Part shown: positions 1 through 64,000 of the stretch, in pieces
How the letters are laid out: each line of letters opens with the position of its first letter
How positions within the stretch are numbered: position 1 is the first letter of the stretch
Assembly: GCF_003584565.2 (NCBI RefSeq)
Contig: NZ_CP031010.1
Span: 4,154,001 to 4,218,000, forward strand
DNA: 64,000 bases
Direction: 5' to 3'
Source: Alteromonas sp. RKMC-009
GTDB lineage: Bacteria > Pseudomonadota > Gammaproteobacteria > Enterobacterales > Alteromonadaceae
Notes under the pieces: generated by a model
What the model saw: the letters and a program-made list of their open reading frames with translations, nothing else
Database searches by the model: none
What the model was told of the DNA's origin: nothing
Made by a program: the position numbers and the translations under genes

Positions 1-662
1 ATATCCAGATATTTCATTGTGGCATTATAGGCGTCTTCGAACTCAGGGTATTCCCAGAAGAATTCCGGCGTATCAAGCAAACCATAGTGCAGAAAAATAT
101 CGCTTTTGGTACTGAAAAGATGACCACGAATGCTGGCCAGCTTCTGTCTGCTCAGATTAATTTTACCTGATTCAGCCAGTGCCTTAGGTAAATACGCATA
201 TTGCTGAATAGTCTTTTCCGCCTGATACTCATACTGATTCAGTTTGGTAGACTGCGCCAGCGCATGACTGACAGCCAGTCGCAACAATGCTTCACCGGCC
301 GGAAGGGAAATCAGGTCGCCCTGCAGTTTGAGTAACTCAGCCCCGGTGTTAAACCGCACATGCTCCTGATGCTCACAGGAAAGGGCATCACTGCTGATTT
401 GCAGGCGATGTAAGAACGCCAGACGTTCGTCTTCGTCCACGCCCCAAAATACCAGCACGCCGTAGTCAAACAGCCATCCTTCTCCGCCCGGCAGCGGCAA
501 ATGCACAGCATCCCGGTAGCGTGTTCCGTGCTGAGACTGGCTTATTGTTGTGGTGTCAGATTCTGATAGTACATACACTGAAACCCGATCATTTGAGAAA
601 TCCATACTGGCTTCCGACTGGTTAAAAAACGGGCTGATTATGCGCTCAATTTCAGTTATCAC
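1..662 (-). CDS. RMD1/YagE (DUF155) family protein, cut by window edge
   Basis: An open reading frame runs from a GTG at 662 off the left edge with no stop, so the C-terminus is missing. The translation holds the hallmarks of the RMD1/YagE (DUF155) family: FDYGVLVFWG, then a middle helical part with LAQSTKLNQYE, and near the edge GHLFSTKSDI followed by TPEFFWEYPEFE. Eukaryotic relatives (RMD1, RMND1) are membrane-linked mitochondrial proteins; the bacterial function is not known. An alternative start is the ATG at 605, preceded by a CGGAAG-like ribosome site. Family assignment is fairly sure, function is not. Confidence 0.75.
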   Translation of the reverse strand, partial: MITEIERIISPFFNQSEASMDFSNDRVSVYVLSESDTTTISQSQHGTRYRDAVHLPLPGGEGWLFDYGVLVFWGVDEDERLAFLHRLQISSDALSCEHQEHVRFNTGAELLKLQGDLISLPAGEALLRLAVSHALAQSTKLNQYEYQAEKTIQQYAYLPKALAESGKINLSRQKLASIRGHLFSTKSDIFLHYGLLDTPEFFWEYPEFEDAYNATMKYLD

Positions 663-827
663 CTAGAAATATAAATCATTAATTTTCATGCGTTTACGAT
701 ACTTAAAGCTGATATCCAGTATGTTCTCTCTGTCACCTCATTGCACGGTCACCTTTTTCTCCGGTAATTGATTTTGTCACCGTCACTGACTTACTATGAA
801 ATACCTGACAAATTACGAGCGTTAATT

Positions 828-1001
828 ATGAAAAAAGCTGTTTTCGCATTGATTGCATTAACTTTTACCCTGGCCGGTTGCGCCCCGGAAGTTGGCTCAA
901 AAGCCTGGTGTGCTGATATGAAAGAAAAACCTAAAGGCGACTGGACGGCAAACGAAGCCGGCGACTTTGCCAAACACTGTCTGTTCAGCGACGACGATTA
1001 A
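828..1001 (+). CDS. DUF3012 small lipoprotein
   Basis: A 57-residue protein begins at the ATG at 828 (MKKAVFALIALTFTLAGC); longer frames upstream have no signal sequence. The N-terminus is a lipoprotein signal with lipobox LAGC, so the mature protein starts at Cys17. The rest (SKAWCADMKEKPKGDW, ANEAGDFAKHC) is the compact DUF3012 domain with two conserved cysteines. Proteins of this family are common in marine gammaproteobacteria and have no assigned role. The residue after the lipidated Cys is Ala, which suggests outer-membrane sorting. Confidence 0.85.
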   Translation: MKKAVFALIALTFTLAGCAPEVGSKAWCADMKEKPKGDWTANEAGDFAKHCLFSDDD

Positions 1002-1354
1002 TCATTAATCCCCTTTAACCAGCGGATTGCTGAGCGGTCACCGGCAATCCGATGTCATCCTGCCGGGCCGGTATCTGACACTGCCCGGCCTTATCCCCTG
1101 CACTTACGTTCTCTCTCTATACTTAACTCTGGCACGGTTCGTGGACTATTTACTCCGGAATATGAGTATTTCTGAATACCGTATCTACCGGATTCCGGAA
1201 AACTGTTTATTCCAATCAAAGGCTTAGCCTTATGCATCACAATTTATATTTTGCAGTAACCAGCGCAGATCTTTTCCGGTTTGTTTGACATGTGTCGCTA
1301 AACACCGACAACGTCACAACGGAAACAGCACCGCGAACGGTATTTGGGGACACG
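1002..1354. other. Intergenic gap with two GC-rich hairpins
   Basis: No convincing gene is present. Two inverted repeats follow the DUF3012 gene: GGATTGC (1024-1030) with GCAATCC (1044-1050), and GCCGGGC (1062-1068) with GCCCGGC (1083-1089). Neither is followed by a good run of T, so they may be weak terminators or RNA-stabilising structures. The right part should contain the promoter of the macrodomain gene. Confidence 0.4.
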
Positions 1355-1858
1355 ATGGCAAGGATCAGGGTTATTGACGGCGATATTACGCAACTGGAAG
1401 TGGATGCCGTCGTAAATGCAGCGAATCCAACGCTGCTGGGCGGTGGCGGCGTTGATGGTGCAATCCACCATGCTGCAGGACCGGAGCTTTTTGAGTATTG
1501 CAAAGCAGTTGGCGGATGTAAAACCGGTCAGGCTGTTTTGACACCGGGTTTTAATCTTAAAGCGCCGTATATTATTCATACCGTGGGGCCGGTATGGCGC
1601 GGCGGCATGAACCATGAAAGTGACTTGCTTTCCAAGTGCTACCGGAACAGTTTACGCCTGGCAAGTCAGAATAACATTCAAACCATTGCTTTTCCGGCGA
1701 TAAGTTGCGGCATTTACGGATATCCGGTGAATTTAGCCTGCGAGGTTGCGTTGGGTTCCATCCGCTTTCACGCCAGCGGAACAGCACTGCCCCACACCAT
1801 TTATCTGGTGTGTTTTGGTGAGGAAGTTAAATCAGGGTTCCGTCAGCTTCTGGGCTGA
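1355..1858 (+). CDS. Macrodomain O-acetyl-ADP-ribose deacetylase
   Basis: The start at 1355 is preceded by GGGGA, and the 167-residue product is one complete macrodomain. The ADP-ribose site is clear: VVNAAN (residues 19-24), the loop GGGGVDGAIH (29-38) with Asp34, and GIYGYP near residue 120. This is the MacroD/YmdB type, known to hydrolyse O-acetyl-ADP-ribose and to remove ADP-ribose from acidic protein residues. It stands alone between a lipoprotein gene and a YitT-like gene, with no ADP-ribosyltransferase beside it, so a general metabolite-repair role is more likely than a toxin-antitoxin role. Cytosolic. Confidence 0.88.
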   Translation: MARIRVIDGDITQLEVDAVVNAANPTLLGGGGVDGAIHHAAGPELFEYCKAVGGCKTGQAVLTPGFNLKAPYIIHTVGPVWRGGMNHESDLLSKCYRNSLRLASQNNIQTIAFPAISCGIYGYPVNLACEVALGSIRFHASGTALPHTIYLVCFGEEVKSGFRQLLG

Positions 1859-2065
1859 CTACGACTGGCTGGTAAGACTGGCTGGTATGACTAAATACGC
1901 CGGGTAAAACACGCACTGGTAACATCGCATTCACACAAATGCTAAAAGTCGTAAAGATTGCGCACCAGCACCAGCCCCAGCAGACTGTACAAATAAAAAA
2001 CAACCCCTTACTTCCCTTTTCCCCCTCCGTATAATACGCGCTCTTCAAAAACGGAGGGCTTTCAC

Positions 2066-2713
2066 ATGCAAAAACCAAAACACAGTGTGGTTGAAGATAT
2101 TTTTGCTTTAGTCAGTGCAGGGCTGTTCGTTGCCTTTGGCGTTTATTTATTTCAGTCGCAGGACCTGATGGTCGGCGGCGCTGCAGGGCTTGCGCTGCTG
2201 GGAACTTATGCGTTGCCTGTAGACTTCGGGGTGCTGTTTTTCCTGATCAACGTGCCGTTCTATGCCCTTGCGTGGACCCACATCAGCAAACGCTTCACCA
2301 TAAACACGTTTATCTCCGTGTCTACCGTCTCAGTACTTACTGATCTTATCCCCCGCTTTGTGGATGTCAGCAGTGCTAATCCGGTTTTCACGGCAATATT
2401 CGGCGGGATCCTCATTGGCGTAGGCATGCTGATCATGTTCCGTCATACCTCAAGTCTGGGCGGTCTTGGTATTCTGGCGTTCTATCTTCAGCAACGTTTC
2501 TCCATCCGTGCCGGTACTTTTCAGCTATCAGTAGACACCGTTATTTTGCTGTCTTCAATGCTGGTACTCGACTGGCGTCTGGTACTGATGTCAGTACTGG
2601 CGGCGTTCTGTCTGAACATGGTACTGTCCTTAAATCACCGGCCGGAAAGATATACTCTGCCGTCATTATCCAAACAAGATGACAAACTGCCGGGTGCAGG
2701 CGAAGCCAGTTAG
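2066..2713 (+). CDS. YitT family membrane protein
   Basis: The 215-residue protein has five to six hydrophobic segments and the YitT-family pattern LMVGGAAGLALL near the N-terminus and HTSSLGGLGILA in the middle. Family members often carry a cytosolic DUF2179 domain at the C-terminus; this one lacks it and ends in a short polar tail. A strong ribosome site (GGAGGG) precedes the ATG. The stop codon overlaps the stop of the convergent kinase gene by a few bases. Substrate unknown; transport is only inferred from the fold. Confidence 0.8.
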   Translation: MQKPKHSVVEDIFALVSAGLFVAFGVYLFQSQDLMVGGAAGLALLGTYALPVDFGVLFFLINVPFYALAWTHISKRFTINTFISVSTVSVLTDLIPRFVDVSSANPVFTAIFGGILIGVGMLIMFRHTSSLGGLGILAFYLQQRFSIRAGTFQLSVDTVILLSSMLVLDWRLVLMSVLAAFCLNMVLSLNHRPERYTLPSLSKQDDKLPGAGEAS

Positions 2714-3591
2714 TCTGGGCGGACGTGCACCGCCCCCCACTCCGGACCATACTTAGCTTCAATGATTTTCGCCCGGATATCTTCGGGCAGGAATGGCCTT
2801 ATAGTTCCGGCAAGTCCGCCGGACAGTACCAGTTTCCCCTGACTTTTTTCCATGGCAATACGGGCTATTGATGACAAATAGTCCGTGCCGGAACGGACTA
2901 TATCTGAAGCATACACATCGCCATTTTCCGCACAGTCAAACACAAGTCCGGCGGCGCCGGCAAACTCAGCCGGTTGCGCATAATTAAGTTTGTTCACGAA
3001 TTCCCGGGTAGTGTCTGCGCTGAAATGTGCACAGACCGCTTCAGACAGCAGTGAGACCGGCAACACACCATCCAGCGCTTCCAGCGTATGCCGCACCGCT
3101 TCACGACCGAACCAGGCTCCACTGCCCTTATCACCGATATTAAAACCGTGGCCACCATACTGAATACAATCATTGCCGCACAGAGCGGCTGCGCAGGAGC
3201 CGGTACCGGCAACCAGAACAGCCCCGTTCTCACCACCATGCGCCCCCACCAGCGCAGTATGCAAATCACTGGTGAAACGAAATGATGCAAAAGGATGCTT
3301 CCATTGACTGAGTAGTTCTGCGGCTTCTTTCACCGTTGCACCTGCCAGACCCGCACTCACATGGCACTTTGCGAGCACCGCAGCGTCATTCTCATTAACC
3401 GCAACGCCTGCATTTCGCAGGGCCAGTAAAACCGACCGGATAATGGCCGGCAGGGCTTCTTTGCCAATCCTGGCCACATTAGCAGGACCGCTTATTCCCT
3501 CACCTGCCGGTTCACCGTTTTCATCAAACACAACGGCCTTACACTTGGTGCCGCCGCCATCGACTCCGGCAATATATTGCTGGTTATTCAT
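2710..3591 (-). CDS. BadF/BadG/BcrA-type N-acetylglucosamine/N-acetylmuramic acid kinase
   Basis: The 293-residue protein is an ASKHA-fold ATPase of the BadF/BadG/BcrA/BcrD family: phosphate-1 motif GVDGGGTKCKAVVFD at the N-terminus, GTGSCAAALCG in the middle with GDKGSGAWFGREA after it, and LSGGLAGT near the end. Close family members phosphorylate GlcNAc, and the clostridial MurK of the same family phosphorylates both GlcNAc and MurNAc. Since murQ lies nearby and no PTS is seen, this kinase is a good candidate for making the MurNAc-6-phosphate that MurQ needs; that substrate is inference. It is divergent from a LacI regulator. Confidence 0.8.
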   Translation of the reverse strand: MNNQQYIAGVDGGGTKCKAVVFDENGEPAGEGISGPANVARIGKEALPAIIRSVLLALRNAGVAVNENDAAVLAKCHVSAGLAGATVKEAAELLSQWKHPFASFRFTSDLHTALVGAHGGENGAVLVAGTGSCAAALCGNDCIQYGGHGFNIGDKGSGAWFGREAVRHTLEALDGVLPVSLLSEAVCAHFSADTTREFVNKLNYAQPAEFAGAAGLVFDCAENGDVYASDIVRSGTDYLSSIARIAMEKSQGKLVLSGGLAGTIRPFLPEDIRAKIIEAKYGPEWGAVHVRPD

Positions 3592-3797
3592 TTTAATTAT
3601 TATTCTCCTGACAACTGGTCGCTGAAATCCGGCACCACGGCTAATATTAAAAGGTTGGGTTTGATATTTACCATTTATCGTTAATAAATGTCACTGCAAG
3701 GTTCCCGTTCAGGATTAAATTTCATTATAAAACAATACAACAACGTTTTTTATGGCATGATGGCGTTCATGTCCAACGGACTGACAGGATTTTCTGA
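3592..3797. promoter_or_regulatory. Divergent promoter region, kinase / LacI regulator
   Basis: This 206-base AT-rich stretch separates the amino-sugar kinase (leftward) from the LacI-type regulator (rightward) and must contain both promoters. An imperfect dyad around AACGTT at about 3738-3751 has the central CG step liked by LacI-family proteins, but the arms match poorly. The LacI gene has an ACAGGA ribosome site ahead of a TTG start. Confidence 0.4.
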
Positions 3798-4841
3798 TTG
3801 AAAACAACGATCAAGGATGTCGCTGAACTCGCAGGCGTATCCTTTAAAACCGTTTCACGGGTTGTGAACAAAGAACCCAACGTGAGCGAAGAAACCGTTG
3901 AAAAAGTGCAGGCTGCTATCAGGCAGCTGAATTATCGTCCCAATCCGGCTGCAAGAAACCTCGCCAGTGATAAGTCCTATTCTATAGCTTACGTCTATGA
4001 TAATCCGAACGCTTATTACGTTATCGACATGCAAAAAGGCTTGCTTACCGAATGCTACCGGAAAGACTACGAATTACTGATCCACCCCTGCGATGCTGCC
4101 GGAGAAGATATCGTTCAGGACATTCTTCATATGGCTACCCGCTCGAACCTGGCTGGTCTCGTATTATCTCCGCCTTTATCTGAAATGCCGGAACTGCTTA
4201 CACAGATAGCCAGTTACGGATTACCGTTTGTCGGCATAGTTTCCGGAGAAGTACCTTTTGGTATTCACGGCAAATGGCTGTGTATTGACGATTTTCAGGC
4301 TTCCTGCGATATCGTGAATCACCTGATCCACCAGGGCCACAAACGCATTGGCTTTATCTCAGGGAACAGAAATCACCGCTCTACACTGGAACGGGAACGG
4401 GGTTATCTGGATGCACTGGAAAATTATCGTCTGGATACCAGTGCAGAACTGAGAATAGACGGCGAGTACAATTTCGAAAGTGGTGTATCGGCTATGAAGC
4501 AGTTTCTCGCACTGGCGAACCCGCCTACAGCGGTGTTTGCCTGTAATGATGAACTCGCCGCCGGCGCTTTGCTGGAAGCAAGACTGAATAATATTCAGGT
4601 CCCTCAGGACATGGCGATAGCAGGTTTTGAGAACAGTCCGTTTTCGCGGCAAACTTCTCCGGCCATAACGACTGCAGAACAGGATACCGTGGCCATAGCC
4701 CGTAAGGCCGCCGGCTTACTCATCGACACCATTTCACAAAGCAAACGACACGCTAAGCCGGTGTTTGAAGAAACGGACAGTATCTCCTATTGCCCGGAAT
4801 TGATAATCAGAGATTCCACAACGAAAAAGCCCGGCAACTGA
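3798..4841 (+). CDS. LacI family transcriptional regulator
   Basis: The 347-residue protein starts with TTG at 3798, at the correct place for the DNA-binding head: TIKDVAELAGVSFKTVSRVV is the helix-turn-helix and LNYRPNPAARNLAS the hinge. The rest is a periplasmic-binding-protein-like sensor domain (GHKRIGFISGN, FACNDELAAGALLEA, IAGFENSPFS). In Alteromonadales a LacI-type NagR controls chitin and GlcNAc genes; divergence from an amino-sugar kinase suggests an amino-sugar effector here. The stop codon sits inside the loop of a terminator hairpin. Confidence 0.85.
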   Translation: MKTTIKDVAELAGVSFKTVSRVVNKEPNVSEETVEKVQAAIRQLNYRPNPAARNLASDKSYSIAYVYDNPNAYYVIDMQKGLLTECYRKDYELLIHPCDAAGEDIVQDILHMATRSNLAGLVLSPPLSEMPELLTQIASYGLPFVGIVSGEVPFGIHGKWLCIDDFQASCDIVNHLIHQGHKRIGFISGNRNHRSTLERERGYLDALENYRLDTSAELRIDGEYNFESGVSAMKQFLALANPPTAVFACNDELAAGALLEARLNNIQVPQDMAIAGFENSPFSRQTSPAITTAEQDTVAIARKAAGLLIDTISQSKRHAKPVFEETDSISYCPELIIRDSTTKKPGN

Positions 4842-4852
4842 GCCGGGCTTTG
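4826..4852. terminator. Bidirectional rho-independent terminator
   Basis: Stem AAGCCCGGC / GCCGGGCTT with a six-base loop. On the plus strand only three T follow, but on the minus strand the hairpin is followed by TTTTT, so it is stronger for leftward transcription. It overlaps the end of the LacI gene and directly follows the small minus-strand ORF at 4855-4959. Confidence 0.8.
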
Positions 4853-4854
4853 TG

Positions 4855-4959
4855 TCATTTCGCTTTAGGCGGCGTCGCCTTTGGCGCAGATCCTTGTTGA
4901 TTAACGGGACGTGAATACGCACCTCTGTTCACTCTCGCTCTACTATAACCTGTTCTCAT
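4855..4959 (-). CDS. Putative 34-residue basic protein
   Basis: A short open frame (MRTGYSRARVNRGAYSRP then VNQQGSAPKATPPKAK) has an AGAGGT ribosome site six bases ahead of its ATG and ends directly at a hairpin whose T-run favours the minus strand. Nine of the 34 residues are Arg or Lys and none is Asp or Glu. No known family is recognised. Signals on both sides argue that it is expressed, but this size is within reach of chance. Confidence 0.4.
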   Translation of the reverse strand: MRTGYSRARVNRGAYSRPVNQQGSAPKATPPKAK

Positions 4960-5340
4960 AACTTACCTCTTAATTGGTCAGAAACAGACTCCTTCTCCAG
5001 CAAGGCATCCGGCATGTATCGAAAATAAACTATAGGATGTGATAACAAACCTGGCCGTAATCCTTTCGGCTAACCTTGCTGACACCGCAACCCGCAGGAA
5101 GAATAGACAGAACTTGCAACGAATCTTAAATACTTTATTCTAAAGAATGGAGATAATTAGAATAAAAAAGCAGTCCGGAAGATGGAAATGAAAATGTGGA
5201 ATCACTACCTGCTTGCGATATCAACAGTATATTGCGGCCAAATTAAAGCAAACACAAGCGCAATGTGTTCAACCCGCTTAAATTATCGCCGGGTAACAAA
5301 AGCCGGTTCTTTATGATCACCGGCGCATTCGGATACGTCA
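4960..5340. other. AT-rich intergenic gap upstream of truncated DUF819 gene
   Basis: The stretch has no coding frame of note on either strand, although a DUF819 protein would need roughly half its coding sequence here. It holds one copy of the GAATA-N3-TATTC-like element (5128-5140, minus strand). The remaining sequence shows no repeat, tRNA or insertion-sequence end. Confidence 0.5.
5128..5140 (-). promoter_or_regulatory. Candidate RpiR/MurR-type operator, site 4
   Basis: On the minus strand this reads GAATA-AAG-TATTT, which matches nine of the ten arm positions of the palindrome GAATA-N3-TATTC seen upstream of the symporter. It lies between the small minus-strand ORF and the truncated DUF819 gene. 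AT-rich sequence makes chance matches possible. Confidence 0.3.
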
Positions 5341-5976
5341 GTGCCCTATGCAGCTCATTTCAACCGCTGGGTAAAAGCCGACAGCCGTGCGCTGGATGAT
5401 GTGAGTGCAAGGCTGGCAGAATCGAAGACGGACCAAACTCAGGTGTCAGGCGGCAATGTGCTGATGCTGCTGGCCTTATCCTGCGTTGTCTCATCACTGT
5501 CCCAGTGGCTCGCGGCGATGTTGCCGGCCTCCGCTTATTTTTCTACTACCGCCTGGACTGTTGCACTGGTCACCCTGGCCGGGATCGCCGGCGCTGTTAC
5601 TCCCCTTCGCCGCGTGGGTGGTGCAGATGTGGTGGCTACCGTACTGCTGAACCTGATGATTGCGCTTATTGCATCCAGAGCCAGTTTTTCAGAATTGCTG
5701 GAAGCGCCGGTGTATATACTGGCCGGCGGTTGTATCTTACTCACTCACGGGGTGATTATGGTTATTGCGGCGAAACTCTTCCGGCTGGATTTGTTTACCT
5801 GCGGCCTGGCGTCACTGGCGAATATTGGTGGTGTTGCTTCAGCCCCCGTGCTTGCAGCCTCATACTCAAAAGCACTCATTCCGGTTGGCGTGTTGATGGC
5901 AATGCTGGGTTACATCGTTGGTACAGCAGGAGGACTGGCCGTGGGCAAGGTATTGTCATTGATTGCCGGCGCCTGA
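5341..5976 (+). pseudogene. DUF819 membrane protein, 5'-truncated
   Basis: The 211-residue frame matches only the C-terminal half of DUF819 (YjcL-like) membrane proteins, which are usually close to 400 residues. It starts abruptly at FNRWVKADSRALD, normally a mid-protein loop, and continues with about five membrane segments, the conserved LANIGGVASAPVLAASY and GYIVGTAGGL. An in-frame stop (TGA at 5314) lies upstream, and the 380 bases before it show no N-terminal half. It may be a decayed gene or, less likely, a short functional version. Convergent with alr. Confidence 0.7.
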
Positions 5977-5996
5977 ATGACGCCGGCGGGTACTCA

Positions 5997-7070
5997 CTAG
6001 ACGTGTTTAACAATGCGGGGCACCCGCTGGGATAAGCGGGTGACAAGATCGTAAGAAATTGTCCCGGCGTGGCGGGCCACTTCACCCACTGACAGTTGAT
6101 GTCCCCACAGTTCCACCCGGTCACCGGGCGCCGGAGCCGGAATATCAGTCACATCAATGGTAATCATATCCATCGACACTCTGCCGGCCAGTGCCGCACG
6201 GTGTCCGTTAACCATTACCGGCGTACCGTTGGGACATTGTCTGGGATACCCGTCAGCATAGCCGATACCCGCAGTGGCAATCACAGAACGGCGCTTCGCC
6301 TGCCAGGTATCGCCGTACCCCACTGTTTCACCGGCTTCTATAGTGCGCAGAGCAATAATACTTGCCTGAAGCGTCATCACCGGTTGCAGATCCAGCCCGC
6401 AGGGTGTGTCCAGAGGCTCGGCGCCGTACATGGCAATACCGGTGCGGTTCCAGTTTCCCCGCGCTTGCGGCCAGCCCACGGTCCCCGGGGAATTGGCAAT
6501 GCTGACTGCAAATCCGGTAGCTGCCCGAACCTGCTCAAAGGCATCCAGCTGCTTTTGTACCGACTGACTGCCCGTTTCATCACCGCATGCCAGATGCGTA
6601 ACCAGCACGGTATCGTCAGTTAACATATCCCGGTATTTCGCCACCATGGGTAATACTTCATCACAGGCAAATCCCAGACGGTGCATGCCCGAATCCACTT
6701 TTAACCATATCGCCGGACGGCGATCAGAAGGGCACGCTTTCAACCAGCAAAGTTGCTCTTCGCTGTGAACAACCACAATGCAATTTTCCCGCGCAGCCAC
6801 AGCGCATTCAGTCGCCTGGTGAGGGCCCTCAAGGATAACCACCGGAGCCTGAATGCCGCCTTCCCGTAACGCCAGCGCTTCTTCTGTAATAGCAACCGCA
6901 AACGCAGGAGAGACTTTACGTAATATCCGCGCCACATTGACTGCCCCGTGTCCGTAAGCATCAGCTTTTACCACCGCCATATTCTGTCCTTCACCGGCCA
7001 GAGAGGAAAGTACACGGAAATTATGCAATAGTGCGTCGGCGTGGATAACAGCCTGGGTTTGTCTGCTCAA
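5997..7070 (-). CDS. alr: Alanine racemase
   Basis: The 357-residue protein is a complete fold-type III PLP enzyme that interconverts L- and D-alanine. The PLP lysine lies in VVKADAYGHG (Lys35), and the second catalytic base is the Tyr in GYGDTW near residue 250; RVSMDMITIDVT and YDLVTRL are also family signatures. It starts with TTG, with GGAG 13 bases upstream. The gene is divergent from the sodium/solute symporter of the murein salvage locus, so besides supplying D-Ala for the wall it may convert D-Ala freed from old stem peptides; the second role is inference. Confidence 0.93.
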   Translation of the reverse strand: MSRQTQAVIHADALLHNFRVLSSLAGEGQNMAVVKADAYGHGAVNVARILRKVSPAFAVAITEEALALREGGIQAPVVILEGPHQATECAVAARENCIVVVHSEEQLCWLKACPSDRRPAIWLKVDSGMHRLGFACDEVLPMVAKYRDMLTDDTVLVTHLACGDETGSQSVQKQLDAFEQVRAATGFAVSIANSPGTVGWPQARGNWNRTGIAMYGAEPLDTPCGLDLQPVMTLQASIIALRTIEAGETVGYGDTWQAKRRSVIATAGIGYADGYPRQCPNGTPVMVNGHRAALAGRVSMDMITIDVTDIPAPAPGDRVELWGHQLSVGEVARHAGTISYDLVTRLSQRVPRIVKHV

Positions 7071-7202
7071 CGGCGGGGGCTCCTGATCTAAAATTAGCGC
7101 TGAAAGCTATCTTACAACGACGGGATAATTCCAGCTATACAAATTAATTGGAATAATCTATTCTGGGATTTCAATTGAATTAAAATAATGTAACAGGGTC
7201 GC
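7071..7202. promoter_or_regulatory. Divergent promoter region, alr / symporter, with palindromes
   Basis: This 132-base AT-rich region serves alr leftward and the symporter-murQ-namZ operon rightward. It contains the perfect palindrome GAATA-ATC-TATTC (7151-7163) and, seven bases on, TTCAATTGAA (7170-7179). The first is treated as a candidate operator of the RpiR regulator encoded downstream. Confidence 0.5.
7151..7163 (+). promoter_or_regulatory. Candidate RpiR/MurR-type operator, site 1
   Basis: GAATA-ATC-TATTC is a perfect inverted repeat with five-base arms, placed 40 bases before the start of the sodium/solute symporter gene. Close relatives of the element lie at 5128, 11897 and 20338, all in promoter regions of the same salvage locus. 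Confidence 0.45.
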
Positions 7203-8795
7203 ATGTTAGAGCATTACGCGTTAGCAGACTTACTGGTTTTCGCCGCTTACGGTTTGCTTCTTATCGCCAGTGGCTGGCTGTTTAACCGCTCCAGCCGCTC
7301 AGCCAAAGATTACTTCCTGGGTGGCAACAGCATGCCGGTCTGGGTTGTGGCGATTTCTGTACTGGCAACGTCCCAGTCTGCTGCCACGTTTCTGGGAGGC
7401 CCGGATCAGGGTTACCGGGGCGACCTGACCTACCTGTCAACCAACATCGGCGCATTCATCGCCGCTTTCTTTGTTGCCGCTTTTCTTATCCCGCGATTTT
7501 ATAAACACAATGTCTACACGGTATACGAACTGCTGGAACAGCGCTTTGGTGAACAGGCCAAACAACTGGCCGGTGCCATGTACCTTTCCGGCCGCGTGTT
7601 CGCCAGTGGCGCAAGGCTGTATATGGCAGCACTGGCTGTCGCCATGATTCTGTTCGGCAACATTGATGCATCCAGCGTCATTCTTGCCACCGTCATTATT
7701 ACAGTCGCAGGGCTTGTCTATACGGTTTATGGCGGGATCCGCACAGTTATCTATTCTGACGTGTTACAGGCTGCGGTGTATATCTGTGCCGCGGTAGCCG
7801 TGATTATAGCACTGTTAAATGCAATTCCGGCTTCTCTGGCCGATATCGTTAACGCCCTTCAGCATCCGGCGCCGGATACGCCTTCAAAATTAAGGTTGTT
7901 CGATACCCGGCTTGATTTCACTAACAGCGGCGTTTTCAGTTTGTTCTCTGTTTTTACCGGATTTGTGCTTCTGAACATCGCCGCTTTTGGCCTCGACCAG
8001 GATATGACGCAACGGGTGCTGACCTGCAAAAGTGCCAAAGAAGGCAGCAAAGCCATGCTGCTTTCGGTGGTGATGGTGATTCCGGTGATGTGCCTGTTTT
8101 TAATCATCGGTTTACTGCTGTTTGTTTACTATCAACGTCCCGATTTAATGGCCGGTGGCAGTGGTGAAAACCCCGTTCCGGTATTTGCCGGTGAACCGGT
8201 CACCATATTCATGTACTACGTGCTCAGCGAAATTCCTGATGGTGTTCGCGGCCTGGTCACCGTGGGTATTCTGGCTGCCGCTCTGTCTACATTAAATTCC
8301 GGCCTGAACTCCATGTCCAGTGTTCTGATCCAGGACATGTACCGCCCCTGGCTGGCCCGCCGGAACACGCAAAAGAACGACGCTCACTTTGTCAAAGCAG
8401 GACGCTTCGCCATGTTATTAATGGCATTGTCATTAGGATTTATGGCGTGTCTGTGCTATTACTGGCAACAACATACCGACATGCCGCTGCTGCAATTTGC
8501 ACTTGGCGTCATGGTTTTCTCGTACAGTGGTTTACTTGGCGTTTATTTTGTCACGCTATTTTCCCGCCGTGGAAGCCGTCGTTCGGTGATAGCAGCGTTG
8601 ATCACCGGTTTTCTGCTACCCTTGTCCATGCAACCCTATATTATTGAGAGTATTTTGCCGGCCCGCCTGCAGTTTGAACTCGGGTTCACATGGCAACTGG
8701 TAGCCGGTACGCTCATATCCACGCTTATTTGTGCTATGGGTAATACACCCGCAGGCTATAATAAAGATACACAGCAACCGGAACCGGTTCAGTAA
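7203..8795 (+). CDS. Sodium:solute symporter, probably for an amino sugar
   Basis: The 530-residue protein belongs to the SSS (SLC5-like) family with about 13 to 14 membrane helices. The signatures SAKDYFLGGNSMPVWVVAIS, SQSAATFLGGPDQGY, YTVYGGIRTVIYSDVLQ and LAAALSTLNSGLNSMSSVL, the last carrying sodium-site residues, are all present. It heads an operon with murQ and namZ, so the likely cargo is MurNAc or a MurNAc-containing product of NamZ. Cargo is inferred from neighbours; the family also carries sialic acid, sugars and vitamins. Confidence 0.85.
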   Translation: MLEHYALADLLVFAAYGLLLIASGWLFNRSSRSAKDYFLGGNSMPVWVVAISVLATSQSAATFLGGPDQGYRGDLTYLSTNIGAFIAAFFVAAFLIPRFYKHNVYTVYELLEQRFGEQAKQLAGAMYLSGRVFASGARLYMAALAVAMILFGNIDASSVILATVIITVAGLVYTVYGGIRTVIYSDVLQAAVYICAAVAVIIALLNAIPASLADIVNALQHPAPDTPSKLRLFDTRLDFTNSGVFSLFSVFTGFVLLNIAAFGLDQDMTQRVLTCKSAKEGSKAMLLSVVMVIPVMCLFLIIGLLLFVYYQRPDLMAGGSGENPVPVFAGEPVTIFMYYVLSEIPDGVRGLVTVGILAAALSTLNSGLNSMSSVLIQDMYRPWLARRNTQKNDAHFVKAGRFAMLLMALSLGFMACLCYYWQQHTDMPLLQFALGVMVFSYSGLLGVYFVTLFSRRGSRRSVIAALITGFLLPLSMQPYIIESILPARLQFELGFTWQLVAGTLISTLICAMGNTPAGYNKDTQQPEPVQ

Positions 8796-8869
8796 CAGAA
8801 CGCTGCCGTTAAAAATAACAACAAAACAATCCAAAGCAATAAAGTAGAGCAACAGAACTAAGGCAAATT

Positions 8870-9805
8870 ATGCAGGCAAAAACAATCACCGGGACGTCAG
8901 ACTTACTGGCACAGTTAAATAAAATTGTGTCAGAGGGCAGAAATCCCGCCACGATGGATATCGACTTGCTGTCGACAGAATCCATCCTGCATAAAATTAA
9001 TCAGGAAGATGCCAAAGTAGCCGCAGCAGTGGCAACTGAAATCCCCCACATTGCCCGCGCAGTGGATGCCATAGTGGAAAAATTACAACAGGGCGGACGG
9101 TTAATTTATATCGGAGCCGGCACCAGCGGCCGTCTGGGTATTCTTGATGCTGTAGAGTGCCGTCCGACCTTCAGCGTGCCCGATACACTGGTGATGGGCA
9201 TTATTGCCGGTGGCGAAAAAGCCATACAGCATGCTGTGGAAGGCGCGGAAGACAACAGCGCTCAGGGTATCAAAGACGTACAGGCTGTGAACCTTTGTGA
9301 AAAGGATGTACTGGTAGGTTTGTCTGCCAGCGGACGGACTCCGTATGTGGTCAGTGCTCTGGAATATGCAAATGAACTGGGCGCGGTCACCGCAGGTATC
9401 GCCTGCAGCCCGGGCGCGCCGGTGCTGACCACCGCACAAATTGCGATTTGCCCGGTGGTTGGCGCAGAATGCCTCACCGGCTCCACGCGGATGAAATCCG
9501 GCACGGCACAAAAGCTGGTGCTGAATATGCTGAGCACTGCCAGCATGATTCGCCTGGGTAAAACCTATCAGAACCTGATGGTCGACGTTAACGCCACCAA
9601 TGAAAAATTAAAAGCCCGCGCTATCCGCATAGTGATGCAGGCTACAGACTGCTCCGGGGAAGAGGCATCAGCTGCACTCGATGCCGCCGGACATAAAGCC
9701 AAAGTGGCGATCATGATGATCCTCACCGGTAACGATGCCGCCAGTGCAGAGTCCATGTTGTCAGATCATAATGGCTTTTTACGCCGCGCTGTTGAGCAAC
9801 AATGA
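8870..9805 (+). CDS. murQ: N-acetylmuramic acid 6-phosphate etherase
   Basis: MurQ splits the lactyl ether of MurNAc-6-phosphate to give GlcNAc-6-phosphate and D-lactate in the cytosol. The 311-residue product has the full family layout: N-terminal helices, a SIS domain with [18 protein letters not shown] and [12 protein letters not shown], then the MurQ signature [12 protein letters not shown] and a C-terminal helical part with [12 protein letters not shown]. Length is standard. AAGG precedes the ATG. It lies between the symporter and namZ and overlaps namZ by the ATGA start-stop. Confidence 0.96.
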
Positions 9806-10947
9806 AAATAGTCCTTTTTCTGCTGTGCCTCATCTCTGTAAAGGCACTGGCGGTCACTACAGGGGCTGAGCAACCCGACGCATTCCTCGGATTACTGAAA
9901 GACAAACAGGTTGCCCTGGTCGTTAATCAGACGTCGGTTACCAAAGGTCAGCACCTGGTAGACGACCTGCTGTCCCGTGGCGTAAACATCACCAAAGTTA
10001 TGGCGCCGGAACATGGATTTCGTGGTGATGCCGGCGCCGGCGAAACCATTAGCGACGGCGTGGACACCCGAACCGGCCTGCCCATTTTGTCCTTGTACGG
10101 CAGTACCAAAAAGCCCACGGCCACCATGCTCGAAAATGTGGATGTGCTGATTTTCGACATTCAGGATGTAGGTGCACGTTTCTATACGTATATCAGTACG
10201 TTACATCTGGTCATGGAAGCTGCTGCTGAAACAGGCAAAACGGTCATTGTACTCGACAGGCCCAACCCGAACGGCAAATTTGTGGATGGCCCTGTGCGGG
10301 AAGCTGCCTTTACTTCTTTTGTGGGTATGGATCCTATCCCGCTTTTACATGGCATGACCACAGGCGAACTGGCACTGATGATCAAAGGGGAAGCCTGGAT
10401 TGAGCAGGCTGAGTCACTTGATTTGCACGTGATACCCGTTAAAGACTACCGGAAGTCCATGCCATGGCACCTGGCTGTACCTCCCAGCCCGAATTTGCCA
10501 AACGATACGGCAATCCGGTTGTATCCCTCACTGTGTTTATTTGAAGCGACAACCGTCAGTATCGGCCGCGGAACACCTTTTCCGTTTCAGGTTGCCGGAC
10601 ATGACCGGGTGGCACTGGGTACATTTACCTTCACGCCGCGAAGCCTGCCCGAAAGCGCCCCTCACCCGAAGCTGGAAGGCAAAACACTGAAAGGGCTGGA
10701 CTTACGTTCTTCTGCTACGGAGGGGTTTGATATTGCTTTGCTCCTTGAAGCGGGAAAGCAGTTTGAACAGCAGGACGAAACCTTTATCGACCGGCCGGAT
10801 TTCTTTGATAAGCTGGCCGGTACTGACGCATTAAGAAAAGCCATTGAAAGTGGCCTTTCTGAGCAGGAGATCAGAGCAATGTGGCAGCCTGCGTTAGCAA
10901 AGTTTAAGCAACAAAGACGTCCGTATCTGCTCTATCCTGAAGAATAA
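9802..10947 (+). CDS. namZ: Exo-beta-N-acetylmuramidase NamZ (DUF1343)
   Basis: The 381-residue protein has an N-terminal signal peptide ([15 protein letters not shown]) and the complete DUF1343 domain: [45 protein letters not shown] and [11 protein letters not shown]. Proteins of this family are exo-lytic muramidases that release MurNAc from the non-reducing end of muropeptides or sugar chains. The enzyme would act in the periplasm, upstream of the symporter, and feed MurQ once MurNAc is phosphorylated. Its start overlaps the murQ stop, so the two are translationally coupled. Confidence 0.93.
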
Positions 10948-10957
10948 TTTAAAGCGC

Positions 10958-11821
10958 TCAGTGCTGCTGCTTTTTAAATTCAGACACCGCTTCGTTGGTT
11001 TTCTCCAGCAGCTTTCGTCCCTGCCGTGAAGCCTGGGTAAGTGCAATAAATAACATATCGATAATCAGTTCCTGCGCAGTACGGGCAAGAATCGACGCCA
11101 GTCGTAACGAAGCTTCTTCTGCCACCGAATACAGTTTTACCTCTGCCTGATCAGCGATGGTGTTCTGTCCGTACTTTGTGATGGAAATAACCGGAGTGTG
11201 ATTGCGTTTTGCTTCAGTAACCACATTGGCCACTTCGCTGGTCGTGCCGGACTCACTGATCGCCACAACCACGTCGTTTTCACCAAAAGTGGCAGCCAGA
11301 GCAAGCTGAACATGTCCGTCAGCTTCGGCAATAGCAGAGATCCCCAGCTTCTGCAGTTTGTAGGCAAAATCTTTACTCACCAGCGCCGAACCACCTACCC
11401 CGCAAATCATTACCCTTCTCGCATTCTTCAGCAGTTCAACAGCACGCTCAAAAGCAAGCATTTCATTCAGATTGCGGGTTTCATTCAGCACACTGATTTT
11501 ACTCGCCACCAGCTTATCCGCCATTTGCTCAAAGCCATCAGATAGCGTGATTTTGCCGTGAATTTGCGTATTCGGCGTTTCTTTATTCAGCGAGTCAATC
11601 ACCGCCAGTTTGAATGCAGGATACCCCTTGTAACCCAGCTTCTGGGCGAACTTCACCACGCTGGACTGGCTGACACCCACGACGTTAGCCAGTTCCTGTG
11701 ATGATAAGTCCCGCACCGCATTGGGCGAGTCCAGAGTAAACGTTGCCAGCTTAGACTCACTGGAAGAGAGCGCGTGTTTAATCGCCTTAATTTTAGTAAA
11801 TGCAGACATCCGGAGTTTCAC
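10958..11821 (-). CDS. RpiR/MurR family regulator with SIS domain
   Basis: The 287-residue protein combines an N-terminal RpiR helix-turn-helix (SSQELANVVGVSQSSVVKFA, about residues 39-58) with a C-terminal SIS sugar-phosphate domain (VMICGVGGSALVSKDFAYKL, AISESGTTSEVANVV). MurR of E. coli has this build, represses the MurNAc genes and responds to MurNAc-6-phosphate. Placed just after namZ and convergent with it, this is the likely specific regulator of the murein salvage operon. The frame opens with GTG at 11821; the ATG at 11809 is an alternative, and neither has a strong ribosome site. Confidence 0.88.
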   Translation of the reverse strand: MKLRMSAFTKIKAIKHALSSSESKLATFTLDSPNAVRDLSSQELANVVGVSQSSVVKFAQKLGYKGYPAFKLAVIDSLNKETPNTQIHGKITLSDGFEQMADKLVASKISVLNETRNLNEMLAFERAVELLKNARRVMICGVGGSALVSKDFAYKLQKLGISAIAEADGHVQLALAATFGENDVVVAISESGTTSEVANVVTEAKRNHTPVISITKYGQNTIADQAEVKLYSVAEEASLRLASILARTAQELIIDMLFIALTQASRQGRKLLEKTNEAVSEFKKQQH

Positions 11822-11896
11822 TTCTTAACAGGGTCTGTTGACCTTTGAATTACAGGGCGACAAACGGGTATCAGGAACGTTGCCATTCGTCTCAAA

Positions 11897-11909
11897 GAAT
11901 TAATTATTC
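11897..11909 (-). promoter_or_regulatory. Candidate RpiR/MurR-type operator, site 2
   Basis: On the minus strand this reads GAATA-ATT-AATTC, one arm change away from the palindrome GAATA-ATC-TATTC at 7151. It lies in the shared promoter region between the RpiR regulator (leftward) and the M14 carboxypeptidase (rightward), where an autoregulatory site would be expected. Confidence 0.4.
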
Positions 11910-12020
11910 AAATATAAACCAGTTGAAGCGAATATCAAAATACCATTAAATAATAGCTATCTCTGAATCAATCTGACCACGGGTAAGATGCTTCAGTTCA
12001 CCGACAAATAAGGACGTACC

Positions 12021-13364
12021 ATGACCGCACACCCTCATCTGCCAGTTGCTGAGATAGCGACAAAATTTGATGAAATGCACTGGCCGTCTCTGAACAAAGT
12101 CCATCTGACAGCAGAGGATATTTCGCCGGTTATTAACCAGATAGCGGAACAATCCGGTATTGCACTGACGCAGATAGGTACATCTTATGAGGGTCGTCCG
12201 GTTTCCCGCTTTTCGCTGGGCTCAGGAAAATGCGTCATCCTGGCCTGGACACAAATGCACGGTGATGAGGCTACCGCCACTGCCGCTGTTCTGGACTGGC
12301 TGCATATCTTACTGAACGGGCAGTTAAACGGGCTTCCGGCAAACTGGCAGTCTCAGGTTACCCTGCACGTCATTCCCATGCTTAATCCCGATGGTGCGCA
12401 GCGACGCACCCGGGTCAATGCTCAGGGAATTGACATCAACCGGGATGCCAGAACGCTGCAGAGCCCTGAAGGTCAGATCCTGCAACAGCAGGTAGCCACA
12501 TTGTCGCCGGATATTGCTTTTAACCTGCATGATCAGAACCCCTATTACACCACAGGGGTATCATCGAACCCGGCAACCATTGCTTTTCTGGCACCGGCGT
12601 ACCATGAGGATAAACATGTAGACGGACCGAGGCTTCGTGCCAAACAGCTTATCGCCCATATGGCCGGTGTACTCTCACACTTTATTCCTCAGTGCATAGG
12701 CCGCTATGACGACACCTATTCTTTCCGCTCATTCGGTGACAATATCGCCGCTTCCGGCGCGAGCACGATTTTGATAGAAAGCGGTGCAGCAATTAACGAC
12801 CCCAACCGGCAGATTGCAAGGAAGATGAACGTCATCGGACTGCAAACCGCGCTGGAGAGCCTGCTCACAAACCAGTTCACACAATATTCACTGGCAGACT
12901 ATTACCGCATTCCGGACAACCGCGAGGACGGTCTGTGCGACGTAAAAATTCATGACGTGACGCTGGGGTGTGACAAGCCTTATGTAGCTGACATCAGCAT
13001 AGTGACCGACCGCAAAACCGGAAAAAGCCGCATAGAAGCCATTGGGGATTTGCGCACGGTTTACGGCTTTGAAAACATTGATGCCACGGGACTGGCAACC
13101 CTTCCGCCAAAAGCTTTCACAGTCAGCTCACCTCTGACGCTTAACGATCAGAGTTATAAAGCCTTGCTGTCACAAGGTTACAGTTACTTTGTCGATGAAA
13201 AGGCATTACTCAATATCGACACGACCCTGCCCGTGCTGGTATCAGACACCGATAAAAATACCCCCGCAATTATGCCAGGGGAAGTGCCAAACTTTGTTCT
13301 GCAGCATGTAGCTACGGGCGAGATCAAAGAGGCAGTGATTCTTGGTGAGCGGATTGTTCTTTAA
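12021..13364 (+). CDS. M14 family zinc carboxypeptidase
   Basis: The 447-residue protein carries the M14 metallocarboxypeptidase core: zinc ligands HxxE in MHGDEATA, the pattern LNPDGAQRR, the arginine-bearing GIDINRD, NLHDQNPYY, and a late IESGA that supplies the catalytic Glu region. A further 130 residues of mixed beta character follow. No signal peptide is visible, so it is likely cytosolic. In this context it may trim muropeptide stems or their di-amino acid ends; specificity cannot be read from the sequence. AAGGA precedes the ATG, and the gene is the last one before the integron. Confidence 0.82.
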   Translation: MTAHPHLPVAEIATKFDEMHWPSLNKVHLTAEDISPVINQIAEQSGIALTQIGTSYEGRPVSRFSLGSGKCVILAWTQMHGDEATATAAVLDWLHILLNGQLNGLPANWQSQVTLHVIPMLNPDGAQRRTRVNAQGIDINRDARTLQSPEGQILQQQVATLSPDIAFNLHDQNPYYTTGVSSNPATIAFLAPAYHEDKHVDGPRLRAKQLIAHMAGVLSHFIPQCIGRYDDTYSFRSFGDNIAASGASTILIESGAAINDPNRQIARKMNVIGLQTALESLLTNQFTQYSLADYYRIPDNREDGLCDVKIHDVTLGCDKPYVADISIVTDRKTGKSRIEAIGDLRTVYGFENIDATGLATLPPKAFTVSSPLTLNDQSYKALLSQGYSYFVDEKALLNIDTTLPVLVSDTDKNTPAIMPGEVPNFVLQHVATGEIKEAVILGERIVL

Positions 13365-13388
13365 ATAAACGGGGGCGCACATGGCCGG

Positions 13389-13688
13389 TCACAGCGGTTT
13401 GGTTTCTGCGCCCGCCCGCTGAATTAACTGAGATATTGCAGCGGCGTAAATCATGAAGAACAGAAAAAACGCAACGACTAAACCCGATTGTGCAGCCCAG
13501 TTCTCCTTCGACGAAAGCTCATAAATGAGATACACCGATACAGGTAAAGTCAGTAATTGTTTTTTGCTTTTGACAATTGATTTGTCACAGTAAGTAACGA
13601 CCCTGTTGGCAAGGTTCGCAGAGGAATACAGCGCTACAGGAATTACCAGTAAGCCCACAAACAATATGTCTATCACTATCTCTTTCAA
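13389..13688 (-). CDS. Small membrane protein, distal end of the array
   Basis: This 99-residue frame starts with TTG, with CGGAG nine bases upstream. It has two strong membrane segments, VIDILFVGLLVIPVALY near the N-terminus and LVVAFFLFFMIYAAAI near the C-terminus, linked by a basic loop (VKSKKQ). No family is recognised. It is either the last cassette of the array or the first gene of the left flank: a degenerate attC-like right half lies upstream (about 13715-13781), but no clear attC follows its stop. Confidence 0.55.
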   Translation of the reverse strand: MKEIVIDILFVGLLVIPVALYSSANLANRVVTYCDKSIVKSKKQLLTLPVSVYLIYELSSKENWAAQSGLVVAFFLFFMIYAAAISQLIQRAGAETKPL

Positions 13689-13714
13689 TGTTGAAACTCC
13701 GTTTTCATATCCAT

Positions 13715-13781
13715 TTTCAGCTCTCGTGTTTATGTTGCGGCGACCGCCCCTGCGGTTATAGTTTTGAGCGCCTTGTTAGCT
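13715..13781 (-). repeat. Degenerate or partial attC site
   Basis: The right end TTGTTAGCT (13773-13781) is a good outer box and is preceded by GAGCGCC as in the other sites. It pairs correctly with the start of the next cassette at 14113-14121 (AATCAGCTAA). An internal hairpin of CCGC and GCGG is present at 13744-13755. The left half cannot be matched to the other attC sites, so the site is decayed or of another type. Confidence 0.45.
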
Positions 13782-13783
13782 GA

Positions 13784-14083
13784 TTATTGGCTCAGGAGTA
13801 CAATTAACTCGTCAGGATTTGACAGTATGAATTGGTATGTACTCCCATCATGTAATGAAACTTCGATTGCATCAGATGTGATAGGAAGAATACCCGCACC
13901 TTTACCAGAGCACTTTTCCACTTTTGAAATAAAGCTCCTTTCAATTTTGAGAGGCCCGGGCCCGAAATCTTTATTATATGGGGCAAAATGAACATCAGTT
14001 TCAGTAATCCAAAATTTCCCATCAGCTTTTGCAACACCATTTTGAACTGTGGCTGTAATCGATTTTAGAGTGGTATCTTGCAT
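13784..14083 (-). CDS. Cassette protein, GRAM/PH-like small domain
   Basis: A 99-residue protein with AAAGGA ahead of its ATG. The pattern of short strands, ADGKFWITETDVHFAP, LKIERSFISKVEKC, and DAIEVSLHDGSTYQFIL, looks like a bacterial GRAM/PH-type beta-sandwich, a fold used to bind lipids or proteins. No catalytic motif or membrane segment is seen. It is the sixth cassette counted from attI and is oriented with the array. The fold call is pattern recognition only. Confidence 0.55.
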   Translation of the reverse strand: MQDTTLKSITATVQNGVAKADGKFWITETDVHFAPYNKDFGPGPLKIERSFISKVEKCSGKGAGILPITSDAIEVSLHDGSTYQFILSNPDELIVLLSQ

Positions 14084-14114
14084 ATATATTCCTTTATAAA
14101 TGGATGGACTAATC

Positions 14115-14231
14115 AGCTAAAACCCGCATGCGGGTAAAAAACACTTGGGCAACAATATTAAGCGAAACGCAGGGAGCCCACGTGTTACTGTCCCAGCGAG
14201 CCTGCTAGCATCTTAGTGTCGCTTGTTAGTT
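14115..14231 (-). repeat. attC site of the toxin-antitoxin cassette
   Basis: This 117-bp site has outer boxes AGCTAAA (left, one change from AGCTAAC) and GTTAGTT (right), and shares GTCCCAGCGAGCCTGC with the other attC sites. Its middle differs from the others, so it is a divergent member. The right box complements the AACTAAC at 14845-14851, which marks this site and that junction as the two ends of one cassette. Confidence 0.75.
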
Positions 14232-14287
14232 GTCGTAAACCCGACTTTCGCGCTAACGTTTGTACACACACCCAAACGGAGTTGAAA

Positions 14288-14572
14288 ATGGATACCCGCA
14301 TACAATTCAGAGTCGACGAAGAAACGAAACGTCTTGCCCAATTGATGGCTGAAAGCCAAGGGCGTACCTTAAGTGATGCCTGTAGAGAGCTTACTGAAGA
14401 ACTAGCTGAGCAGCAACGCAAAGTTATGACTCATGACCAATGGCTTACCGAACAGGTTAATGCCGCGTTTAGCAAATTAGATAGTGGAAAAAGTGAGTTT
14501 GTTACTCATGAAGAGGCTTCCCTCGACATGGAAGTAAGAAAGATGAAAATTAGGAATAGAGCCCAAAAATGA
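14288..14572 (+). CDS. RelB/DinJ-type antitoxin
   Basis: The 94-residue protein begins with a ribbon-helix-helix pattern typical of RelB/DinJ antitoxins (TRIQFRVDEETKRLAQLMAE, then GRTLSDACRELTEEL). The charged C-terminal half should wrap the toxin. ACGGAG precedes the ATG at 14288. Its stop overlaps the toxin start (ATGA), the usual coupling of type II pairs. The pair is inverted relative to the array, so it needs its own promoter; 56 bases after the attC are available for one. Confidence 0.85.
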   Translation: MDTRIQFRVDEETKRLAQLMAESQGRTLSDACRELTEELAEQQRKVMTHDQWLTEQVNAAFSKLDSGKSEFVTHEEASLDMEVRKMKIRNRAQK

Positions 14573-14850
14573 TCGTTTGGGAAAAGGATTCATTGGACGA
14601 TCGAGAAGTAATTTTCGAGTTACTATACGAATTTAATCCATTGGCTGCGGAAAAAACTGACGCCATCATTGTGACTAAAGTTGAAAACTTGATACAGCAA
14701 CCGTTGATGGGCGGTGAAAGAGAAGGAATTCCTGGACGGCTTTTAAATATTCCAGAAGTATCAATGGTTGTATCGTACTTTGTAAGAGATGACATAATTC
14801 ACATTCTCAGGGTTCTCCACCAGAAGCAGAAATTTCCTGCAGGCAACTAA
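14569..14850 (+). CDS. RelE/ParE-family toxin
   Basis: The 93-residue protein has the RelE/ParE fold pattern: IVWEKDSLDDREVIFELLYE with FNPLAAEKTDAI as the two N-terminal helices, PLMGGEREGIPGR as the central turn, and the closing strands MVVSYFVRDDIIHILRVLHQ. RelE members cut mRNA on the ribosome and ParE members poison gyrase; the sequence does not decide between them, although the IPGR and RVLHxxQ pattern is common to both. It forms one cassette with its antitoxin and probably stabilises the array. Confidence 0.85.
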   Translation: MIVWEKDSLDDREVIFELLYEFNPLAAEKTDAIIVTKVENLIQQPLMGGEREGIPGRLLNIPEVSMVVSYFVRDDIIHILRVLHQKQKFPAGN

Positions 14851-14957
14851 CGCCTCACTTAGGGGTGCAAACATGCCGGTTATAATCGGAACGAAGTGAC
14901 ACAGCCGCCGTTTTTTGTCCCAGTGAGCCTGCGAGCGACTTTATTTGATTGTTATAT
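14845..14957 (-). repeat. attC site of the fourth cassette
   Basis: This 113-bp site runs from AACTAAC to GTTATAT. It shares the core TATAATCGGAACGAAGTGAC and CCTGCGAGCGAC with its neighbours, but its arms pair less well (GCCGGTT against AGCCGCC). The stop codon of the leftward cassette gene (14952-14954) lies inside the right box. GTTATATGC here complements GCATATAAC at 15352-15360. Confidence 0.85.
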
Positions 14958-15338
14958 GCTTTTGATTGCTGATGATATTTCACTTTCAATGTCTGTAAGC
15001 TTCAACTTACGTTGTTGTAACTCATCTTCACTGAATCTTTTGGTATCTGACCAATATAAACCTTTAAAGAAACATCGTTGGGCTAATTCAGCTTTGTAAG
15101 GGCGAACCTTAATGGCAGTTTCGTTCCACAAGTCAGATAGTTCATGTTCCTTTTCATCTGACTGAGACGCTGGATCATCCAAAACCGACTTCATGTATCT
15201 CGATGTTAAGGAAACTGAGTTCATTAATGCTTTAATTGCGTCAGACTCTTTTTCCGCACGAACCTTCCTTCGATTTAATATCAAATCAAGCCACTTTAAA
15301 GTAATTTGACTTAACGTACTTAAATCTTCGACTTCCAT
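14952..15338 (-). CDS. Cassette protein of unknown function, helical and charged
   Basis: The 128-residue product starts at the ATG at 15338, chosen for the GGAGAG just upstream; a longer frame would begin inside the attC site. It is highly charged and predicted helical throughout (LDLILNRRKVRAEKESDAIK, LQQRKLKLTDIESEIS), with no signal peptide and no membrane segment. No family is recognised. It is the fourth cassette from attI and ends inside its own attC, as compact cassette genes often do. Confidence 0.7.
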   Translation of the reverse strand: MEVEDLSTLSQITLKWLDLILNRRKVRAEKESDAIKALMNSVSLTSRYMKSVLDDPASQSDEKEHELSDLWNETAIKVRPYKAELAQRCFFKGLYWSDTKRFSEDELQQRKLKLTDIESEISSAIKSI

Positions 15339-15353
15339 GTTCTCTCCTATTGC

Positions 15354-15467
15354 ATATAACACCCCACTTAGGGGCACAAACACGGTGGCTATAATCGGAA
15401 CGAAGTGACACAGCCACCGCGTTTGTGTCCCAGTGAGCCTGCGAGCGGCTATAGTGGCTTGTTAGGT
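15354..15467 (-). repeat. attC site of the third cassette
   Basis: This 114-bp site runs from ATATAAC to GTTAGGT. The arms are GGTGGCT and AGCCACC, where the sites to the right have GGCGGCT and AGCCGCC: both arms changed together, so the hairpin is kept. The core TATAATCGGAACGAAGTGAC between the arms is unchanged. Confidence 0.92.
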
Positions 15468-16282
15468 TTTTTCACACAAGCTTGACCAAAAAGTTTGCCA
15501 AATGAAGTTACCTTGACGATAAATTTATCTATTTTGCCAGTAATTCCTAGTGCCTGGTTTTCTGCATTTATCTGATTCAAAAGTGCTCTAACTGAAGGGT
15601 CTTCTTCCAACCTTTTGTAAGAGTCTTTTTGAGTTAGATAAGTCTCTCTCGGTATATCAATAAGCCCTAACCTTTCTAAATTAGTAAGATAACTTGGCAT
15701 TAAATCATTATGCTGAACTTTAGAGTCTACTCCGATATGGGACACAAGTTCAGCAACTATGTTTCTTCCATTAGAATTTTGGACTGAACTACTTATATTA
15801 CAAATAGGTTGAACATTCGCAGTTGATAAAAAGTTAAAAATTTTGGCCTCATCAGAGGATAAATTTCGAATTATTTCGACAAAACCTGGATGTGCAAGCT
15901 TTGACGAGCTTTTATCCATAGCAGAAGCTATTAAATTCGCATAGAGATCAGCTAGAGTTTCTTTATGCCCATTATATTTTAGTGATTCTAAAGCTGGTCC
16001 TGCGACTGAAGGGTCTGGTGTTTGAATATTTTCAATCGGAACCTGCTCGAGTCTTTTTGCAACTTTTGTATTTACAAATTCTTCGATTCTATCCGCGCCC
16101 CAGATCATCGCGCGAATGGGGGCTAATGCTAAATTTACTGTTTTACCAACAGTCTCTAAAGATTTTCCGACTTCTTTTGCAAAGGGTTGAATGGCATCGT
16201 TATAGATTGGAACTTCCTTGACCAAGCCAGTAACCGCATTAATGGTCCCTTCTACATTGTTACTTTCTTCTTTATCAGTCAC
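15449..16282 (-). CDS. DUF4393 (Abi-alpha) family protein
   Basis: The 277-residue product shows the DUF4393/Abi-alpha signatures in order: a tract rich in small and hydrophobic residues (VNLALAPIRAMIWGADRIEE), IENIQTPDPSVAGPALESL, LYANLIASAMD and AHPGFVEIIRNLSSDEAKI, then a C-terminal half with LGLIDIPRETYL. Family members include proteins from abortive-infection loci, so phage defence is a reasonable but unproven role. It starts with GTG, with AGGA about ten bases upstream. Third cassette from attI, in array orientation, next to two HEPN-like cassettes. Confidence 0.8.
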   Translation of the reverse strand: MTDKEESNNVEGTINAVTGLVKEVPIYNDAIQPFAKEVGKSLETVGKTVNLALAPIRAMIWGADRIEEFVNTKVAKRLEQVPIENIQTPDPSVAGPALESLKYNGHKETLADLYANLIASAMDKSSSKLAHPGFVEIIRNLSSDEAKIFNFLSTANVQPICNISSSVQNSNGRNIVAELVSHIGVDSKVQHNDLMPSYLTNLERLGLIDIPRETYLTQKDSYKRLEEDPSVRALLNQINAENQALGITGKIDKFIVKVTSFGKLFGQACVKKPNKPL

Positions 16283-16312
16283 CGAAAAATTCCTGCATGT
16301 TTAGAACTCAAA

Positions 16313-16426
16313 ACCTAACACCCAAATAAGGGGCACAAACATGGCGGCTATAATCGGAACGAAGTGACACAGCCGCCATGTTTGTGTCCCAGCGAGCCTG
16401 CGAGCGACTTAATTTTTTTGTTAGGT
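16313..16426 (-). repeat. attC site of the second cassette
   Basis: This 114-bp site runs from ACCTAAC to GTTAGGT, a perfect outer pair. Arms of 20 bases at 16330-16349 and 16371-16390 pair at 19 positions around the conserved core TATAATCGGAACGAAGTGAC. The stop codon of the second cassette gene (16421-16423) falls within the right box. Confidence 0.95.
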
Positions 16427-17008
16427 AAGTTTGCCTGCAAAGTCACCTTTTATGAATCTTTCGTATACCTGGTGAAGCGAAAAAATCACAGCTTTTATCT
16501 GACCTGGAGGATATTCAATATATGCATAATCGTCTGTTGTGACTTGCTCAAAGAAATACCGACTTTTTACAAACACACTCTTTATACCTTTAATCGTTGT
16601 CTCAAAACTGTTGTATTCACTAGATAACCTATGAGTATCTGGTGGAGTATTAGGCCGATTAACACTCATTCGAATTGCTTGTACATCAATCGGATGACTG
16701 ATATCTCTTACATGCGAGTGATATGCAGCTTCAAGTTCATGTTTCAGGAATGGAGGAAACTCTTCATAGAGCGACAAAAGATCATGTCCACCAGTTACCA
16801 GACCATTTCTACCAACTAACATCAAAGCCTTTAGATAAAGCTCAACCGATAAACCAGAACAAACTAAAAAATTTAGTAAGAAACATGTGTCCTGTCTTTT
16901 GTCTAATTGTTTTCGAATTGAATTGGCTTGATTAGACCATGATACGGCTTGATCAAAAGCCATAGAATGCATTCCTGGATCCAATTGAAAAGCCTTAGGT
17001 TTCTTCAT
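16421..17008 (-). CDS. Cassette protein, HEPN-like
   Basis: The 195-residue product has the middle signature of HEPN-type helical bundles: GLSVELYLKALML followed by GHDLLSLYEEF, about residues 52-84, as in HEPN proteins paired with nucleotidyltransferases. A canonical R-x4-H pair is not found (only RDISH near residue 101), so it may not be an RNase by itself. No membrane segment. The ATG at 17008 is preferred; TTG at 17014 is also possible. Second cassette from attI, between another HEPN-like gene and the DUF4393 gene. Confidence 0.65.
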   Translation of the reverse strand: MKKPKAFQLDPGMHSMAFDQAVSWSNQANSIRKQLDKRQDTCFLLNFLVCSGLSVELYLKALMLVGRNGLVTGGHDLLSLYEEFPPFLKHELEAAYHSHVRDISHPIDVQAIRMSVNRPNTPPDTHRLSSEYNSFETTIKGIKSVFVKSRYFFEQVTTDDYAYIEYPPGQIKAVIFSLHQVYERFIKGDFAGKLT

Positions 17009-17019
17009 ACTCAAAACTT

Positions 17020-17133
17020 ACCTAACACCCAAATAAGGGGCGCAAACATGGCGGCTATAATCGGAACGAAGTGACACAGCCGCCATGTTTGTGTCCCAGC
17101 GAGCCCGCGAGCGACTTAATTTTTTTGTTATAC
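17020..17133 (-). repeat. attC site of the first cassette
   Basis: This 114-bp site runs from ACCTAAC to GTTATAC and is nearly identical to its left neighbour (16313-16426), including the paired arms ATGGCGGCT and AGCCGCCAT. The right box GTTATACC complements GGTATAAC at 17652-17659, which identifies that point as the other end of the first cassette and hence the attI junction. Confidence 0.95.
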
Positions 17134-17637
17134 CCCGGGCGAATAATTTAAATTCGGCTTTTGGCTTAGCGGCTGAATTTTGGTTAGCCTATCATTCAGC
17201 GCGCTATCGAGCATTATCATACCGATATAAAAATAGGTCCTAATGTTATCTGTCGGGAATTTTATAGCGTTCGGAAGCTTCAAGGCCAATAGATACTTTT
17301 TAACTTCTTCATTTTGAAAGTCACAGCCAAAAATATGATGTGCAAAAGCGTTTCTTATCTCTTTTAGTGTATTAAGATCTTGTCTTTCGAGATCTGTGAT
17401 TAACCCCAAACTGAAACAAAGGTTTATCTTTTGAGAGAAGGTACTTTTTTCCGCAATATTTGTTGATGTCGAAATATTTTGGACTAAAAAACTTTTAAGC
17501 AACTTTTCTAACATGACTTCTAGTGCTGCAGATGCAGTTAGAACCCCACTACGTTCCGAGTCATTTAAAACACCTTCCCACAACTCTTTGTTGGAAGTAA
17601 GAGAAATAAAGTCCTCTTTTTTATCCTTAATTTTCAA
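17128..17637 (-). CDS. HEPN/MltR-like protein with RNAFAH motif
   Basis: The 169-residue protein resembles the MltR/HEPN helical bundle: DSERSGVLTASAALEVMLEK (about residues 26-45), FSQKINLCFSLGLITDLERQ (about 67-86) and IRNAFAH (94-100). RNAFAH matches the R-x4-H active-site motif of HEPN ribonucleases (Arg95, His100). It is the first cassette after attI, the position best placed for expression from an integron promoter. Its stop lies inside its attC. The only other well-known relative is the mannitol repressor MltR, and no mannitol gene is near. Family likely; RNase activity inferred. Confidence 0.75.
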   Translation of the reverse strand: MKIKDKKEDFISLTSNKELWEGVLNDSERSGVLTASAALEVMLEKLLKSFLVQNISTSTNIAEKSTFSQKINLCFSLGLITDLERQDLNTLKEIRNAFAHHIFGCDFQNEEVKKYLLALKLPNAIKFPTDNIRTYFYIGMIMLDSALNDRLTKIQPLSQKPNLNYSPGV

Positions 17638-17900
17638 AAAGCCTCCATAGGGGTATAACTACTAAATAGACACACAACGCGGTGTGATCAACCACCCCAC
17701 ACTGGTGTAATTGTCTGTTTTCATTTCTCCAGAATATATCAGAAGCCCCACCTTTAAAAGGTTGTGCGGTTTTGGTGCATTTTCGCGGGAGCGAAATACA
17801 CTGTTTGTGAAGTGAGATGTGAAATGGTGTAAAACCATCCCTCCAGCCAGTTTTCATGACTCTCACATATTCTTAAGCTGTTTTTATTTTGATAAGCATT
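17638..17900. other. attI region of the integron
   Basis: This 263-base region lies between the first cassette gene and the integrase remnant. The recombination point is placed at GTATAAC (17653-17659; GTTATAC on the minus strand), the partner of the first cassette's attC box. The stretch from 17660 to 17900 should hold the rest of attI, the cassette promoter and the integrase promoter. No sigma-70 pair of good quality and no LexA box is seen. A 79-codon frame on the minus strand here looks accidental. Confidence 0.65.
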
Positions 17901-18068
17901 ATGAAATCAAAGTTTCTGCGGGAAGTGTATGAATTTATGTTGTCGAGAGGCTACGCCAAAATAACCATAGAAACGTATTTAACGTGGATTACTGACTTTA
18001 TCCGGTACCACAACTACGCCCGGCCTCAGGAGATGGACGATCAACTTGTTGAGAGTATTGTTCGGTAA
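17901..18068 (+). pseudogene. intI: Integron integrase, N-terminal remnant
   Basis: A 55-codon frame (MKSKFLREVYEFMLSRGYAK, ITIETYLTWITDFIRYHN, ARPQEMDDQLVESIVR) matches the first part of integron tyrosine recombinases in order and spacing, with the typical ETYLxWIxxFIRxHN and RPxEM. Intact IntI proteins have about 320 residues. The frame stops at TAA 18066, and neither the core-binding remainder nor the catalytic R-H-R-Y domain is found in the following 90 bases. The gene has lost its 3' part, and the array is immobile unless helped in trans. Too short for ordinary gene finders. Confidence 0.85.
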
Positions 18069-18078
18069 AGGAGGAAAT

Positions 18079-18103
18079 GGCGTGATCAGTCCCCTGTCAC
18101 GCC
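18079..18103. terminator. Hairpin after the integrase remnant
   Basis: Perfect seven-base stem GGCGTGA / TCACGCC with an 11-base loop, followed on the plus strand by TTACTTT. It lies between the truncated intI and the end of the convergent dioxygenase gene and may terminate either. Confidence 0.45.
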
Positions 18104-18157
18104 TTACTTTATAGAATGAAGTGAGCACTTCCGGCAAGTGCAAAACCTGCCGTCCGG

Positions 18158-19042
18158 TCAGGAGATGATGATGCGCTTGTAGGCCAGCAGGGAGCCGTCG
18201 TCATTTTGTTCGAGGTTGAACACATACTCGTTGTAATCACTGCCGAATACCGTATCGTTGGTCAGGTATGTATCTGGCGCACCGTGATTGATATAGTCAG
18301 AATGGCTGGTACAGATATCTGTGCAGAAATCATCATCAAAGCCAAACTGGGAAATCAGCTCGTCGTTATTGTTATTCTTCACTCTAAAGTGAATGTGAAT
18401 AGCACGGCTAGCATACCAGCCCGGGAAGCAGGTTTTAAAATTTACGCGACCGCTGCTATCCGTCACCGCAATGCCACGGAACCAGCGCGCCTGCAACGCC
18501 TCACTGTCATTCCCGGTACAAAAAGAAGAATTAAACCCGTTGGTGTCACTGCTGCCCGTGGTATCGCCTGAATAAATGCCAACAACATCACAATGCCATA
18601 CTTCTATTTCGTAACCCGATAACGGGTTACATTGCGCGTCAATGAGCTGTAAGCATAGTTGCATGGGTAAGCCAGTTTGCCCTTCTGAAATATCGTCGAG
18701 ATAGTCAGAGTCAAAATAGCAAGGCCCTTCCGTTTGCTGGCCCGTTAGCTCAACAGAGCAGGTACTGCTATTTTCAAAAATGCTGTCAGCGGGAAAATCT
18801 GCGGTCATGCTATCGGTTCCACCACTTAACCAGCTCCCATTGTCGGCAGTTGGCGTCGTTGTTGACGAACCTGATCCGCTACTCCCAGACGAAGATGAAC
18901 CGCCGGACGAGGTATTCGTTGTGGTGCCAGAACCACCACTGCCGCCGCATCCTGTTAGCATAATTACAGGGGTTGCTACCGCTAAGGAGGCAATGGATTT
19001 AAGGGTTTTTCTGCGCGTGTTAAATTCGGTGGATTGAGTCAT
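18158..19042 (-). CDS. Exported intradiol ring-cleavage dioxygenase-like lipoprotein
   Basis: The 294-residue product starts at the ATG at 19042 (AGGCG upstream). The N-terminus has a twin-arginine pair (TRRKTLKS), a hydrophobic stretch and lipobox LTGC, so it is probably a Tat-exported lipoprotein. A 40-residue linker of Gly, Ser and Thr follows. The globular part shows intradiol dioxygenase marks: GPCYFD, IEVWHCDVVGIYSG and FPGWYASRAIHIHFRV with the His-x-His iron ligands. Known members cleave catechols with non-haem Fe(III); extracellular ones are little studied. Convergent with the intI remnant and probably in the right flank of the integron. Confidence 0.8.
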   Translation of the reverse strand: MTQSTEFNTRRKTLKSIASLAVATPVIMLTGCGGSGGSGTTTNTSSGGSSSSGSSGSGSSTTTPTADNGSWLSGGTDSMTADFPADSIFENSSTCSVELTGQQTEGPCYFDSDYLDDISEGQTGLPMQLCLQLIDAQCNPLSGYEIEVWHCDVVGIYSGDTTGSSDTNGFNSSFCTGNDSEALQARWFRGIAVTDSSGRVNFKTCFPGWYASRAIHIHFRVKNNNNDELISQFGFDDDFCTDICTSHSDYINHGAPDTYLTNDTVFGSDYNEYVFNLEQNDDGSLLAYKRIIIS

Positions 19043-19154
19043 GATATTCGCCTGATAAAATAAAATGCATGAAACATAATATGCATCTTCGACGTTAATG
19101 ACCCGCAAACGTTATAAGCTTTACTTATCATTTACATAACAAGAAGACTCAGTT

Positions 19155-20291
19155 TCACAGCCGCACAAACCACTTGTTCCGGTACATCCACCATACCGGT
19201 AAATACATTACGCAAAGAAAACTTACCGCAAACAGGAAAGACGCATTGAAAGGCGAAAAGTAATCAAGGAATACAGACTGGTAAAGCGTCCCTTTCAGAG
19301 AGCCGCTCCCCGCCGGAATCATGAAAAGCAGCCGCGCAGCAATGCCGGATAACATGAAAAACACGATACTGTTTGCGCCTGCCACCACGAAGGGATGAGC
19401 CCAACGCTGATAACCGCGCAAGTCTACAATCCAGTGCAAAAACGCTAAACACGCCATAGCGCATCCAGCCGACAACATCGTATAACTGGGCGACCACAGC
19501 GCTTTATTGACTGGAACCCAAAGTGCAAGCACACCGCCGAATAACGCTAATAAAAAACCTGAGCACATCATCTTTGGAGCTGGCACCTGAGGTTGCCGCT
19601 GTAACCATAAGCCACATACCACGCCAATCAAACAGGTTGATATAGCCGGGATGGTGCTGAACACCCCTTCCGGATCGAAGGGAAACGGCTTAGCATCAGG
19701 ATAGTAAACATGCTGCTCACCCAGCACATTAGCATCTACCCACGCCGATAAGCTGTTGCCGAATGCCCATTGCCCCTGATATACGGTGCCGCTTGCATCG
19801 GCATAAGGAATAAACGTCATTGCCGCCCAGTACGCCGCCACCAGCAAAATGGCAGCGAGCCCCAGTCCGCGAATGCGTAAAAATATCGCCAGTATTGCAG
19901 TAAAAAAATAAACCAGTGCCAGACGCTGCAGCACCCCCATCACCCTGATGCTTTCCAGCCGATCCCGCATCCAGTCGAAATCCGCATTGTAAGGATTGTA
20001 GTAAAACAGCGCGAGGAACACGCCACATAAGAACAGCAATGCACTGCGTTTGAGTATTCTTGCCAGCATGAAAACCGCAGAACGGCTTTGCTGATGGGTC
20101 GACGAAAAAGGGATTGCCACGCCCATAACAAAAATAAAGAAAGGAAACACCAGATCGGTTGGTGTTAATCCGTGCCACTTAGCATGCAATAAAGGCCAGT
20201 AAACGGTTTGCCAGCTTCCGGGGTTATTCACCAGAACCATTAACACAATGGTAAGCCCCCGCAGTACGTCCAGGGAAATCAATCTCTTCAT
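19155..20291 (-). CDS. NagX-like membrane acyltransferase (DUF5009/COG4299)
   Basis: The 378-residue membrane protein has about ten helices and the family opening ISLDVLRGLTIVLMVLVNNP, then the loop WHGLTPTDLVFPFFIFVMGV with the conserved TDLVFP. It is homologous to heparan-alpha-glucosaminide N-acetyltransferase, which passes acetyl groups across a membrane to glucosamine. Bacterial copies (NagX) occur in GlcNAc and MurNAc clusters and are thought to re-acetylate amino sugars. It is divergent from the amidase/hydrolase fusion gene, which supports a place in murein salvage. Confidence 0.85.
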   Translation of the reverse strand: MKRLISLDVLRGLTIVLMVLVNNPGSWQTVYWPLLHAKWHGLTPTDLVFPFFIFVMGVAIPFSSTHQQSRSAVFMLARILKRSALLFLCGVFLALFYYNPYNADFDWMRDRLESIRVMGVLQRLALVYFFTAILAIFLRIRGLGLAAILLVAAYWAAMTFIPYADASGTVYQGQWAFGNSLSAWVDANVLGEQHVYYPDAKPFPFDPEGVFSTIPAISTCLIGVVCGLWLQRQPQVPAPKMMCSGFLLALFGGVLALWVPVNKALWSPSYTMLSAGCAMACLAFLHWIVDLRGYQRWAHPFVVAGANSIVFFMLSGIAARLLFMIPAGSGSLKGTLYQSVFLDYFSPFNASFLFAVSFLCVMYLPVWWMYRNKWFVRL

Positions 20292-20337
20292 TGGCTATTC
20301 TTTAAGTTCGACATTGAATGACACACACCCGCCATTG

Positions 20338-20350
20338 GAATATTTTATTA
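20338..20350 (+). promoter_or_regulatory. Candidate RpiR/MurR-type operator, site 3
   Basis: GAATA-TTT-TATTA matches nine of the ten arm positions of the palindrome at 7151, and the preceding TTG is also shared (TTGGAATA in both). It lies between the divergent NagX-like gene and the amidase/hydrolase gene. Confidence 0.35.
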
Positions 20351-20410
20351 TTTACTTAGGAAATAATTGTGATAATTTGGTTATTTCATGCAGCATTAAC
20401 CGGTAATAAC

Positions 20411-22864
20411 ATGTCACTCTTATCCCGACACTTTCGCTTTCTGGTCGCTACCTGCGCGGTTGCCACAATGATTGGCTGCGCCGGCGGTTACACCAGTATG
20501 CCATCGAAGAATACCGGTGAACGGGTGAAAGTGCTCGTTATGCATTTTACCGCGATAGATTACCAGAAAAGTGTGCATGCTCTGGTGGATGAAGGCGGGC
20601 TGAGTTCGCATTACCTGGTCACCGATCCGTCTGACCCCACGTTTCCGGGTGATGAGGCATCTGTGCTGCAGCTTGTGCCTGAATCGAAACGCGCCTGGCA
20701 TGCCGGTAAAGGTGAGTGGCAAACGCGTAACCATTTGAATGATACATCCATCGGCATTGAGATTGTGAATGTACCTCAATGTCAGCGGGATAATGAGACA
20801 GCGGCCAGCCGGTCAGAACACGGAAGCAACCGCCTTTGTGTATTTCCTGATTATCACCCGGAACAAATTCAGGTGCTCATTGCGCTGGCAAAAGACATAC
20901 TCGCCCGCAACCCGGACATTTCTCCTACTGCCGTTGTCGGCCATGCAGATATCGCATTTAACAGAAAAAATGATCCGGGCCCGCGTTTTCCATGGTATCA
21001 GCTGTACCTGGAAGGGATAGGCGCCTGGTATGACACCGGTACATTAACGACATACTGGCAACGCTTTAACCGCGCCCTGCCCTCAGTTTCATTAATGCAG
21101 GCTGCGCTTCACACTTACGGATACGGCGTAGTAGAAACAGGCATAATGGATGAGCAAACCATTAATGCGTTGTCTGCGTTCCAGATGCACTTTGTGCAGG
21201 ATAACGTAACCGGCGCGATGAACAGCCGCACAGCAGCCGCACTGTTCGCTTTGCTGGACAAGTATTTTCCGCAAAAGGCCAAAGCGCTGAATACCCGCTA
21301 CGCCCGTGAAACGGCACTGAAAGCCGCACCTGCTGAAGAGAAGCGTCCTCAGTCAGGGCAAATTGACAGTGATTTCCCCCAACAAGATCGTTCCAGCCGG
21401 AAAGAAGTGAACGACAAGGTCGCGTTTAAAGCGTACAAAGGAAGGGGCGAAATCTTACTGACGCCAGCCACAACCATCAATGCTACGGTGAAGGTAAATG
21501 GCGAAACGCTGAACATTGCCTCTCCCCTGGAGGCCGGTCATACCTACAGTTATTCCTTGAAAAAGCGTACACACAACGGTACGAACACTCTTGAGGTGCA
21601 AAGTGATTCAGAAAGCGATGCTTTGCACATCACCATTCCCTGGCCTGCGTTGACTGACGAAACGCAAAAATGGCAACAAGCCTTCAGACCAGTTGATGCG
21701 TTAATTCAGCAGGACATTGAGGATGGCTTTCCCGGGGCCGTATTACTGGTTATCAAAGACGGCGCTGTGATTAAACGTACAGCCTATGGCAATGCGCTGC
21801 TTTACGATGAAACAGGCACCCGCCTCACAAAGCCGGAGCCGATGACACCGGACACGCTGTTTGATGTAGCCTCTAACACGAAAATGTTTGCAACTAATCT
21901 GGCACTGATGAAACTGGTGTCTGAGGGGAAACTGAGTATTGATGCGCCGGTGTATCAGTACCTGCCGGAGTACGCCGGCGGTGGCCGTGAAGCCCGCACT
22001 GTCAGAGATTTACTGAGTCATCAGTCCGGCTACGGTCCTGAGGTGCGCTTTTTTGCCCCGGGTGAGCGCTACGGTGAGTCTTTCCGCTCACGGGATAAAT
22101 CACATACATCAACCTTATTAACCACTGCGGTACCTTTTCAGATAAGCAAAGGCGCGCAGGCTACGTACAGTGACACCAACTTTATGCTGCTGGGACTGCT
22201 GGTTGAGCGGATAACAGGCATGTCACTTGACCGGTATTGTGAGCAGTTCATTTACGGTCCGCTTAAGCTTAATCACACGGTGTTTAACCCGCTGAAAAAA
22301 GGGTTTGCCCCCAGTCAGATAGCCGCTACAGAAATAAATGGCAATACACGCAGTCACAATATAGATTTCCCCGGCATCCGCACGTACACGCTGCGGGGAG
22401 AAGTGCATGACGAAAAGGCCTGGTACAGCATGGGCGGTGTATCGGGGCATGCAGGACTATTCTCCACGGTGGATGATTTTGCCGTGCTGATACAAACCTT
22501 ATTAAATGGCGGTGGCTACGGACAGGTTGCACTGACCGACCGGGACACTATTTCATTGTTTACCGCTCCTTCCCCGCTGAATCCCGGTTTCGGACTTGGC
22601 TGGCGCAGGGGCAGCAACGGCAGTAATCGCTGGCACTTCGGCCCTTATGCCAGTTCACAAGCTTTTGGTCATACCGGCTGGACAGGCACGGCAACGGTTA
22701 TCGACCCGGCGCAGGATCTCGGTATTGTGCTGTTTACCAACGCCAGACATACACCGGTTGAGAAACAGAGTACCGGCAACCTGCAATTTGCCGGCAGCGA
22801 ATTTGAAACCGCAAAATATGGCAGTGTGATAACCCGGGTTTACGAAGCAATACTCAATCACTGA
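20411..22864 (+). CDS. Fusion lipoprotein: AmiD-like amidase + PG-binding + YfeW-like serine hydrolase
   Basis: The 817-residue protein starts at the ATG at 20411 with a lipoprotein signal (lipobox MIGC, Cys23, then Ala, so outer membrane). Residues about 35-210 are an amidase_2 domain with zinc ligands His45, His178 (GHADIAF) and the Asp of NDPGPRFPW, as in AmiD/AmpD. A peptidoglycan-binding domain follows (about 225-285). Residues about 425-817 are a class C beta-lactamase/PBP4B-type hydrolase with S488-x-x-K491, YSDTN at 586 and HTG at 754. E. coli keeps AmiD and YfeW separate, with yfeW in the murQP operon. This protein could remove stem peptides and trim D-Ala ends. Confidence 0.9.
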   Translation: MSLLSRHFRFLVATCAVATMIGCAGGYTSMPSKNTGERVKVLVMHFTAIDYQKSVHALVDEGGLSSHYLVTDPSDPTFPGDEASVLQLVPESKRAWHAGKGEWQTRNHLNDTSIGIEIVNVPQCQRDNETAASRSEHGSNRLCVFPDYHPEQIQVLIALAKDILARNPDISPTAVVGHADIAFNRKNDPGPRFPWYQLYLEGIGAWYDTGTLTTYWQRFNRALPSVSLMQAALHTYGYGVVETGIMDEQTINALSAFQMHFVQDNVTGAMNSRTAAALFALLDKYFPQKAKALNTRYARETALKAAPAEEKRPQSGQIDSDFPQQDRSSRKEVNDKVAFKAYKGRGEILLTPATTINATVKVNGETLNIASPLEAGHTYSYSLKKRTHNGTNTLEVQSDSESDALHITIPWPALTDETQKWQQAFRPVDALIQQDIEDGFPGAVLLVIKDGAVIKRTAYGNALLYDETGTRLTKPEPMTPDTLFDVASNTKMFATNLALMKLVSEGKLSIDAPVYQYLPEYAGGGREARTVRDLLSHQSGYGPEVRFFAPGERYGESFRSRDKSHTSTLLTTAVPFQISKGAQATYSDTNFMLLGLLVERITGMSLDRYCEQFIYGPLKLNHTVFNPLKKGFAPSQIAATEINGNTRSHNIDFPGIRTYTLRGEVHDEKAWYSMGGVSGHAGLFSTVDDFAVLIQTLLNGGGYGQVALTDRDTISLFTAPSPLNPGFGLGWRRGSNGSNRWHFGPYASSQAFGHTGWTGTATVIDPAQDLGIVLFTNARHTPVEKQSTGNLQFAGSEFETAKYGSVITRVYEAILNH

Positions 22865-23014
22865 GGTAAAAGTACTGGCAGAACCGGTAAGTTCTCAGTT
22901 AGGCTATCGCCACGCTTTTTTATAAAGCGTCACACTGCCCCGCGGAACATAGCGCACTGAATATCAGCGCCTGATTTGCGATCAATCATTAGAATAAAAG
23001 CAGGAACATTTTTC

Positions 23015-24391
23015 ATGGATTGGGTTTCAATTATCCCGCCTCTCGTCGCCATTTTTGTGGTGTTCTGGAAAAAAGAAGTCATCATGGCCTTGTTACTGGC
23101 CGTTCTCTCATCAGAAGCGTTGATTTTATTGAGTGTGACCGGTGACGGCGTATTGCTGGCGCCGGTGAATGCTATTGAAAGAACCATCGACGTTGCCGCC
23201 AGTCCGGGTAATACCCGGATCCTTATCTTCTCTATTCTGGTGGGTGCGCTGTTAGCCTATATCCGCGACTCAGGCGGTGTCACGGCTACCGTAAACTGGC
23301 TAACAGGCAAAGGCATTGCCAGAAGTAAGCGGCAGGTTGGCAGCCTGACGATGCTCACCGGTGTTGCTGTATTTATCGAGTCTAATTTAAGTGTACTCAC
23401 CGCCGGCATATTCGCACGGGGTTTATTTGATAAATTCAAAATGAGTCGGGCACGCCTGGCCTACATCATCGACAGTACCAGCGCGCCGGTCTGTATTCTT
23501 ATCTTACTGAACGGATGGGGCGCATTCGTCCTTGGCCTGCTGGACGGTTACGAACTGGAACAGTCTTCCGCCAGTATTCTGTGGGGCACAGTACCACTGA
23601 ATTTCTACGCCCTGATCACTCTGGCGATTGTGGTGTACACCATAATGAAAGACAAAGTGCACGGCCCGATGGCAAAAGAAGATGCCGCCATGACTCATAC
23701 CGGTACGGTAATTGAGTCAGAGCCGGCAACCAAAGTACGTTTTATGGTGGTGCCGCTGGTGCTCATGGTTGTCAGCATGGTGGGCTTTATGTTATGGACC
23801 GGAGATGGCGTGCTGGCTAACGGCAGTGGCAGCAAATCTGTGTTGTACGCCACCATTCTTGCTACCGTTGTCGCGTACTTCCTGTTAATTCTGCATAAGC
23901 GCTTCACCCATCACGAAGCCGTAGAGATTGGCTTTAAAGGGATGGGCGAACTGCTTCCGCTGGTGTCCATTGTATTACTTTCCATGACACTGGGAGCCAG
24001 CTTAAAAGTGCTCGGCACCGGCGTTTTTGTTGCCGGTATTGTGGGTGAGTACCTGCCTCTGGTGTTAATTGTTCCCATGCTGTTTCTGGCCGGCGCGGTC
24101 ATGTCGTTTACCACCGGCACCAGTTGGGGCACGTTTGCGATTTTGATCCCCATCGGCGTTCCGTTGATCCAGTCATTAGGACTGCCCCCCTCTCTGGTCA
24201 TTGCCGCAATTCTGGGCGGCGGCGTATTTGGTGATCACTGCTCCCCTATTTCCGATACCTCAGCGGTATCGTCTATCGCGGCCGGGTGCGATCTGTTAAC
24301 GCACATCCGTACCCAGCTTCCCTATGCACTTACCGCTGGCGGACTGACACTCGTTGCCTATGTCATCGCCAGCATCATTATGATTGGATAG
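23015..24391 (+). CDS. NhaC-family sodium/proton antiporter-like transporter
   Basis: The 458-residue protein starts at the ATG at 23015, where the first helix begins. It has about 11 membrane segments and NhaC-family features: VFIESNLSVLTAG, DSTSAPVCILILLNGWGAF, AVMSFTTGTSWGTFAILIP and the late GGGVFGDHCSPISDTSAVSS. The family includes Na+/H+ antiporters and Na+-linked exchangers of amino or organic acids. Placement between the amidase fusion and gamma-glutamyltransferase suggests uptake of freed amino acids or peptides, or restoring the sodium gradient for the symporter; both are inference. Confidence 0.8.
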   Translation: MDWVSIIPPLVAIFVVFWKKEVIMALLLAVLSSEALILLSVTGDGVLLAPVNAIERTIDVAASPGNTRILIFSILVGALLAYIRDSGGVTATVNWLTGKGIARSKRQVGSLTMLTGVAVFIESNLSVLTAGIFARGLFDKFKMSRARLAYIIDSTSAPVCILILLNGWGAFVLGLLDGYELEQSSASILWGTVPLNFYALITLAIVVYTIMKDKVHGPMAKEDAAMTHTGTVIESEPATKVRFMVVPLVLMVVSMVGFMLWTGDGVLANGSGSKSVLYATILATVVAYFLLILHKRFTHHEAVEIGFKGMGELLPLVSIVLLSMTLGASLKVLGTGVFVAGIVGEYLPLVLIVPMLFLAGAVMSFTTGTSWGTFAILIPIGVPLIQSLGLPPSLVIAAILGGGVFGDHCSPISDTSAVSSIAAGCDLLTHIRTQLPYALTAGGLTLVAYVIASIIMIG

Positions 24392-24396
24392 CCATT

Positions 24397-26094
24397 ATGC
24401 GAATACTTTTACTCTCGCTATTTTTGTTTGTGGCGGCAGGATGCTCCGGTGAAAAACCAACGGTATCTGCACCGGCCCCGGAGGTTGAAACCAGCCAGCA
24501 GGCGGTGTCTATGCCTGATACCTTTGCTGCCGATGCTGCCATGGCAGTATTAAACGAAGGCGGTAACGCCGTTGATGCGGCCATCACAGCGCAATTTGTC
24601 CTGGCAGTGACGTTCCCTGAAGCGGGTAACATCGGTGGCGGTGGGTTCATGACCATCTTTTTCGACGATGAAGCCGCCTTTATGGATTACCGTGAAATGG
24701 CTCCGGCGGCAGCCCACCGTGATATGTACCTCGATGAAAACGGTGACGTGAAAACCCTGGAATCGCTGTTTGGTGCAAAAGCCTCCGGTGTACCCGGTTC
24801 AGTTGCCGGCATGTGGGCAGCACATCAGCGCTACGGTAAATTACCCTGGAACCGTCTGGTGCAGCCTGCTGTAGACCTGGCAGAAAAAGGGTTTAATGTG
24901 CCGGCAAAACTGGCTGACCATATCACCCGCTACATGGCCAGACAGGAAAAAGAAGGGATCACAAGCAACTTTGGCGACTATTTCGGTGAAGCCCGCACTG
25001 CAGATGTGCTGTTTAAGCAACCTGAGTTAGCCGCGGCACTGACCCGCATTCGTGACGAAGGCGAAAAAGGCTTTTACGAAGGCGAGACCGCCCGCATTAT
25101 CGCCGGTTTCATGGCTGAAAACGGTGGCCTGGTCACAGAGGAGGATTTACAGGGTTACGAAGCCAAATGGCGGGCACCGATTGTTTATCCCTGGCAGGAT
25201 TACAAACTCATCACGGCACCGCCTCCCAGCTCTGGCGGTGTGGCAGTAGCTCAGTGGATCAGTATGCTAAATGAAGTACTGAAAAATCAGACCCTGCCTG
25301 CACAAAACAGTAAAGAGTATATTCACCTGATGTCTGAAATCGGTAAACGTGTGTTTGCTGACCGCGCCGAATACATGGGCGACCCCGACTTTGTCGAAGT
25401 GCCTGTAAAAGCGTTATTAGAACCGGCCTACATTACTGCCCGGGCCGGAGAAGTGGATCCTGAAGCCATTTCAGTGACAGAAGACGTGAAACCCGGCTTA
25501 TATGAAAGTCCCGACACCACCCATTTCTCGGTCATGGACAAATGGGGCAATGCGGTAGCGAATACCACTACCATTAACCTGTCCTTTGGCAGTGGCGTGG
25601 TGGTAGAAGGTGCCGGCTTCCTGCTGAACGACGAAATGGACGATTTCAGTGCTAAGGCCGGCGTGCCTAATTTCTTTGGTGCCATCGGCGGTACCGCTAA
25701 CGAAATCCAGCCGGGTAAGCGCATGTTGTCTTCCATGACGCCAACCATTGTGCTGAAAGGCGACAAAGTGAAACTGGTCACCGGCTCACCGGGCGGTACC
25801 ACGATTATTTCCTCAGTGGCACAGTCCATACTGAACGCGCTGTTTTTTGATATGACAGCAGACGCGTCGGCAAACAGCCCCCGCTTCCATCATCAGCTCT
25901 GGCCCAAAGACACCATTGCGTATCATGCAGGCATGCCGGCAGAGATTGTAAAGGCGCTTGAAGCAATGGGTTACACCATGAAGGAAAGTAACTTTGGCGA
26001 TGTCCACCTGATTAAGCGCACTGAAACAGGCTTGGATGCAGCCTCTGAAGCCAGAGGACGCGGTAAGGCTATTGTTGAAGAAGTGGAATTGTAG
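24397..26094 (+). CDS. ggt: Gamma-glutamyltransferase lipoprotein
   Basis: The 565-residue proenzyme starts at the ATG at 24397, five bases after the transporter stop. The signal ends in lipobox VAAGC, so it is probably membrane-anchored in the periplasm. The N-terminal large-subunit part has the glycine-rich IGGGGFMTIFF and YREMAPAAAHRDM. The self-cleavage site and nucleophile is the second Thr of PDTTHFSV, which begins the small subunit; LNDEMDDF and TGSPGGTTIIS complete the active site. GGT removes gamma-glutamyl groups from glutathione and other peptides. Muropeptide stems contain a gamma-D-Glu bond, but action on it is not established. Confidence 0.92.
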   Translation: MRILLLSLFLFVAAGCSGEKPTVSAPAPEVETSQQAVSMPDTFAADAAMAVLNEGGNAVDAAITAQFVLAVTFPEAGNIGGGGFMTIFFDDEAAFMDYREMAPAAAHRDMYLDENGDVKTLESLFGAKASGVPGSVAGMWAAHQRYGKLPWNRLVQPAVDLAEKGFNVPAKLADHITRYMARQEKEGITSNFGDYFGEARTADVLFKQPELAAALTRIRDEGEKGFYEGETARIIAGFMAENGGLVTEEDLQGYEAKWRAPIVYPWQDYKLITAPPPSSGGVAVAQWISMLNEVLKNQTLPAQNSKEYIHLMSEIGKRVFADRAEYMGDPDFVEVPVKALLEPAYITARAGEVDPEAISVTEDVKPGLYESPDTTHFSVMDKWGNAVANTTTINLSFGSGVVVEGAGFLLNDEMDDFSAKAGVPNFFGAIGGTANEIQPGKRMLSSMTPTIVLKGDKVKLVTGSPGGTTIISSVAQSILNALFFDMTADASANSPRFHHQLWPKDTIAYHAGMPAEIVKALEAMGYTMKESNFGDVHLIKRTETGLDAASEARGRGKAIVEEVEL

Positions 26095-26127
26095 TCAGCT
26101 TACACGGGCTCAGCGTCCCGGTTAATG

Positions 26128-26154
26128 AAGCGCAGCACAAGGCTGCGCTTTTTT
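26128..26154. terminator. Terminator between ggt and the VOC gene
   Basis: Stem AAGCGCAGC / GCTGCGCTT with loop ACAAG, followed by TTTT on the plus strand; it ends the transporter-ggt unit. The minus strand has a shorter T-run. Confidence 0.85.
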
Positions 26155-26161
26155 ATGTCTG

Positions 26162-26578
26162 TTACACAGCGAACAACTGAGAAAGCGATTTAAACGCCTT
26201 GAACTCCAGCGCATTGCCTGCAGGATCATGAAAAAACATGGTGGCCTGTTCGCCGGGCTCCCCTTTAAAACGCACGTAGGGCTCTATGACAAACGACATA
26301 TCTGCCGCTTTTAACCGTTCAGCCAGTTTGTGCCAGTCTGCCATATCCAGCACCACACCGAAATGCGGCACCGGCACCGCGTGGCTGTCTACTTCATTGT
26401 GGTGTGGCGCAGAGGGCATGGCATCAACACAATGGGTTACCAGTTGATGACCATAGAAGTTCCAGTCAATCCAGCGGGTGTCACTGCGCCCGTGTTCGCA
26501 GCCCAGTAAGTCTCCGTAAAACGCGGCAGCAGCGGCTAAATCGTCAACGGGAATTGCAAGATGAAACGGTTGAGGCAT
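26162..26578 (-). CDS. VOC (glyoxalase/bleomycin resistance) family protein
   Basis: The 138-residue protein has the paired beta-alpha-beta-beta-beta modules of the VOC fold: [20 protein letters not shown] at the start, VPHFGVVLD in the middle and [18 protein letters not shown] at the end. His6, His near residue 77 and the Glu of LEFK are the expected metal ligands. Substrate unknown. It lies ten bases after the aldehyde dehydrogenase gene in the same direction, so the two probably share a transcript. Confidence 0.85.
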
Positions 26579-26588
26579 GTGCTCTCCT

Positions 26589-28001
26589 TTATAATAATTT
26601 TTTCAACAGCCATAATTTAAATCGGGAATACGGGGCGTAGCGTACAGCCACATCAAACTTCGAGGCTCTTACCATCACTGATTTAAGATGACTGAACGTA
26701 TCAAAGCCATATTGTCCGTGATAGCGCCCCATACCACTGCCACCGACCCCGCCAAAAGGCAGGTTTGCATTGGTCATAAACATCATCGTGTCGTTCACAC
26801 ACACGCTGCCAGCACTGGTTTGCGTAAGTACTTTGTCACGAAAGCCGTGATCTTCACTGAAAAGATACAGCGCCAGAGGTTTTGCCCGCCCGCGGATAAA
26901 GCCAATGCTGTCTTCTATGTTCTCCAGTTCGATGACCGGCAACACGGGGCCGAAGATTTCTTCCTGCATCAGCGTACTGTCTGCCGGAGGATTTAACACC
27001 ACAGCCGGGGCCAGCTTGCGTTTCCCGTCGTCCCGTTCGCCACCAATACGGCATTGCAGATCCGCAATGAGCTGACACAGTCTTTCGTAATGTCGGGTAT
27101 TGACGATATGTCCGTAATCTTTGCTTTGCAAAGGTTCAGGCCCGTACTGCTTAGTGATTTCCCGTTCAAGGGCAGCAAGAAACGCTTCAGCAAACCCTTT
27201 CTCAATCAGGATATAGTCCGGAGCGATACAGGTCTGGCCGCAGTTCATCCATTTACCCCACACTATCCGTCTGGCGGTGACGTCCAGTCTGCAACTGGCG
27301 TCAACGATACAGGGGCTCTTCCCGCCAAGCTCCAGCGTAACCGGCGTAAGGTATTTCGCTGCCGCAGACATAACAATTTTGCCTACCGCTTCGCCACCGG
27401 TGTAAAAGATGTGGTCGAAAGGCAGAGCTAATAAAGCCTGTGTCTCATCTTTAGCGCCTTCAACAACCGCCACGGCATCTTCTTCCAGATACTGAGGCAA
27501 CAAGCTGGCCATTAATGCTGATGATGCCGGGGCAAGTTCTGACGGTTTAACAATGGCACAGTTGCCCGCTGCCAGTGCCGCAATCAGCGGCGCTAAAAGC
27601 AATTGCACGGGATAATTCCACGCCCCGATGATCAGCACTACACCTAACGGCTCAGGTTGCAGATAGCTGCGGGCCGGCTGGGCCGCCAGGGGCGTAGATA
27701 CGTGACGTAAATCTGCCCAGCTGTCGATATGTTTAAGTGTGTGCTTGAGGTCAGAGAGTAAAAAGCCGGTTTCCGATGTACGGGCTTCTGTTTCACATTT
27801 GCCTAAATCCTGATTCAGGGCGCGGTGAATGTCCTGCTCATGGGTAACAAGCATGGTCTTGAGGGCCAGCAACTGCTGTTTGCGCCAGCTGATATCACGG
27901 GTTTTATTGGCGAAAAAGGTGCTTCGCAGCGCTGCGAACGTTGCAGCATAATGCCCGGTGTCCTGAGAGGGCGCGTTACCGGTATCAGTTACAACTTGCA
28001 T
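26589..28001 (-). CDS. Class 3 (fatty/coniferyl) aldehyde dehydrogenase
   Basis: The 470-residue protein is a class 3-type aldehyde dehydrogenase, as in coniferyl and fatty aldehyde dehydrogenases. Visible motifs are [19 protein letters not shown] (NAD site and class 3 marker), [24 protein letters not shown] with the catalytic Glu, and [14 protein letters not shown] with the nucleophile Cys. [13 protein letters not shown] and a C-terminal basic-hydrophobic tail ([11 protein letters not shown]) also fit. It oxidises aldehydes to acids; substrate unknown. Confidence 0.9.
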
Positions 28002-28045
28002 AGATTCACTCCGCTGTTCAGCATTCAGAGGTTTACTTTACCGAC

Positions 28046-28073
28046 AAAAAAGCCTGCTCGGAAGCAGGCTTTT
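28046..28073 (-). terminator. Terminator of purA
   Basis: Stem AAGCCTGCT / AGCAGGCTT with a four-base loop. The minus strand ends in a run of six T, the plus strand in TTTTC. Confidence 0.85.
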
Positions 28074-28092
28074 CAGGTATTTATCTTTTCGC

Positions 28093-29424
<1,332 letters not shown>

Positions 29425-29520
29425 CTACCAAAGATTGCGACCTTTGATCATCTGTTTTATGCGCAAAAATAAGACAGACATAGTCTGAGCCATATTATTT
29501 TTTTATAAATTAACGATTGT

Positions 29521-29706
29521 TCAACGGGATAGATACACCAGGCTGACAACGCCAATCACCACCAGCACTCCTCCGACTTGTCTTAGACTATTGCTCGATT
29601 GCTGGCTCACAGAAAGCAGGTATAATCGCCAACGGTCAGGCATGATTAACGGTCCAAGCCCTTCAACAATGCAAACAATAGCCAGTGCCGGCCATAACCA
29701 GTCCAT
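29521..29706 (-). CDS. DUF2065 (YjeT-like) small membrane protein
   Basis: The 61-residue protein starts at the ATG at 29706, preceded by GAGGAG. It has two membrane helices (WLWPALAIVCIVEGLGPLI and VGGVLVVIGVVSLVYL) separated by MPDRWRLYL. The family is conserved next to purA in many gammaproteobacteria and has no known function. A longer frame starting at 29748 covers the ribosome site and is not preferred. Confidence 0.85.
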   Translation of the reverse strand: MDWLWPALAIVCIVEGLGPLIMPDRWRLYLLSVSQQSSNSLRQVGGVLVVIGVVSLVYLSR

Positions 29707-29871
29707 GCATTTCTCCTCATTAAGTTTGTTTTGGTTGCTGATGCACAACCCTGATGACGCCTGATCTTTTGACCGGAGACAACGTTAACACATTTGACCA
29801 GTTATATTTTGTCACAAAACCTCAAAATATCTGCTATATCAATACTGTAGTTATGCATTAAAGGATAACCA

Positions 29872-30318
29872 ATGAGATTTCCTCTTCAGGGACACTATGC
29901 ACTCGACGTTTCAGGCAACCTGCTTGAAGTGTTTGCAACGGGTGCCTGGAATAAAGCCACAGCAGAGGCCATGACAGAGGATATTCACCGGATGGCGCAA
30001 GGGTTTAACAATGAACCCTGGGGAGCCATAATGGACGGTCGCCGCTGGGTATTGTCTACGCCTGAATGTCAGAATGTGCTGGCAAGGGGAATAAAGAAGA
30101 ACATCACCATGGGTCTGACGCGATCTGCCTATGTGCTTGATGCGGGCATGGTGAAGCGGGCTCAAATTGAACGAACCCACCCACACCTGCGGGAAGACAT
30201 TCGCGGAACAAATTACGAACGTGCTTACTTTTCCAGCTACTTCGAAGCGCTGTGCTGGCTTGCTGAAGGCGGTTTTACACCCTACCCGCAGCAAACCCCG
30301 CCGTCAGAAAACGATTAA
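29872..30318 (+). CDS. Hypothetical STAS-like cytosolic protein
   Basis: A 148-residue protein without signal or membrane segments, with GGAT ahead of the ATG. The layout, a first strand ending in LEVFATGAWNKATAEAMTED, a helix, then WGAIMDGRRWVLSTPECQ, resembles the SpoIIAA/STAS-like single-domain proteins seen in marine bacteria. No enzyme motif is seen. Its end overlaps the stop of the convergent cnoX by four bases. Confidence 0.65.
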   Translation: MRFPLQGHYALDVSGNLLEVFATGAWNKATAEAMTEDIHRMAQGFNNEPWGAIMDGRRWVLSTPECQNVLARGIKKNITMGLTRSAYVLDAGMVKRAQIERTHPHLREDIRGTNYERAYFSSYFEALCWLAEGGFTPYPQQTPPSEND

Positions 30319-31175
30319 TAGAGCAGGCTGTAAACCTTACGGCGGTACTCAGACTTCAGACTGTCACCATCCGGCAATGCATTAATCATATCCAGCATCA
30401 GCTTTTTCGCTTCACCGAAATTCAAATCTGTCTTTAGCACAGTAAATAACAATGCCAATGCTTCGGCAGATTTATGGGCCTGCTGTAACTGCACCGCTAG
30501 TTCCACTTTCAATTGCAGATTGTCGGGTTCAGCTTCTACCTGTGCGGTTAACTGCTGAATTTCCGGAGACTCAGCGGCCTGTTCTGCCAGTTCAACTTTA
30601 CCGGTCAGCGTTTGATAGCGACTATCCTGATCGACCAGAGTAATCGTTGCCAGCAGCGCCTTTGCAGCATCCACAGAACCGGTTTCCACCAGGCAGTCGA
30701 TGTACATATAACGGGCGTTAATATTACCTTCGTTCATTTCAAAGGCTTGTTTGGCAAACGGGAATGCCGTTGCATAATCACCTTCGTAAATGGCTTCACC
30801 GGCTTTCGCCAGTAATTCATCTTCCGGGTTCGGCAGGTACTTACTCAGGAACTCGCGGATCTGGTCTTCGCCCTGAACGCCGGCAAAGCCGTCCACCGGC
30901 TGGCCGTCTTTCACAACCATAACAGTGGGCAGACTGCGAATACCGAACTGCGCCGCGACTTCCTGCTGCTGGTCACAATCGACGCGGGCAAGAATTAAAT
31001 TATCACCGTATTCAGACGCGATCTTTGCCAGTATGGGAGAAACACTTTTCGACTCCTCGCTCCATTCTGCCCAAAAATCCACAAGTACCACTTTTTCCCG
31101 TGAATCCATCAGAATGACCTGCTGAAAATTCTCCGGAGTGATATCAACGGTATTGTTCGCAACTAAATTATCCAT
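30315..31175 (-). CDS. cnoX: Chaperedoxin CnoX (YbbN), thioredoxin-TPR protein
   Basis: The 286-residue protein has a thioredoxin domain (about 1-110: [36 protein letters not shown]) and a C-terminal TPR-like half ending in SEYRRKVYSLLY, as in E. coli CnoX. CnoX binds unfolded proteins under oxidative stress and hands them to GroEL. The CGPC active site is replaced by SEES, so both active-site cysteines are absent; E. coli keeps one (SQHC). One Cys remains in ARVDCDQQ. A holdase role can persist without redox activity. Confidence 0.9.
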   Translation of the reverse strand: MDNLVANNTVDITPENFQQVILMDSREKVVLVDFWAEWSEESKSVSPILAKIASEYGDNLILARVDCDQQQEVAAQFGIRSLPTVMVVKDGQPVDGFAGVQGEDQIREFLSKYLPNPEDELLAKAGEAIYEGDYATAFPFAKQAFEMNEGNINARYMYIDCLVETGSVDAAKALLATITLVDQDSRYQTLTGKVELAEQAAESPEIQQLTAQVEAEPDNLQLKVELAVQLQQAHKSAEALALLFTVLKTDLNFGEAKKLMLDMINALPDGDSLKSEYRRKVYSLLY

Positions 31176-31304
31176 GCGTATTTGCCTGTTCTGAATATTT
31201 GCTCAATGATATGGGTGCGTTAGCTGCAAAAGCAAGACTGACAACCATACAGTTCAGCGTTACACTGACTGCCACGACTTTTTAAGGAACGATTTATTCT
31301 TACT

Positions 31305-33230
31305 ATGCTCCCCCAATTGAAAATTCTGATCATTGAAGACTCAGCAGAGCTGCTGGAGCAGCTTTCCACCAGCATCCGTTCCACCACCGAGCTGTTCGAC
31401 AGGCCAGACATTGAGATCACTGTCGTTGAAGCCAGCTCTGTCGCTACAGCCCTGGATTCTGTTCACAACGACGGAGAAATTCAGGCCGTGGTATTCAGTT
31501 GGGACACTGAAGTCAGGCAGTTTGAAATCGGTGGCGAAGGCAAAGGGAAAGTAGACAACAATGCGGTGGTCATCAAGGCCATCAAAGCCATCCGCCCGGA
31601 ATTACCGGTTTATGTACTGGGAGATGCCATTAAGGGACTGGATATTGTTAACCAGGCCAGCGGCATGGAGTCGTTTTTCTACCGCAACGATATTATCTCC
31701 GATCCGGAATCGATCCTCGGCTACATCATTAACGACTTTGACGATCGCAATGAAACGCCATTCTGGACTGCCTATAAAGAGTATGTACTGGAAGCCAACG
31801 ATTCGTGGCATACGCCGGGTCACAGTGGCGGCGCCAGCTTCCGTAACTCGCCTTATATCAGTGATTTTTACCGTTTCTTCGGCCGCAATGTGTTTGTCAG
31901 CGACCTGTCGGTAAGCGTGGACTCGCTGGGTTCTTTATCTGACGGTACGCATGCCATTGGCCGTGCCCAGTCTGCACTGGCAAATACCTTTGAAGTCCGC
32001 CAGTCGTATTTCGTGACTAACGGCTCATCGACGTCCAACAAAATTATTCTGCAAACCCTGCTGCGTGAAGGCGATAAAGTGATCGCCGACCGTAACTGCC
32101 ACAAATCCGTGCACTACGGTATTGTGCAGGCACGCGCAATGCCGGTGTATCTGGACAGTGTTTTTAACCCTGATTACGGCATTTTCTCACCGCCGAAACT
32201 GTCACAACTGAAAGAAGTGATTGAAGCCAATCAGGATGCAAAACTCATTGTGCTGACGGGTTGTACCTACGACGGACTGCTGACCGACCTGAAGCAGGTT
32301 GTGGACCTGGGCCACCAGTACGGTATCAAAGTATTCATCGACGAAGCCTGGTTTGCGTATTCCTTATTCCACCCGCATTTCAGACCCTATTCAGCCATTC
32401 ACGCCGGCGCAGACTACGTGACGCACTCGGCGCATAAAGTGGTATCAGCATTTTCTCAGGCGTCGTTCATTCACGTGAATGACCCGGATTTCGATATCGA
32501 CTTCTTCAAAGAGATTTACAGCATACATACCAGCACCTCACCCAAGTATCAGTTGATTGCATCGCTGGACGTGTGCCGTCAGCAACTGGAGATGGAAGGC
32601 TACAAAATACTGAATGAGTTGCTCAGCAACGTGGCGGAACTTAAGGAGCAGGTATCGCGTTTCAGCCGCATCCGTATTCTGGAATCAAAAGATTTTGCAC
32701 AGGCCTTTGACCATTTTGAAGAAGACAATATGGGTCATGATCCCCTGAAAATTCTTATCGACGTTTCAGCCTTGTCTTATTCGAACCATGAAATTCACCG
32801 CTTCCTGATGGATGAAGTGGGTCTGGAAATCGAGAAGTTCACTCACAGCACGATTCTGGTTCTGCTTACCCTTGGCGGCATGCGCTCGAAGATTGTGCGC
32901 CTGTACAATGCGCTGAAGAAACTGGATGAAGGCAGTGTCAGCCTGAACCGCAGTAAGAGCCGTGCGGTAATGCCGGCGAAGATCCCGCCGATTAATCTTG
33001 TGACCTTGCCTTCAACGGCGTTTTTCAGCAAACGTGAGTCGGTTCCCTGGCAGGAAAGTGCCGGTCGAATTGCAGCGGGACTGGTAACGCCCTATCCGCC
33101 GGGCATTCCTTTGATCGTGCCGGGACAGTTAATCGAGCAGGAACATATTGATTATCTGCGTTCACTGGCCAATCAGAAGCTCACCATCCAGGGCTTATAC
33201 GACGGAGAATTATACGTGCAGGGCGAATAG
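31305..33230 (+). CDS. Orn/Lys/Arg-type PLP decarboxylase
   Basis: The 641-residue protein is a fold-type I PLP decarboxylase of the inducible Orn/Lys/Arg class. An N-terminal receiver-like wing domain (LKILIIEDSAELLEQL) precedes the catalytic core with WHTPGHSGGASFRNSP, YFVTNGSSTSNK, FIDEAWFAYS and the PLP lysine in THSAHKVVSAFSQ. The C-terminal domain ends with TPYPPGIPLIVPGQ. Classical members have 710-755 residues, so this is a short subgroup. It makes a polyamine or diamine; the exact amino acid cannot be told. A terminator follows. Confidence 0.85.
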   Translation: MLPQLKILIIEDSAELLEQLSTSIRSTTELFDRPDIEITVVEASSVATALDSVHNDGEIQAVVFSWDTEVRQFEIGGEGKGKVDNNAVVIKAIKAIRPELPVYVLGDAIKGLDIVNQASGMESFFYRNDIISDPESILGYIINDFDDRNETPFWTAYKEYVLEANDSWHTPGHSGGASFRNSPYISDFYRFFGRNVFVSDLSVSVDSLGSLSDGTHAIGRAQSALANTFEVRQSYFVTNGSSTSNKIILQTLLREGDKVIADRNCHKSVHYGIVQARAMPVYLDSVFNPDYGIFSPPKLSQLKEVIEANQDAKLIVLTGCTYDGLLTDLKQVVDLGHQYGIKVFIDEAWFAYSLFHPHFRPYSAIHAGADYVTHSAHKVVSAFSQASFIHVNDPDFDIDFFKEIYSIHTSTSPKYQLIASLDVCRQQLEMEGYKILNELLSNVAELKEQVSRFSRIRILESKDFAQAFDHFEEDNMGHDPLKILIDVSALSYSNHEIHRFLMDEVGLEIEKFTHSTILVLLTLGGMRSKIVRLYNALKKLDEGSVSLNRSKSRAVMPAKIPPINLVTLPSTAFFSKRESVPWQESAGRIAAGLVTPYPPGIPLIVPGQLIEQEHIDYLRSLANQKLTIQGLYDGELYVQGE

Positions 33231-33240
33231 CGCTGCAGAC

Positions 33241-33268
33241 AAAAAAGCTCACCGTCCGGTGAGCTTTT
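33241..33268. terminator. Terminator after the decarboxylase gene
   Basis: Stem AAAAGCTCACCG / CGGTGAGCTTTT with a two-base loop, T-run on both strands; it can also serve the convergent sugar dehydrogenase gene. Confidence 0.88.
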
Positions 33269-33307
33269 CGCTTTATAAGGTAGTGCCGGTAACAGCAGTC
33301 AACCGGT

Positions 33308-34402
33308 TTACTCCGGTGATACCTTGAGCAACTTGCCTTCCGGCGTATCGGTCAGCAGATATAAATAGCCATCAGGCCCTTCAATCACATCACGGATACG
33401 TTCGTTTCTGTCACGGAGATATTCTGTCTGCTCACCGGGTTTTCCGCCCTCCATGTCAATGTGGCGAAGGTGCGTAAACTTGAGTGAACCCACCAGCAAA
33501 TCACCTTTCCACTCGGGGAATTTGTCACCGTTGTAGAACACCATGCCGGACGGTGCGATAGACGGATCCCAGTAAACAACGGGCTGCTCCATGCCTTCCA
33601 TTTCTGTTTTGTCAGAAATAATGTCACCACTGTAATCAATACCGTAAGTGATCAGCGGCCAGCCATAATTGTTACCTTTGCCCAGCAAATTCACTTCATC
33701 ACCGCCTTTCGGACCGTGCTCCATTGCCCAGACTTCACCGGTTTGCGGATGAACTGTCAGGCCCTGCACATTGCGGTGACCGTAACTGTACACCTGCGGC
33801 GCGTCACCTTTGGTGAACGGATTATCTTCCGGTACAGAACCGTCAGGCCAGATCCGCACCACCGTACCCAGATGATTATCAGTGTTCTGCGCCTCTTTCA
33901 TGTACTTGTAACGATCGCCCAGAGTGATGAACAGATGTCCCTCATTATCAAACGCTACGCGGCACCCAAAGTGAAAACCGTTATCCACCAGCGGTGAAGC
34001 TGAAAAGATGGTTTCGACATCAGTCAGGCTGTCTCCGGCGATTTTAGCTTTGCTGACACTGCTGCTACTGCCACCTTCACCCGGTTTGCTGTAACAAAAG
34101 TAAATGGTCTGGTTGTTTGCAAAATCAGGATCAGCGGTGATACCCAGTAATCCGCCCTGATTCACTGCAGCCACTTCAGGTACATTCTTCAGCGGTGCAC
34201 TCAGGCCGGCAGTCTTGTCAAAAATTCGGATGTTTCCTGCCCGTTCGGTGATCACCATTTTACCGTCAGGCAAAAAAGCCATTCCCCAGGGGTGAGAAAG
34301 ACCGGTGGTCAGTTCTTCTACGTTCAGTTCTGTCGCCTGAGCAGAAAAAGCTGTGCCCAGCACAGCGGCCAGGCACAGCGATTTAGTCCATGATGTCATC
34401 AT
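33308..34402 (-). CDS. PQQ-dependent sugar dehydrogenase-like (YliI/Asd type)
   Basis: The 364-residue product starts at 34402 with a signal peptide (SLCLAAVLGTAFSAQA). The mature part is a six-bladed propeller of the soluble aldose dehydrogenase family: LSHPWGMAFLPDGKMVITER, QGGLLGITADPDF, HFGCRVAFDNEGHLFITLGD, SYGHRNVQGL and WAMEHGPKGGDEVNLL. The last two match PQQ and calcium contacts in YliI. It would oxidise aldose sugars in the periplasm and pass electrons to the respiratory chain; whether the organism makes PQQ cannot be seen here. Confidence 0.85.
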   Translation of the reverse strand: MMTSWTKSLCLAAVLGTAFSAQATELNVEELTTGLSHPWGMAFLPDGKMVITERAGNIRIFDKTAGLSAPLKNVPEVAAVNQGGLLGITADPDFANNQTIYFCYSKPGEGGSSSSVSKAKIAGDSLTDVETIFSASPLVDNGFHFGCRVAFDNEGHLFITLGDRYKYMKEAQNTDNHLGTVVRIWPDGSVPEDNPFTKGDAPQVYSYGHRNVQGLTVHPQTGEVWAMEHGPKGGDEVNLLGKGNNYGWPLITYGIDYSGDIISDKTEMEGMEQPVVYWDPSIAPSGMVFYNGDKFPEWKGDLLVGSLKFTHLRHIDMEGGKPGEQTEYLRDRNERIRDVIEGPDGYLYLLTDTPEGKLLKVSPE

Positions 34403-34416
34403 GTTATTTTTATACC

Positions 34417-34890
34417 TTATTGAGGCAGCATCGCCCGTAACATCCATGCGGTTTTCTCATGTACACGCATGCGGTCTGAAACGAGGGCAGCTGAAGATTC
34501 GTCATCGGCATCCTGTGCCAGCTTCAGCACACTGCGGGATGTTTTCACAACGGCCTCATGACCGTGTGTTAACAAGCGTACCATCTCAGACGCTTCCGGC
34601 ACACCCTCAACTTCTTCAATTGAAGACAACTCAACGAATGATTTATAGGTACCCGGCGCAGCAACACCTAACGTTCTGATGCGCTCGGCAATATCATCCA
34701 CAGCAGTTGCCAGTTCGGTGTAATGCTCCTCGAACATCAGATGCAGTTCGCGGAATTGTGGTCCGGTGACGTTCCAGTGGAAATTATGCGTTTGCAGGTA
34801 CAAGGTATAAGAGTCTGCCAGCAATCTTTTCAGTCCTTCGGCAATCTCAAAACGATCGTTTTCTGAAATACCAATATCAATCTTGCTCAT
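34417..34890 (-). CDS. dps: Dps-family ferritin-like DNA protection protein
   Basis: The 157-residue protein has the Dps four-helix bundle with the ferroxidase site at the dimer interface: [13 protein letters not shown] carries the His ligand, and [20 protein letters not shown] carries the acidic ligands. Dps proteins oxidise and store iron with peroxide and protect DNA in stationary phase. The N-terminal tail is short and acidic, so direct DNA binding may be weak. Two upstream palindromes may regulate it. Confidence 0.9.
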
Positions 34891-34918
34891 CGTACACTCC
34901 TTAGTGGAATAAATTGTT

Positions 34919-34980
34919 TTGAATCGTTATGATTCAATAATAGCAATCGATAAAAATAAATAAAATCTATTTTATAGATT
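34919..34980. promoter_or_regulatory. Two palindromes upstream of dps
   Basis: TTGAATC-N5-GATTCAA (34919-34937) and AATCTAT-TTT-ATAGATT (34964-34980) are perfect seven-base inverted repeats in the 124-base promoter region of dps. Oxidative-stress regulators are expected here, but the spacing does not fit the OxyR consensus, so the binding protein is unknown. Confidence 0.4.
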
Positions 34981-35014
34981 AGTCAGTTCAATTGTTTCTA
35001 TGCGTTTTTCACGG

Positions 35015-35494
35015 TCAGTGATCATTACCATGATGATGGTGATGCATTGTTTCCGAAGCATTGACTACCGGCACTGTCACCTTCTGTTCAGACCCGTCGC
35101 TGAAATATAAGGTCATGGGAAAAGCTGAACCGGCTTCCAGTCCTGAGACTAACCCGGTCAGCATAAAATGCGTACCGCCGGATTGCATAGCCACAGACTC
35201 TCCGGGAGCGACGGTTACCCCGTCTTTCAACTGACGCATTTTCATCATCCCGTCCTGCATGACAGTAGAATGCATTTGCACCTGCGCGGCCAGATCTTCA
35301 CTGACACTGGCGCGGACAAGGGTAAGCGGCTGATCTGAGTGATTCGTGATTGTGGTGTAGACAGCGGCTGTTTCAGCCATCGGAAAGGTTGCTCTTGCCT
35401 GCGTGTTTGTCAGTTCAAACTGTGATGCCGCAGACGCTGCAGAAGTTAACAACAATGCCAGTAAAGAGACTGACAGTCTGAAAAGCACAGACAC
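35015..35494 (-). CDS. PCu(A)C periplasmic copper chaperone
   Basis: The 159-residue protein has a signal peptide (LSVSLLALLLTSAASA) and a PCu(A)C domain with the copper ligands in order: Met38-like position, QMHSTVMQDGMMKMR, and THFMLTGL. Such proteins deliver Cu(I) to cytochrome oxidase in the periplasm. The C-terminus adds a natural five-histidine stretch followed by GNDH, a likely extra metal-binding tail. It stands alone, with no SCO gene beside it. Confidence 0.88.
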   Translation of the reverse strand: MSVLFRLSVSLLALLLTSAASAASQFELTNTQARATFPMAETAAVYTTITNHSDQPLTLVRASVSEDLAAQVQMHSTVMQDGMMKMRQLKDGVTVAPGESVAMQSGGTHFMLTGLVSGLEAGSAFPMTLYFSDGSEQKVTVPVVNASETMHHHHHGNDH

Positions 35495-35615
35495 GTTTTC
35501 GCTCCGGTGAAAGACGTTGGTTTAACACCATCTTAGGAGAGATAACCTGATTTAGGAAGTGTGCAGTTTGATTTACTGCAAGAAAACGAAGAATTTTCAG
35601 CGGATGCAGAGAGAA

Positions 35616-35691
<76 letters not shown>

Positions 35692-35751
35692 ACACTCTCT
35701 AAAGCTTGCTGCGAACAGCGGATGCGTATTCTAGCGACAGAATTATTTCTG

Positions 35752-36897
35752 TCAAGACTCTATCTGCTTAAGTTTACGCGCTTCTTTTCCCAGTTTAGGG
35801 AAATACTCTGACGGTACATACTGGCCAAGCTCTTCAAGCTTACTTCCCAGTTCAGCATAGGTTGCTGCCGTCACGTTAATATGACCCATTTTGCGCTTTT
35901 CACGGACGGTTTTACCGTACCAGTGCAAATGACAGCCGGCTATCTTCAACAGATCACGGGAAAAGCTGCTGCAGCCAATAATGTTAACCATGGCGCTGGG
36001 CCCGCGGGCTTCTGTATCCCCTAACGGTAAACCGGTGACTGCGCGCAGATGATTTTCAAACTGACTGGTGTCGCTGCCGCTCATCGACCAGTGGCCGGAG
36101 TTGTGTACCCGCGGCGCCAGTTCATTGACCAGCAGTTCGTCTCCGCACTGGAACATTTCCACCGCCAGCACGCCAACATAGTTCATGCCTTCAGCCAGCA
36201 CGCGGAAAATTTCTCCGGCTTTTTTCTGCAACGCTTCAGAGACGAACGGAGCCGGTGCCACAGACACATGCAGCTGCCCCTGGTGGTGCAGGTTCTCAGC
36301 CAGAGGGTACACCTTGATGTCACCGTCTTTATCCCGCACGCCAACCAGCGACAATTCGCGATCAAAGTTCACCATGGCTTCAACCACCAGTGGCACTTTT
36401 TTAAGATCAAGATTGCTCAGCGCCTGTTTAATTTCGGGAAGTTGCTCTTCGCTCATTAAACGCCACTGGCCATAACCGTCGTAACCGTCACGGCTGGCTT
36501 TGATGATCAGCTTATCGCCCAGTGCCGATACGCAATCTTCCAGCTCGTCGATATACGTGACTACCTGATGGGCTGCATTGGGTACATTCAGCGCATCAAG
36601 CAAACGCTTTTCTCTGACACGATCTGCACCGACCAGGATGGCATTCATGGACGGATAGAGTTTTTCTGTTTTGCTGGCCTGTTCGAGCAGCCTTTCCGGC
36701 ACGTGCTCAAATTCAACTGTCAGGGCGTCTGAAGACTCTATGGCCTGCGCCAGACTGATATCCAGCGGACGCTTGCTGACAGGGTGTACAACCGTGTCAT
36801 TACTGACTTCAACAGCCTGCACTTCAATACCCAGCGGACAGCCCGCAAGATACATCATTTGCGCAAGTTGACCTGCGCCGTACACCAATACTCTCAT
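35752..36897 (-). CDS. purK: 5-(carboxyamino)imidazole ribonucleotide synthase
   Basis: PurK carboxylates AIR at N5 using ATP and bicarbonate. The 381-residue protein has the ATP-grasp layout: N-terminal [28 protein letters not shown] as the glycine-rich ATP loop, [17 protein letters not shown], and [15 protein letters not shown]. It overlaps purE by the ATGA start-stop, so the two successive enzymes are translationally coupled. Confidence 0.96.
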
Positions 36898-37385
36898 TCA
36901 TCAAGCTCCAGATTACCGTTGCTCAGTACTGTATCTGTTTGTGTTTTTCTGAATGCAATAACAGCGTCCCGTACCGCTTCGTCCTGCAACGCCACAACCT
37001 GAGCAGCAAGCAAACCGGCGTTAGCGGCACCGGCGTCACCAATTGCCAGCGTGCCTACAGCAACACCTTTAGGCATTTGTACGATGGATAGCAAAGAATC
37101 AATACCGTTCAGCGCTTTCGATTTCACGGGGCAGCCAAAAACAGGCAGATGGGTATGGGCAGCAATCATGCCGGGCAAATGCGCGGCTCCGCCGGCGCCG
37201 GCAATAATACAGCTGAAACCTTCGTCATGTGCAGTTTCGGCAAATTCCACCAGCAGATTAGGTGTACGGTGGGCAGAGACCACCTTTGCTTCAAATTCCA
37301 CTCCGAACGATTTAAGCATCTTCGCCGCGTTTTGCATTGTCGGCCAATCAGACGTAGACCCCATGACAATAGCAACTTTAGCCAT
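36894..37385 (-). CDS. purE: N5-CAIR mutase
   Basis: The 163-residue class I PurE moves the carboxyl group of N5-CAIR to C4. [12 protein letters not shown] at the start, [16 protein letters not shown] and the loop [16 protein letters not shown] form the active site of the octamer. The ATG at 37385 is chosen for the GGGGAG upstream. First gene of the purE-purK unit. Confidence 0.96.
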
Positions 37386-37594
37386 CGTGTGACTCCCCAT
37401 GGTTTGAGACGTTGGTAAGACCCGCTGTTTGATGTGAAATTAATCAGGCGGATCAGAAAGCACGCGATTTTAGCATAAAATCTGATAATACCCACATTAC
37501 CTGCGATGATAAGACTGTAATAAATAGATCCTTCGTTATATTTTATTACTATCAATAGTGAATTATTTATATTTGCATGAACCAGGGAGTCTTT

Positions 37595-38473
37595 ATGCAA
37601 TCTTTGACATTTCGTCTTCTGGAGGTCTTCCAGAGCATTGTCGATCACGGTTCTATCACTGCGGCATCCTCGGCGCTTTCTCTTTCTCAGCCCACCGTAT
37701 CGTTACAACTCAAAAAGTTGTCCGGCATTGTAGGCATGCCGTTATTCGAACAGACATACGGCCAGTTGAAAATGACAGAAGCCGGAGAAGCCGTTTATCA
37801 GTGTGCACAGGAAGTGCTGGGCTCTCAGTCCAGACTGGAAAGTCAGATCCATGCGTTGAAAGGGGTGGAAATCGGTACCCTGAAGCTGGCAGTCGTAACG
37901 ACAGCTAAATATGTGGTTCCGCCCATTTTAAGCCCGTTCTGCCGGCAACACCCTAATATTGAAGTGCGTTTCACGGTGGGCAACCGCGCGGACATTATTG
38001 AGCGCATGCGCCACAACCGGGATGACGTGTACATTTTCAGTCAGCCGCCCCAGGACGACAATCTGATCTGTACGCCATTTTTACAAAACAAGCTGGTTGT
38101 TATCGCGCCGCCTGATTATGACGGCCCGGATAACTGTGATCTAAAAGACCTCATCAATCATAAATTCTTACTACGGGAATACGGCAGCGGTACGCGTCGG
38201 GCAATCCAGGATTACACTGACAACAAAGGGTTGGTGTTCCGGAATTCCATGATTATTGAAAGTAACGAAGCGATTCGTCTTGCGGTCACATCGGGGCTGG
38301 GTCTGGCGATTCTGTCCGAACACACTCTGGCGCACACGCCGCCGGACAGTGTGAGGATCCTCAACATCAATGATTTCCCGCTAGTAAACCACTGGCAGGC
38401 AGTGACCGTAAAACACCGTCAGATAAGCCTGGCAGCTCAGGCTTTTCAGAAGGCTTTATTAAACGTGGAGTAA
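37595..38473 (+). CDS. LysR-family transcriptional regulator
   Basis: The 292-residue protein starts at the ATG at 37595, right after GGGAG; an ATG 18 bases upstream covers this ribosome site and is less likely. The winged helix-turn-helix is LLEVFQSIVDHGSITAASSA with LSLSQPTVSLQLKKLS, followed by two periplasmic-binding-like effector subdomains. It resembles the CbbR/YeiE type more than NhaR. It ends four bases before nhaA, so both may be on one transcript and it may respond to sodium or pH. Confidence 0.85.
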   Translation: MQSLTFRLLEVFQSIVDHGSITAASSALSLSQPTVSLQLKKLSGIVGMPLFEQTYGQLKMTEAGEAVYQCAQEVLGSQSRLESQIHALKGVEIGTLKLAVVTTAKYVVPPILSPFCRQHPNIEVRFTVGNRADIIERMRHNRDDVYIFSQPPQDDNLICTPFLQNKLVVIAPPDYDGPDNCDLKDLINHKFLLREYGSGTRRAIQDYTDNKGLVFRNSMIIESNEAIRLAVTSGLGLAILSEHTLAHTPPDSVRILNINDFPLVNHWQAVTVKHRQISLAAQAFQKALLNVE

Positions 38474-38477
38474 TCAC

Positions 38478-39716
38478 ATGGCAAAAACGGGCGTAGAGAA
38501 TGTCCTTGAAGAAATTGTTTCTGATGTACAGTCATTTCTGAAAAGGGACGCGTCAGCAGGCATCATCCTGATGGGAGCAACCCTTCTCGCGCTTATCATT
38601 GCCAACACGCCGTTAAACGGCGTGTACAAAGATTTTCTTGATATGAAGGTGACGGTGGCCGCCGGCAGCTTCGAAATCGACAAAGCCCTGCTGCTGTGGA
38701 TTAACGATGGTCTGATGGCAGTATTCTTTTTCCATGTCGGGCTGGAACTGAAGCGGGCCGTGTGTGAAGGCGGCCTGTCTGATCCTAAAAATATTGTACT
38801 GCCGGCTGCCGGTGCTGTAGGCGGCATGATTATACCGGTGGCCATATACCTTGCGCTGACCTTTGGTGCTGAAAATGCCATGGAAGGATGGGCCATTCCG
38901 GCCGCCACAGACATCGCCTTTGCACTGGGCATCATGGCACTGCTCGGCAGCAGAGTACCCGCCAGTTTAAAAATATTCCTGGTCACGCTGGCCATCATTG
39001 ATGACATCGGTGCCATTGTCATCATCGCCCTTTTCTACACGGACAATATTTCTTTATCAGCATTAATTGTAGCGGCTGTATGTTTACCCGTACTCTTCTG
39101 GATGAACCGCCGCAACGTTACCGACATTCCCCCTTATGTATTAATCGGTCTGGTGCTGTGGGCTGCCATGCTTAAATCCGGCGTGCATGCCACCCTCGCC
39201 GGTGTTGTTCTGGCTGCATTTATCCCGATGCGCGATAAAAAAGACCCGGAATATTCACCGGTCATTCATCTGGAGCACAGCCTGAACAGCAGTGTCAGTT
39301 TTGTCATCCTGCCCCTTTTCGCCTTTGCGAACGCCGGCATTAACTTTAACGAGATGGAAGCAGACGCACTGACGCATCCGGTAACCCTGGGGGTATTTTT
39401 TGGTCTGGTTACCGGTAAGCAGCTTGGCGTGTTCTTATTTTCATGGCTGTCGGTGAAAATGAAGTTTGCCAAACTGCCGGAAGATTTGTCATTCAGACAT
39501 ATTTACGGCTGTGCCCTGTTATGTGGCGTCGGCTTTACCATGAGTCTGTTTATCGGTTCGCTGGCATTCGGCGGCTCAGAAAAAGCCTTTGATGAACGTC
39601 TGGGCATACTGGCGGGTTCACTGGTATCCGGTCTGCTTGGCTACCTGGCCCTGCGCTTTATTGGTAACCCGAATCAGAAATCAGCCAAAGATGTTCAGCC
39701 GCCGGTTGAGCCGTAG
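38478..39716 (+). CDS. nhaA: Na+/H+ antiporter NhaA
   Basis: The 412-residue protein has 12 predicted helices and the NhaA signatures: [46 protein letters not shown] with the conserved Asp, and [17 protein letters not shown] with the Asp pair that binds Na+ and H+. [15 protein letters not shown] marks the late helices. It expels sodium from the cytosol in exchange for protons. Its last 22 bases overlap the end of the convergent histidine kinase gene. Confidence 0.96.
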
Positions 39717-42496
39717 TGCGTTTTCCAGGTTTGCGCCAGCATGCTGAGTAATTGCCGGCGCTTAACCGGCTTACTCAGATAAGCATTCATACCGGCAGCC
39801 AGACAGGCCCGCTGATCATCCACAAAGGCATTGGCTGTCAGCGCAATCACGGGAATGCCCGCTTTCTCTGACTCAAGCCCGCGGATAACACGGGTTGCTT
39901 CGAACCCGTCCATTTCCGGCATCTGGCAATCCATCAACACAATGTGAAAATGCATCTGACGCACCGCCGCCACGGCCTGTTTACCGTTGGCCACACGTAC
40001 GCAGCGGATCCCTTTGTTTTTCAGCATATCCACTACGATGTGGGCGTTAATATCGTTATCTTCTACCACCAGCACTTTCAGATTATCCGGAATAAACGCA
40101 TCCGGCTCACTCTCTGCCTCAGGCTCCGCTTCAGCGATGTCAAAGGGAAGGGTAACGGTAAAGCTGGTGCCTTCACCGGGTTCTGAAGCAACCTCGATGG
40201 TTCCGTCCATCAGTTCAACCAGCTTTCTGGTGATGGGTAAGCCTAGACCCGTACCACCATAAAGACGGGTTGTAGACGCATCTGCCTGAGCAAACTGTTC
40301 GAAGATATGTTCCAGTTTTTCAGGTGCGATCCCGGTGCCGGTATCCTTAACGGTGAGTGTCAGTAGCCCGTTTTCAAAGCCGGCGAGAACGGTGATTTCC
40401 CCTTCTGTAGTAAATTTCACCGCATTGCTCAGCAGGTTATTCAGCACCTGACTCAGCTTACCCATGTCACCACATAACATTTCGGGAAGTGGCGTAAGGT
40501 AGGTCATTGATGAAGTCACACCATTATTAATGGCAGCATCCTGGTGAAGATGAAATGATGCTTCCAGCACTTTTTGCAATGAAAAATTCACCGACTCGGT
40601 TTGCATTTTGCCGGCCTCAATTTTCGACCAGTCGAGAATGCTGTCGAGGATCATCAACAAATTGGAGGCAGACTGGGCAATCATGCCAATGCGCCTTGCT
40701 GCGCCCCGCGGTAAGTCATCTTCCAAAAGATTATCGCAGGAGCCGATGATACCGTTCATCGGTGTACGGATTTCATGTGACATGTTGGCAAGAAACTGAG
40801 ATTTCGCCACATTTGCAGCTTCCGCCTGTTTCACCGCAGCTTCCAGGTGCAGGGTCTTTTCCTCGACCCGTGAAGCCAGTGTCCGGTTCAGTTCTGCCAG
40901 TTCCAGGTTGAGCTTTCGCTGGGATTCCCGCGAGCGTTCTAAATCATCAAAGGCATCGAACAGCCGCCGTTGCATGGAATCAAACGCTGACTCCAGACTT
41001 CGTAATTCTGTTACCGGCAAACTCTCAGAGGGGACGATTCCCTGGCCCCGGTTATTAGGGTCAAAGGCTTCAAGCTGGCCGATAAGTTTTTTAAGGGGGC
41101 GGTTAACAACTGAAGCCAGGGTGAAGCCGGCCAGTAAACCGGTAACGGCAAATACCGCCAGCAACTCGAGCACGGTAATCAGCGATGAGTTGGTGAGTTG
41201 CAAAAAGCGCTGCCAGCTGTAAAGAATACGCACGTGCCAGCCGCTGCCGTCTATCTGCACGCTTCTCACAAACCACGTTTCGTTATTAACCTTAGTCAAC
41301 GCATCGCATCCGGTGTCGCAATTGCCCAGAGGCGAAGGCATTAACGGCTGGGCACTAAGCACCTCTGAGCCATACACCAGCTTTCTTTCACTGTCTTCCA
41401 CCAGCAACATAAAGCCATTAATGTTACTGCTCTCGAAACGACTGAAAGATGACAGCGATAGCGACCCTTCCAGAATGCCGGTGACTTCACCGTCTGCTCC
41501 GGTTACCGGTGCGGATATGGCGACAATCGGGTCCTGCCCGAACCCCCGTCCGCGAAACGCATCTGACAGATACGGTGTCCCGCTGGCGATTACCTGTGAG
41601 AAATATTCACGACCGGACACGTCAAGCATGCCTGCATCAGTAGCTTTCGCTAGCAGCGTTTCAGGCCATGCATGGGTAATTTTACCCTGCGCGTCTGCCG
41701 TCAGAAAGGTAAGAAAAGCCGGACTGGATTCAGCCAGCCCGCTCAGTAAACGATCGGTTTGCACTGCGTCGGGTTGTGTAGCACCGGGCATGGCAGAGAG
41801 CGTACCGGCAGCGAAATTAATTGCCCGCTGATGGGTGTCGAGAAAATCTTTTACCTGCCCGGACAAAACATGAAGCCGCTGAGCCATATAAAGCTCTATC
41901 TGACTTTTCTGACGCTGCTGATATTGATGGATAAACGAATAGCTGACGCACAGCACAGCCAGAAAGAACAATGCGCTGAAGCAATATGCCAGCAGATATT
42001 TAAAATTAATGTCTTTTTTAAATGTACCGGGATGCCAGGCCAGCCGGCTAAAAAGGTAAGCAAGGTGCGCTGATAACACCGAAGATAACAGGCAAAACCA
42101 GGTCACTGAAACGGTGGTAAACGCCGCGGTATTAAAGCCGTTTTGCTCACTCCATTGCTGAAAAGCGAGGATTAGTACCGCCAGCGAACTGTAAAACCCG
42201 ATGCCGGTTTTCAGTGGTTCGCAGGGCGATTGCCGCCTTCTGCAGAGTACTAAAACAAGAGGCAGTCCGGAGCAGAGGATAACAGGCAGTGTGATACCGT
42301 GAATAAACCACACCGGCGCCATAGCCAGAGCGATGCCCGGAACGGACAGCGCTGCAGGCATACGTAAAGCCATGAACACGGCAACAGGCAAACCGAATGC
42401 TGTTAAGCCGCCACTGATAAATGGCGGCGGTATCAGATTAAGGCCGGCACTGAACAGTACCAGCAATAACCACTTTACAGTTTCTGATGTGCGCAT
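39695..42496 (-). CDS. Hybrid sensor histidine kinase with Cache domain and receiver
   Basis: The 933-residue protein begins with a membrane domain of about six helices (residues 1-190), then a periplasmic Cache-type sensor ([37 protein letters not shown]), another helix and a HAMP-like linker with coiled coil. The kinase core has the H box [16 protein letters not shown] (His near 574), N box [21 protein letters not shown] and GGTGLGL. A receiver domain with phospho-Asp in [14 protein letters not shown] (near 855) ends the protein. Signal and partner regulator are unknown; no HPt or response regulator gene lies nearby. Confidence 0.9.
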
Positions 42497-42534
42497 ACCG
42501 CATGAACTCTACGCATTAAGGGAAACTGAAAAGT

Positions 42535-43830
42535 TTAATCAGCCTTTGCCATGTAATCCAGTGTTAAATTGGTCAGCAATTTAACACCCAGCTTCATGCC
42601 CTTGTCATCGACGTAGAAATCCGGTGTGTGGTGAGCAGGAGAATCCGCTTCCGGCACATCAAGAGGCTTACCGCCAACCCAGAGGAAAAGACCGGGGATC
42701 TGTTCCTGATAGAACGAGAAGTCTTCTGCGCCGGTTACTGCTTTGGCCAGGACCGCGCCGTCTTTTCCGGCAGTACGCTGCAGCGTCGGCAACATGTCCA
42801 TCGTCAGTTCAGGATCGTTATAAGTAATGGGATAACTGTAATCCAGTGGCAGGGTCAGTTCAGCTTCAGCGCCCATGCTGTCAGCGATACCTTTAACCTT
42901 ACGCTCCATCGCTTCATAAACATGTTCACGGGCAGCTTTGTCTAATGTACGGATAGTACCGACCAGCTCCACTTCACGGGGAATAATATTCGAGCGGTTA
43001 CCACCATGAATGGCACCCACTGTCACTACAGCAGCATCATCAATCAGCTTGATTTCACGGGACACGATGGTTTGCAGTGACATAACCATTTGCGCCGCCG
43101 TTACAATGGGATCCACACTTTTCCAGGGATACGCACCGTGGGCCTGCTTACCGTGGATCACGATTTTGAACGGGTCAACTGCTGCCATAGCACCGCCCGG
43201 CTTGTAGCTGACTTTGTCGATGTCCAGATTCGAGCTGATATGCAGACCAAAAATCACGTCCACGTCAGGACTCTTCAACACGCCCTCTTTCACCATCACT
43301 TCAGCACCACCCAGTTCACCCGGAGGCGCACCTTCTTCAGCGGGCTGAAAAATGAATTTCACTTTACCGCGCAGCTCATCTTTCATTTCTGTCAGAATTT
43401 TTGCAGCGCCCATCAGCATGGCCATATGGGTGTCGTGACCGCAGGCGTGCATTACCGGTACTTCTTTACCGTTATACTCGCCTTTGGCTTTTGAACGCCA
43501 TGGCAGTTCGTTCTCTTCCGGCACCGGCAGGCCGTCCATATCTGCCCGCAGCGCGACCACGGGTCCGGGCTTGCCACTGTCAAGCACAGCCACCACACCG
43601 GTTTTGGCAACACCGGTTTCAACCTCCAGTCCAAGAGATTTCAGGTACTTTGCAACGTATTTTGCCGTTTCAAATTCGCGGTTCGATAACTCAGGATTTT
43701 CGTGCAGATGGTGGCGCCATTTGATCACTTCAGGCTCGATTTTATCTGCCATCGCAGCCACATCAGTTTGTGCTTGTGAAAATGAAGAAAACGCCAGCAT
43801 GACTGCGGCGGAGAGGAGTCGTGTGTGCAT
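42535..43830 (-). CDS. Exported M20 family amidohydrolase
   Basis: The 431-residue protein has a signal peptide (LLSAAVMLAFSSFSQAQ) and the M20D peptidase/aminoacylase layout: WRHHLHENPELSNREFETAK, VALRADMDGLPV, HACGHDTHMAMLMGAA with the metal His and Asp, FIFQPAEEGAPPGELGG with the catalytic Glu pair, and late VTGAEDFSFY. Members remove acyl groups from amino acids (hippurate, indole-acetyl and N-acetyl amino acids). A periplasmic site is inferred; substrate unknown. Confidence 0.88.
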   Translation of the reverse strand: MHTRLLSAAVMLAFSSFSQAQTDVAAMADKIEPEVIKWRHHLHENPELSNREFETAKYVAKYLKSLGLEVETGVAKTGVVAVLDSGKPGPVVALRADMDGLPVPEENELPWRSKAKGEYNGKEVPVMHACGHDTHMAMLMGAAKILTEMKDELRGKVKFIFQPAEEGAPPGELGGAEVMVKEGVLKSPDVDVIFGLHISSNLDIDKVSYKPGGAMAAVDPFKIVIHGKQAHGAYPWKSVDPIVTAAQMVMSLQTIVSREIKLIDDAAVVTVGAIHGGNRSNIIPREVELVGTIRTLDKAAREHVYEAMERKVKGIADSMGAEAELTLPLDYSYPITYNDPELTMDMLPTLQRTAGKDGAVLAKAVTGAEDFSFYQEQIPGLFLWVGGKPLDVPEADSPAHHTPDFYVDDKGMKLGVKLLTNLTLDYMAKAD

Positions 43831-43952
43831 GTTAATATTCCTTATTATAAGAATATTTACCCTATCTGAATCTGCACCAATTTAAAATCAGTTTTACAAC
43901 ACTCCCGCCGGTATGCGGCTGAGACGGGACAAACAACAAACAATGCGGAATC

Positions 43953-43981
43953 AAAAACGGCGCCATACAGACGCCGTTTTT
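43953..43981 (-). terminator. Terminator of rho
   Basis: Stem AAAAACGGCG / CGCCGTTTTT with a nine-base loop, T-runs on both strands; it lies 15 bases after the rho stop codon. Confidence 0.85.
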
Positions 43982-43996
43982 CGTATCCGGGAGGAT

Positions 43997-45262
43997 TTAG
44001 CTCTTCTGACGCTTCATCGCATCAAAGAACTCATCATTGGTTTTCGTCATCGACAGTTTGTTGATGAGGAATTCCATGGCGTCAACTTCAGACATTTCGT
44101 GAACAATCTTACGCAGGATCCACATTTTCTGCAGTTCGTCCTGGCTGGTCAGCAGCTCTTCACGACGGGTACCTGAGCGGTTGAAGTCGATAGCAGGGAA
44201 TACGCGTTTCTCTGCAATCTTACGGTTCAGGTGCAGTTCCATGTTACCTGTACCTTTAAACTCTTCGTAGATTACTTCGTCCATCTTAGAACCGGTATCA
44301 ATCAGCGCTGTAGCGATGATGGTCAGGCTGCCGCCTTCCTCAACGTTACGTGCCGCACCGAAGAAACGCTTAGGTTTATGCAGAGCGTTAGCATCCACAC
44401 CACCGGTCAGAACTTTACCGGACGAAGGAATAACGGTGTTGTATGCACGGGCCAGACGGGTGATAGAATCTAGGAGGATAACCACGTCTTTTTTGTGCTC
44501 AACCAGGCGCTTGGCTTTCTCGATAACCATTTCCGCAACCTGTACGTGACGGCTGGCCGGTTCATCGAAGGTTGATGCTACCACTTCACCACGAACCAGA
44601 CGGTGCATCTCGGTCACTTCTTCCGGACGCTCGTCAATCAGCAGAACCATCAGTTCACACTCAGGGTGGTTTGCAGCAATAGACTGCGCGATGTTTTGCA
44701 GTAACAGGGTTTTACCGGCTTTAGGCGGTGCAACGATGAGACCACGCTGACCTCTGCCGATTGGCGACGCCAGGTCCAGAACACGGGCTGTAATATCTTC
44801 AGACGAACCATTACCCCGTTCCATACGCAAACGGTCGGCTGCATGCAGAGGAGTTAAGTTTTCGAAGAGGATTTTATTACGGGAGTTTTCTGGCTTGTCG
44901 AAGTTAACTTCGCGGATTTTCAGGAGGGCAAAGTAGCGTTCACTATCTTTGGGTGGTCTGATTTTTCCTGAAATCGTATCACCGGTGCGAAGATTGAAAC
45001 GTCGAATCTGGCTGGGTGATACATAGATATCGTCGGGCCCGGCAAGATAAGAAGAATCTGCTGAGCGCAGGAAGCCAAAGCCGTCCTGCAAAATTTCGAG
45101 TACACCATCACCAAAAATGTCTTCACCGCCTTTGGCGTGATTTTTCAGGATTGAAAAGATGATGTCTTGTTTTCTGGCACGAGCCATGTTCTCCAGGCCC
45201 ATCTGTTCGGCCAGGGCAACCAACTCGCTAATTGGTTTATTCTTCAGTTCGGTTAAATTCAT
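43997..45262 (-). CDS. rho: Transcription termination factor Rho
   Basis: The 421-residue hexameric RNA helicase has its N-terminal helix bundle ([20 protein letters not shown]), a cold-shock-like RNA-binding domain with [20 protein letters not shown], Walker [16 protein letters not shown], Walker [17 protein letters not shown], the Q loop and the R loop. Length is that of E. coli Rho. Placed next to trxA in the classic gammaproteobacterial order. Confidence 0.98.
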
Positions 45263-45629
45263 ACTGGTGGGTCTTTGTGCTTGGACTTCGCTTACGGGAC
45301 GTTAGCCCCTAAATTAAAAAAATAGTTGGAATAGATGTTTGTCCGGGTCGGACTTAAGCAGAACGCTGCTCGGTTTGAGCATATATCCGAACGTTAGCAC
45401 CTTAATTGAGGAGCGTCCACTTTTTTTGCCGCAATTGTTAAAAAAACTTTAATACCCGATATTTACTTTGCTCTAACCGGCACATACAGCAGCATCTGAC
45501 AGACAATGTTGTCACACGTTCAATAATGCGAAGGTTTAAATTGTCAGCTTATATAAGTGATAGCGGTAATATGCTGTTATGTCCATTACCGGTTGTTGAG
45601 ATGGATCAAATTGCAGAAGAACAGAGTAT
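45263..45629. promoter_or_regulatory. Long leader region upstream of rho
   Basis: About 370 bases without a believable gene separate rho from the trxA terminator. The rho promoter must be here, leaving a long leader; in E. coli the rho leader mediates autogenous attenuation. An inverted repeat GAACGCTGCTCGG / TTTGAGCATATATCCGAACG at 45361-45393 is weak. The short frame at 45526 has no ribosome site and runs through the trxA terminator. Confidence 0.45.
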
Positions 45630-45662
45630 AAAAAAACCTGCCGGCAGACCGGCAGGTTTTTC
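45630..45662 (-). terminator. Terminator of trxA
   Basis: Stem AAAAACCTGCCGG / CCGGCAGGTTTTT with a four-base loop, lying 24 bases after the trxA stop. T-runs on both strands. Confidence 0.92.
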
Positions 45663-45685
45663 TGATTCGGATGTTCCGTTAACGA

Positions 45686-46012
45686 TTAAAGGTTTTCGTT
45701 CAGGAACTCTGTCAGTTGAGTTTTTGACAATGCGCCAACTTTTGTAGCGGCAACATTACCGTTTTTAAACAGCAGTAAAGTTGGGATGCCACGAATGCCA
45801 TATTTTGGTGGCGTTTCATTATTTTCATCGACATTCAACTTACCAACTGTTAATTTGCCATCAAACTCGGTCGCAACTTCTTCGAGAATTGGTGCGATCA
45901 TTTTACAAGGGCCACACCACTCGGCCCAGAAGTCAACCAGCACAGGACCAGCAGCATTGATAACATCTGCTTCAAATTTGTCGTCTGTTAACTTGATAAT
46001 TTTGTCGCTCAT
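45686..46012 (-). CDS. trxA: Thioredoxin 1
   Basis: The 108-residue protein is a standard thioredoxin with active site [14 protein letters not shown] and cis-proline loop GIPTLLLF. The ATG at 46012 is chosen because GGAG lies just before it; an in-frame TTG four codons upstream is inside the ribosome site. It reduces disulfides in ribonucleotide reductase, methionine sulfoxide reductases and others. Confidence 0.97.
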
Positions 46013-46112
46013 TCTTTTCTCCAATATTTGGTCTGCTGCTGATTTGTCTCAGCTTTACCATTAGTGTTATAAGAAACCGTTTTTTAATGCAAGCACAGAT
46101 AAGCTATAAGCT

Positions 46113-47396
46113 ATGCAAACAACACATTTAACTGAAACACATTTTTCCGACTTGCCCATCAATACCAAAGTTGTTGAGGCATTGAAGTCTGCAAACTTCA
46201 CTCATTGTACTCCAATCCAGGCACTTGCGTTGCCGCCCCTGCTAGAGGGACTGGATATCGCCGGTCAGGCACAAACCGGTACGGGCAAGACAATGGCATT
46301 TCTTGTCGCAACTTTCCACCATCTGTTGGAAAAAGCGCAAAATGACGCCAGTAGTCAATCCGGACCGCGCGCCATCATCATGGCACCTACCCGTGAACTT
46401 GCGGTTCAAATTTATAATGATGCCAAGCCGCTCAGCGAGCACACCGGACTGTCACTTGGTCTCATTTATGGGGGCGAAGGATACCAAAGTCAACGCGAAT
46501 CGCTAGAAGAAGGGGTAGATATTATTATCGGTACGACAGGACGCATTCTTGATTACTACAAACAAGGTGTGTTCTCGCTGGATAATATTCAGGCAGCTGT
46601 ACTCGATGAAGCGGATCGCATGTTCGATTTAGGCTTTATTAAAGATATCCGTTTCCTGTTCCGCAGAATGCCTGCTGCCACTGAACGCCTGAGCATGCTG
46701 TTCTCAGCAACGCTGAGCTACCGCGTACAGGAGCTGGCCTATGAGCACATGAACAACCCCACTCACGTGCAGGTTGAACCGGAACGCAAAACAGCCACCC
46801 GCGTGTCTGAAGAACTGTTCTACCCGTCAGATGAAGACAAAATGCTTCTTCTGCTTACCCTGCTGGAAGAAGAATGGCCGGATAAAGCCATTGTTTTCGC
46901 AAACACCAAGAGCGGTTGTGAGCGTGTAAACGACTGGCTGGCAGCAGATGGTCACCGTGTTGGCCTGTTAAGCGGCGATGTACCGCAGAAAAAGCGCCTG
47001 TCGATCCTTGAAGACTTCACCAGGAACAATCTCGATATACTGGTCGCCACTGACGTTGCCGCCCGTGGTCTGCACATTGATAAAGTGACCCACGTATTCA
47101 ATTACGACCTGCCGGACGATGCGGAAGATTACGTTCACCGTATTGGTCGTACGGGCCGTGCCGGAGCCAGCGGTGCCGCTATCAGCTTCGCCTGTGAAAA
47201 GTACGCACAGAATCTGCCGGCGATTGAAGAATATATTCAGCATGCCATTCCTGTTACCGAATTTGACAGAACAGCATTACTGGATGATGTGACTGCACCG
47301 AAACCCCGTCGCCGGCGTACTCCGACTAACCGGAATTCATCCCGTCGTGGCAACAGTCGCCGTAACAGCAACAATAAGAAACCGTCAAACCAGTAA
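46113..47396 (+). CDS. rhlB: ATP-dependent RNA helicase RhlB
   Basis: The 427-residue DEAD-box helicase has the Q motif [13 protein letters not shown], Walker [13 protein letters not shown] in [16 protein letters not shown] in LFSATLSYR, and motif [12 protein letters not shown], with a basic C-terminal tail ([19 protein letters not shown]) for RNA binding. In gammaproteobacteria RhlB unwinds RNA for the degradosome. It is divergent from trxA and followed five bases later by gppA, the conserved order. Confidence 0.95.
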
Positions 47397-47401
47397 AATC
47401 T

Positions 47402-48913
47402 ATGCAGCCAGAACTTCAACATGATGCGGTTGTTCACGGCGAGTATTACGCCGCCGTGGACCTGGGTTCCAACAGTTTCCACATGGTGGTAGTGCATGTC
47501 GTGAACGGCAGTGTGCAAATCATCGGTAAAGTGAAACAGAAAGTCAGGCTGGCTGCCGGTTTAAATGACGATATGGAACTGGATGAAGTCAGCATGGAGC
47601 GTGGCTGGCAGTGTTTACAGACATTCGCCGAACGCCTGCAGGACATTCCCCGTTCCAATGTAAAAGTGGTCGCTACCGCGACACTGCGTCTGGCAGTAAA
47701 TGCCGCGGATTTCATCCACAAAGCAGAATCCATTCTGGGCCATAAGCTGGAAGTCATCAGCGGTGAAGAAGAAGCGCGGCAGATTTATCTCGGGGTTGCG
47801 TATACCTCCGCGAATCAGGGCAATTCCCTGGTGATTGATATCGGCGGCGCGAGCACCGAAATTATCATCGGCAATGACATGCACCCTATCCACCTGGTCA
47901 GTCTGGATATGGGCTGCGTCACGTTCATAGAACGGCACTTCCCTAAAGGCCAAATCACCCGGGCCAACTTCGATAAAGCACAGCAAAAAGCTAATGCCCT
48001 TCTGGACAGTGTGGCTGATACCTTCCTGTGTTTTGACTGGCATAACTGTCTGGGCGCATCAGGTACACCACAAGCCATCACAGAAATTCTGGTCGCACAG
48101 GGGATCAGCGATGCTATCCGCCTTGATTACCTGTATAAACTGCGTGATGAGTGTATCGCCTGTGGTCATATCGACAACCTGAACATCAAAGGTCTGGAAG
48201 AGTCCCGCAAGCCCATTTTCCCCAGCGGCCTGGCGATTCTGATCACCCTGTTCGAGCGCCTGAAAATCCGTGATATGAATATTTCCGGCGGCGCACTGCG
48301 GGAAGGACTGATTTACGGCATGCTGGATAACCTGCAGGAAAATGACCGCCGCAGCCAGACCCTGAATCATACTATGAAGCGGTATCACATCGACCGCCAC
48401 CATGCTGAGTCAGTGCGGGGGCTGGCACTGCGCCTGTGTCACCAGTTATGCGCGCAAACCAGTTTGTGTCACCTTGATACTGAAGCCGTGCTGGGTGCAG
48501 CAGCAACCCTGCATGAAATCGGTCTGCATGTTGAGTTTAAAAAGCATCATGAGCATGGTGCTTACCTGCTGACGTATATCGATTTGCCCGGTTACACCAA
48601 ATTACAACGTGTGGCGATACGGGACCTGGTAAAATGTCACCGCCTCGCAATCAAGTCAGACACTTTTACTCATTATCATGAAGAAGTAAGGCCCATGCTG
48701 GAAGGCTTGTTACGGGTGTTAAGGATTGCCGTTGTGTTGTGTCTGCGTCGTCAGAACAAACACATTCCGGAGGTAGAACTGAAAGTGGACGGTGATGACT
48801 GGACACTGATCCTGCCGCAAGGCTGGCTGGCGGCCCATCCGCTTATTAACGCTGAGCTGGCCAACGAAACCTGGTTACAACACCGGGCAGGCTGGAAACT
48901 GCACTGCCTGTGA
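47402..48913 (+). CDS. gppA: Guanosine pentaphosphatase / exopolyphosphatase
   Basis: The 503-residue protein belongs to the Ppx/GppA family: AAVDLGSNSFHMVVVHV as phosphate-1 loop, KVKQKVRLAAGL, ISGEEEARQIYLGV and VIDIGGASTEIIIG, with a C-terminal HD-like helical domain (AATLHEIGLHVEFKKHHEHG). It converts pppGpp to ppGpp and can degrade polyphosphate. Position after rhlB favours GppA over Ppx. Confidence 0.92.
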   Translation: MQPELQHDAVVHGEYYAAVDLGSNSFHMVVVHVVNGSVQIIGKVKQKVRLAAGLNDDMELDEVSMERGWQCLQTFAERLQDIPRSNVKVVATATLRLAVNAADFIHKAESILGHKLEVISGEEEARQIYLGVAYTSANQGNSLVIDIGGASTEIIIGNDMHPIHLVSLDMGCVTFIERHFPKGQITRANFDKAQQKANALLDSVADTFLCFDWHNCLGASGTPQAITEILVAQGISDAIRLDYLYKLRDECIACGHIDNLNIKGLEESRKPIFPSGLAILITLFERLKIRDMNISGGALREGLIYGMLDNLQENDRRSQTLNHTMKRYHIDRHHAESVRGLALRLCHQLCAQTSLCHLDTEAVLGAAATLHEIGLHVEFKKHHEHGAYLLTYIDLPGYTKLQRVAIRDLVKCHRLAIKSDTFTHYHEEVRPMLEGLLRVLRIAVVLCLRRQNKHIPEVELKVDGDDWTLILPQGWLAAHPLINAELANETWLQHRAGWKLHCL

Positions 48914-48933
48914 CTGGTATTTACCGGGCGAAG

Positions 48934-48957
48934 TAAAACCGGCCAGTATCAGGCCGG
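48934..48957 (-). terminator. Terminator of hemB
   Basis: Stem CCGGCC / GGCCGG with a seven-base loop; on the minus strand it is followed by TTTTACTT. It lies between the convergent gppA and hemB genes. Confidence 0.7.
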
Positions 48958-48990
48958 CAGTCTCAGATGTGTCAGCGGGCTGATAGACAT

Positions 48991-51884
<2,894 letters not shown>

Positions 51885-51892
51885 TTATTATT

Positions 51893-52711
51893 CTACCTTG
51901 CAACTTTGAATACCCTGCAAGTATTAGCATAACTGTTTTGTGTCAACTCTTCATAACTTATTTCTGTCAAATCAGCCAAATACCTACCAATTGATGAGAT
52001 AAAAGCAGGTTCATTATTTTTTGACTTCGGACGATGATTTTTCGGAAATAAATAAGGCGCATCGGTTTCGAGAATTAACCGGTTAAGGGGTAACTGCTTC
52101 ACCGCTTCTCTTAAGTCTGCGCCACGTTTCTCATCACAGACCCAGCCGGTGATACCAATATACAGACCCCGGTCGAGATAGGCCTGCATGGCGTCAAGGT
52201 TTCCGGTAAAGCAATGGGCGATGCCACCGGCCAGTTGCCCTTCAACACTGTCCAGACAATCTAATTGCAGTGCGAAAGCATCACGTTCGTGAAGATAGAC
52301 AGGCTTATTATGTTTAACGGCAATCGCCAGTTGCCGGCGAAAGACTGATTCCTGAACATCACGGGGGGAAAAGTCGCGGTTAAAATCGAGTCCGCACTCA
52401 CCGACGGCAACAACACCCGGACAATCAAGGCGCTGTTCCAGACCGGTAAAGTCATCCTCTGTCATGACTTTAGCGTTATGCGGGTGACAACCGACGGTAT
52501 AACAAAGGTGTTCAGGATAACGTTGATAAAGCGCCTGTGCATCATCCCACTCAGCGGGCTCAGTGGTGATCATGCAAAGTTTATCGACCCCTGCTTCTAC
52601 AGCGCGGGCGATAACATCGTCGGGATTAAACCGGCGGTCAAGGAGGTTGACGCCGGCATCGAACCATTTCAACTTACTTGATCCGGCGTACGCCAATTCT
52701 GCCACTGGCAC
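51893..52711 (-). CDS. tatD: TatD family metal-dependent hydrolase
   Basis: The 272-residue product is a TIM-barrel metallohydrolase: FDAGVNLLDRRF (normally HxD motif region), VGCHPHNAK, GECGLDFNRDFSP, PVYLHERDA, IAHCFTGNLDAM and LETDAPYLFP. TatD has 3'-5' exonuclease and DNA-repair activity and is not part of the Tat translocon. The frame opens at 52711, overlapping the upstream gene by 38 bases; a TTG at 52672, directly after the upstream stop, fits the usual protein start better (KWFDAGVN). Confidence 0.92.
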   Translation of the reverse strand: MPVAELAYAGSSKLKWFDAGVNLLDRRFNPDDVIARAVEAGVDKLCMITTEPAEWDDAQALYQRYPEHLCYTVGCHPHNAKVMTEDDFTGLEQRLDCPGVVAVGECGLDFNRDFSPRDVQESVFRRQLAIAVKHNKPVYLHERDAFALQLDCLDSVEGQLAGGIAHCFTGNLDAMQAYLDRGLYIGITGWVCDEKRGADLREAVKQLPLNRLILETDAPYLFPKNHRPKSKNNEPAFISSIGRYLADLTEISYEELTQNSYANTCRVFKVAR

Positions 52712-53195
52712 CGGATTTCTTCAGATAGAAAGCACCCAGTGCTCCACGCTCCACCAGTACGGTATCGCCTTTGCGGAACTTGTAGTTCACATCATCGGAA
52801 GTCTGACGCCAGACCATACCGCTATCCAGTGTAATAATGTAGTCACCCCGCGGGCTGGTCGACACATCCGTAATAGTACCGGACATATTTTCAGGCAGAT
52901 TCTCTGCCGCCAGGCGCTGTGCTTCCAGACCAAAGTCATCTTCAGTAATTTGTGGCTTGCTGGCAGTGGCAACCGGCTGACGCTTTGGTTGCTCGCTGGC
53001 AATGTCATCAACAGACTTGCCTGCACCGGCATAGATGTTCATTGAACCGGCAACGGCGTCATAACAAATAAGACGTTTCAGGTCGTTTTTTTCGTTCTTA
53101 CAAGCCTGCATGGCTTCAGTAACGGTTTCAGCCTGCGCCGTAAATGATAAAGCGCCAATGAGGGCCACACCGGCCAGTTTTATTTTTGATTTCAT
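52674..53195 (-). CDS. Periplasmic protein of unknown function
   Basis: The 173-residue protein has a signal peptide (IKLAGVALIGALSFTAQA), a short Cys pair (ACKNEKNDLKRLICYDAV), a low-complexity middle and a C-terminal beta-rich domain (MSGTITDVSTSPRGDYIITL, SGMVWRQT, RKGDTVLVERGALGAFYLK). This layout occurs in proteobacterial proteins lacking a defined role. It is placed between tatC and tatD in the same direction and likely on the tat transcript. Confidence 0.75.
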   Translation of the reverse strand: MKSKIKLAGVALIGALSFTAQAETVTEAMQACKNEKNDLKRLICYDAVAGSMNIYAGAGKSVDDIASEQPKRQPVATASKPQITEDDFGLEAQRLAAENLPENMSGTITDVSTSPRGDYIITLDSGMVWRQTSDDVNYKFRKGDTVLVERGALGAFYLKKSGASGRIGVRRIK

Positions 53196-53245
53196 TATTA
53201 TTCCTTACTTGTCATCTTCAGATCGTCTGTCCCGATCTGTCTGAG

Positions 53246-54004
53246 CTAAACTGACTCAGAGTCGGACGATTGCTCGTCCTCATCATCTTCTTTTTTACCT
53301 GCGTAAAATCCACCGACGATGACGCCCACTTCAAATAAGAACCACATTGGAATTGCCAGTAATGTCTGGGAAATAACATCCGGAGGTGTCAGCAGCATAC
53401 CCAGTATGAAGGCACCGACCACCACGTAAGGACGTTTAGCCCGCAGCGTTGCTGCATCGGTCACGCCTGTCCAGCATAACAATATGATGGCAATCGGGAT
53501 CTCAAATGACACCCCGAATGCGAAAAACAATTTAAGTACGAAGTTCAGATAACTGGAAATATCCGTACTGACGGTTACCCCTTCAGGCGCCACACTGTTA
53601 AAAAACGCAAAGGCAATAGGGAAAACCACGAAATAGGCAAACGCCATCCCCGCATAAAATAGCAGTGTGCTTGAGAGTAACAGCGGCGCGACCAGCTTTT
53701 TCTCATTCTTGTACAAGCCCGGCGCGACAAAGGCCCAGACCTGATAAAGCACATAGGGAATAGCAATGAAAAATGACAGCACCAGCGTAAGTTTAAACGG
53801 TGCAAAAAACGGTGATGCAACATCCGTTGCAATCATGGATGTGTTTTCCGGCATCGTGCTCAGCAAAGGCTCAGCCAGAAGGCGGTAAAGATCCTGAGCG
53901 AAATACGCCAGACACAAAAACACCAGCAGCACACTTGCCAGTGCGTGCAAGACACGGTTTCGCAGCTCAATCAGGTGCGAGATAAGAGAGTTAGCGTCAG
54001 ACAT
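53246..54004 (-). CDS. tatC: Sec-independent translocase TatC
   Basis: The 252-residue membrane protein has six helices and the TatC signature features: an N-terminal [13 protein letters not shown], the conserved Glu in the second loop region ([13 protein letters not shown]), and the acidic C-terminal tail ([16 protein letters not shown]). TatC recognises the twin-arginine signal; the dioxygenase lipoprotein at 18158 could be a client. It starts right at the end of tatB. Confidence 0.96.
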
Positions 54005-54304
54005 TTACTTCTTTTTATAAGGTTCCTGCACGGACTTCGCGGCATCTTTGAGTTCATCGACGCTTTCTTTAAGTTCCGGCGCAATATCTTTGAGGCCCTG
54101 TTGCTCAGCCTTTTTCAGATTTTCATGCAATTCATGCACACGTAACTGGTGTTCCACTTCCTGCTTGAAGCCTGTTGCCATATTACGCACGCTGCGCACT
54201 GTTTTGATGGTGGAGCGCATTGCGCCGGGTAAACGTTCCGGCCCCAGCACAAGCAGTGCCAGCACTCCAATCACCAATAATTCCCAGAAGCCAATGTCAA
54301 ACAT
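54005..54304 (-). CDS. tatB: Sec-independent translocase TatB
   Basis: The 99-residue protein opens with [20 protein letters not shown], the single TatB helix, followed by the hinge GPERLPGAMR with the conserved Pro and an amphipathic helix. TatB pairs with TatC to bind cargo. Its ATG overlaps the tatA stop. Confidence 0.95.
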   Translation of the reverse strand: MFDIGFWELLVIGVLALLVLGPERLPGAMRSTIKTVRSVRNMATGFKQEVEHQLRVHELHENLKKAEQQGLKDIAPELKESVDELKDAAKSVQEPYKKK

Positions 54305-54543
54305 CAGGATTTTTCTTTAACGTCTGCCTTGGACTCTGCTTCTACAGATTGCGCCTCGTTTTTGTTTTCAACGCGCTTTTCCTGTGAGAAATCAGCATCT
54401 GACTCTTCATCAGTTACTGCTTTCTTAAAACCTTTTACTGCACCACCAAGATCGGAGCCAATGCTCTTGAGTCGCTTGGTGCCAAACAGAAGAACAACAA
54501 TCACTAAAACAATCAGCAATTGCCAGATACTAATTCCACCCAT
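54304..54543 (-). CDS. tatA: Sec-independent translocase TatA
   Basis: The 79-residue protein starts at the ATG at 54543, preceded by AAGGAG. It has the TatA helix ([18 protein letters not shown]), the hinge [20 protein letters not shown] and a charged tail. TatA polymerises to form the transport pore. First gene of tatABC. Confidence 0.95.
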
Positions 54544-54739
54544 CAAAAAAATCTCCTTTACATCAAGACCCACAGTATGCCACCGCAATAAGAACCTTTC
54601 ACGACATAATTTACAATTGTGAGGTGAACCGTTTCATCTTTACGTTTTTATACTTATTTAAACTTTTGACGAATGCCTGATTTCACTTCATGCTAAAAAA
54701 CTGGATAGGAAGCCCGGGTCTGAAACCCTGAATTAATTT

Positions 54740-55696
54740 ATGTCATGTATCGTGTTGTTACTGTGTGTTGCACTGCCCCGGCTGTCAGACGGAGACGTTG
54801 AGCGTCTTCCGGTTGAACAAAGCCAGCAGGCAGAAGCCGGTACAGATGAAAAACTCTGGTTCGATAACTGGCAACAGGAGCTAACCCGCTCCATGGACTA
54901 CACCGCACGGCAGCTCGACAGCTTTTTTGCTCTGGAAGGCAGTGACGCTTACCGTGATGCCAGGGCCGAAGGCCGGGTGAGTCTGGGCTGGGAACCCAGA
55001 ACGCGGGACCTCAGTGAAATGGATTTACGTTTCCGGATCCGGGTAAAACTACCGGCGCTGGAAGACCGTGTAGACCTGGTGCTCAGCGATAACGAAGATA
55101 ACGACAATCAAAATACCATTAAAGCGGCAAGAGACCCGGTAGCCCGGAACCGTGATAACACAACCATCGCCCTGCGTTACCGTGCCAGTGACAATGCCAG
55201 AATGTCGTACCGTATCGGTACCGGCCGGCGGGGGCAAATTTATGCGAAAGCCCGTTTTCAGGATATGGCCCCGCTCTCCGATACAATCGCCCTGTTTTAC
55301 GACGCTGAAACTTATTATTACAACCGCGACGGACTGGGTGCTGAAGTAGGAGCAACGTTTCAATACCTCAGCCACGATGACCACGTATTCCGCTTCAACA
55401 ACCGTTATTACTACCGCGATGAACACGAAGACTGGTTGTGGCGGCACGAACTGCAATATCTGCAACCGCTGACTTCACATTCCGCTGCTATCTATACCCT
55501 GTTTACAGAAGGACTGACAAAACCGTCAAACGAGCTGAGTGAGGTGTACACCAGCTTCCGCTACCGGATGAATCCCACCCGTGACTGGCTGTTTTACGAA
55601 ATTGAGCCGTTTGTTTTATGGCTGAAGGAAGAAGATTTTAAACCCTCGTACGGGCTGGCTTTACGGGTAGAAGTGTATTACGGCAAAGGGGCATAA
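54740..55696 (+). CDS. Predicted outer-membrane beta-barrel protein
   Basis: The 318-residue protein has a short hydrophobic N-terminus (SCIVLLLCVALPRLS) that may be a signal peptide. The rest alternates polar and aromatic residues in beta strands (LRFRIRVKLPALEDRVDLVL, NTTIALRYRASDNARMSYRI, FRYRMNPTRDWLFYEIEPF) and ends in VEVYYGKGA. This resembles OM porin-like proteins of unknown role in Alteromonadales. It is divergent from tatA and convergent with ilvH. Confidence 0.65.
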   Translation: MSCIVLLLCVALPRLSDGDVERLPVEQSQQAEAGTDEKLWFDNWQQELTRSMDYTARQLDSFFALEGSDAYRDARAEGRVSLGWEPRTRDLSEMDLRFRIRVKLPALEDRVDLVLSDNEDNDNQNTIKAARDPVARNRDNTTIALRYRASDNARMSYRIGTGRRGQIYAKARFQDMAPLSDTIALFYDAETYYYNRDGLGAEVGATFQYLSHDDHVFRFNNRYYYRDEHEDWLWRHELQYLQPLTSHSAAIYTLFTEGLTKPSNELSEVYTSFRYRMNPTRDWLFYEIEPFVLWLKEEDFKPSYGLALRVEVYYGKGA

Positions 55697-55729
55697 AAAA
55701 ACCGGTATCACAGGGCGATACCGGTTTTG
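55696..55729. terminator. Bidirectional terminator, barrel gene / ilvH
   Basis: Stem AAAACCGGTATC / GATACCGGTTTT with a seven-base loop, T-runs on both strands, between two convergent genes. Confidence 0.9.
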
Positions 55730-55752
55730 TCGTTCATTTTACTACCGCTGAT

Positions 55753-56250
55753 TTATGGTCTCAGCGCACGTTCACCGCGGGCTAATCCGCATACGCCGGT
55801 GCGGGATGATTCGATAATTTCTGCACATTCACCCATTGCAGATGCGAATGCATCCAGCTTGTCTGATGTACCTGTGATTTCAATGGTGTAATTGCTGCCG
55901 TTTACATCAACAATACTGCCACGGAAGATATCACTGGTGCGCTTCACTTCAGCGCGGATCTCTTCAGTCCGTGTAGCCACTTTAATCAACATCAGTTCAC
56001 GTTCTACGTGGGTGCCGTCGGTTAAATCGACCACTTTAAGCACATCGATGAGTTTGTTCACCTGTTTGGTGATTTGCTCAATCACTTTATCATCACCGTG
56101 AGTGGTAATGGTCAGGCGAGACAAACTGGGGTCGTCTGTTGCGGCAACACACAGTGAATCAACGTTATATCCACGTTGTGAAAATACGCCCACGATACGT
56201 GACAGTGCGCCCGGCGCGTTTTCCATTAATACTGAAATAATTCTTCTCAT
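55753..56250 (-). CDS. ilvH: Acetolactate synthase small subunit
   Basis: The 165-residue regulatory subunit begins with the ACT domain (RRIISVLMENAPGALSRIVG, FSQRGYNVDSLCVA) that binds valine, followed by the C-terminal domain with IEITGTSDKLDAF. It activates the large subunit and gives feedback control. The start overlaps the ilvI stop by one base. Confidence 0.96.
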   Translation of the reverse strand: MRRIISVLMENAPGALSRIVGVFSQRGYNVDSLCVAATDDPSLSRLTITTHGDDKVIEQITKQVNKLIDVLKVVDLTDGTHVERELMLIKVATRTEEIRAEVKRTSDIFRGSIVDVNGSNYTIEITGTSDKLDAFASAMGECAEIIESSRTGVCGLARGERALRP

Positions 56251-57968
56251 CAGGTTCGCTCCGTTTTGCTCAGGCGCATGTCATCCATTGCACCGAATTT
56301 CACTTGCATTGGATAAACGTGTTCGTTCTGGTCTACAGCAATGTCCATGAATACCAGTCTGTCGGTATAGCTGAAACATTTTTCCATCGCGGCGTCGAGC
56401 TCATCGAGACGATCCACTTTGATACCTACATGGCCATAGGCCTCTGCCAGCTTCACAAAGTCAGGCATGGAGTCCATGTAAGAATGAGAGTGACGACCTT
56501 TATAAATCATATCCTGCCACTGACGTACCATGCCCAGCGCACGGTTGTTCAGAGAAATAATCTTCACCGGTAAGTTGTACTGCAAACAGGTAGACAGTTC
56601 CTGAATATTCATCTGAATACTGCCGTCACCGGTTACAACCACCGAGGTCGCTTCAGGGTGTGCGAACTGTACGCCCATCGCTGCCGGTAAACCAAAGCCC
56701 ATGGTGCCCAGACCACCGGAATTGATCCACTGACGGGGCTTTTTATATGGATAGTACAAAGCAGCAAACATCTGGTGCTGCCCCACGTCAGAACTGACGT
56801 ACGCATCACCGTTGGTGTGCTTGTACAAGGCTTCGATGACACGCTGAGGCTTAATTACCGTATCGCCCTGTTCGTACTTCAGACACTCACGGCCGCGCCA
56901 CTGGGTGATTTGTTGCCACCAGTCGCTGAGCTTTTCTTTCTGGCCGGAGAAATCCACATCAGCCAGTTGCTCAAGGATCTGATCAAGCACTTTATCCACA
57001 CTGCCAACAACCGGAATGTGCGCATTAATGGTTTTTGAAATCGATGCAGGGTCAATATCCACATGAATGATTTCAGCATGAGGACAAAACTTTGATACGT
57101 TGTTGGTAACGCGGTCATCAAAACGGGCACCCAGTGCAATAATGCAGTCTGAATTGTGCATGGTTTTGTTGGCTTCCAGCGTACCGTGCATACCCAGCAT
57201 ACCGACGAACTGTTCATGGGTACCCGGCATAGCGCCCAGCCCCATCAGCGTACAGGTTACCGGCGCATTCAGCTTCTCAGCCAGCTCAATAACTTTACCG
57301 GATGCCTCACAGGCAACGGCACCACCGCCCACGTACATCACCGGACGTTCTGCTTTAAGCATAGAAGCAACGGCTTTTTTGATTTGCTTCATATGACCCT
57401 TTTCAGTGGGGTTATACGAGCGCATAGCCACTGACTCAGGGAATACGTACGGATGGGAATCCTGAACGTTTACAATATCTTTTGGCAAATCAACCACTAC
57501 CGGGCCCGGACGGCCGGAGTTGGCAATATAAAAGGCTTTGGCAATGGCTTCAGGAATATCAACAGCCCGTTTTACCAGAAAGCTGTGCTTAACAATGGGG
57601 CGGGAACAACCCACCATATCCGTTTCCTGGAATGCATCCTCACCAATGAGTGATGACATTACCTGACCGGACAATACCACCATAGGAATAGAGTCCATGT
57701 ACGCAGTAGCAATACCGGTAATGGTATTGGTTGCGCCCGGACCAGAGGTGACGAGGACTGTGCCGGTTTTGCCAGTTGAACGTGCATAACCATCCGCCAT
57801 ATGGGCGGCCGCCTGTTCGTGACGTACGAGGACATGTTTGACATCATCCTGCGCAAACAGCGCATCGTAAATGTCTAAAACGGCACCACCGGGGTAACCG
57901 AACACATGTGTGACTCCCACATCTTTTAGCGCTTCAACCACCATGGCAGCGCCTGACATCATTTTCAC
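56250..57968 (-). CDS. ilvI: Acetolactate synthase large subunit
   Basis: The 572-residue ThDP enzyme makes acetolactate or acetohydroxybutyrate for branched amino acids. [15 protein letters not shown], the Glu of [34 protein letters not shown] and the ThDP site [14 protein letters not shown] with [11 protein letters not shown] are intact. GTG at 57968 is preferred because GGAG lies eight bases upstream; a TTG at 57974 lies too close to it and an ATG at 57962 rather far. Confidence 0.96.
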
Positions 57969-58190
57969 AGTCAAATCTCCTGTATTATGGATTTGTTTCT
58001 CGTAACCTTATTAAAAATATATGCGGAATATACCGTAGCGCGGACTATAACGAAGGCATTAGAAAGATAAAACAAAAAAATGGCTAAAAGTGAGACATGT
58101 ATCCCAATATATAGAATAAATAGGATGAATATCCCCATTTAGCTTATTTTACAGCCAAATATAGGATGGCAGTTACAACTGATTTACAAG

Positions 58191-58565
58191 TTAATCGTCA
58201 TCTAACACGATATCGGTGTCGTCCGCAGTGTCACCGTCGTCGTCAGATTCTGTCAGTGCAACTTTTTTGGAGCCATAGATTGAGGCGGCTTTAGGTCGGT
58301 TAATACGTTTCTGGTACTTTAGCCACACTTTTTCTTCTGGTGAAGCCGGTTCGGTCTCACCATGAGCAACAGCAATGAAGCGCATATCCTGATCCGTTTC
58401 AGGTGTCAGCTTTCCATCTACCAGTGCTGCAATCACACTACCATTTTCTGCGAGAATTTTCGCTTCTTTTATCGAAAAATCGCCGGAACGTGCAAATCCG
58501 TAGGGATAATGCTTTTTATCCATAAACGGGCGCTTTATCAGACTATCACGAGTACTATTCGTCAT
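58191..58565 (-). CDS. maoP: Macrodomain Ori organisation protein MaoP (DUF413/YifE)
   Basis: The 124-residue protein matches YifE/MaoP: DKKHYPYGFARSGDFSIKEA, LPETDQDMRFIAVAHGE-type segment (here TPETDQDMRFIAVAHGETEP) and VWLKYQKRINRPK, then an acidic tail (DDDGDTADDTDIVLDDD). In E. coli MaoP acts with the maoS site to organise the Ori macrodomain. The ATG at 58565 has AGG upstream. In E. coli yifE also neighbours ilv genes, although a different operon. Confidence 0.9.
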   Translation of the reverse strand: MTNSTRDSLIKRPFMDKKHYPYGFARSGDFSIKEAKILAENGSVIAALVDGKLTPETDQDMRFIAVAHGETEPASPEEKVWLKYQKRINRPKAASIYGSKKVALTESDDDGDTADDTDIVLDDD

Positions 58566-58694
58566 ACTAAAACCTGTTTGCTGCAATACTATTTGAGAAC
58601 GGTTTCAGGCCATGCCACTCAGGCAACAGAGCCACTAACAAAACTTGTGCTTTTCGCAACACAACAAATAGTTTTTATGACGTTGGATGTCAAA

Positions 58695-58721
58695 CAAAAA
58701 AAGCGGCACCAGCCGCTTTTT
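58695..58721 (-). terminator. Terminator of the DUF4442 gene
   Basis: Stem AAAAGCGGC / GCCGCTTTT with a four-base loop and T-runs on both strands, 20 bases after the stop. Confidence 0.85.
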
Positions 58722-58742
58722 ACACAGATCTTAATATTACTG

Positions 58743-59234
58743 TCATTTTTTCTTTGGCACCCAGGCCCAGCACATTTCACAAATCACCGGTTCGATGTGG
58801 TTTGCATCAGTCACTTTAACCTGAACAAGCACCTCACCTTTTTCTTCCGTCTGCATAAGAGCTATTTGTTCCGTTGTCAGCACCGCTTCCGCTTTCATAT
58901 CGCCTTCAGCCCGCTTTACGTACTTCAGGTTCATGTATTTGATCAGCGGAAGTTTGTCTCCCGGCAGATTTACCCCGACGATAAAACCCGTGGCAGATTC
59001 CGCCAGCAAGCCCATGGCTGCAGCATGCACACTGCCAATGTGATTCTGAACCCGCTTACGGTTTTTAATCTGAAACGTGACCGATGTGAGATCTGAAGCA
59101 AGAATATCCAGTTTAGCCGTGCCCGCGAGTTTAACCGTATGGCGGAACATAGCAGTCATCAACCGGCGGCTGATAAAGGAGGGGTATTTATTTGCTTTTA
59201 AAGCAAACTGTCTCAGTGGATTCGGTTTTGCCAT
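58743..59234 (-). CDS. DUF4442 hot-dog fold protein
   Basis: The 163-residue protein fits the DUF4442 (PaaI-like thioesterase relative) hot-dog fold: NRKRVQNHIGSVHAAAMGLL as the central helix region with the HIGS/HAAA pattern, GFIVGVNLPGDKLPLIKYMN, and VKVTDANHIEPVICEMCWAW as the closing strands. Thioesterase action on an acyl-CoA is plausible but unshown. Confidence 0.8.
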   Translation of the reverse strand: MAKPNPLRQFALKANKYPSFISRRLMTAMFRHTVKLAGTAKLDILASDLTSVTFQIKNRKRVQNHIGSVHAAAMGLLAESATGFIVGVNLPGDKLPLIKYMNLKYVKRAEGDMKAEAVLTTEQIALMQTEEKGEVLVQVKVTDANHIEPVICEMCWAWVPKKK

Positions 59235-59337
59235 CTTGCTTCTCTTATTCTGGTTAGACCAGTGAGAGTAGCCGCTGGTCAGATGAAAATCAAGTCATCC
59301 GACCAGCCTATGTGGCATGTACCAGCGCTCTCAGACT

Positions 59338-60924
59338 TCAGTAAGGTACACCGTTTTTCTCAAACTGAGCGGCGAGGTCTGCAAGATACGCTTCGTATCT
59401 GCGCCAGTTTCCTACAGACTTTGCATTGATGGCTTCTCTTACCTGTACTTTACTGGCCGTAGATACCGGTTTGTCGTTTTGCTCCACGTGCAAACACTTT
59501 TCCTCCCAGGGCAAACCGCAAAACCCGAGCAGCTTTTTAATTTCTCCCGCAGGGTCTGTGACCAGCGCTTCATAGGATTGCAGGTATATCTGGTCAGGTG
59601 CCTGTTTTGCCCACCGCTGCATCAGATGGTAAAACCGGGTATACACCCGCCCGATCGTATCAATGTCATAGGCATAGCTATAGTAAGGGCTGTTTATTGA
59701 AAACAACTGACGAAAGTTGCCGGTACAGGTATCCATGGGATGACGGAGCATACACACAATGCGTGCCTGCGGCAGTGCTTTGCGGATAAGCGGTATATAA
59801 AAGAAATTAAATGGCAGTTTATCAACCAGATATGGCTTGCCGCCGGTAAGATGAGCGGTACGCTCAAGGTAACGCTTCCCCATGGCCGGGCTGTCTGCCT
59901 GCATCCCTTTTGTCAGCGTTTCAGCATCAAGGACCACTTGTGAGGGCGTGCGCACGATTTCCTTCACACTGACACCGAAGTCCTGTAACTCACCGCCTGA
60001 AGCCACTCGGGTATGGTTCGACAAAATACGCTCTGCCAGCGTAGTGCCCGAACGGGGCATGCCGGTGACGAATAACGGGGTGTGCCGGCCTGTGACCGGT
60101 TGCGTGTTTACCGGCGGCTCAAGGTCAATGCGCTCCAGCATATCGAATACCGCTGAAAAGTCGCTGTCATGACGCGGCAGTGTTGCCAGTTTTTCTGATT
60201 TCGCCCGTTTAAGAAGCGTAAACGCCTCGCCGTATTCCTTTTTCGCTTCCCATTCTTTCGCCAATGCGTGGGCCACATGCAATCTGCCATCAATATCAGG
60301 GGGTTGACGCTCAGCCAGCCTGGCATCCAGTGCTTCCAGTGCGGCTATCCTGCGAGGATTATCCGGGCTGGTTTCTAAGTCTGATAAAGCGAAATGTGCC
60401 TGACTGTATGCGGGCGCAAGGCGGATTGCCGTTTCAAATGCTTCCTTAGCCCGGCCAAAATCACCGGCGAACTTGGCAGAAACACCGGTATTGTAATAAA
60501 AAGCAGGATTATCCGGTGCCAGCTGAAGCGCTTTTTCAAAATAGTTAAGCGCAGTATGGTGATCACCCGCACGGCTTAATGCCACACCGGCTGTGTCCAG
60601 AGATAAAGCATCGTCAAGTGCAGAAACCGGCGCGTTTGCCGCAGCGGCTTTCGCCTCTGTCATATTGCCCTGAAGGGCATAGCACTTCGCCAGATAAACA
60701 TAAGTTTTTGCCGTTCCGCCAAGGCTCACGGCTTTTTCCAGCAGGGCTGCTGCCTTACTGATTTGCATCATTTCAATGTGAATAATACCCAGCAGGAAAT
60801 AGGCTTCTTCAAAGTCACCGGTTTGCCTGATGGCCTGCACAAGCGCCTGGTGTGCCTGCGGGTATTGTTTGTTGTTAATTGCCTGCTTCGCAGTCAGTAA
60901 ACAGTGTTCTCTTATTTCCATCAT
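59338..60924 (-). CDS. TPR-containing sulfotransferase family protein
   Basis: The product has about ten TPR-like helical pairs in its N-terminal half (AYFLLGIIHIEMMQISKAA, AFYYNTGVSAKFAGDFGRAK) and a C-terminal Sulfotransfer_3 domain. The PAPS 5'-phosphosulfate loop is FVTGMPRSGTTLAERILS, and the 3'-phosphate region is CMLRHPMDTCTGNF. The ATG at 60924 lies immediately after the T-run of the upstream terminator and has no ribosome site. Such genes often sit beside TonB receptors in Alteromonadales and sphingomonads; the target is unknown. Confidence 0.85.
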   Translation of the reverse strand: MMEIREHCLLTAKQAINNKQYPQAHQALVQAIRQTGDFEEAYFLLGIIHIEMMQISKAAALLEKAVSLGGTAKTYVYLAKCYALQGNMTEAKAAAANAPVSALDDALSLDTAGVALSRAGDHHTALNYFEKALQLAPDNPAFYYNTGVSAKFAGDFGRAKEAFETAIRLAPAYSQAHFALSDLETSPDNPRRIAALEALDARLAERQPPDIDGRLHVAHALAKEWEAKKEYGEAFTLLKRAKSEKLATLPRHDSDFSAVFDMLERIDLEPPVNTQPVTGRHTPLFVTGMPRSGTTLAERILSNHTRVASGGELQDFGVSVKEIVRTPSQVVLDAETLTKGMQADSPAMGKRYLERTAHLTGGKPYLVDKLPFNFFYIPLIRKALPQARIVCMLRHPMDTCTGNFRQLFSINSPYYSYAYDIDTIGRVYTRFYHLMQRWAKQAPDQIYLQSYEALVTDPAGEIKKLLGFCGLPWEEKCLHVEQNDKPVSTASKVQVREAINAKSVGNWRRYEAYLADLAAQFEKNGVPY

Positions 60925-60929
60925 AAAAA

Positions 60930-60956
60930 ATAAAGGCACCTTAGCGGTGCCTTTAG
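60930..60956 (-). terminator. Terminator of the TonB receptor gene, at the sulfotransferase start
   Basis: On the minus strand the stem AAAGGCACC / GGTGCCTTT with loop GCTAA is followed by TATTTTTTA, which leads directly into the ATG of the sulfotransferase gene. The downstream gene would need read-through. Confidence 0.85.
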
Positions 60957-60974
60957 CCTAACATAAACCATCCG

Positions 60975-63446
60975 TTACAGTTCGAACTGATAGTTGAATT
61001 TCAACCCGACGGTGCGTGGTGTTAACACGTAGTGGCCGTAGTTACGTAATAGTTCGGTACCGTTAGGTGTCATGGAGGCAAACGTCGCCAGTCCCATATC
61101 ACCGCGGTCACGACGTACGGAAGTATAGGCATACTTGTCGAACAGGTTATCAATGTAGAAAGTGACACTCCATACTTCGTCAGACAACTTCGCGTTAAAG
61201 TTACTGACTGCATAACCCGGCAGTGCCTCACCATTCTGGCGCAGGCCAACCGTCGAGAATACATCATCCTGAGCGGTTAAGCCGTAGTTAAGATCCAGCA
61301 TCTTGCCGTCCAGGACTTCAGTGGCGTAGTTCACACCGAATGAGAACTGTTGTTCAGGAGAACCCGGCAGGCGGTCGCCATCTTTACCGTCGTAGTAATC
61401 CTGCAATGCACTGCCCTGCTCTCCGAATACACCGAACAGGAACGGCACATCAGCAGTCAGCTTGGCAATGGTTTTTGAATAGGTGGCGTAAAGGGTGATG
61501 TTATCGGTTGCCAGTGCACGCACTGAGATTTCAGCACCCCTGGAGTTAGCCCCTTCGGCATTCGTGGTAATGGGTTGCTGACCGTTAATGGTCGCACCGC
61601 CTACCTGTGCATCATCCCAGTCCACGTTAAACAGGGCAAGATTCAGCTGCAAACGGTTCTTAAAGTAGCTGCTCTTCAGGCCGAGTTCGTAGTTGGTAGT
61701 GGTATCCGGCTCGTAATTTTGCTCATCAGGCAAAGCACAAACAATCTGCGTGGCGATATCATCAATATCAGACGGGCAGGCACCAACACCGTTAGCACCA
61801 CCAATACGGAAACCTTCACTTATGGTCACATAACCCATTGTGTTGTCATCGAACTGATAGCTGGCATTGAATTTAAACAATGTACCTGAATCATCCGCCG
61901 GTGCAGAACTGTAATCCAGTTCAATGGAGTCTTCACCGCGACCTTCAAACACTGAGTAGTACAACGGTAAGTCAATAGCAGAGGCTGACTCGATGTCGTA
62001 CTGATATGCACGCATACCCAGTGTCACATTGAGCTTTTCATTCACTTCGTAGCTGACTTCACCGTAAAACGCTGACTCGGTAGTTTCTGTGTTGCTGACT
62101 GAGTAGTATTCCAGCGAATCAGGACGGTAGTTTCCGCCAACTTCCCAGACATCAATGGCATATTCATCAAAGCCCGGGGTAAATTCTTTACTGTAGCCGT
62201 CGTATTCCGTTTTATTGTAGTAGAAGCCTGCAATCCAGCTTAACGGACCTTCCGCCTGTGAAACCAGACGCAATTCCTGAGTCAGAATTTTACGCTCGTC
62301 CACTTCTTCGGTGTAGGCAGAAAACGCAGGAAACTCTTCATAACTGTAGTCCAGACGGATGAGCAGATCGGTTTGATCCCGCTGACCAATTGCATCGAAT
62401 TGTGAATAGCCGGTAGCAGATACCAGCTCAGCAAAGCCCAGATCCGCTTTCAACTCAAGGCTGAGTAATTCATCTTCTTTCTCACGGGGCTCTTCGTAGC
62501 GGTAAGCCGACTCATAGGGACCAATCACATCGCTCAGCGGATTATTAGCGGCCAGCGCATCAAATTGCGTGATTGAGCGTCCTTCAACTTCCTGCTTCTG
62601 ATAGAAGTAGCTTAATGTACCGTCCAGCCAGTCGTTCGGTACCCAGCGCAGCGCTATGCGGGCAGTTAACGTGTCTTCTCCGTTGGCATCTTCAACGCGG
62701 CGTAGATTTTCTGATACTGCCGCATCGTCGTTCCAATCCGGATCAGGCAGAGATACACCGCCTTCCCGCACTACGTAGTTGTAATCCAGAAAGCCCGGAT
62801 TATTGAAATAGTTAAGCGACATGCGCACACCCATTTCACCGTCGATCAGCGGCGCGTTGAAAATAAAGCCGCCTTCACCGCCTAAAGAATCACTTTCGCT
62901 GACACTGTATGCATCACCGAATACCTCTCCTGAGGTGAAATCCAGATCCACCGCTTTAGGAATATAACGGATAGCCCCGCCCAGTGTACCGGCCCCGTAT
63001 AAGGTTCCCTGCGGACCAATCAGTACTTCAACACGGTCAACGTCAATAAGACGCATGTTCAGAAATAAAGGAATTTCACCGAAATAGGTAGCAACCGTGC
63101 CACCATCAGAACTTGGACCGGAAGAATTGGTGTTCAAACCACGCACAATAACAGGAGAGTCAGAGCGACCGCCCTGATCGGTTACTGTCAGGCCGGGCAC
63201 CCAGCGGGCAACGTCATCGAGATCCTCAATATCCTGCTGAGCCATAACGTCTGAAGTCAGTGCAGAGATATTAATCGGCACTTCCTGCAATGAACCGCTG
63301 CGGCGGGTTGCAGTAACTTCAACCTTCTCGATTTGCTTTTCTGTGGCCTGAGCTTCCTGTGCCAGAACCTGCGGCGATGCCAGTGCGCCGGCAATAGCAC
63401 CGGCTATAGCGGAATATACAAATCCGCTACGGGGAAATGATTTCAT
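60975..63446 (-). CDS. TonB-dependent outer-membrane receptor
   Basis: The 823-residue protein has a signal peptide (AIAGAIAGALASPQVLAQ), a plug domain (EKVEVTATRRSGSLQEVPIN, VDRVEVLIGPQGTLYGAGTL with GGAIRYIP) and a 22-strand barrel ending in the typical aromatic terminus GLKFNYQFEL. It belongs to the group of receptors with IxNLFDKYAYTS near the end. It imports a ligand across the outer membrane with TonB energy; the ligand is unknown. GGAGA precedes the ATG. Confidence 0.93.
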   Translation of the reverse strand: MKSFPRSGFVYSAIAGAIAGALASPQVLAQEAQATEKQIEKVEVTATRRSGSLQEVPINISALTSDVMAQQDIEDLDDVARWVPGLTVTDQGGRSDSPVIVRGLNTNSSGPSSDGGTVATYFGEIPLFLNMRLIDVDRVEVLIGPQGTLYGAGTLGGAIRYIPKAVDLDFTSGEVFGDAYSVSESDSLGGEGGFIFNAPLIDGEMGVRMSLNYFNNPGFLDYNYVVREGGVSLPDPDWNDDAAVSENLRRVEDANGEDTLTARIALRWVPNDWLDGTLSYFYQKQEVEGRSITQFDALAANNPLSDVIGPYESAYRYEEPREKEDELLSLELKADLGFAELVSATGYSQFDAIGQRDQTDLLIRLDYSYEEFPAFSAYTEEVDERKILTQELRLVSQAEGPLSWIAGFYYNKTEYDGYSKEFTPGFDEYAIDVWEVGGNYRPDSLEYYSVSNTETTESAFYGEVSYEVNEKLNVTLGMRAYQYDIESASAIDLPLYYSVFEGRGEDSIELDYSSAPADDSGTLFKFNASYQFDDNTMGYVTISEGFRIGGANGVGACPSDIDDIATQIVCALPDEQNYEPDTTTNYELGLKSSYFKNRLQLNLALFNVDWDDAQVGGATINGQQPITTNAEGANSRGAEISVRALATDNITLYATYSKTIAKLTADVPFLFGVFGEQGSALQDYYDGKDGDRLPGSPEQQFSFGVNYATEVLDGKMLDLNYGLTAQDDVFSTVGLRQNGEALPGYAVSNFNAKLSDEVWSVTFYIDNLFDKYAYTSVRRDRGDMGLATFASMTPNGTELLRNYGHYVLTPRTVGLKFNYQFEL

Positions 63447-64000
63447 GTTTGTGTGTTCTCCTGAAACCGGATACGTCGTCCGGCCTGATGAATCTTGCGC
63501 TTGCAGACTTCACTTTGTTCACTCCGGACAGTGCGGAGTGAAACATCAAAAGTGTCGCCGGACGTGGCAACCGTATTGGCATACCGTTGCATATCACCCG
63601 GAGCGCACGTTTTGTGCCGTCTGGTTGTTTAATTTTACTGGAAAAGCTACGCCACAAACACTTAAAAATGAATAAAAATGCATATAAATGGAAAGATAAT
63701 CTTCCAACACTATCTGTTCCGGCTGACCGCACCACACCGGCACGCCGTATAAGACATAGTAAGCAAGACTTTCGTGCAACTTCAGCGGTTATTGCACCAG
63801 CATCGCGCGCCAAAAATTGAATAGAAATTCATTAATAAAATGTTAACGTGAATAAATCCCCGAATGTTTAATTTGTTTACCTGCCTTTTTACGTTGAGTG
63901 ACAGCGACAAGCAGAGTCCGCCAGTGTGTTTACTGCTTTCCCGGTAGTGCCAGAAATTCCGGACTCATTTAAATCATGACTTCCTGCTAAGTCTGACCCG
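63447..64000. other. Gene-free region upstream of the TonB receptor
   Basis: About 550 bases without a convincing gene. The receptor promoter must lie in the left part. Frames on both strands here overlap each other, lack ribosome sites, and have irregular composition. The right part is AT-rich and shows no tRNA or repeat. Confidence 0.5.

Follow-up and report, generated by a model that had tools for sequence, protein, structure and literature searches.

A probable former integron with an internally deleted integrase gene in Alteromonas sp. RKMC-009

A compact group of small genes and repeated elements occupies positions 13365..18068 of the window, the 64,000-nt stretch of DNA analysed here, which comes from contig NZ_CP031010.1 of Alteromonas sp. 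RKMC-009 (GCF_003584565.2). The contig measures 4.93 Mb and therefore the group does not lie on a plasmid of ordinary size. It is flanked by genes for a peptidase M14 and an intradiol-dioxygenase and displays a divergent, canonical order, in which the remnant of an integrase gene (intI) on the plus strand is followed by a putative attI region and then by an array of cassettes and attC sites on the minus strand. The five attC sites point away from the intI remnant. The features are given below from the intI remnant outwards, in window positions; bit scores are those of covariance model R2, described after the list.

18056..18114, plus strand: 3′ remnant of the intI pseudogene, lying in a different frame and coding for the tail GGNGVISPLSRLTL with its stop codon
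17901..18068, plus strand: 5′ remnant of the intI pseudogene, open for 55 codons after its ATG up to a stop that lies in the shifted frame
17659..17900, no strand assigned: putative attI region, reaching from the first cassette to the start of intI, with the recombination G at 17659
17128..17637, minus strand: cassette 1, DUF4145-like with weak HEPN similarity (PF18735 E 2.1e-4, PF13643 E 9.2e-4, both below cut-off)
17020..17133, minus strand: attC1, 114 bp, 119 bits, normal fold, -24.8 kcal/mol
16421..17014, minus strand: cassette 2 protein (PF05168 HEPN E 0.015, below cut-off)
16313..16426, minus strand: attC2, 114 bp, 124.1 bits, -28.2 kcal/mol
15449..16282, minus strand: cassette 3, Abi_alpha, candidate abortive-infection protein (PF14337 E 1.8e-58; PADLOC PDC-S47 E 8.9e-60)
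15354..15467, minus strand: attC3, 114 bp, 107 bits, -25.8 kcal/mol
14952..15338, minus strand: cassette 4, 128-aa protein with four homologues besides itself (50-65% identity)
14845..14957, minus strand: attC4, decayed stem, 113 bp, 79.8 bits, -10.8 kcal/mol
14569..14850, plus strand: cassette 5, RelE/ParE-family toxin (TIGR02385 E 7.2e-12, PF05016 E 3.9e-11, both over cut-off)
14288..14572, plus strand, against the array: cassette 5, RelB-like antitoxin (matches to RelB models reach E 3.4e-5 at best and stay below cut-off)
14115..14231, minus strand: attC5, decayed stem, 117 bp, 51.4 bits, -16.2 kcal/mol
13784..14083, minus strand: cassette 6, 99-aa protein, within a sixth unit (13773-14120) that extends the array
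13751..13781, minus strand: sixth attC, wrecked, of which little remains apart from a left box complementary to the first bases of cassette 6
13389..13688, minus strand: ORF call, candidate only for a seventh cassette

The initial annotation had placed five well-formed attC sites of 113-117 bp here and had proposed a covariance-model search in which their absence would count against an integron. All five positions were matched (51.4-124.1 bits) by model R2, which was trained on 35 attC sites taken from relatives, with RKMC-009 excluded, that had first been chosen using model R1, itself built from the five sites of this locus and recovering them by construction. The description as well formed holds for attC1-3, which fold on the bottom strand like the sites of relatives, but not for the other two. 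For folding, 171 model matches in relatives were reduced to 150 aligned sites and then to 133, after 17 on the strand opposite to their array were dropped; less than 1% of these 133 fold as weakly as attC4 and 3% as weakly as attC5, whose right core also has TTT in place of GTT. The two weakest-folding of the five sites are the two most distant from attI, which suggests a gradient of decay with distance from attI, five sites being few for a gradient. At the far end, the sixth attC gave no significant covariance-model match (2.9 bits, E 2.3), and G004 carries a full attC at the corresponding place. A hairpin at approximately 13366-13420 was left out as an extra attC because 33 of 200 shuffled sequences fold equally well and no model match occurs there. 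With Rfam at gathering thresholds, a tRNA was the sole match in the whole window.

Cassette 3 is a candidate phage-defence gene, a role predicted from its Abi_alpha similarity. A HEPN identity for cassettes 1 and 2 was not adopted, the matches being weak only; a homologue of cassette 1 (P0010) passes the PF13643 cut-off, and a protein search with cassette 2 returned just itself. Cassette 4, scanned from position 15350, gave nothing in Pfam or NCBIfam at E 0.1, and the ORF at 13389..13688 had neither a Pfam or NCBIfam family over cut-off nor a nucleotide match in the compared loci. Two of the six cassettes recur in attC arrays of relatives: cassette 5 is 83% identical at the nucleotide level to its counterpart in the sister species (G281), and cassette 6 (13773-14120) is 87.6% identical to a cassette in the G004 array and 88% identical to one in the sister.

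A further line of evidence comes from the ends of the cassettes. For every inner cassette, the outer box of its left attC had been claimed to be complementary to the first bases of that cassette. Across six cassettes, 46 of 60 positions are complementary, compared with a mean of 27.8 when the pairings are permuted, and only one of the 720 permutations, the true pairing, reaches 46. The claim is thus borne out for all six, and circularisation of each cassette rebuilds the outer boxes, as expected of an integron. The same pairing, between the first bases of cassette 1 and the attC belonging to it, placed the recombination G of the attI region at 17659. The attI region is similar to six of the 17 regions compared in relatives (z 3.9-7.0).

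The integrase gene has been reduced to its two ends. Its 5′ part matches TIGR02249 (E 9.5e-9, model positions 1-48 of 315) and PF13495 (E 9.1e-10), and aligns at the DNA level to approximately nucleotides 1-157 of the intI of the sister, homology to intact intI stopping at about 18057. The 3′ part aligns to approximately the last 58 nt of the same gene, so that both pieces are colinear around a gap. The encoded tail GGNGVISPLSRLTL matches the IntI C-termini of 19 of the 20 best-matching relatives in the comparison, the twentieth (G009) being represented by a sequence cut at its internal stop codon. Because the 3′ end is kept in another frame, the loss is internal: an out-of-frame deletion has removed about 750 bp from the central part of intI. 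The initial description of the integrase as its first 55 codons was therefore right about the 5′ piece and incomplete. Among 21 sequences compared, the nearest relatives of the stub are those of G022 (30/48 residues) and the sister (26/52); any origin of this intI read from the 55 codons of the surviving 5′ piece would be tentative.

An integrase gene with an intact core is missing here, and across the RKMC-009 genome no IntI exceeds the TIGR02249 cut-off. Among 59 genomes of the genus, RKMC-009 included, 56 have an IntI over the cut-off, the other two lacking one being G283 and G286. In three further genomes the sole copy over the cut-off has stop codons, and five genomes (G012, G018, G292, G298 and G301) have two. 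The canonical divergent arrangement of the attC array and its cassettes relative to a defunct intI bears out the earlier reading of 13365..18068 as a relict integron, with two amendments: intI has suffered an internal deletion and not a plain truncation, and the site differs from the one usual in the genus.

The latter point is apparent from the neighbourhoods of intI in relatives. The sister has intI next to fadA, as do 15 of the 20 same-genus loci examined (20 of 23 genomes entered this count, all but G003, G005 and G023). An integron at the fadA of RKMC-009 itself was sought and rejected: IntI matches there were no better than E 0.014, and attC sites were absent in a search that covered 26 of 80 loci. 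At the present locus, the proposed comparison with related strains, where flanking genes always joined to these same genes would have spoken against the integron reading, revealed an empty site: four relatives, among them the sister, lack the element and have their M14 and dioxygenase genes 2-18 bp apart. The element is an insertion between these genes. In G002 both genes lie on one contig 52 kb apart, so their adjacency is not universal. Reading of the borders and a scan of the locus ORFs with Pfam and NCBIfam, which contained no transposase, found no traces of an insertion mechanism. A 7-base word shared by the borders was considered as a target duplication and set aside, being judged by eye to be at chance level.

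How the integron came to this site can be explained in several ways. The usual fadA integron may have moved as a block in an ancestor of the strain, leaving the fadA site empty, a reading given somewhat less than an even chance. It agrees with the position of intI in most relatives and in the sister, with the bare fadA of RKMC-009 and with the attI region, which is akin to five fadA-located ones (G004, G013, G281, G022 and G019), but also to that of G015, which is not at fadA. Nevertheless, a breakpoint signature is absent, the 43 bp that follow the tail of intI are unlike the intI-fadA spacer of the sister when compared by eye, and loss at fadA plus an independent gain here accounts for the observations equally well. 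Such a separate acquisition at the M14-dioxygenase site, which is plausible at slightly under even odds, would fit the low identity of the stub to the IntI of the sister and the genomes with two IntI; G283 and G286 indicate that loss of IntI does occur. On the other hand, the stub is short and decayed, and the attI region retains its kinship with those of fadA-type integrons. A third reading, in which an integrase acting in trans placed the cassettes at a non-classical genomic site (attG) and the array was integrase-less from the start, is recognised in principle (Loot 2024, cited in PMC12444791), but it is contradicted by the intI remnant, both ends of which stand with an attI-like region in canonical order, and is highly improbable.

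Returning to a former integron, the following history is proposed with high confidence. A complete integron, comprising intI, attI and six or more cassettes, would have arrived between the M14 and dioxygenase genes in this Alteromonas lineage. IntI would have recombined the folded bottom-strand attC of circular cassettes with attI, which places the newest cassettes next to attI. In a later step intI would have suffered its out-of-frame deletion. The distal attC, presumably the oldest, would then have degenerated, whereas the three closest to attI have kept their ability to fold. Its cassettes, among them the candidate defence gene and the toxin-antitoxin pair, would persist as ordinary, presumably expressed genes. 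Because the genome contains no further IntI that exceeds the cut-off, the array is now probably frozen and its activity presumably lost. The order of events and the route to the present site are inferred; that the whole platform (intI, attI and cassettes) relocated within the genus with no transposon involved, its integrase being lost afterwards, appears unlikely.

A second attC cluster without integrase lies elsewhere in RKMC-009, near 2.43 Mb, and the sister has one there too; no IntI match better than E 0.013 was found in 24 kb around it, and none nearby in the genome search. One gene beside it had been considered NRAMP-like but gave no Pfam match at E 1e-10, and is called a membrane-protein gene instead.

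The locus leaves knowledge of how integrons work unchanged. It is a clean fossil, for which the sister offers an intact intI and an empty site for comparison, and with the two together the decay of a cassette array after integrase loss, and which cassettes remain, can be traced. RKMC-009 could be a natural control in Alteromonas integron studies, given that just three of the 59 genomes have no IntI over the cut-off. If relocation followed by loss were true, this would be a natural case of an integron moved and frozen, with its empty site and intact platform in the sister.

The sedentary chromosomal integrons of Vibrio contain toxin-antitoxin cassettes. They are also described as stores of phage-defence cassettes (Darracq 2025 and Getz 2025, as cited in PMC12444791). 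The present array is similar in its toxin-antitoxin and candidate defence cassettes, but it is small, without integrase, and its defence role is predicted only. With five attC sites and no functional intI it falls under the CALIN definition of at least two attC without a functional intI nearby, elements proposed in PMC9024848 to be degraded integrons; in contrast to that definition, this array has kept its intI pseudogene and attI-like region, which makes its origin visible. In Xanthomonas, PMC12444791 describes intI inactivated by frameshifts, stops or large deletions, along with arrays that are frozen and clusters at non-ancestral loci; the truncated intI of one pathovar also sits off the ancestral locus, with transposases around, assembly error being allowed for. 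The inactivated intI, the probably frozen array and the non-ancestral locus are shared with RKMC-009, whereas the bacterial group and the locus differ, and the moved Xanthomonas locus is transposase-flanked while no transposase occurs among the ORFs scanned here. Such decay is already published for Xanthomonas (PMC12444791), as are extra attC clusters for Alteromonas (PMC4119200). The Alteromonas fGI-2 "super integron", as presented in the latter, contains toxin-antitoxin and hypothetical cassettes and is accompanied by integrase-less attC clusters at two further chromosomal regions. RKMC-009 shares the genus, the kinds of cassettes and the extra integrase-less clusters; the integrase, however, is given there as the one gene conserved in all versions of fGI-2, and here it is internally deleted in a genome with none over the cut-off.

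The five attC sites lie between a peptidase M14 gene and an intradiol-dioxygenase gene, in a window that covers bases 4154001-4218000 of the 4.93 Mb contig of an assembly of two contigs (5.01 Mb) rated 100% complete. All five are read on the minus strand and point away from a plus-strand integrase remnant, a divergent arrangement that is the canonical integron layout. Sites and cassettes are numbered outward from this remnant, and the features with mapped ends are the following.

12021-13364, plus strand, peptidase M14 gene (PF00246)
13773-14120, cassette 6
16421-17014, cassette 2, protein without found relatives
17128-17637, cassette 1, DUF4145-like protein
17901-18068, plus strand, 5′ piece of the integrase gene intI
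18158-19108, minus strand, intradiol-dioxygenase gene (PF00775)

Comparison of the flanking genes with those of relatives, as the initial annotation had proposed, showed that they are neighbours without the element in four genomes. A search with the M14 gene gave 80 loci, and in four of them (Alteromonas confluentis, two Aestuariibacter and Marisediminitalea aggregata) it adjoins the dioxygenase gene; there the two genes are convergent and 18, 16, 2 and 9 bp apart, compared with 4793 bp in the window; 18 bp is the spacing in the sister genome G281, taken as A. confluentis KCTC 42603. Searching all 80 M14 loci with the integrase stub gave no IntI, and an attC model built from relatives (R2) found no attC in the 26 of them searched. 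Of 246 sampled genomes of the family, 67 gave the M14 gene and 10 the dioxygenase. Adjacency of the two genes is not universal, since in the related genome G002 they share a contig at a distance of 52 kb. A first covariance model, built on the window's five attC sites, recovers those five by construction. Because this test is circular, R2 was built from 35 sites of 15 loci of the same genus, each with an IntI over the cut-off of profile TIGR02249 (the G009 copy has a stop codon); the 35 sites were first picked with the first model, so their choice is not independent, and R2 contains no sequence of the present genome. R2 matched all five positions, at 51.4 to 124.1 bits. Up to E 10, its remaining matches in the window numbered three, all weaker and lying opposite attC1-3 on the other strand, a pattern expected of near-palindromic sites. 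Together, the outcomes of the attC model and of the flanking-gene comparison favour an inserted, former integron.

The initial annotation had called the five attC sites well formed. All five are matched by R2, but only attC1-3 deserve the description. The bottom strands of attC1-3 fold at -24.8, -28.2 and -25.8 kcal/mol, typical of 133 sites from relatives (mean -24.3), whereas attC4 (-10.8 kcal/mol) and attC5 (-16.2 kcal/mol) fold weakly, under 1% and 3% of the relatives' sites, respectively, being as weak. Dinucleotide shuffling agreed with this comparison (z of -4.9, -5.0 and -4.6 for attC1-3, 0.2 for attC4 and -0.5 for attC5). The proposal that a cassette's start complements its attC outer box was borne out for six cassettes. 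When the bases that follow the cut in each cassette start were compared with the outer box of the same cassette's attC, 46 of 60 positions were complementary, against a mean of 27.8 for permuted pairings, and the true pairing was the only one of 720 to reach 46. Cassette 6, an addition to the earlier description, shares 87.6% identity with a cassette of the G004 array, where a full attC comes next, and 88% with one in the sister; in the window only the left box of this sixth attC remains (model match of 2.9 bits, E 2.3, not significant). Cassette 5 with parts of the adjoining attC sites has a counterpart of 78% identity in G007 and one of 83% in the sister, whose contig C14 carries both cassettes 5 and 6 at an array's far end. 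For cassettes 1 to 4, the loci compared gave matches to the attC sites only.

Regarding the cargo, cassette 3 encodes an Abi_alpha protein (PF14337, E 1.8e-58; PADLOC PDC-S47, E 8.9e-60), whose defence role is predicted from the family name; the other cassette proteins had no PADLOC match at E 0.01. Cassette 5 carries a RelBE-like toxin-antitoxin pair oriented against the array. Four distant relatives were found for the cassette 4 protein, and for that of cassette 2 a search of 5.8 billion sequences found, within its sensitivity, only the protein itself. A protein (P0007) 98% identical to that of cassette 1 lies on a 1527-base contig of 'ena' source, so this cassette or this species occurs elsewhere.

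The integrase had been described as reduced to its first 55 codons. The 5′ piece is present, corresponding to TIGR02249 positions 1-48 of 315, but the 3′ end also survives: a second piece in a different frame codes GGNGVISPLSRLTL and a stop, and resembles the IntI C-termini of 19 of the 20 relatives compared. Compared with the sister's 969-nt intI, the window retains roughly nt 1-157 and 912-969. As both ends are kept and align to the sister's gene, a full intI was once here and around 750 bp were lost inside it, presumably the region of the tyrosine recombinase catalytic residues. A genome-wide TIGR02249 search matched the stub and other recombinase-like ORFs, none of them over the cut-off. 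IntI over the cut-off occurs in 56 of 59 genomes of the genus, this one counted, and is absent here and in G283 and G286. In G009, G290 and G304 the sole such copy has stop codons, so genomes with a working integrase are fewer than 56. Decay of intI is not rare in the genus. Partial or stop-containing copies were observed in these three and in G004, G284 and G292; the latter three also hold an uninterrupted intI, and the former have none over the cut-off.

The usual integron site in the genus lies elsewhere, with fadA and fadB downstream of intI in 15 of the 20 loci examined; G002 and G016 share one other site, and G009, G012 and G015 use others. In the present genome, neither IntI nor attC adjoins fadA/fadB (named by Pfam). 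The attI region resembles that of six of the 17 relatives compared (G004, G015, G013, G281, G022 and G019; z 3.9-7.0), five of which have the fadA site, G015 being elsewhere. The fadA integron may have been translocated here, or the platform may have been gained separately; the short stub does not discriminate between the two routes.

R2 also revealed another attC cluster in this genome, at 2425578-2433309 (9578-17309 of the stretch L158), with seven sites of E below 0.001 and a weak eighth. It begins after rmuC (PF02646), and no IntI homology was found in the surrounding 24 kb. Normal folding was seen for two of the eight sites, and most have weak stems. The sister, whose RmuC is the nearest in the genus sample (84%), also has an attC array beginning after rmuC, and the membrane-protein gene that in this genome follows the second array sits, in the sister, about 6 kb past the array on contig C14; both shared features indicate that the location predates this strain. 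G012 has an intI over the cut-off whose end is 333 bp away from rmuC, so the second cluster, too, may once have been an integron. Inside the cluster, past its first attC, lies a gene for an IS110-family transposase (PF02371, PF01548; 10020-11186 of L158); some elements of the IS110 group are known to target attC. The sister carries an intact intI adjoining fadA, plus dozens of attC. High-scoring sites were seen by the dozen on its contigs C1, C38, C27, C10 and C14 (L202, L203, L206-L208), and the contig end that carries the array after rmuC lacks an intI. If the all-array contigs, set apart by contig breaks, belong after rmuC, the fadA-side intI may keep a large array fresh in trans.

In the former integron, cassettes would ordinarily have been captured at attI, the newest closest to it, and the integrase would have been lost after capture. 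The weak sites, attC4 and attC5, lie at the greatest distance from attI, which fits this order, though five is a small number of sites. No title among the literature matches listed concerned this locus. For the Alteromonas genomes known at the time, PMC4119200 describes an integron whose integrase is conserved, many toxin-antitoxin cassettes, and two further regions with attC and no integrase, of which one strain lacks one. In Xanthomonas, according to PMC12444791, intI was repeatedly inactivated by frameshifts, stops and large deletions, arrays are frozen, clusters occur at other loci, and in one pathovar a truncated intI lies outside the usual locus.
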